DNA from: a virus
DNA length: 24,061 nucleotides
Strand: one strand, 5' to 3'
Virus record (IMG/VR): IMGVR_UViG_3300024429_000032
Coordinates: 1 to 24,061 of that record
The notes below the pieces were generated by a model that had not been told where the DNA came from, searched no databases, and saw only the letters and a list, made by a program, of their open reading frames with translations. A program made the position numbers and the translations under genes. Shown piece after piece: positions 1 to 24,061 of this stretch (the stretch's first letter is position 1; every line of letters begins with the position of its first letter).

Positions 1-14
1 GGCCGTGACGAATA

Positions 15-281
15 CTATTCCCGATATTCAAATGTGCAGGTACGTCCAGCCCGCTTTGCCCGCATTGAAAGACGACGACGGAGGTTCCCCAGAGTTTGTT
101 TATCTGTTTTCCCGCAGGCAACATGACACCAATGATTTGCCGCCCATGATCCAACACGAACAAACTGTCCTTTGGTGTCTTGTCGTGGCGTTCCGTCGAT
201 TCGCCAACAAAACTCACGTCTTGGCCCCCCATCCCAATACCCGGATATCGGCTGATTGAAGGTTTGCATTAATGTTAACAT
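15..281 (-). CDS. Hypothetical 88-aa protein
   Basis: I do not recognise this small basic protein. It is rich in Arg and Trp, with Cys residues scattered through the middle and C-terminal part (WCHVACGK, RTCTFEY) but no clear paired CxxC knuckle. The ATG at 281 is chosen because a GGAGGA ribosome binding site, embedded in the last codons of the upstream 137-aa gene, lies seven bases before it; a GTG one codon earlier (284) overlaps that gene's TAG stop and is an alternative. The tight join suggests translational coupling with the zinc-ribbon gene at 284-697. The stop lies 15 bases from the window edge, so any further operon member would be off the window. Existence of the gene is likely; function is unknown. 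Confidence 0.55.
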   Translation of the reverse strand: MLTLMQTFNQPISGYWDGGPRREFCWRIDGTPRQDTKGQFVRVGSWAANHWCHVACGKTDKQTLGNLRRRLSMRAKRAGRTCTFEYRE

Positions 282-283
282 CA

Positions 284-697
284 CTATTCCTCCACTTTCT
301 CAATGAAGCAAGAGAAACTAACCTCATGCACTTCCCAACCTGTCCAGCCGCAATCCGGGCATTCGACGGGATGTAATCGTTGATGGGAATCCGATAAGAC
401 TGCCCCGTAGGTCAGGTTCTTTTCGCCGCAACCGGGACACACGCCCGGCTGGGGGATAACGTCCTTGTCGCTCGGCAGGTAGTTCTGCGGCCTGATCTCC
501 CCCGATTTAGGTGTTATGTATCCACTTCCCTCACAAGCGGGACATGGCATTTCACCGTCTGAATCTATCGGTTCCTCCATATCAAGAACTCGACCTAAAC
601 CCTCACAATACACACAAATTTCGTTGTCCACGTCCTCTGCCTTGTGGGCGGTCTCTGCGGGTGGACCGCCTGTTCTGCGATAGTCACTGGCTCCCAT
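284..697 (-). CDS. Double zinc-ribbon / DnaJ-type Cys-motif small protein
   Basis: This 137-aa protein has four Cys pairs. The first two, CVYCEGLG (C28, C31) and CPACEGSG (C52, C55), have the CxxCxGxG form of DnaJ zinc-finger repeats and would bind one zinc. The last two, CPGCG (C87, C90) and CPDCG (C113, C116), look like a second zinc ribbon. Acidic linkers separate them. No enzymatic domain is visible; a role as a zinc-dependent adaptor in nucleic-acid or protein binding is inference only. The start at 697 is preferred over an in-frame ATG further upstream because GGAGGAT sits six bases before this ATG. A palindrome at 713-730 covers the predicted 5' leader, so the gene is probably repressible. 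The stop codon overlaps the start region of the next minus-strand gene. Confidence 0.75.
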   Translation of the reverse strand: MGASDYRRTGGPPAETAHKAEDVDNEICVYCEGLGRVLDMEEPIDSDGEMPCPACEGSGYITPKSGEIRPQNYLPSDKDVIPQPGVCPGCGEKNLTYGAVLSDSHQRLHPVECPDCGWTGWEVHEVSFSCFIEKVEE

Positions 698-712
698 TGT
701 CTTATCCTCCAT

Positions 713-730
713 GGGTATCGTCCGATACCC
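713..730. promoter_or_regulatory. Operator-like perfect palindrome
   Basis: GGGTATCG-TC-CGATACCC is a perfect inverted repeat with 8-bp arms and a 2-bp centre. It lies just upstream of the ribosome binding site of the minus-strand gene starting at 697 and just downstream of a possible -10 (740-745), so a bound dimeric repressor would block initiation. Its half-site GGGTAT is shared with the repeated GGGTATAG motif found at 875-1262, which suggests the same or a related protein reads both. Confidence 0.55.
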
Positions 731-739
731 TCTACAGGT

Positions 740-769
740 ATCATACATCATGCTTGCCCCAAATGCAAA
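740..769 (-). promoter_or_regulatory. Possible sigma70 promoter for the zinc-ribbon gene
   Basis: Read on the minus strand, TATGAT (740-745) is a good -10 hexamer. A weaker -35, TTTGCA (764-769), lies 18 bp upstream. Transcription would start near 733, immediately before the palindrome at 713-730. The -35 matches only four of six consensus bases, so the call is tentative. Confidence 0.35.
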
Positions 770-1025
770 CAAATCCGAGGAAAATCTGTAAAGATCATCA
801 AATAATACCCTATCAACTCAAATCTGGCCCGTTAAACCATTTAGTGGTGTTCTGGACCTGTTCTATATGGCCGTGCTATACCCACGCTATACCCACTTGG
901 ACGTTTCTGCTAAAGTGTGTGTATGGATCATCACCTATTGTTATGAGGCTAATTCCATAAGTGGGTATAGGCCGACAATGTTGACAGTATTGACAACGAT
1001 TGTAAACCCTTATGCGACAAGGTTA

Positions 1026-1054
1026 ATGACATATAAGGGCTCGGCGGGTATAGT
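1026..1054 (+). promoter_or_regulatory. Possible sigma70 promoter inside the repeat block
   Basis: ATGACA (1026-1031), 17 bp, TATAGT (1049-1054) match the consensus in five of six positions each. The -10 is itself part of a GGGTATAG motif copy, so a motif-binding protein would compete with RNA polymerase. No gene follows for over 1 kb on this strand, so a product would be a short non-coding or regulatory transcript running against the minus-strand genes. Confidence 0.35.
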
Positions 1055-1073
1055 GCCACTTTGGCATATACCC
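1046..1073. repeat. Foldback joining two GGGTATA motif copies
   Basis: GGGTATA (1046-1052) and TGCCA pair with TGGCA and TATACCC (1067-1073) around a CTT loop, with one bulged G. The two arms are motif copies in opposite orientation, giving a DNA cruciform or RNA hairpin. No T-run follows on either strand, so it is not a standard terminator. Confidence 0.5.
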
Positions 1074-1158
1074 ATTATAACCGCTGCAAGCAGCAGTACT
1101 TAAATAAATTTGTCCATGGGTATAGCATTTAAGATAACTCTTATAGAATACCGTTTTG

Positions 1159-1203
1159 TAGCTTACCTATATTACCACCAGTAAATTAACGTATGGTAAG
1201 CTA
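1159..1203. repeat. 9-bp inverted repeat with 27-bp loop
   Basis: TAGCTTACC (1159-1167) is perfectly complementary to GGTAAGCTA (1195-1203). A further TTACC occurs at 1172-1176 inside the loop, which is AT-rich. It could be a spaced operator or part of an origin; nothing here decides. Confidence 0.4.
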
Positions 1204-1421
1204 TATATGACCGACGAATCGCATAGCGTGAGGTATTTCACAATGCTATACCCGCTATGCCCATTATCGGTGTATGTTAGGTTTATTGTGACATCAACTT
1301 GGATTTGGCCGGTGTCAAAGAGGATATTCAGGGGCGAATTGGAGGTTAAAGTCTTTAAGGTGGAGGTTTAAATATTCAAGGTGTCGCGGCGGGCTTCCGT
1401 GCCCGATTTCGCTGTCCTCGG

Positions 1422-1709
1422 TCAGACAAACATCTCGGTCTGTTGGACCGTCCAGAGTACGCTTTCCTGATTCCAATGCTCTTTGACGTACTCTGCTAAT
1501 GTTTCAATTACTGGTTTGAGCCTCTGTTCGTCGATCACGCGATAGACCGTGATTTTGTTTACGATATCCTGACCCATTGGGTTTTTCCATGAGCCTATTG
1601 TGTGATATCGTGTAAATCCGCCAAAGACTTTCCGCAATTCCGCCTCTAAGTCAGTCAGAGGCTTTTCCATTCCTGAAATCTCCGGCACATACAACTCGAA
1701 TTGATACAT
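1422..1709 (-). CDS. Hypothetical 95-aa alpha/beta protein
   Basis: The protein begins with a beta-strand-like segment (MYQFELYVPE), then a charged helix, then FGGFTRYHTIGSWKNPMG and a strand with ITVYRV, followed by a helix ending in a Trp-rich tail. The FGG-T-x-G-W pattern followed by a V-Y-x-V strand looks like a small ferredoxin-fold family seen in bacteria and mobile elements, but I cannot name it with confidence. The ATG at 1709 is chosen because GGAGGA lies just upstream at the usual spacing; an in-frame GTG five codons earlier would place that site inside the gene. It follows the 54-aa gene by about 20 bases and probably shares its promoter. No catalytic motif is seen. Confidence 0.65.
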   Translation of the reverse strand: MYQFELYVPEISGMEKPLTDLEAELRKVFGGFTRYHTIGSWKNPMGQDIVNKITVYRVIDEQRLKPVIETLAEYVKEHWNQESVLWTVQQTEMFV

Positions 1710-1729
1710 TTTGCTGTCCTCCACAGACG

Positions 1730-1894
1730 TTATTGCCTCTTTTCACAGTCACAGAGACCGATGTAAGTTAGACGACCGGTATCCCATAACCGCCAGTGAT
1801 CGTGTCCCGCACAGATGACGGAATACTTGCCTTGCCGATCTCCACCGCGTCGGATAACACGTTCGCTGGGTTTCAAGATTTTGTTTCGGCACAT
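1730..1894 (-). CDS. Hypothetical 54-aa Cys-containing protein
   Basis: This small basic protein has Cys at positions 2, 28, 48 and 50 and an AGHDHWR segment with two His. The set could form a small zinc site, but the spacing matches no family I know. The start at 1894 is preferred to an in-frame ATG ten codons upstream because GGAGAC lies six bases before it and because a minus-strand promoter at 1913-1941 would start transcription near 1906, after the upstream ATG. It is the first gene of a short minus-strand unit with the 95-aa gene at 1422-1709. Function is unknown. Confidence 0.6.
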   Translation of the reverse strand: MCRNKILKPSERVIRRGGDRQGKYSVICAGHDHWRLWDTGRLTYIGLCDCEKRQ

Positions 1895-1912
1895 TGTCTT
1901 GTCTCCACTAGT

Positions 1913-1941
1913 AGCATACACCATGATCAGGTAGTTGTCAA
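1913..1941 (-). promoter_or_regulatory. Sigma70 promoter for the 54-aa and 95-aa genes
   Basis: On the minus strand TTGACA (1936-1941), a 17-bp spacer (1919-1935) and TATGCT (1913-1918) give a perfect -35 and a good -10. The start would be near 1906, leaving only a dozen bases of leader that contain the GGAGAC ribosome binding site. Confidence 0.7.
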
Positions 1942-1973
1942 ATGGATTGTCGAGATTTATTGTGGGGGCTCTG

Positions 1974-2006
1974 GCAGGGCTCTATGGGTCTTGTGCAGGC
2001 TCTATG
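1974..2006. repeat. Short direct repeat GCAGG(G)CTCTATG
   Basis: GCAGGGCTCTATG (1974-1986) and GCAGGCTCTATG (1995-2006) repeat with a period of about 21 bp, or two helical turns, in the gap between the minus promoter (1913-1941) and the plus promoter (2205-2233). A binding site for a regulator of either promoter is possible. Confidence 0.35.
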
Positions 2007-2015
2007 TGGATACCC

Positions 2016-2048
2016 CCCGCCGGTGCCACCCTTCGCGGGTGAGGCGGG
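2016..2048. repeat. GC-rich two-tier foldback
   Basis: Outer arms CCCGCC (2016-2021) and GGCGGG (2043-2048) enclose inner arms CACCC (2027-2031) and GGGTG (2037-2041) around a TTCGC loop. No T-run follows on either strand, so a canonical intrinsic terminator is not supported. It stands between the divergently oriented gene blocks and may isolate them. The rest of 1949-2204 shows no gene. Confidence 0.35.
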
Positions 2049-2204
2049 ACTCCTGTTAGGTATATGATCGGCACATTTTCATCACCAAAATCTGAATTAT
2101 ACAGATTTTACAGCTATATCGCATCAGAATGAAATAAACTTCACTGAGGATCGCCATGTTATAGTTTTGCCCCTGAAACTTTAATATGGATTTCTGGATT
2201 TCTC

Positions 2205-2233
2205 TTGACATCCTCTCTCAGATGGGATATACT
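2205..2233 (+). promoter_or_regulatory. Consensus sigma70 promoter for the plus-strand operon
   Basis: TTGACA (2205-2210), exactly 17 bp, then TATACT (2228-2233). Transcription would begin near 2240 and run into the GNAT gene and the packaging genes downstream. It is the only strong plus promoter I see before the one at 9905. Confidence 0.8.
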
Positions 2234-2242
2234 ATAGGATGC

Positions 2243-2366
2243 GGACTCCGCCGTAGGTTCTTTCTCCGGGTCGAGAATTGGCGTCGAGTCCTATAAATGT
2301 CCGAAATGCTCGAAGTTGGTTCAGAAGTTGATGTTTAATAAAAGACCTCTGGCAAGTATTTCGGAC
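2243..2366 (+). promoter_or_regulatory. Structured 5' leader with two successive stem-loops
   Basis: Stem 1 pairs GGACTCCGCC (2243-2252) with GGCG-tc-GAGTCC (2280-2291), ten pairs with a 2-base bulge, and would start about three bases from the transcript 5' end. Stem 2 pairs GTCCGAAATGCT (2299-2310) with AGTATTTCGGAC (2355-2366), twelve pairs including one G-U. The GNAT start codon at 2403 lies 36 bases after stem 2. A 13-codon reading frame (2297-2338) lies inside but has no good ribosome binding site. The leader may stabilise the mRNA or regulate expression; it matches no riboswitch class that I can recognise. Confidence 0.45.
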
Positions 2367-2402
2367 CTTGGAGATAACCGTGGGTTTCCCCGGAGAACGA
2401 TA

Positions 2403-2876
2403 ATGACTGATTTAGCCTTCCAGAAAACTCGCAGAGGCTTAAAACGAGCGATTAAATATGCTTCACACCACCGAAAACTGTCGATTCAAGTACGAACAGC
2501 CCTTCCCGGTCACATGGAACGAGTTAAACGACTCCAATGGGAAGTATTTCCAGAAGATTTACCAATTGAATTTAATGTTTCTCGTACAATAGTTGCTCTC
2601 AGAGGCAAGGAAATTGTAGGATTTGCCTATGCAACTGATCGTGGTTTTATTATTCGGTATGGTGTCGCACAGTACGAACGATTACAGGGCGTCGGGGAGC
2701 GAATGATCGGGGCTCTTGAGAATCAGATGCGAAATCTAGGGTATAAACGATTATTTACATATATTAAAGCATGGAACCCATCGTCTATTAACGTATTTAT
2801 TAAGTGTGATTGGCGGGCGTATTTGCCGGATTACGCCGAAGATCGAGATAGCGTGTTTTTTGAGATAAGGTTGTAG
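2403..2876 (+). CDS. GNAT-family N-acetyltransferase
   Basis: The protein (157 aa) transfers an acetyl group from acetyl-CoA to an unknown amine. The C-terminal two thirds has the GNAT order: a substrate-side helix (MERVKRLQWEVFPED), strands IVALRGKEIVGFAYA, the acetyl-CoA loop R-L-Q-G-V-G in the RxxGxG position followed by a long helix, and a closing N-x-x-S-x-N-V-F-x-K-C-x-W segment typical of the last helix-strand of the fold. The ATG at 2403 is chosen for its GGAGA site six bases upstream; the same frame is open further upstream to 2238 but has only a TTG at 2316 and an ATG at 2331 without good sites. It is the first gene after the 2205 promoter. Targets may be host proteins, tRNA or small molecules; none is indicated. 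Confidence 0.8.
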   Translation: MTDLAFQKTRRGLKRAIKYASHHRKLSIQVRTALPGHMERVKRLQWEVFPEDLPIEFNVSRTIVALRGKEIVGFAYATDRGFIIRYGVAQYERLQGVGERMIGALENQMRNLGYKRLFTYIKAWNPSSINVFIKCDWRAYLPDYAEDRDSVFFEIRL

Positions 2877-2881
2877 ACCTG

Positions 2882-3307
2882 ATGGATAAGGAAACGGCGG
2901 CACATCTTGAACGTGGAGTGCAAGAGGCTGTAAAACGAGGTCTAAAAGAAGCCGCTGAGGGTAATCTTACAGATGGTCCTGATTTAGATGCTGATGCAGC
3001 AGATTTAGCTTTAATTCGTATGCGAGAAGGTGAGTCGAATATTCCTTGGGAACAGGTTCTACGAGAACTTGGTTTGGAGGATTCTGATATGCCTAAACCA
3101 CAGCCATTGTGGGAAGCTTTTCGCCGGTTAGTAGATGCGATAAATCTCGTATCCTATGGGCCGTCGGGGAATAGGATTATATCGCGGCGAATAGATCGAA
3201 TGCGGAAAGAAATCGAGAAAGTTACAAAACAAATGACTGAATTGCGGGCTAATTGGTTTGAAAAGGTAATGAATTATATACGTAAGGATCACGACGATGA
3301 GTGTTGA
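2882..3307 (+). CDS. Hypothetical charged helical protein (141 aa)
   Basis: The N-terminal part is rich in Ala, Glu and Asp and predicted helical. Residues 54-65 (IPWEQVLRELGL) resemble a segment common in the C-terminal part of some RelB/RHH-type antitoxins, preceded by a helix (DLALIRMREGES) that also occurs there. Residues 75-135 are basic and coiled-coil-like (RRIDRMRKEIEKVTKQMTEL). It follows the GNAT gene by five bases and overlaps the next gene by 11. The antitoxin resemblance is from pattern recognition only and is limited to about 25 residues; the DNA-binding part of such antitoxins is not evident. A virion-associated or packaging accessory role is equally possible. Confidence 0.6.
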   Translation: MDKETAAHLERGVQEAVKRGLKEAAEGNLTDGPDLDADAADLALIRMREGESNIPWEQVLRELGLEDSDMPKPQPLWEAFRRLVDAINLVSYGPSGNRIISRRIDRMRKEIEKVTKQMTELRANWFEKVMNYIRKDHDDEC

Positions 3308-3761
3308 CGTAGAGATTACAACCCATTTGAAACTAACCGTGGGATCGACCGTCAAGGAGTATGGTGATTTGGCGACTCCTGTGACGTATACGATTACGAA
3401 CGGGCACGTTTTCGAGGTCCGGGCACAGTGCGACGACGACTATCTCGATGAAGTGCTTTGGACAACCGGTAACGGCAATATAGATACGTTTGAGTTGCTT
3501 TGGTTTAAGTCGGATGCGGATGTATTTCTGGAACTGCGGAATACTCAGGCGACCGATGAATTTATTTTGATCGAAGTGAAAGCAGACGTGCCGTTGATCC
3601 TTACGTCAGACGATATTGCTGGATTCGATACGGCAACACGGTTTGACGATGCTGTACTAGTAGAGGCAACCGATTTCGATCAGTGCGATCAGATCACAGT
3701 TCAGAATAACGCAGCGGATGCTGCCGGAGACGCTACTGTTCATTTGGTACTATTCAATTAA
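3297..3761 (+). CDS. Putative beta-rich virion accessory protein (154 aa)
   Basis: This acidic protein consists of alternating short hydrophobic strands and Asp/Asn/Thr-rich turns with hardly any helix, as in small beta-sandwich decoration or adhesin proteins of phages. Segments such as FELLWFKSDADVFLELRN and ITVQNNAADAAGD support this. There is no signal peptide or membrane segment. The ATG at 3297 has an AGGAT site upstream, placed inside the end of the preceding gene, which it overlaps by 11 bases in another frame. Its codons use more C- and G-ending triplets than the neighbouring small genes, similar to the capsid genes, which fits an abundant structural product. Function is inferred from composition and context only. 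Confidence 0.6.
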   Translation: MSVDVEITTHLKLTVGSTVKEYGDLATPVTYTITNGHVFEVRAQCDDDYLDEVLWTTGNGNIDTFELLWFKSDADVFLELRNTQATDEFILIEVKADVPLILTSDDIAGFDTATRFDDAVLVEATDFDQCDQITVQNNAADAAGDATVHLVLFN

Positions 3762-3773
3762 GGATAAAATATA

Positions 3774-3959
3774 ATGGCTGCTGAGGTAGTGGAAGTAAAA
3801 ATTAAGTCTGCAAATGGAGATTACGTGATCGAATCTACTAATCCTCCAGGTTGGCTGGATATGCTTAGGAAGTTTGCTGCACACGATCCATTATATCTCG
3901 GCATCGAGATTGGTCGGAATCTTGAGGATGGAATTCTCTTTAAATTTGAGGTTGACTAA
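3774..3959 (+). CDS. Hypothetical 61-aa protein
   Basis: A small mixed alpha/beta protein with an N-terminal strand-rich half (VVEVKIKSANGDYVIES) and a short helix (GWLDMLRKFAAHD). No family is recognised. AGGAT lies upstream of the ATG, and the stop overlaps the next start as TAATG, so the two are translationally coupled. It sits among probable virion accessory genes. Confidence 0.55.
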   Translation: MAAEVVEVKIKSANGDYVIESTNPPGWLDMLRKFAAHDPLYLGIEIGRNLEDGILFKFEVD

Positions 3960-4252
3960 TGCCAATATCTGCCGACATCCCCGATAGGTCAATTAAATCG
4001 TCGGGACATTTAAATAACCCTCTATCACAAGCTACGATAGCAGAACTATGGGGAGAATTGAGAAATCGTTTTTCCGCGTCGATATTTGTGTTTACTGCTC
4101 CCGCAAAGACTGGAGACGGACATGGATTTGGTTTCTTTTGTGGGGGATTGCAAACACATGCTTTGGGACTTTTAGATACGGCAGCAGCAGCTTTAAAAAG
4201 GGATTTAATCGGAGATGTGGAGTATGACGATGAGGATGATGATGAAGGATAA
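3959..4252 (+). CDS. Hypothetical 97-aa protein with acidic tail
   Basis: The centre holds a Gly-rich hydrophobic stretch (GDGHGFGFFCGGLQTHALGLL) between helices, and the last nine residues are almost all acidic (YDDEDDDEG). No family is recognised. It starts in a TAATG overlap with the preceding gene. The acidic tail is encoded by a GAT/GAG-rich stretch that in the next frame supplies a run of ATG codons for the lipoprotein gene, so the last part of this gene doubles as the start region of the next. Confidence 0.55.
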   Translation: MPISADIPDRSIKSSGHLNNPLSQATIAELWGELRNRFSASIFVFTAPAKTGDGHGFGFFCGGLQTHALGLLDTAAAALKRDLIGDVEYDDEDDDEG

Positions 4253-4871
4253 AATTCTCATTAGTATGTTATTGCTGTGTCTTGTGCTGTCTGGATGCAG
4301 TTTGGTCGGTGGGTTTATTCTCGATCAGGGCACACCTTCAATTTATAGCGGTATTCTACCTATCGAATGGATGGATACTGATGGTACAGGATTCGTTATA
4401 CGGGATGAAGGGGAGACGTATTTAGTTGTTACAGCGGCTCATGTTGTCGGGGATGAATCTCATGTATTTGTTGACGGCATTTTATCGCCGATTATAATAA
4501 TTGATTTTGATACAGATGTAGCTATTTTGCGGGTTGAGAAGTTTGAACATCGATGGAAGGTATGGAAGTTGGCGACAGCACGACAAGAGGAATCTGCAAA
4601 AGCTGTTGGATATACGTGGGTTAATGGTCCCGATGAACCGTTATTTTTGGTTTATCATGGTCGAGTCACTTCACTGGATTGGTGGGGATTTGTAAGTTTT
4701 GATGGGGGTATTTTTCCAGGTCTGTCTGGTGGACCGCTTTTGAATCGACATGGACAAGTAATTGGAGTATGTTCGCAATTTGGGGCCGCACGAGGATTGC
4801 CGTTTGAAACAGCGGGGCTTTTCGCTCCGTCTTTTGATATAGAAACTTTATTGGCAATGATTGGAGAATAA
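4242..4871 (+). CDS. Trypsin-fold (HtrA-like) serine protease lipoprotein
   Basis: The 209-aa protein starts with a lipoprotein signal: KDK, a hydrophobic core and lipobox LSGC with Cys19. Ser20 follows, which in Gram-negatives would send it to the outer membrane. The mature part carries a complete trypsin-like triad in HtrA spacing: His67 in TAAHVV, Asp92 in DTDVAIL and Ser162 in GLSGGP. There is no PDZ domain and it is short. In-frame ATGs occur at 4215, 4224, 4230, 4236, 4239 and 4242; 4242 is chosen because a GAGG lies six bases upstream and it leaves a standard signal peptide. A periplasmic lipoprotein cannot be a prohead protease, so a role in altering the host envelope, such as superinfection exclusion or fitness during lysogeny, is a guess from its location. 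Confidence 0.85.
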   Translation: MKDKILISMLLLCLVLSGCSLVGGFILDQGTPSIYSGILPIEWMDTDGTGFVIRDEGETYLVVTAAHVVGDESHVFVDGILSPIIIIDFDTDVAILRVEKFEHRWKVWKLATARQEESAKAVGYTWVNGPDEPLFLVYHGRVTSLDWWGFVSFDGGIFPGLSGGPLLNRHGQVIGVCSQFGAARGLPFETAGLFAPSFDIETLLAMIGE

Positions 4872-4872
4872 G

Positions 4873-5250
4873 ATGAGTGTAGGCGAACCTATTCATGGTG
4901 AACGAGTTATTGATGGTGCAGCCAATACTGCAACGGCATTAACATTATTTAAATCGGGTGATTTTGATGTAGATGGTAATGCAGTTGAACGAGAATTGGC
5001 ATCAAATGAATATCTGAATATTACCGATGTTGTGATTATCGACGAGGAAGCAGTAGATGTAATGTTAGTGGCGGATGCTGCGGCAGCCGGTAAATATATT
5101 ATCTTTACGAAGTCGGTTATCGGTATCCCCATTGTAGTTAATTTTCGTAGACCTTATGTTTGCCCAAAGGGCGTTGTACCTAAGTTCACAGGTGGATCGG
5201 GTGCTGCGGCTCGTTCGATGTGCGTGATCCAGGGATTTATTACAAAATAG
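4873..5250 (+). CDS. Putative beta-rich virion protein (125 aa)
   Basis: After a short N-terminal arm, the protein has alternating strands (NITDVVIIDEEAVDVMLVAD, KYIIFTKSVIGIPIVVNF) and ends with a Gly-rich loop and a last strand (SMCVIQGFITK), a layout common in small phage beta-sandwich virion proteins. No signal peptide is present. The ATG at 4873 has GGAGA at good spacing, formed by the end of the protease gene. It directly precedes the terminase genes by one base from the small subunit gene. The virion assignment is inferred from fold-like composition and neighbours. Confidence 0.55.
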   Translation: MSVGEPIHGERVIDGAANTATALTLFKSGDFDVDGNAVERELASNEYLNITDVVIIDEEAVDVMLVADAAAAGKYIIFTKSVIGIPIVVNFRRPYVCPKGVVPKFTGGSGAAARSMCVIQGFITK

Positions 5251-5251
5251 A

Positions 5252-5677
5252 ATGGCCCAAAAGAAGAAAAAATTTAAGTTTAATACTCGGCAATTAACTC
5301 AGCATTTACGGGAGTTAGCGGTCGAGTCTGAAACTATGACGGATGCTGGAGTTATTATCACTAAAAGTGAAGCTCTCGCTCAGTTGTTATGGAAGAAAGC
5401 TTTAGGGTGGAAAGAAACTAATAAAGAAACAGGGGAGGTAATTACCTATAAACCAGAAGCATGGGCAATTCAAATGATTTATGAGCGAATGGAGGGTAAA
5501 GCTCCAATTGCTCTTATTGATGAGAAACAGCAATTAACAGCGGCGGAAAAAATCAGTGACCTTGCCAGAACAAAACTTAATAAGCAAGCCCGAACTATCG
5601 TTGCCGTTTCCAAAGAAGATCAGTCTGTGGACCTGTCCCATAACGGGTCTACAAGTTCCGAAAGACCCGATTCTTAA
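5252..5677 (+). CDS. Putative small terminase subunit
   Basis: The basic N-terminus (AQKKKKFKF) is followed by helices and a segment (SEALAQLLWKKALGWKETN) and AWAIQMIYERMEGKAP. This order, in which a residue-choosing helix pair is followed by a W-x-x-M/L-Y-E-R-x-E-G-K-x-P stretch, is typical of phage proteins encoded just before TerL that recognise DNA for packaging. No helix-turn-helix is obvious by eye. The last third is Ser/Gln/Lys-rich and probably disordered. Its final 122 bases overlap the open frame of TerL. The call rests mainly on position and the motif; moderately sure. Confidence 0.55.
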   Translation: MAQKKKKFKFNTRQLTQHLRELAVESETMTDAGVIITKSEALAQLLWKKALGWKETNKETGEVITYKPEAWAIQMIYERMEGKAPIALIDEKQQLTAAEKISDLARTKLNKQARTIVAVSKEDQSVDLSHNGSTSSERPDS

Positions 5678-7502
5678 TCTTCAATGGCGGTCTGATATTT
5701 TGCAAGCGGCTGAAACGGATACGGAGTTACAACAGGTATTGTATACTGCATGTAGTCAGTCTATCTTGTATTGGATCAATACTTTTATGTTCACATATCG
5801 ACTTTTTCTTACGGGGTCTAACGGTGTAACACGACAATGTACATCAGAAGAAGCTCATACACCTTTTGTTACATGGGATATTCAGAATAAACATATTCTT
5901 AGAATTGAACAGGCAATAACGAAAGGGTTTGAGTTACTGACTGATAAATCGAGGGATATGGGGGCAACTTGGGATCATATCGCAACTATTCATCATCAGT
6001 GGTTATTTAGGTCTGATCGAAGTTTTCTAGAGATTAGCCGAAAAGAAGATTGTGTAGATACTATTGGAAAAACAGGGGAAGTAAGTTCCGATCCGGGTAC
6101 ATTGTTTGGGAAACACGATTATATAAATAGATGGCTTCCTAAATGGATGCTTCCGCCGTATGATCGAAAACGACTTCATTTGATAAATCTTTTAAATCAA
6201 AGTCGTATTGATGGTGAATCTTCAAATGCAGCGGCGGGATCGTCTGATCGACGTACCGCTATTATGTTGGATGAAATGGCTTTAATGGCAGAAGGTGAGG
6301 GGATTAAGCGTTCGACTCGGGACGTAACTGCTTGCCGTTTGCCGAACTCAACTCCTGCTGGACCGGGAACAGCGTATTCGAAATGGCGGCAATCGGGGCA
6401 GATTGAGGTATTTGTACTCCCGTGGTGGGAACATCCCGAAAAGGGCTTTAAACGATATGTAATGCAGAAAGATGTTGTTAATGAATGGTTAATTCGATCT
6501 CCTTGGTATCACGTTGAAGAAAAAAAGCGTACACCAAAGGAGATGGCAATCAATATTGATATGGACCATATTGGTTCTGGTGAGACATTCTTTGAAGCAT
6601 ATAATATTGAACGACATCGACATCTATATGCTCGTCCGTCTCTGAGTCGTTGGACAGTCGATTTCCGACCGGAAGTTACGACAGGAGCAATACCACGTAT
6701 TCTCGCTAAGTCACAACGGTCATTTGTACAAGCTCAATTAAATACAAAAGGGCCGTGGCATATTTGGTGTAAGCTAGTAAATGGACGGTTGGACCAATCA
6801 AAAAATTATATCTTTGGGATAGATATAAGTAAAGGGCAGGGAGCTTCAAACTCAATTATTACTATAATGTGTGTTGAAACGCGGGAGATTGTTGCTGAGT
6901 TTGTGGACGCGAATACGCCTCCGTATGAATTGGCCCGGATTGCTTGTGCGGCTGCATTGTGGGTAGGTGGGGCTCGGCGAAATGGTCGAGTTTTTATGAT
7001 ATGGGAAGCAAATGGACCGGGATGGGATTTCGGGCGACAAGTAGTTCATATCTATAAATATCCATTTTATTTTGTCGATCATTCTACAGGTGTTGTTACA
7101 GAAAAGAAGGGTAAGAAATACGGGTGGCATTCTTCGCGTGAAAAGAAGGGTGAAGCTCTTGGAATGTTACGGCGAGCTTTTGCTCACGGTGGTATTCTCA
7201 CACATGATGAACAATGTTTGGAAGAAGCTCTTTCATATATCCATTACGATGGTGGTGGTATCGGTCCAGCAGAATTGATGGTCGAAAGTGCGGAAGCGAG
7301 AAAGTGTCATGGTGATCGAGTAATTGGTCATATGTTGTGTTTATATGCAGTGGGAGAAGTTCCAAAAGCAAAGTTGGAGAAACCTAAAGCTCCACACCGT
7401 TCTATGGCTTATCGACGAGAGCAAGTGATGAAAAAACTAAGGCAAGAAAAACGTAATCGTCGGTTAAAGAAATCATTTAACTTTAAGACGGGAGACTATT
7501 GA
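5556..7502 (+). CDS. terL: Terminase large subunit (ATPase-nuclease)
   Basis: TerL pumps DNA into the prohead using ATP and cuts the concatemer. The ATPase domain shows a deviant Walker A KSRDMGATW (residues 131-139) and Walker B AIMLDE (235-240, with D239 and catalytic E240). The RNase H-like nuclease follows with D423 in GIDISKGQG, E484 in WEANGPG and D587 in HGDRVIGHM. The length of 648 aa is normal to slightly long for the family. The start is uncertain: GTG at 5556 overlaps the small subunit gene by 122 bases, and only TTG codons (5562, 5595 area, 5700) are alternatives; no in-frame ATG exists before the conserved core. The gene ends in a TGATG overlap with the portal gene. Confidence 0.93.
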   Translation: MTLPEQNLISKPELSLPFPKKISLWTCPITGLQVPKDPILNLQWRSDILQAAETDTELQQVLYTACSQSILYWINTFMFTYRLFLTGSNGVTRQCTSEEAHTPFVTWDIQNKHILRIEQAITKGFELLTDKSRDMGATWDHIATIHHQWLFRSDRSFLEISRKEDCVDTIGKTGEVSSDPGTLFGKHDYINRWLPKWMLPPYDRKRLHLINLLNQSRIDGESSNAAAGSSDRRTAIMLDEMALMAEGEGIKRSTRDVTACRLPNSTPAGPGTAYSKWRQSGQIEVFVLPWWEHPEKGFKRYVMQKDVVNEWLIRSPWYHVEEKKRTPKEMAINIDMDHIGSGETFFEAYNIERHRHLYARPSLSRWTVDFRPEVTTGAIPRILAKSQRSFVQAQLNTKGPWHIWCKLVNGRLDQSKNYIFGIDISKGQGASNSIITIMCVETREIVAEFVDANTPPYELARIACAAALWVGGARRNGRVFMIWEANGPGWDFGRQVVHIYKYPFYFVDHSTGVVTEKKGKKYGWHSSREKKGEALGMLRRAFAHGGILTHDEQCLEEALSYIHYDGGGIGPAELMVESAEARKCHGDRVIGHMLCLYAVGEVPKAKLEKPKAPHRSMAYRREQVMKKLRQEKRNRRLKKSFNFKTGDY

Positions 7503-9361
7503 TGCCTGTCAATTTGACCGTAAAAAAGATGCACGAGGCAGTTCGGCTTGGTTTTCGACGAATGGAAAACTTTCGTAATGCTCGATTGATGTTTCTCCGT
7601 AATTTTGTTGGTCAGTATTATGATAAGTATCGTGGTTCTGTAGGGACGGAGCCGATGAATCTTATCTTTAACGCAATTCGTATTCTCGTACCGAATCTTG
7701 TAATGTCGCCTCCACAGCATGTCGTTAGAAGTCGTTTTGTACTTTATCGGGAATATGGTGAACTACTTGGGATGGCTCTCGATTATAACGCAAAGGATCA
7801 GCGGCTTCGAGATACTTTGCGACGATGGATCATTGATTCACTATTTTGTATGGGTATTTTAAAAACAGGTTTATGTGAATCAAGTCAAGCAATTTGTTTC
7901 GACGATTCAGATGAAATTGATCCAGGTGAAATCTATACCGAAATAGTTGACCTAGATAATTTTACATTTGATCCATCTACTTTGAATTCGATGAAAGAAG
8001 CAGCTTGGATCGGCGATAAAATTAGAGTGCCTCGACAACAACTTCTTGATTCCGGTCGCTATCGAAATGATCTTGTGGAACAACTTGCGATAGCCGGGAC
8101 GGATTTTAATGATGGCTCTGAAAAACTATCAGCTAAAAATCTACCTGGTAACGAAATCAATGAAATCCATGATTATGTGGATATTGTGGAAATCTGGGTG
8201 CCTGGGGCTAATGCCCTAGTAACGCTTCCGGCGTCGGATCAGTCATTTGATGATTACCTACGGATAGCAGATTATAGGGGACCAAAAGAAGGTCCGTATA
8301 CATTTTTACAACTTACGCCGCCAGTGCCCGGAAATCCAGTTCCAATTTCCGCAGTAGGTATTTGGAATGATATTCATGTTCGAGCAAATCAAATGGCGAC
8401 AAAGATTATAACTCAGGCCGAGTCACAAAAAAGTGTTCTTGGCTACAAACGTGGGTCGGCTGACGATGCTCAGGAGATTTTGGATGCTGAGGATGGTAGT
8501 TATATAGGTTTAGATAATCCCGGTGAAGCTAAAATGCTTGATTTTGGTGGACAGCAACGATCAAATGAAGCCCATCTTCAACAGTTGATGATGTGGTTTA
8601 ATATGATGTCAGGTAATACTGAGGCATTGGGTGGATTTCGTGAACAATCAGCAACAGCTACACAGGCTCAGATGCTTCAAATGAATCAGGCGATTGGTAT
8701 CCAGGATTGGAAGGAATTGGTTTATGAGGGAGTTGCTGAGGAAGCCGGTAAACGAGCTTGGTATTTGCATACCGATCCGCTGATTGAGGTACCTTTAATT
8801 AGACGACGACAAAAATCGGCTAAAACAATTCAGGGGGAAGATGGACAGTCGTATTTTGAACCTGCGGAGATAGTGGAAGAACAGGTTATTTTGACGCCGG
8901 AGATGCGTCGTGGAGATTTCCTCGATTTCCATTTTGAAATTCAACCGAAGTCGATGGGTCGTCTTGATCCGCAAATGCGGTTACAACGAGCTATGGAATT
9001 TGCGATTAAACTTGTACCGGCGGCTGCTACGGCGGCTCAAATTTGTATGCAGATGGGTATTGCTTTTAGTTTCCCGAGATTCCTCATTCGTATGGCCAAA
9101 GAAGCCGGTATCGAATGGATGGATGAGGTTTTCTTTGACCCCGATTTCCAAATGCAGATGGCGGAAATGATGATGAAAGCTCCAGCGTTTCAGGGTTCAC
9201 AATCGGAGGGTAGAAATGCAGGTTCGCCGGGAGCTATACAACAGAATGGTCAACCAGCTAATGTAGCTCAGGTACAAGGTATAACACCGAACTTAAATAA
9301 AACTGCTCAGACTGGGGCAAATGCTGGTCAATCGAATTTAATGAATAATGAGAGGTATTGA
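7502..9361 (+). CDS. Portal protein
   Basis: The portal forms the dodecameric ring at the capsid vertex through which DNA passes and to which TerL docks. The 619-aa protein lies right after TerL, has the podovirus portal look: an N-terminal helical region with R-N-F/F-V-G-Q-Y-Y and P-x-N-L-x-x-N-A-I-R, a long helix after residue 300 (RANQMATKIITQ), a G-F-R-E-Q-S-A-T-A-T-Q region near residues 376-386, and a helical C-terminal barrel-like segment ending in a Gln/Asn/Gly-rich tail. The ATG at 7502 overlaps the TerL stop (TGATG); a TTG one codon earlier is less likely. No catalytic site is expected. Confidence 0.88.
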   Translation: MPVNLTVKKMHEAVRLGFRRMENFRNARLMFLRNFVGQYYDKYRGSVGTEPMNLIFNAIRILVPNLVMSPPQHVVRSRFVLYREYGELLGMALDYNAKDQRLRDTLRRWIIDSLFCMGILKTGLCESSQAICFDDSDEIDPGEIYTEIVDLDNFTFDPSTLNSMKEAAWIGDKIRVPRQQLLDSGRYRNDLVEQLAIAGTDFNDGSEKLSAKNLPGNEINEIHDYVDIVEIWVPGANALVTLPASDQSFDDYLRIADYRGPKEGPYTFLQLTPPVPGNPVPISAVGIWNDIHVRANQMATKIITQAESQKSVLGYKRGSADDAQEILDAEDGSYIGLDNPGEAKMLDFGGQQRSNEAHLQQLMMWFNMMSGNTEALGGFREQSATATQAQMLQMNQAIGIQDWKELVYEGVAEEAGKRAWYLHTDPLIEVPLIRRRQKSAKTIQGEDGQSYFEPAEIVEEQVILTPEMRRGDFLDFHFEIQPKSMGRLDPQMRLQRAMEFAIKLVPAAATAAQICMQMGIAFSFPRFLIRMAKEAGIEWMDEVFFDPDFQMQMAEMMMKAPAFQGSQSEGRNAGSPGAIQQNGQPANVAQVQGITPNLNKTAQTGANAGQSNLMNNERY

Positions 9362-9362
9362 A

Positions 9363-9563
9363 ATGAAAATGACGGCTGAGGATAAAAAGTGGGAAGTTGA
9401 GGGTGATGCTCGAACGCTTCGAGAAGCCGAAGAAATTAAAGCCGATTCCAAACGATTTAAGAAAGCTGCGGCTGAACTTGAGAAACAAGCAGAAGCGGCT
9501 CGTCGGGCTGTACTTCTTGTAAATACAAAAAAAGGTTTGAATAAAGCTTTTCCAAAGGATTAA
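9363..9563 (+). CDS. Small coiled-coil protein (66 aa)
   Basis: Almost the whole protein is a charged Ala/Glu/Lys-rich helix (REAEEIKADSKRFKKAAAEL) with a short C-terminal tail. No family is recognised. The ATG at 9363 is chosen because GAGG lies seven bases upstream; an ATG at 9348 inside the portal gene is in frame but has no such site. It starts two bases after the portal stop and may be a head-assembly accessory. Confidence 0.6.
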   Translation: MKMTAEDKKWEVEGDARTLREAEEIKADSKRFKKAAAELEKQAEAARRAVLLVNTKKGLNKAFPKD

Positions 9564-9565
9564 AA

Positions 9566-9895
9566 ATGCCGTGTTATCCTTATATTTGTAGTTGTGGTCA
9601 TACATCTGATGTGTTTAAATCTATGTCTCAATATCGAGATTTAGAGTTTTGCCCACAATGCGGAAAGGAAATGCAGCGAGATTTTAATACGGGTAATAGT
9701 TGTGCTAGCGGTAATACGGCTTACCATAAACCGATTGAAATGTTTTCTATCGCTCCTTCAACTCCCGACGAGATGGTGGATTTACGGAAGAAACTTCCTG
9801 ATACGAAGTTTTCAAAACAAGGTGTTCCATTAGCTCATACTCGTGCTGAGAAATTAGCTATTTTGAAGGTCTGTAATTGCGAGGAAAAAAGTTGA
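9566..9895 (+). CDS. FmdB-like zinc-ribbon protein (109 aa)
   Basis: The first 40 residues follow the FmdB-type zinc ribbon: MPCYPYICSCGHTSDVF, then a helix and CPQCGKEMQRDF. The second knuckle is C29/C32. The first knuckle is C8-S-C10, one residue shorter than the usual CxxC, an oddity; Cys3 could help bind the metal. The remaining 70 residues contain Pro and Lys and end with VCNCEEKS. Phages often carry such a short ribbon near portal genes; its role is unknown, with regulation or assembly as guesses. The gene starts two bases after the coiled-coil gene and ends ten bases before the -35 of the next promoter. Confidence 0.7.
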   Translation: MPCYPYICSCGHTSDVFKSMSQYRDLEFCPQCGKEMQRDFNTGNSCASGNTAYHKPIEMFSIAPSTPDEMVDLRKKLPDTKFSKQGVPLAHTRAEKLAILKVCNCEEKS

Positions 9896-9904
9896 GTTTT
9901 TTAC

Positions 9905-9933
9905 TTGACAAATACACGACGGTCGTGTATAGT
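9905..9933 (+). promoter_or_regulatory. Consensus sigma70 promoter for scaffold and capsid genes
   Basis: TTGACA (9905-9910), 17 bp, TATAGT (9928-9933). An A6 run (9885-9890) and a T6 run (9897-9902) stand just upstream of the -35, in the position of an UP element. Initiation would be near 9940. It gives the scaffold and capsid genes their own strong transcript in addition to read-through from upstream. Confidence 0.85.
9912..9930. promoter_or_regulatory. Perfect 19-bp palindromic operator inside the promoter spacer
   Basis: ATACACGACGGTCGTGTAT has perfect 9-bp arms around a central G. It fills the spacer of the promoter at 9905-9933 and shares three bases with the -10. A dimeric regulator bound here would exclude RNA polymerase. 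I see no second copy in the window and no gene for an obvious regulator. Confidence 0.75.
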
Positions 9934-9940
9934 ATAGATA

Positions 9941-9977
9941 GTGGTGAAATCCACGTATCCTACCCCTGCATCGCAGG
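9941..9977 (+). promoter_or_regulatory. Two small hairpins in the capsid transcript leader
   Basis: GTGG (9941-9944) pairs with CCAC (9951-9954) right at the predicted 5' end, and CCTGC (9965-9969) pairs with GCAGG (9973-9977). The GGAGA ribosome binding site at 9986-9990 stays free for the ATG at 9999. A 5'-terminal hairpin can protect abundant mRNAs from decay. Confidence 0.4.
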
Positions 9978-9998
9978 CAGCTTACGGAGAATTATCCC

Positions 9999-11135
9999 AT
10001 GACTATTGAAGGTGCTGATGTGGTTGTATCAGAGGGTGACAACTTGGACGAAACTTCACCGACAGATGAAGCTGAACGAATAGCCCTTGTGGCTAAAGAA
10101 AAGGCTGATCGAGAGGTTCTTGAAGTCGAAGTCGAAAAAGGTTTGGCTGCAATTTTCGGCGACGAGGTTGAGAATCCCGATGATTCTGTTAATGAAGATA
10201 AACCCAAGGATGAACCCAAGGATGAACCCAAGGATGATGAGGTTAAGGAAGATGAGGTCAAGGATGAATCCAAGGATGATGAAGTAGTTGCATCAGATGA
10301 GCCGAAAGCAGATGAGGGAGAAACACCTTCCGAACCTACCCTTCCGGCTGCATGGCGTCGGTCAGCGAAAGCCCGAGAGTGGACTGACGAGGAAATTGAT
10401 GTATTTGTGAAAGCAAACACGGAAGTTGCTATGAAAACGTTTGAACGGATTCACACGTCTCGGGCAGAAGAAATTGCTCGATTTGCTGAACTTGGACGTA
10501 AAGCAAAAGAACAGTCGCCGAAAGCACCGCTGTCCGAAAAGGCCGCCGAAGCTGTTGTTGATATATTACCGAAGGGTTTGCAACCGATTGATGTCGATGC
10601 TGTAACTGAAAAATTCGGTAATGAAGAATTGGTGCGGGAACTTGCGGGACCGATCAATCAAGCTATTGAACAGATTCAAAAACTTGGACCGCTTGTACAA
10701 CAGGGTGCGAAAGCTATTGAGCAAAGTCACCGAGAAACTTTGGAGCGGCAAATTACAGATTTCTTTGCCGGTGAGGAATTGAAACCTTATGCAAAAGTTT
10801 ATGGTGACGCAAAAGCGGACGGTGGTATTGTAAAGGAACAGCAGCAAAATAGATGGAAAGTATTGGAGATTGCTGATGCTATTGTGGCCGGAGCGACTAT
10901 GCAAGGTCGTTCGATGGGCGTAAATGAAGCATTACTCATGGCTCACGATAGCGTAGCAAGTGAGTTTAAGGAACAAGTAATTCGTTCGGATATCAAGACG
11001 AAAGTTAAACAGCGGGCAGATACGATTTCTGTTAAACCGTCATCTCACAAAACTACTCCGACCGACGGGAAACCGCGAACACGGCAGGAATTGGTACGAC
11101 AAGTCGAAGAAAAAATGTCCGGTGTTTTCACTTGA
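9999..11135 (+). CDS. Capsid scaffolding protein
   Basis: The 378-aa protein lies between the portal block and the major capsid gene, the usual place of the scaffold that guides prohead assembly and is later lost. It is very acidic at the N-terminus with an imperfect repeat of KDEP and DEVK units (residues 68-97), then has W-rich S-A-K-A-R-E-W-T, long charged helices including T-S-R-A-E-E-I-A-R-F-A-E-L-G-R, and a basic C-terminal tail that in scaffolds contacts the capsid protein. The ATG at 9999 has GGAGA at good spacing. It is first on the transcript from the 9905 promoter. A role as a minor head protein cannot be excluded. Confidence 0.75.
   Translation: MTIEGADVVVSEGDNLDETSPTDEAERIALVAKEKADREVLEVEVEKGLAAIFGDEVENPDDSVNEDKPKDEPKDEPKDDEVKEDEVKDESKDDEVVASDEPKADEGETPSEPTLPAAWRRSAKAREWTDEEIDVFVKANTEVAMKTFERIHTSRAEEIARFAELGRKAKEQSPKAPLSEKAAEAVVDILPKGLQPIDVDAVTEKFGNEELVRELAGPINQAIEQIQKLGPLVQQGAKAIEQSHRETLERQITDFFAGEELKPYAKVYGDAKADGGIVKEQQQNRWKVLEIADAIVAGATMQGRSMGVNEALLMAHDSVASEFKEQVIRSDIKTKVKQRADTISVKPSSHKTTPTDGKPRTRQELVRQVEEKMSGVFT
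10201..10236 (+). repeat. Three perfect 12-bp tandem repeats in the scaffold gene
   Basis: The unit AACCCAAGGATG occurs three times in a row and encodes the KPKDEP-type acidic repeat; degenerate copies follow to about 10280. The unit keeps the frame, so copy number can vary without breaking the gene. Confidence 0.7.
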
Positions 11136-11164
11136 TCCGATTATAGCAGAATGGGAGAGAACTG

Positions 11165-12268
11165 ATGGGTGTTAATAATGATGCTTTGAAAGACCTGATT
11201 GCCACTACCCTAAAAGACCTGTCGCAAGGGCAGTTTGAGGTTATGTGGGATCATCAGGCATATGAGTTTTGTGCCATTTATCAGGCAAAGCGGCGTAAGG
11301 TAGATGGCGGAACGTCTATTGAACGAAACGTTGTTCTTGATGAATCTGGTGCGGCTCACTATCGTAAATTGTACGATACGGATACGCCGACCGTTGAGAA
11401 CATTCATAATAAGATTGATGTTCCGTGGTGTCAGCTTGGTACTGATTATTCTTGGGACGTGCTGGAAATCAAGCGTAACAAGAATAACGCCAAGGGATAT
11501 ATCGACTTGATGGAAACTCGTCGAATGGATGCCCTGTGGAGTTGGGCAAATAAGCTGGAAGATCGTGGTTGGAAAACTCCCACGAGTGCAAGCGATGTTT
11601 TGTATCCCTATGGTATTCCGTATTACCTGAACTATATTACAGCCGGTTCTACAACTGGTGGTTTTGTGGGTCAGACGATTCGTTACCAAGATGGTTCGAA
11701 GGGAACTAAATGTGCGGACCTTGAGGCTTCTACGAATCCAAAGTGGCGTAGTTATGCCGATATTTACGTGAAGATCGATAACGGTCTTTTGCGTACAATG
11801 CGAAAGGCATTCCTGCTTACACGATTCCGTCCACCGGCATTTGTTAATTCACCGGGTAACGATGAGCGTGGGGCTGGTAGTCGATTGTATGTTGGTGCTG
11901 ATACTGCTGTCGAGTTGATGGACCTCGCGGATAAGCGGGACGATAATAGCGGTCCCCGTGATCTGGCCGGAAAGGCTCTGATTGATGTGGCGGGTGTCAC
12001 TTACTTCAACCGTGTTCCAATTGTTTATATTCCACAGCTTGACGAAGCAGGTGATGCAGCTAATTACGATCCTATCTTCTATGTGGATTGGTCGAAGTTG
12101 CAACCTATCACTCAGGAAGGGTATTGGATGGAGGAATCTACTCCTATGACCGACCGTTTGCAGCATACGACTTATACGGTTTATCTCGACGGCTGCCACA
12201 ATCATCTTTGTGTGAACCGGAGAACTACGGGGTTCAATATTCACAAGGCTATCCCAAGTGGTTCATAG
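11165..12268 (+). CDS. Major capsid protein
   Basis: The 367-aa protein follows the scaffold by 29 bases and is of the size expected for an HK97-fold capsid subunit. Features typical of podovirus capsid proteins include an early long helix, a charged loop (IYQAKRRKVDGGTSIERNV), an aromatic strand region with W-S-W-A-N-K-L-E-D near the middle, R-F-R-P-P-A-F followed by a strand (SRLYVGADTAVELMDLADKR), and a C-terminal segment with repeated strands. The gene prefers C- and G-ending codons more than its neighbours, as expected for the most abundant virion protein. GGGAG lies upstream of the ATG. No protease-cleaved delta domain is obvious. Confidence 0.85.
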   Translation: MGVNNDALKDLIATTLKDLSQGQFEVMWDHQAYEFCAIYQAKRRKVDGGTSIERNVVLDESGAAHYRKLYDTDTPTVENIHNKIDVPWCQLGTDYSWDVLEIKRNKNNAKGYIDLMETRRMDALWSWANKLEDRGWKTPTSASDVLYPYGIPYYLNYITAGSTTGGFVGQTIRYQDGSKGTKCADLEASTNPKWRSYADIYVKIDNGLLRTMRKAFLLTRFRPPAFVNSPGNDERGAGSRLYVGADTAVELMDLADKRDDNSGPRDLAGKALIDVAGVTYFNRVPIVYIPQLDEAGDAANYDPIFYVDWSKLQPITQEGYWMEESTPMTDRLQHTTYTVYLDGCHNHLCVNRRTTGFNIHKAIPSGS

Positions 12269-12278
12269 GTAAGGACTT

Positions 12279-12722
12279 ATGAAAACTAAGACGTGTACAA
12301 AATGTAGTCGAGAACTTTCGCTCTCTGAATTTTATATAGAGAAAAATCGTTCTGGAAAGAAAATTCGTCGTGGTGCTTGTAAAGAATGTGAGCGAAAGCG
12401 TTGTATAAAATGGCGTCGGAAAAACCCCGAAAGAAATCGAACGATTTGCCGGAATAGTAATCTCAAACGTCACTATGGGCTTACAGTTGAAAAATACGAT
12501 CAAATGCTTACGGCTCAAAATGGCGGGTGTGCAGCTTGTGGCGGTCAAAATGTTGCGGGCCGTCGTCTTGCTGTAGATCATAACCATGAGACTGGTGAGG
12601 TTCGTGGGTTATTGTGTCACCATTGCAATGCTGCAATCGGACACGTCGAAGAAAGCGTAAGTCGTTTGTTACAGCTTATTGCATACGTTGAAAAATTCAA
12701 AGAGATTCGAGGAGAAATATGA
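12279..12722 (+). CDS. HNH endonuclease, endonuclease VII-like
   Basis: This 147-aa protein is a free-standing DNA endonuclease. An N-terminal zinc knuckle (C6, C9, C34, C37) precedes basic linkers, then YGLTVEKYDQML, the knuckle C84/C87, the catalytic LAVDHNHETG (D100, H101, N102, H103), and the second pair C113/C116 in LLCHHCN with the family Asn. This order fits the recombination endonuclease VII type. It sits ten bases behind the capsid gene and its TGA overlaps the next gene's ATG, between two structural genes with no repair genes near it, which suggests a homing intruder that has been neatly fitted into the operon. Its A/T-ending codons differ from the capsid gene. A packaging-associated HNH role is less likely because it is not next to TerL. 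Confidence 0.9.
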   Translation: MKTKTCTKCSRELSLSEFYIEKNRSGKKIRRGACKECERKRCIKWRRKNPERNRTICRNSNLKRHYGLTVEKYDQMLTAQNGGCAACGGQNVAGRRLAVDHNHETGEVRGLLCHHCNAAIGHVEESVSRLLQLIAYVEKFKEIRGEI

Positions 12723-13552
12723 TGGGTAAAGGTCTTACAGCAGTTAAGTATTTCGGTTCGGCCGGGCATGTGCTGATGTCGGACGTTCCGAATTGGGAGT
12801 TTTTGTATCAATCTTCTATTGTGAAACATGCCGAGTATAATGCCGGTGATCGGGTTGTTCTTCCTGATGGTCGTGCATTTCGATATGGTCGATCATCTAA
12901 TATCGTTCCGACTACGTCATTTGGTCTGAAGTTTTGGTCTAAGATGGGTGATAACGGCGTAGATTATGTTACCGGGGCTGATATAGACGCGGAAGATACC
13001 GGTTCCGAAACACTTCATATTACTGCGGCTGATATAACCTTAGATGAACTCCGTGGTGGATACGTGATCGTTCATACTCATACTACCGATCACAACGATC
13101 AGTTCCGGGGTATTATCGGTAATACTGCAACGGACGCCGATGGTGATATTACGATCTATCTGGATGCTCCATTGGAACGTGCTATTCTAACTACGTATGG
13201 CGTAGAAGTTCATGCAAATCCGTATAGCAATCTGGCCTCTCGGGCTGCGGTATCTCGTGGTGGAGTTGGTGGAGATCATTATTCCTCTGTGGCAGGAGTA
13301 CCGATGGTTATTACGGCTGCGGCTAACCAATATCTCTGGCTCCAAACTTGGGGACCGTGTTGGCTTAATCCGCAGGGTTCATGGGCAGTTGCTACTGGTA
13401 GACGAGCATTATGGTTCGATTATGAAGGTGGGGTCCATTTCGTTAACACTAATGTTGCAACTAAATCATTGCAACTTGCTGGATTCGTTATGGATCGAGG
13501 CGATGGAGCGGACCGAGCAAAGCCGCTTGTCTATCTTCAGATCAGTCCGTAA
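12722..13552 (+). CDS. Putative head-associated virion protein (276 aa)
   Basis: The protein is beta-rich with few charges in the core and many Gly, Asp and Thr turns, as in a capsid decoration or head-stabilising protein. It starts with a conserved-looking M-G-K-G-L-T-A-V-K-Y-F-G, has an R-G-G-Y-V-I-V-H-T-H strand near the middle and a Trp-rich region (QYLWLQTWGPCW). No known family was recognised with confidence. The ATG at 12722 is preferred over 12719 because GGAG at 12711-12714 then has the better spacing. It is the last gene before a GC-rich hairpin at 13574-13601. Confidence 0.7.
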   Translation: MGKGLTAVKYFGSAGHVLMSDVPNWEFLYQSSIVKHAEYNAGDRVVLPDGRAFRYGRSSNIVPTTSFGLKFWSKMGDNGVDYVTGADIDAEDTGSETLHITAADITLDELRGGYVIVHTHTTDHNDQFRGIIGNTATDADGDITIYLDAPLERAILTTYGVEVHANPYSNLASRAAVSRGGVGGDHYSSVAGVPMVITAAANQYLWLQTWGPCWLNPQGSWAVATGRRALWFDYEGGVHFVNTNVATKSLQLAGFVMDRGDGADRAKPLVYLQISP

Positions 13553-13573
13553 AAGTCGATGAGATACGATATT

Positions 13574-13601
13574 GGGAGCCGGGCAATCGGGCTCGGCTCC
13601 C
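13574..13601 (+). terminator. GC-rich hairpin without T-run, in front of the adaptor gene
   Basis: GGGAGCCG (13574-13581) and CGGCTCCC (13594-13601) form a perfect 8-bp stem with a 12-base loop. The following bases are GAAGGATTAG, the ribosome binding site of the next gene, not a T-run, so full termination is doubtful. Partial attenuation, RNA processing or mRNA stabilisation between head and tail genes would fit better. Confidence 0.45.
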
Positions 13602-13614
13602 GAAGGATTAGCTG

Positions 13615-14613
13615 ATGAGTGAACCTACCGCAGCCCTGACCTTTCAGGATTTGATCCTTGAAATCGCCATTAAACTCGGCTTTGCTCACTATGGTGAGAA
13701 TGGTGATGAAGCGGCTCAAATTCCCACGAATGCTCACGATCTCGATATATGTGAGCGACATGCGAATAATGCTATTCGTATGTTTATTGCTGATGCCCCC
13801 CCGACTGGATGGCGGTGGGCACGTCCGGTAGCGTCTGTGATTCTATGGCCCGCTATCAGTACGGATGATGATATTACTGTTACAGGTGTCTACGACCCCG
13901 CGACAAAAACAACGGTAATTACAGCATCCGAAGCAATGTTTTATGCATCGATGGAAGGTAAGACGATAACGATTACGGATGTCGATGATTTAACAATTCT
14001 TACCTATACATCGTCTACTGTCATTACCGTCGATGGCAATCATCACTGGACGGGGAGTAAAACATTCTCTATAGATGCCGATGGAAATTACACACTTCCT
14101 GCGACATTTGGTGGTCAGTACACAGGTCAAATTACGTTTGAGGCCGGAACGAATATCGGGTCCGGTATCATATGGACCAGTGAATCAGATATTCGTCGAT
14201 CACGAGAATCTTCGACAGTTGAAACTGGTGATCCTCGCAAGGCAGCAGTTCAACCGATGGAGGGTAATGAACGTCGGTGGGAGTTGGTGGTTTACCCAAC
14301 ACTTAATGCAGAACGGACAGTAGAGTTTCAGTATGAATTGTATTTCAATAATCTCGTCAATCTAACGGACAAACATCCTGCTGGGTTCAGCCATGATGAA
14401 GTAGTTAAAGCTGCTTGTCATGCAGTTCTAGAGCGGGATTCCGAGGATACGATGGGTGGGCTTATGCAGTATTACCGGCAGGTTGCCCTGCCGAATAGTT
14501 ACCGGGCCGATGCACGATCTTACCCACGTCGGTTAGGTGGTGTAGGTCGTCGGCCTACAGTGAATGAGATACGGCGTTCTTTAGAGCGTCCAACAGTAAC
14601 GTATAGTACTTAA
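13615..14613 (+). CDS. Putative head-to-tail adaptor protein
   Basis: Podovirus adaptors join the portal to the nozzle. The 332-aa protein has the common N-terminal helix (LTFQDLILEIAIKLGF), then C-E-R-H-A-N-N-A-I-R-M-F and a P-x-G-W-R-W-A-R segment, and, in the second half, L-P-A-T-F-G-G, E-R-R-W-E-L-V-V-Y-P and F-Q-Y-E-L-Y-F, as in proteins of the gp11-like family. A beta-rich domain of about 90 residues (roughly 80-165) is inserted between, with Thr/Val/Asp-rich strands. The C-terminus ends with a helix and R-E-R-P-like tail. Position just before a nozzle gene supports the call. AAGGA lies eight bases upstream of the ATG. Confidence 0.7.
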   Translation: MSEPTAALTFQDLILEIAIKLGFAHYGENGDEAAQIPTNAHDLDICERHANNAIRMFIADAPPTGWRWARPVASVILWPAISTDDDITVTGVYDPATKTTVITASEAMFYASMEGKTITITDVDDLTILTYTSSTVITVDGNHHWTGSKTFSIDADGNYTLPATFGGQYTGQITFEAGTNIGSGIIWTSESDIRRSRESSTVETGDPRKAAVQPMEGNERRWELVVYPTLNAERTVEFQYELYFNNLVNLTDKHPAGFSHDEVVKAACHAVLERDSEDTMGGLMQYYRQVALPNSYRADARSYPRRLGGVGRRPTVNEIRRSLERPTVTYST

Positions 14614-14628
14614 ATAGAGAGGATAATC

Positions 14629-15192
14629 ATGCACGAAGTAAATCTACTTCAACGAATAACTGATCTTATTACAGGCGATGGTTTTATCCGCGAAATCGAA
14701 GTCCCGTTAGTATCCTGTATTGTTGCTGGCGGAACTGCCGTGGCTTCGGTTAGTGGTGCTGTGGCCGCAAAACTTCAAGATGATGATGATAGTATCCTTG
14801 TCCCATTTCAGCTTCCGTTGGATTACAGTGAAAGTCAGGATGAACTGGCGATTGTAGTCACGGCTGAATTGACGACTGGTGATAATGATACTAATGCAAT
14901 TGCACTCGATCTGGATGTAGTCTATCAAACTCGTCCGGGTGAGGCGGCACCGGCTGCTTTGACTGTGGTTAGTGACTCTCAGGGTGTTGTGGTCACTGTC
15001 GAGCAGTATACATTTGATTTATCTGGTCTTGGTCTGAAACCGGGCGATATCCTGTCAATCGAAATCGATTCCCAGGAAACGGGTACAGCAGAAGCCTGTA
15101 TTTACGGTATAGCGATGCGTTACCGTTCATCCTTGGCCTCAGACGATCAGAACTTCCGCTCTGAGATCGACAAAGTCGTTACTAATGATTAA
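14629..15192 (+). CDS. Putative beta-sandwich virion protein (187 aa)
   Basis: After a 20-residue amphipathic N-terminus the protein is nearly all beta: LPLDYSESQDELAIVVTAEL and LDLDVVYQTRPGE strands, then FDLSGLGLKPGDILSIEI and a C-terminal strand IYGIAMRYR. The layout (ordered P-L-D-Y start, long strand pair, L-K-P-G-D-I-L near the end) is like adhesin-type or collar-associated sandwich proteins, and resembles the C-terminal domain of the fibre at 17718-20258. No signal peptide is present. It is placed between adaptor and nozzle, so a tail or collar role is inferred. Confidence 0.6.
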   Translation: MHEVNLLQRITDLITGDGFIREIEVPLVSCIVAGGTAVASVSGAVAAKLQDDDDSILVPFQLPLDYSESQDELAIVVTAELTTGDNDTNAIALDLDVVYQTRPGEAAPAALTVVSDSQGVVVTVEQYTFDLSGLGLKPGDILSIEIDSQETGTAEACIYGIAMRYRSSLASDDQNFRSEIDKVVTND

Positions 15193-15204
15193 AAGGGCAT
15201 TATC

Positions 15205-17718
15205 GTGCCCAAAAAGCAACCTATAGAGATACCGTACCCTTTTCTGGGTATAGATGAGAATTGGGCATACCGGGGCCAGCCGAAAGGCACAACCCCGGAT
15301 GCTTTAAACGCACGTCCCTATGATAGTATCGATAACCGACTTCGTGGAGGGCAAAGAGATGGGCTGTCGAAATATCTAGATGATGCCGTGAATGGTACAT
15401 ATTTTATCCAAGCCATTACGCAAGCTACAACGGTAAGTTCCGATCTCATTATAGCCGATGCGTCTCTTGGATTTGAGACATTTACCTACGCAGATGGTTG
15501 GTTGGGTACTGAGGCTAGTGCGGTTTGGGATACCTATGAAGAAACAGGGATAGGGGCTGGTGGTCACGGTTCAAATGCCGTACCGTTTGATACCGATGAT
15601 ATACCGTCTACAACTTACCCCGTTGTTGGGGATAATAAATTAGATGGTGTACAGGGGATAGCACATTTAATCAGTGCAGCAATTCATAAGACTGTTATTG
15701 CTCCCGGTACTAATTACGTTATTCGATGTAAATTTAAGTTGAATGCGGCAGACTATGGGGATGGAAATCATAGCCGCCCACGAGTTCAGATTCTTTTTCG
15801 GGTAGTAACTGACCGATCTTCTGGTCTTGGTGGTCAAGCATATGGGTGTTTATCAGTTGAAAAATATGAGAATGAGAAACATTACATTGTTTTAAGAGCG
15901 GGAGCAGAAACCGCATCAAGTCTACAATTAACAGTTACAAATGGATATACTGATGCTTGGTGGTTGTTAGAACATACATTAGAGCTTCGTGTCGCTGGTG
16001 ATACAATGTGGGGGTTTATCGACGGTAAATTACTCGTTGGCCCACATACATCGACCAACAATAATACACAAACTAATTGGGGTATTTGTCTCGGGGACGG
16101 AAGTGCGACAGGAACGACAATCTATATCGACGACGTGCGAATAAGTGAGGGGGTCGTTCCACCGACTTTACGTGCCGTCCATCTTGTAGTAGTTTCAGGC
16201 GGCGATATCTTTTCGGGGGATCGGAATGAGGGATTAGCGATTGCGACTTCGGGGGATGATGTTTTAAGTGCGACACGGAAACCAATCGGAGTTCAGGAAG
16301 CATTCAATAAATGCTATTTTTGTGACGGTTTGGGGGCAGATTATACCATACTTGAACCCGTGGCAAATACCGCCTCAAGTTGGGAAGCCACGGCGGGAGC
16401 CCTTCCGGCGGGCGGAACAGGAACTACGTATGCGATTACGGCGGTAGATACTGCGGCTAAAACTTTCACAGTAGCCGAAGATTTATCTGCTTTGTCGGAT
16501 GGCGACTATATCGAAGTTCGTGGTTCTACTGGAAATGACGGATCATATACAGTTGCTTCGGATGCCGGTAGTGGGCCAACAGTTATTACCGTGGACAATA
16601 CGATTCCCGATGCCACGGTTGATGGGAATATACTTGTAGCTTTAAAGGGTTGTCGTATAATTACCCTCTATCGTGGCCGTATTGTAATGGCTGGATTAGA
16701 GAGCGATCCCCATAACTGGTTTATGTCAGCTTCGGGTGATCCCCTCGATTGGGATTACTTCCCGGCTACAGATTCACAGACAATGGCCGTTGCTGGAAAT
16801 ATCGCAGATACAGGAAAGTTAGGGGATGTTATTACAGCCCTTGCCCCGTATAGCGATGATTTATTGATTATTGGTTGCGATCATACACTGTGGGTTATGC
16901 GGGGTGATCCCGCAGCCGGGGGCGTTATCGACAATGTTAGTTATCAAACAGGGATCGCAGGACAGGAAGCATTTACTTGGGATACGGACGGTAATTTCTA
17001 TTTCTTTGGGGCGGGGACGTTATGGAGAATGGCCGCAGGGGTAGTCTCTACACCCGAGCCTCTGAGCCGGAATAAACTAGATAATACTTTCGGAGCGATT
17101 AACTACGGAACACACGAAATTCGTCTGTTGTGGGATAATGCCCATAAAGGTATTCATCTGTATTTCACGCCGGTAAATCAGCCCGCAGCATCTCCCTCGC
17201 ATTATTTCTGGGATTTACGTACCAACAGTTTTTGGCGGGATGAATACCCTGTAGCCTACGGTCCTACTGCTGTTCATGTATTTGATGCCGATGATCCGGG
17301 AGATCGGGCGGCGTTAATTGGCGGATTCGATTCGTATATTCGTTTTCTGGACGACGATTCATCGGACGATGATGGAACAGTTATAGCTAGTTATGTGTAT
17401 TTTACGCCTATCATGGCGGCCGGTAATTTGGCTAATTTCCGGCTGATTGAGATAACGCCAATTCTTTCGGCTGATTCCGATCCCGTCACTTTAAAGGTTT
17501 ATGCAGGTAAAACAGCAGAGCAGGCAATCGAATCTACTACGCCGAGGTTTACTCGTGAGCTTCAAGCCGGTCGTAATCCTTCTATACGTAATCGAGTAAA
17601 TGGTAATGCTATGATTTGTAGGCTGGAAAATAGTTCATCTACAGCCCGTACATGGGCGTTTGAGAGCATGACCGGAATAATTGAACCAAGCGGTAAGACT
17701 CGGCATGGGGGGCTATAA
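15205..17718 (+). CDS. Tail nozzle (stem) protein with inserted LamG-like domain
   Basis: The nozzle forms the tail tube end below the adaptor. The 837-aa protein begins with a conserved stem-type segment: residues 32-54 with N-A-R-P-Y-D and R-L-R-G-G-Q-R-D-G-L. Residues about 85-316 look like a LamG/concanavalin-fold domain, with C-K-F-K-L-N and L-R-V-A-G-D-T-M-W-G-F-I-D-G-K strands ending in a D-D-V-R-I-S-E-G edge; this could bind sugar. A short beta insert (about 390-470) follows, then a repeated-strand region (about 475-830) with W-V-M-R-G-D-P, F-F-G-A-G-T-L-W and W-D-L-R-T-N-S-F-W-R repeats typical of the beta-propeller of gp12-like nozzles. The start is GTG at 15205 with an AGGG site upstream. 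It ends in a TAATG overlap with the fibre gene. Confidence 0.8.
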   Translation: MPKKQPIEIPYPFLGIDENWAYRGQPKGTTPDALNARPYDSIDNRLRGGQRDGLSKYLDDAVNGTYFIQAITQATTVSSDLIIADASLGFETFTYADGWLGTEASAVWDTYEETGIGAGGHGSNAVPFDTDDIPSTTYPVVGDNKLDGVQGIAHLISAAIHKTVIAPGTNYVIRCKFKLNAADYGDGNHSRPRVQILFRVVTDRSSGLGGQAYGCLSVEKYENEKHYIVLRAGAETASSLQLTVTNGYTDAWWLLEHTLELRVAGDTMWGFIDGKLLVGPHTSTNNNTQTNWGICLGDGSATGTTIYIDDVRISEGVVPPTLRAVHLVVVSGGDIFSGDRNEGLAIATSGDDVLSATRKPIGVQEAFNKCYFCDGLGADYTILEPVANTASSWEATAGALPAGGTGTTYAITAVDTAAKTFTVAEDLSALSDGDYIEVRGSTGNDGSYTVASDAGSGPTVITVDNTIPDATVDGNILVALKGCRIITLYRGRIVMAGLESDPHNWFMSASGDPLDWDYFPATDSQTMAVAGNIADTGKLGDVITALAPYSDDLLIIGCDHTLWVMRGDPAAGGVIDNVSYQTGIAGQEAFTWDTDGNFYFFGAGTLWRMAAGVVSTPEPLSRNKLDNTFGAINYGTHEIRLLWDNAHKGIHLYFTPVNQPAASPSHYFWDLRTNSFWRDEYPVAYGPTAVHVFDADDPGDRAALIGGFDSYIRFLDDDSSDDDGTVIASYVYFTPIMAAGNLANFRLIEITPILSADSDPVTLKVYAGKTAEQAIESTTPRFTRELQAGRNPSIRNRVNGNAMICRLENSSSTARTWAFESMTGIIEPSGKTRHGGL

Positions 17719-20258
17719 TGTCTCCTAATCCACAAAGAACAGGACAAACTCCGCGAGCCGATCCTCGTGCCCGGCGTAATGCTCAGCATCTTGCGGCTGA
17801 TAAGCTTTTGGATATGGATATCCGTACTATGAATGTAGCAATTTACGACTCTGCATATAGTATCGGAGGTTTTGTTGTACTTCATGCAGGTGGGGGAAGT
17901 GGAAATACGTGTCTTGGAATAAATGCCGGTGCAGCTTTAACAACTGGTACATGGAATATGTTACTTGGTTGGTCGGCTGGTCAGGTAATGACAACCGGAT
18001 ACGATAATATATGTATTGGTCCGAGTGCAGGGGTAGCACTTACTGTCGGTTTTAGAAATGTACTGATCGGAAAAGAAGCCGGTAAAACACTTATCGGTGA
18101 TGCCGGAGATGTGACTATCGGCGATCAAAATACTTTTATTGGGTATTATGCTGGTCGTGTTGCAACTAAGTCTTATAATACTGCAATTGGTCCTTCGGCT
18201 TGTCAATATATGACCACAGGTACAAAAGATACCTATATTGGACATTTAGCGGGGGGTGATGGGGCCGCTGGTGCATTAACCGACGGTATAGAAAATACAT
18301 ATATCGGAGCAAATTCGGGTCGATATAATATCAGTAATGACCGCTGTACGGGTATCGGTTATTTTACGGGTGCGAGTAGTGGGGCTGCGGATAATCTCCA
18401 AGGTTCTGTAGCTATCGGGGCTACTGCGACTTTTACTGCGAGTAATCAACTGGTAATCGGTGGGGCCGGAGCAAACTATCGAATTACTGATGTTTATGTC
18501 GGCGATGGCGTAGTTGCGGCTTCCCCGCAAGATGTAACGATTAACCCTACCGGGGGATCAGGTACAGATACCGAGGCAAAGGATTTAATCCTTGCGGGCG
18601 GTAAATCTACTGGTGATGCAGCACCCGGCGATATTTTGTTTAAAACCGCAACTGCCGGGGCTTCAGGGAGTAGCCTTCAAAGTCTTACAACTCGACTGAC
18701 TATTACGGGTGTGACGGCTGATTTTGCTAGTCTTAATCTGACAACTACCGGTAGCTTTACGGCAGGAACACTAACAGTTGCCGATGGTGCGATCTCTGAT
18801 TCTGATGGAACTATAGCTATCGGAACGGGGGGCGGTGCTACTACATTAAATCTAATTGATAATAAAGTATATTTAACTCGGGGGGATTTGGTTTTATCCG
18901 GGGCTGATACGTCAATTACTGCACCTGCGATAAATGGCACTACAATAGTTGCGGTAACTTCGGTAACAACGCCTAATTTTACTGCCGCGAGTAACGCCGG
19001 TTTATTGATAATTAACTACGGCAGTAATTATGATATTACATTTTCATTCAGCGACGGCGGGGTAACTAAAACATTTGTGATTGACGCCTCAGAAAACACA
19101 TTGAATTTAAATACGGGTCATTTATTGACGACAGGTACGGGCTCATTTAAAAATATAGGGATCGAAACTACTACAACTCCTGTAACTACAAAAACCAATA
19201 TGTATATGTCGTCAAATACCCTGAGATTTGAGGGGTATGATGCAAGAGACGGTGGGCAGACTGTTGGATTTGAAGTAGATTTCGATCACACTGATGGAAT
19301 TGGCCCGACACTACGGGGTACTACTACAGTAGATGCATATAATAGGCTGTTTATAGATGGTTCCTTAATCTTCCTTAACGATCAATTTATGACTTTTGGT
19401 TCCGGTTCCCGTTTTCAAATGCTATGGGCCACGACGAATAATGACTATATGATGTTTAAAATAAATGTGGGAAACGCCGCTTACTCAGGTAATCTTGTTT
19501 TCGCGGATCGAGCAAATTTACCGGCAGAAAATTATCCGATAGTTTCTCATCCCACTTTTAGGATTCAATCATCTTCTGGGACGCTCGCAGATTATATTCA
19601 GTTTTATCACGATGGAGCAAGTGCAGTTATTACTTCCGGGGCCGGGGGATTGTCTCTAGCTGCTGCTACTACTATTGGTGACGGCGGTGCGACTAATTAC
19701 ACAGAGATAAAATCAGATGGAGAAATCAATCTCCACGGTACGGCGAGAGTAGTAAATTCCTTGTGGATAGGGGCTGAGGGAGTTAGAGCCCCGCCTACTA
19801 CAAAACCGGCAACTTATGTAGAACATGGTATAGGTGGTGCATGGGAATTTTCCGATGCTACTGATGATACTATCCTTGCAACAATGCGAATACCCAACAG
19901 AATGGATAGGGGTGTTGCTCCGTCTATAACACTAGGATGGAGTTCCACAACCACAGAAGGTTATTGCGAGTGGCAAATAGAATATCTATGGCGGGCTGCG
20001 GATGAAGCTACAGATGCGGTTGCTGATGATACATTACTCAGTAGTACAGATGCAGATGCTTCTACTTCAAGTGCTGTTGCTAATGGATTAACATTAAGTA
20101 CATTTCCATTGGTTGTCCCTAGTGCGACCGATGCTTGTTTACATTTGAGAATAAAAAGACGGGCCGATCTAGCGGCAGATACAATAAATGGAGATACGGT
20201 AGAGCTTTTTGGTATGTGTTTGACTTCTACTTCTAATAAATTAGGGGCAGCTACGTAG
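17718..20258 (+). CDS. Tail fibre with YadA-head-like beta-roll repeats
   Basis: This 846-aa protein is the probable host-recognition fibre. An N-terminal basic attachment part (residues 1-50) is followed by nine copies of an N-T-x-I-G-x-x-A-G unit at residues 63, 80, 97, 114, 138, 154, 171, 193 and 210; the first four are spaced exactly 17 residues, as in left-handed beta-rolls of YadA-type heads. A repetitive Thr/Gly/Ala/Asp-rich shaft follows (about 250-480), then a mixed region, and a C-terminal beta-sandwich (about 700-846) with W-E-F-S-D-A-T-D-D, W-Q-I-E-Y-L-W and C-L-H-L-R-I-K-R. No S74 intramolecular chaperone motif is seen. Trimerisation is likely but is inferred. Confidence 0.8.
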   Translation: MSPNPQRTGQTPRADPRARRNAQHLAADKLLDMDIRTMNVAIYDSAYSIGGFVVLHAGGGSGNTCLGINAGAALTTGTWNMLLGWSAGQVMTTGYDNICIGPSAGVALTVGFRNVLIGKEAGKTLIGDAGDVTIGDQNTFIGYYAGRVATKSYNTAIGPSACQYMTTGTKDTYIGHLAGGDGAAGALTDGIENTYIGANSGRYNISNDRCTGIGYFTGASSGAADNLQGSVAIGATATFTASNQLVIGGAGANYRITDVYVGDGVVAASPQDVTINPTGGSGTDTEAKDLILAGGKSTGDAAPGDILFKTATAGASGSSLQSLTTRLTITGVTADFASLNLTTTGSFTAGTLTVADGAISDSDGTIAIGTGGGATTLNLIDNKVYLTRGDLVLSGADTSITAPAINGTTIVAVTSVTTPNFTAASNAGLLIINYGSNYDITFSFSDGGVTKTFVIDASENTLNLNTGHLLTTGTGSFKNIGIETTTTPVTTKTNMYMSSNTLRFEGYDARDGGQTVGFEVDFDHTDGIGPTLRGTTTVDAYNRLFIDGSLIFLNDQFMTFGSGSRFQMLWATTNNDYMMFKINVGNAAYSGNLVFADRANLPAENYPIVSHPTFRIQSSSGTLADYIQFYHDGASAVITSGAGGLSLAAATTIGDGGATNYTEIKSDGEINLHGTARVVNSLWIGAEGVRAPPTTKPATYVEHGIGGAWEFSDATDDTILATMRIPNRMDRGVAPSITLGWSSTTTEGYCEWQIEYLWRAADEATDAVADDTLLSSTDADASTSSAVANGLTLSTFPLVVPSATDACLHLRIKRRADLAADTINGDTVELFGMCLTSTSNKLGAAT

Positions 20259-20268
20259 GGCGGGCATT

Positions 20269-20490
20269 ATGCAAATTACATTTAATATTTCAGAAGATCA
20301 AAAACAGCGGGTTATAGATGCTGTAAAAGGTATATGGCCGGTTCCTTTGAGTTCGACAGGTGAGCCCCTATTCTCCGATGGAGCATGGGCGAAAGAACGA
20401 ATTCGACGTATGGTTATTCAAACCGTTTATGCATATGAAACTAAGATTGCAACAGATCAAGTTATTAGAGATGATAGTCTTGTAACATAA
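20269..20490 (+). CDS. Small conserved phage-type protein (73 aa)
   Basis: The protein has N-F-S-style strands (MQITFNISEDQKQRVIDAVK), then F-S-D-G-A-W-A-K-E-R-I-R-R-M and a helix with Y-A-Y-E-T-K. Similar short proteins with G-x-W-A-K-E-x-I-R-R are encoded near tail genes of many phages, but no function is known to me. It lies ten bases after the fibre gene. A GGGCGGGC stretch before the ATG may act as a weak ribosome binding site. Confidence 0.6.
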   Translation: MQITFNISEDQKQRVIDAVKGIWPVPLSSTGEPLFSDGAWAKERIRRMVIQTVYAYETKIATDQVIRDDSLVT

Positions 20491-20502
20491 GAGGAATAAA
20501 TC

Positions 20503-21543
20503 ATGCCGGAATTTAACTTAGATGCCCTATTAAAGCAAATTACCGCCGCACAGGAAAAAGCCAACAAAGCAAATATCGAGCGATATGGTGAACTACTCGT
20601 TCATCTCGACGGTCTTGCAAAGCAAATCGGCGTCGAAGGAACATATGGCACGGCAATGAAACAGCTTGAAACTCTCGGTACGGCTGGACGTACACGGATT
20701 GCCGAACAAGCAACAAAGGCTCAGGCGGCAACAGAGCAAGACCTTATGACTCGTGGTTTAGCCAGTACGACAATTCGCACGGCTGCTCGTGGAGCTATTA
20801 GTCGTGATGCAGAGCGAGCCCGTCAAGAGCTTGAGGAACGGGTATCGACATCGAAAGCAGGTTTGCTTACACAGCGGGCCGGGGCAGAGCTTCAAATCGG
20901 TGGTATGAGAGCCGGGGTTATGGAACGTCGGGCTGATGTTGGTCCTGATATGGCTCTGTATGCGTCTCTGATAAAAGCTGCTACGGCCGCTGATACAACG
21001 GCTACAAAACGAACGGCAAGGATTATCGGTGGTAGTATGTTTCCGCCTTGGTTGGGTGCCGCTGGTGGTGCCCCTTCTGCCGGTGGTTTAGGTGGCTTAT
21101 CTATGGGTGCCGCTGGTGGTGCCCCAACTCGACCTGCTGCTCCAACAGGGGGGGCATTACGTCAGCCGGATACTGGAACGGCTCGCGGACTTATCGACCC
21201 TCAAACAGGGCGAATGACGGGGCTCGTACAGCCAGGAGGTCTTGCAGAAGCTGGTGGGGCTCCAATTCCACAAGCAGAGCCAGCGGGACCGGAACAGGGT
21301 GCAGGTATATCAGCAGAAGAAGTAATGGGTTTAACAGGTCAGCAAATGGAGCAATGGACTGGTATGGAGGGAATAGGTGGGGAAACTCCAACTGCTCCGG
21401 GTGCAGGTGGAACACGAACAGATAAACGTGGTTTTACATATGAATATAATGAAACGGATAAAAGATGGATTTTACGGGGTGGGGCGGATATTGTAGCCCG
21501 GACTGGAATTTCACGAGCTAGTGCATTAGTTCCGAAATGGTAA
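20503..21543 (+). CDS. Putative internal virion protein, helical with Gly/Ala/Pro linker
   Basis: The first 170 residues are a continuous set of charged helices (QEKANKANIERYGELLVHL, AERARQELEERVSTSKAGL). Residues about 175-290 form a low-complexity Gly/Ala/Pro-rich linker with a duplicated GAAGGAP unit, and the C-terminal 60 residues are a short compact part (GFTYEYNETDKRWILRGG). The gene lies behind the tail fibre and before another helical protein and a large protein, the region where podoviruses encode inner-core proteins that are ejected into the cell. No enzymatic motif such as a transglycosylase Glu is visible. GAGGA lies upstream of the ATG. Confidence 0.6.
   Translation: MPEFNLDALLKQITAAQEKANKANIERYGELLVHLDGLAKQIGVEGTYGTAMKQLETLGTAGRTRIAEQATKAQAATEQDLMTRGLASTTIRTAARGAISRDAERARQELEERVSTSKAGLLTQRAGAELQIGGMRAGVMERRADVGPDMALYASLIKAATAADTTATKRTARIIGGSMFPPWLGAAGGAPSAGGLGGLSMGAAGGAPTRPAAPTGGALRQPDTGTARGLIDPQTGRMTGLVQPGGLAEAGGAPIPQAEPAGPEQGAGISAEEVMGLTGQQMEQWTGMEGIGGETPTAPGAGGTRTDKRGFTYEYNETDKRWILRGGADIVARTGISRASALVPKW
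21053..21125 (+). repeat. 22-bp perfect direct repeat in the Gly/Ala linker
   Basis: The same 22 bases occur at 21053-21074 and 21104-21125, 51 bases apart and in frame, encoding the duplicated GAAGGAP unit. This is a recent internal duplication and a site of possible slippage. Confidence 0.75.
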
Positions 21544-21555
21544 GAGAGGTAGATT

Positions 21556-22332
21556 ATGCCTATTCGAATAGATTATACTCCTGTTCCAGCACTCTTGAGT
21601 TTAGCCCGAGCCGCTGGTGAGGCGGAACGCCGACAACGTACAGAGGCCGGAGATATTGCTTTTACTCAAATGGTCTTGGGTGCACAAGTTCAATACACTC
21701 GTATGGGATTAGAAGCCCAAGCTCGTGATCGTGCTTTTGCCTTGCAGCAAGCAGAAGCTACGGCTCGTATTGCTCGTACTTCTATGGCTCGGGCTGAGTT
21801 ACGAGCCCCTGTTGCCGATCATGTGTTAGCTCGTAAAAGATTTGATGTGGAACAAAGGGGGATGCAGCGAGAGCAAATAATAAGTCAAGCTGAGGATATG
21901 CAGCAACAAGGTTTAATATCGAAAGCAGATTTAGAACGAATTAAACTAGGTACAATGGCCGACTATCCATCGCTATATCGAGATATATCTGCTAGACCCG
22001 AGGTTTCAGCGGTTAAACGGATTGAAAAACGTACTCAAGACGATATCAGACGACGGATTACTAGAGAAGAACGGAAATTAAAAGTTGATCCGTATGCCGA
22101 TCCTTCGGAGCAAAAACTTCGAATTGAAATGGCTAGGAATGAAGTTAGTAAACTCGAAAAAGAATTGAAAGCCTCTTATGCTCGTGAGGATGTGGCGTTA
22201 TTGGGAACGACACCCACTAAACCGCAAATGACAGTAGCCCAGGAAAATGCTCTTATGGATGCGTATCTTGCAGAGACTAAGGGCGATGTCCAGGCTGCGA
22301 TACAACTTATGACCGAACGGGAGGGTCGATAA
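21556..22332 (+). CDS. Putative internal virion protein, all-helical (258 aa)
   Basis: The protein is almost entirely Ala/Arg/Glu/Gln-rich helix, with coiled-coil-like stretches (LGAQVQYTRMGLEAQARDRA, RRRITREERKLKV, SKLEKELKASYARE). No membrane segment or catalytic motif is seen. It stands between two other candidate inner-core proteins and ends in a TAATG overlap with the large downstream gene, so coupled synthesis is likely. GAGAGG lies upstream of the ATG. An ejection-complex role is inferred from position and composition. Confidence 0.6.
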   Translation: MPIRIDYTPVPALLSLARAAGEAERRQRTEAGDIAFTQMVLGAQVQYTRMGLEAQARDRAFALQQAEATARIARTSMARAELRAPVADHVLARKRFDVEQRGMQREQIISQAEDMQQQGLISKADLERIKLGTMADYPSLYRDISARPEVSAVKRIEKRTQDDIRRRITREERKLKVDPYADPSEQKLRIEMARNEVSKLEKELKASYAREDVALLGTTPTKPQMTVAQENALMDAYLAETKGDVQAAIQLMTEREGR

Positions 22333-24061
22333 TGCCTATTTCTGAGGAAAGATGGCAGGAACGATTGGCTCTTTATCAAACCCAACAGCCCGCAATTGAG
22401 CAGGCAAAAAAGCGTTATGATAGACGACAGGAAATGTTAAATGACCCCAAGGCCCGTGATAAATATAGACTACAGCGTTGGGAAGTTTTAGGGCAGACAT
22501 ATAAAGTCAGTCGTCCCGCATCTGATCCTATCCAGTTAATTACAGAACCAACTCAACTTGTCGAAGCGTTTCAACGAACTTTTCCCTCGGAACGAATCAC
22601 GGAAATTAACGAAAGATTTAATGGCGAATATGCGGAGTCCGTGAAGGAACAAGAAGTTAAAGAGTTTATAATACGGCGGGCCAATATTGCTCAGGCAGCA
22701 TTTAAACAACATAAGATGCTATTTCCTGAAGCGTCCGATGCAGAAGCATACAGTAAGATGTATCGTACCTTAATTCAATATGGTTTTCAACCGAAGGGGT
22801 TGGAAAAGTTAATGCCGTTTCGTCTAGAAGATGGGCGAGTTTTGCAGTCTGATTATGCTCCTGTTTGGTCAGAGGCACGTAGTCTTGTTCTCGGAGTAAT
22901 TCGTGGTGGGAGACGGTTGGGCACATCCCCACTTGAGTTACTAAATGCTGGTTTAGAACTTGTAACAGATATCACTAGTCGAAATCAAGCGGGTGCGGAA
23001 GTTACCGGAAGCAATATATTCCGTGATGCCCGCAGGGAATTCGCTATTAACATGGGTGCTATGGAACAGCTTCTATCGCCCGATGATATACCATATAATT
23101 TCGATGTTGCCGGGATTATGGGGGAGCAGGTTCCCAATATGCTTGCAACAATCTCTGGGGTTGGATTGATTTCGCATGGATCAAAGCTGGCTGGTAATGC
23201 TTTGGCAATGGGGAGTATGTTTGCATTAGAGGGAGCAGACGCCTATAATAATTATATTCAATACGGTGAGCAACAGGGTCTTGACCCTAAGTTGATAACT
23301 TCACAGGCTTATGTTGGAGCAATGGCTTATGGTGCAGCCTCGGCAGCCTTGGAACGGTTAATTCCAATTGAAACATTTAGACGTTTGCCGGGGTTGAAAA
23401 ATCGGGTCGCAGCATGGGCGTTAGGTTCATTGGCTGAAGGATCGACAGAATTTCTTCAATCCCTTACACAAGCTGGGATCGGCGAAACAATTGATTTGGG
23501 GCAGTTTAATTGGGACTCAGTACGTACAGCTATGAGAGAAGCCGCAGCGGGTATCATCATTGGCGGTGTTGCCGGGGCGGCTACGATAGGACGAATCACT
23601 CCACAAGTAGATCGTTTAATAGAACCCCTCAGTACGGAAGAAGTACAGGCTAAAATTGAAACTGAATTAGATGTCATAAAAGAACGTAGCAAAGAGGCTG
23701 AGAAAGCAGAACTACCGCCCTCATTACCCCAAGCAGACCCGAAGTTTAAACAAATGACCGTTGACGAGGTTGTTAATTATGTCAGTACGATGGAGAAAAA
23801 TGCTGAGACAATAAGAAGTGTGCTGGGAACAGGACCATATATCCAAGTAAATGTGCCGGTGCAAGATTTGGTTCCGAAGTTCCGGTCGCCCGGAGATGTA
23901 GATGCACAAAAACTTGCGGAGGCTAAACGACAATTAGAGGTCGGCGAGATTTCCCCGCCCGTGGTCGCTAGTCAGGTAGGCGACGAGCTTTTTGTTGCCG
24001 ATGGTATTCATCGAGTATTCGCGGCGTCCGAGGCTAAACAAGCTACAATTTCTGCTATCGT
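22332..24061 (+). CDS. Large putative ejection protein with ParB/Srx-like domain, C-terminus off window
   Basis: The frame stays open from the ATG at 22332 to the window edge (576 whole codons). Residues 1-150 are charged helices. Residues about 255-345 and 400-420 are Gly/Ala-rich hydrophobic helices (AGIIIGGVAGAATIG), as in inner-core proteins that cross or associate with membranes on injection. From residue 504 to the edge the sequence resembles the ParB/sulfiredoxin fold: VPVQDLV, then a helix, G-E-I-S-P-P-V-V, and L-F-V-A-D-G-I-H-R-V-F-A-A-S-E-A, where the DGxHR (557-561) is the conserved loop of that fold. Such domains occur in large phage and conjugative-element polyvalent proteins. 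Further domains probably follow beyond the window. It starts in a TAATG overlap. Confidence 0.75.
   Translation, partial: MPISEERWQERLALYQTQQPAIEQAKKRYDRRQEMLNDPKARDKYRLQRWEVLGQTYKVSRPASDPIQLITEPTQLVEAFQRTFPSERITEINERFNGEYAESVKEQEVKEFIIRRANIAQAAFKQHKMLFPEASDAEAYSKMYRTLIQYGFQPKGLEKLMPFRLEDGRVLQSDYAPVWSEARSLVLGVIRGGRRLGTSPLELLNAGLELVTDITSRNQAGAEVTGSNIFRDARREFAINMGAMEQLLSPDDIPYNFDVAGIMGEQVPNMLATISGVGLISHGSKLAGNALAMGSMFALEGADAYNNYIQYGEQQGLDPKLITSQAYVGAMAYGAASAALERLIPIETFRRLPGLKNRVAAWALGSLAEGSTEFLQSLTQAGIGETIDLGQFNWDSVRTAMREAAAGIIIGGVAGAATIGRITPQVDRLIEPLSTEEVQAKIETELDVIKERSKEAEKAELPPSLPQADPKFKQMTVDEVVNYVSTMEKNAETIRSVLGTGPYIQVNVPVQDLVPKFRSPGDVDAQKLAEAKRQLEVGEISPPVVASQVGDELFVADGIHRVFAASEAKQATISAI

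What the first reader, a model, noticed from the sequence alone, without database searches (positions are those of the whole stretch)
4242..4871. Phage-encoded HtrA-like serine protease lipoprotein
A complete His-Asp-Ser triad follows a textbook lipoprotein signal, within the structural operon. Known prohead proteases are of other types and do not carry lipobox signals, so this enzyme would act in the host envelope. A protease anchored at the outer membrane could block further infection or modify surface proteins.
Basis: partly seen in the sequence, partly recalled or inferred. Interest (0 to 1): 0.66.

Follow-up and report, generated by a model that had tools for sequence, protein, structure and literature searches.

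The report
Phage lipoprotein protease beside terminase genes
A bacterial virus carries, just before its DNA-packaging genes, a protein-cutting enzyme built to be fixed to the host's outer layers; distant relatives keep such an enzyme in the same spot, and one branch seems to have swapped it for a different kind, so cutting something in the host's surface is probably part of how these viruses work.

Summary
Window 4242-4871 (+) encodes a 209-aa protein with a lipoprotein signal (lipobox LSGC, Cys19) and a trypsin-fold domain with intact triad His67/Asp92/Ser162. The predicted fold matches the catalytic domains of DegS, HtrA1 and Deg2 (Z about 19). It has no PDZ domain, so it is HtrA-like in its catalytic domain, not an HtrA protein. 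It lies directly before TerS-TerL-portal.

It is not a lone oddity. Fourteen of 57 distinct related terminase lineages carry such a protease upstream of TerL. Members with complete N-termini are all membrane-anchored or exported; only two (window, L098) have a lipobox. Unrelated cultured Vibrio phages encode lipoprotein versions; Rhizobium and Sulfitobacter phages encode membrane-anchored or secreted ones. I found no experiment on any of them.

New: in one large clade of the same phages the slot instead holds another exported or lipoprotein family with invariant HG and C motifs, whose predicted fold weakly resembles caspases (Z about 5). No locus has both. The slot thus looks like a place for an envelope-tethered peptidase.

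Best mechanism: late envelope proteolysis, most likely of surface proteins (superinfection block, progeny release). The envelope protease is well supported; the purpose is inferred.

The parts
4242..4871 (+). Trypsin-like serine protease with lipoprotein signal, 209 aa (an alternative in-frame start at 4230 is equally plausible)
4242..4298 (+). Lipoprotein signal peptide; lipobox LSGC at 4287-4298, predicted lipidated Cys19 at 4296-4298, Ser at +2
   Evidence: sequence
4440..4442 (+). Catalytic His67 codon (TAAHVV)
   Evidence: invariant column
4515..4517 (+). Catalytic Asp92 codon (DTDVAIL)
   Evidence: invariant column
4725..4727 (+). Catalytic Ser162 codon (GLSGGP)
   Evidence: invariant column
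3297..3761 (+). Small protein of unknown function; a homologue stands immediately before the protease in L016
   Evidence: sequence comparison by eye
3959..4252 (+). 97-aa protein of unknown function whose stop overlaps the protease start by 11 nt (translational coupling likely)
4873..5250 (+). Small protein with a GEPIHGE motif; homologue follows the protease in L016, and several relatives carry such genes before TerS
5252..5677 (+). Terminase small subunit-like gene (the relatives' version forms cluster 11, directly before TerL)
5556..7502 (+). Terminase large subunit (ORF start over-extended)
7499..9361 (+). Portal protein
11165..12268 (+). Major capsid protein

Best explanation
The gene makes a trypsin-fold endoprotease that is exported, lipidated on Cys19 and held at the host membrane with its catalytic domain in the periplasm or at the cell surface. 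It is probably made late, with the packaging and head proteins, because it overlaps or abuts its neighbours directly ahead of TerS-TerL-portal. Its most likely task is to cut host envelope or surface proteins, for example the receptor or proteins linked to it, so that the producing cell and its debris stop binding phage. That would be an enzymatic counterpart of the receptor-blocking lipoprotein Llp of T5. Shown by sequence and model: lipoprotein signal, fold, conserved triad, position, and conservation of the slot across divergent relatives. Inferred: lipidation, activity, late timing, substrate and benefit.
For: Fold and triad. Export: lipobox in the window and in L098; a hydrophobic N-terminus in all 12 family members with a readable N-terminus. 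Position: same strand, just upstream of TerS/TerL, in 14 of 57 dereplicated terminase lineages, with the same flanking genes in L016. Constraint: triad columns invariant at 21-29% identity; dN/dS about 0.20 between L041 and L044, with dS close to saturation. Long inheritance: the window protease groups with six other proteases of these phages, 96/97 support. Precedent in unrelated phages: 9 Vibrio phage homologues examined are all lipoprotein-like, so tethering recurs. The slot in a sister clade carries another exported or lipoprotein family with peptidase-like motifs. T5/BF23 Llp shows that a phage lipoprotein can exclude superinfection and is presumed to reduce loss on debris (PMC4728585).
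Against: No experiment on any member was found; host and substrate are unknown. Forty-three of 57 lineages lack this protease in the sequence at hand, so it is not essential to the group (some are contig ends, and 17 carry the HG protein instead). Most relatives have a transmembrane anchor, which would leave the enzyme at the inner membrane, far from surface receptors. Vibrio phages carry their version among replication or early genes, which does not fit late timing there. L097 has lost the Asp region.
Confidence: 0.4

Rival explanations
1. Envelope quality control: the protease clears or processes misfolded exported proteins, or triggers or dampens the host stress response like DegS, to keep the envelope working while the phage grows.
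For: Closest solved relatives are DegS/DegP/HtrA catalytic domains. Four relatives carry an SPFH/band-7 protein near the protease: directly behind it in L042, within about 1.5 kb in L041, L044 and L127. Cellular SPFH proteins organise membrane proteases (established knowledge of HflKC-FtsH). L042 and L038 also carry a Cpn10-like protein nearby.
Against: No PDZ domain, the part by which DegS and DegP sense stress. The SPFH and Cpn10 genes belong to one clade and are absent near the window. Lipid anchoring is not a DegS trait.
Confidence: 0.2
2. Lysis or egress helper: the protease weakens the envelope at lysis, for example by cutting proteins that link outer membrane and wall, acting with or in place of spanins.
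For: Position before TerS, a frequent place of lysis genes (established knowledge, T7 and lambda). In Sulfitobacter phage pCB2047-C the protease directly follows endolysin, holin and two small membrane genes; in Rhizobium phage RHph_TM3_3_14B it lies five genes downstream of a lysozyme.
Against: No endolysin, holin or spanin was recognised beside the protease in the window or its near relatives. Rhizobium phage 16-3 and the Vibrio phages carry theirs elsewhere.
Confidence: 0.2
3. Virion-linked function: the protease is packaged or displayed on the particle, or processes head proteins, as a prohead or entry protease.
For: It lies among small genes of unknown function near packaging and head genes; no other prohead protease was recognised in the window.
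Against: Every readable relative has an export or membrane signal, at odds with cytoplasmic capsid assembly; no match to prohead protease families; it lies upstream of TerS, not between portal and capsid protein.
Confidence: 0.08
4. Passive moron: a captured host protease gene without a specific role in infection.
For: Patchy presence (14 of 57 lineages) and internal deletion in L097.
Against: The triad is kept at about 25% identity, the position is kept, and dN/dS is about 0.2 for one pair.
Confidence: 0.07

Closest known systems
HtrA/Deg proteases (DegS, DegP, HtrA1; MEROPS S1C)
   Same: Trypsin double-barrel catalytic domain and triad, Z 18-19.6; periplasmic side; DegS is also membrane-anchored
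   Different: No PDZ domain; 209 aa; lipid anchor; curated HtrA/DegP/DegS models score far under cut-off (41.8 against 416.2 bits for TIGR02037)
Vibrio phage lipoprotein serine proteases (150E35-1, LP.1, Va1, pVco-7 and others)
   Same: Phage-encoded, about 200-220 aa, lipobox, trypsin-like motifs, no PDZ
   Different: A separate clade in the protease tree (100/100), in unrelated phages and mostly outside packaging genes. A single origin of all lipoprotein versions is not rejected (AU p 0.18)
Membrane-anchored or secreted trypsin-like proteases of Rhizobium phages (16-3 p036, RHph_TM3_3_14B) and Sulfitobacter phage pCB2047-C
   Same: Phage-encoded PDZ-less trypsin-like enzymes with export signals
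   Different: Transmembrane anchor or type I signal instead of lipobox; other genome positions
T5/BF23 Llp receptor-blocking lipoprotein
   Same: Phage lipoprotein in the host envelope; model for the proposed benefit (PMC4728585)
   Different: Llp blocks its receptor by binding and is not a protease; a functional analogy only
HG family in the sister terminase clade (this work)
   Same: Exported or lipoprotein, same slot upstream of TerS/TerL
   Different: Different fold; HG and Cys motifs, weakly caspase-like

Membership tests
Trypsin_2 (PF13365) / chymotrypsin-fold serine peptidase | Profile match above curated cut-off | tested here: met
   62 bits against 27.6, E 1.4e-16
Trypsin_2 (PF13365) / chymotrypsin-fold serine peptidase | His-Asp-Ser triad with GxSGGP | tested here: met
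   H67, D92, S162 invariant in the 7-row alignment
Trypsin_2 (PF13365) / chymotrypsin-fold serine peptidase | Double-barrel fold | tested here: met
   AlphaFold core pLDDT about 90; Z 18-19.6 to HtrA/Deg catalytic domains
HtrA/Deg family | C-terminal PDZ domain | tested here: not met
   The protein ends after the catalytic domain; no PDZ match in Pfam
HtrA/Deg family | Curated HtrA/DegP/DegS model above cut-off | tested here: not met
   TIGR02037 41.8 against 416.2 bits; TIGR02038 13.3 against 423
HtrA/Deg family | Trimer or higher oligomer | not testable with these tools
   no complex prediction available
Bacterial lipoprotein (Lgt/Lsp substrate) | Positively charged n-region, hydrophobic core, lipobox with Cys | tested here: met
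   MKDK-ILISMLLLCLV-LSGC
Bacterial lipoprotein (Lgt/Lsp substrate) | Lipidation in the host | not testable with these tools
   needs an experiment
Prohead protease | Match to a prohead protease family | tested here: not met
   Pfam and PHROGs show only trypsin-like or unnamed families
Prohead protease | Place between portal and capsid protein | tested here: not met
   it lies upstream of TerS
Superinfection-exclusion proteins (Llp-like) | Expression lowers plating of the same phage | not testable with these tools
   host unknown
Clan CD cysteine peptidases (for the HG family in relatives) | Hydrophobic strand then His-Gly, and hydrophobic strand then Cys | tested here: met
   H61, G62 and C102 invariant in 19 sequences
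Clan CD cysteine peptidases (for the HG family in relatives) | Caspase-like fold | tested here: inconclusive
   Foldseek best hits Dronc and MALT1 at E 0.03; most VIA rows are caspases, MALT1 or CHAT, but Z only about 5

The most novel reading that the evidence does not exclude
A group of uncultured phages keeps a dedicated slot just before the terminase genes for an envelope-tethered peptidase. The slot holds a trypsin-fold serine enzyme in some lineages and an unrelated, probably caspase-like cysteine enzyme in a sister clade (in L099 a lipoprotein with a zinc-protease motif HELGH). If so, envelope proteolysis is a conserved step of their infection cycle served by interchangeable enzymes, a class of phage function not yet described.
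Probability: 0.3. Interest if true: 0.75.

Novelty: new variant of a known kind. Interest (0 to 1): 0.55.

Why it matters
Phage enzymes known to act on the host envelope mainly degrade sugars or cell wall; tethered proteases in the envelope of infected cells have no established role that I found. If the enzyme cuts surface proteins it would be an enzymatic way to block superinfection or free progeny. The recurrence in cultured Vibrio, Rhizobium and Sulfitobacter phages makes this directly testable. The predicted caspase-like replacement would also be a new family of phage peptidases.

Tried and rejected
Single-protein search of viral contigs with the protease found no relative, and the 7-row alignment was too diverse for a pattern search; capsid and terminase searches worked instead. 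The fecal record MT835589 is an unrelated HtrA-type protein with a PDZ-like extension on a probably bacterial contig, left out. Several 'phage' hits annotated DegS/DegQ/Do look like bacterial contigs in the collection, not used. Prohead protease: rejected. A lysis cassette beside the protease: none recognised in the window or near relatives. The chance value for mutual exclusion (hypergeometric 0.003) is not relied on, because the tree shows the HG family confined to one clade, so the swap may be a single event. PDB sequence search with the HG profile found no relative. Host by terminase in genomes: only MAG contigs of phage size (Planctomycetia, Neptuniibacter, Phycisphaerales), which may be mis-binned, so the host is left open. 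Promoter scan gave no more sites than chance. Literature searches found no study of phage lipoprotein trypsin-like proteases.

Full report
What is there. The ORF at 4242-4871 on the + strand encodes 209 residues. It starts MKDKILISMLLLCLVLSGC, a textbook type II signal peptide with lipobox LSGC, and continues after a linker of about 25 residues into a trypsin-like domain (PF13365, E 1.4e-16, 62 bits against a cut-off of 27.6). His67, Asp92 and Ser162 are the triad. Starts at 4230 and 4242 both have GAG-type ribosome sites at fair spacing, and both lie before the lipobox. Only 9 of 2,560 ORFs in the comparison set show a lipobox behind a hydrophobic stretch. The structure model (mean pLDDT 78, core about 90) matches HtrA/Deg catalytic domains, best Deg2 19.6, HtrA1 19.5 and DegS 19.2 on the DALI-like scale. 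A family profile finds Thermotoga HtrA at 4e-40 over the whole catalytic domain. There is no PDZ domain, and curated HtrA models are far below their cut-offs, so the protein is not filed as an HtrA protein.

Where it sits. The window is a linear virus record of 24,061 bases, probably a fragment. The protease start overlaps the stop of a 97-aa gene (3959-4252), and its stop is followed one base later by a small gene (4873-5250), then by TerS-like, TerL, portal and, further on, major capsid protein. This packing suggests co-expression with late genes; that is an inference, and a promoter scan gave no more sites than chance.

Relatives. Capsid, portal and terminase searches brought in related viral contigs. 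Iterated profile searches found the trypsin-like protease upstream of TerL in L016, L038, L041, L042, L044, L045, L050 (partial), L051, L063 (partial), L093, L097, L098 and L127 besides the window: 14 of 57 lineages after merging terminases at least 95% identical. In most the gap to TerL is 0.3-1.1 kb, with TerS between. L016 keeps the same neighbours as the window. Twelve members have a readable N-terminus, all with a hydrophobic segment, but only the window and L098 have a lipobox. The triad columns are invariant in the 7-row alignment at 21-29% identity to the window. L097 has lost about 60 residues including the Asp region. For L041 against L044 dN is 0.34 and dS 1.69, the latter near saturation.

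Proteases of this kind elsewhere. Nine homologues from cultured Vibrio phages of 44 to 349 kb were read; eight fit a strict lipobox and the ninth has LMGC. They sit in varied places, for example between SbcC-like and clamp loader genes. One of them (henriette 12B8) lacks the His. Rhizobium phages 16-3 and RHph_TM3_3_14B have membrane-anchored versions, and Sulfitobacter phage pCB2047-C has a secreted one right behind its endolysin and holin. In the protease tree the window falls with six proteases of its own phage group (96/97), apart from the Vibrio lipoproteins (100/100); one common lipoprotein clade is not rejected (AU p 0.18). So phage-encoded envelope proteases are an existing but uncharacterised kind; I found no experimental paper.

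A second family in the same slot. Twenty-five loci without the trypsin-like gene carry, in most cases 0.7-2.5 kb upstream of TerL, an exported or lipoprotein protein of about 155-200 aa with invariant Trp44, His61-Gly62, Trp69, Cys102, Pro125-Asp126 and Gly145 (numbering of L119). It has no Pfam or PHROG family and no match in cultured phages. Hydrophobic strand plus His-Gly, then hydrophobic strand plus Cys, is the pattern of clan CD cysteine peptidases (established knowledge). The model is confident (pLDDT 87.5). Foldseek ranks caspase Dronc and MALT1 first, but only at E 0.03, and most of the best 50 in the second look are caspases, MALT1 or CHAT with Z only 4.5-5.2. That is suggestive, not proof. 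None of the 57 lineages has both families, but on the terminase tree the HG family is confined to one 27-lineage clade and the trypsin-like gene to the rest. The exclusion may thus reflect a single replacement, and the chance value of 0.003 overstates it. L099 has yet another lipoprotein there, with HELGH.

Neighbours that may matter. Four relatives of one clade (L041, L042, L044, L127) carry an SPFH/band-7 protein near the protease, directly behind it in L042. L042 and L038 also have a Cpn10-like protein. This favours an envelope quality-control role for that clade, though shared descent is a simpler reason for the association.

How it most likely works. The evidence supports an exported, tethered, active serine protease (about 0.85). 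Purpose is inferred: cutting host surface or envelope proteins late in infection, so that the dying cell and its debris no longer capture phage, is the single most likely role (overall 0.4). It has a functional precedent in the T5 and BF23 Llp lipoproteins, which block receptors by binding (PMC4728585). Envelope quality control and lysis help are each about 0.2.

Limits. The host is unknown; terminase relatives in MAGs lie on phage-sized contigs. Absence of the gene in a lineage often rests on 2-4 kb of upstream sequence. Signal calls rest on hydropathy and a lipobox pattern, not on a trained predictor. Homology of the small flanking genes was judged by eye.

Noticed in passing
L104:5668-6162, L119:652-1116, L059:970-1461 and 22 further loci: Unnamed exported or lipoprotein family with invariant HG and C motifs, weakly caspase-like fold, in the slot upstream of TerS/TerL in a sister clade.
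   Followed up: partly
L041:1856-2383, L042:855-1397, L044:1008-1607, L127:4420-4962: Phage-encoded SPFH/band-7 proteins near the protease gene (PF01145, E 8e-19 to 1e-25 for the first three).
   Followed up: partly
L099:1035-1541: Lipoprotein with HELGH zinc-protease motif upstream of TerL (weak match to DUF1570).
   Followed up: partly
L042:2347-2667 and L038:1764-2075: Cpn10/GroES-like proteins upstream of the terminase genes.
   Followed up: partly
window 12279-12722: Endonuclease VII-like gene directly behind the capsid gene; similar genes are scattered through the relatives (cluster 10), as if mobile.
   Followed up: no
window 2316-2876: GNAT acetyltransferase at the head of the gene run; L016 has one too.
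   Followed up: no
window 4873-5250 and relatives (L090, L102, L002): Family of small proteins with a GDPIHGE-like motif, sometimes several copies before TerS; function unknown.
   Followed up: no
window 17718-20258: Tail-spike-like protein with repeated GxN motifs resembling adhesin head repeats.
   Followed up: no
L097:1370-1840: Protease with internal in-frame deletion removing the catalytic Asp region, probably inactive.
   Followed up: partly
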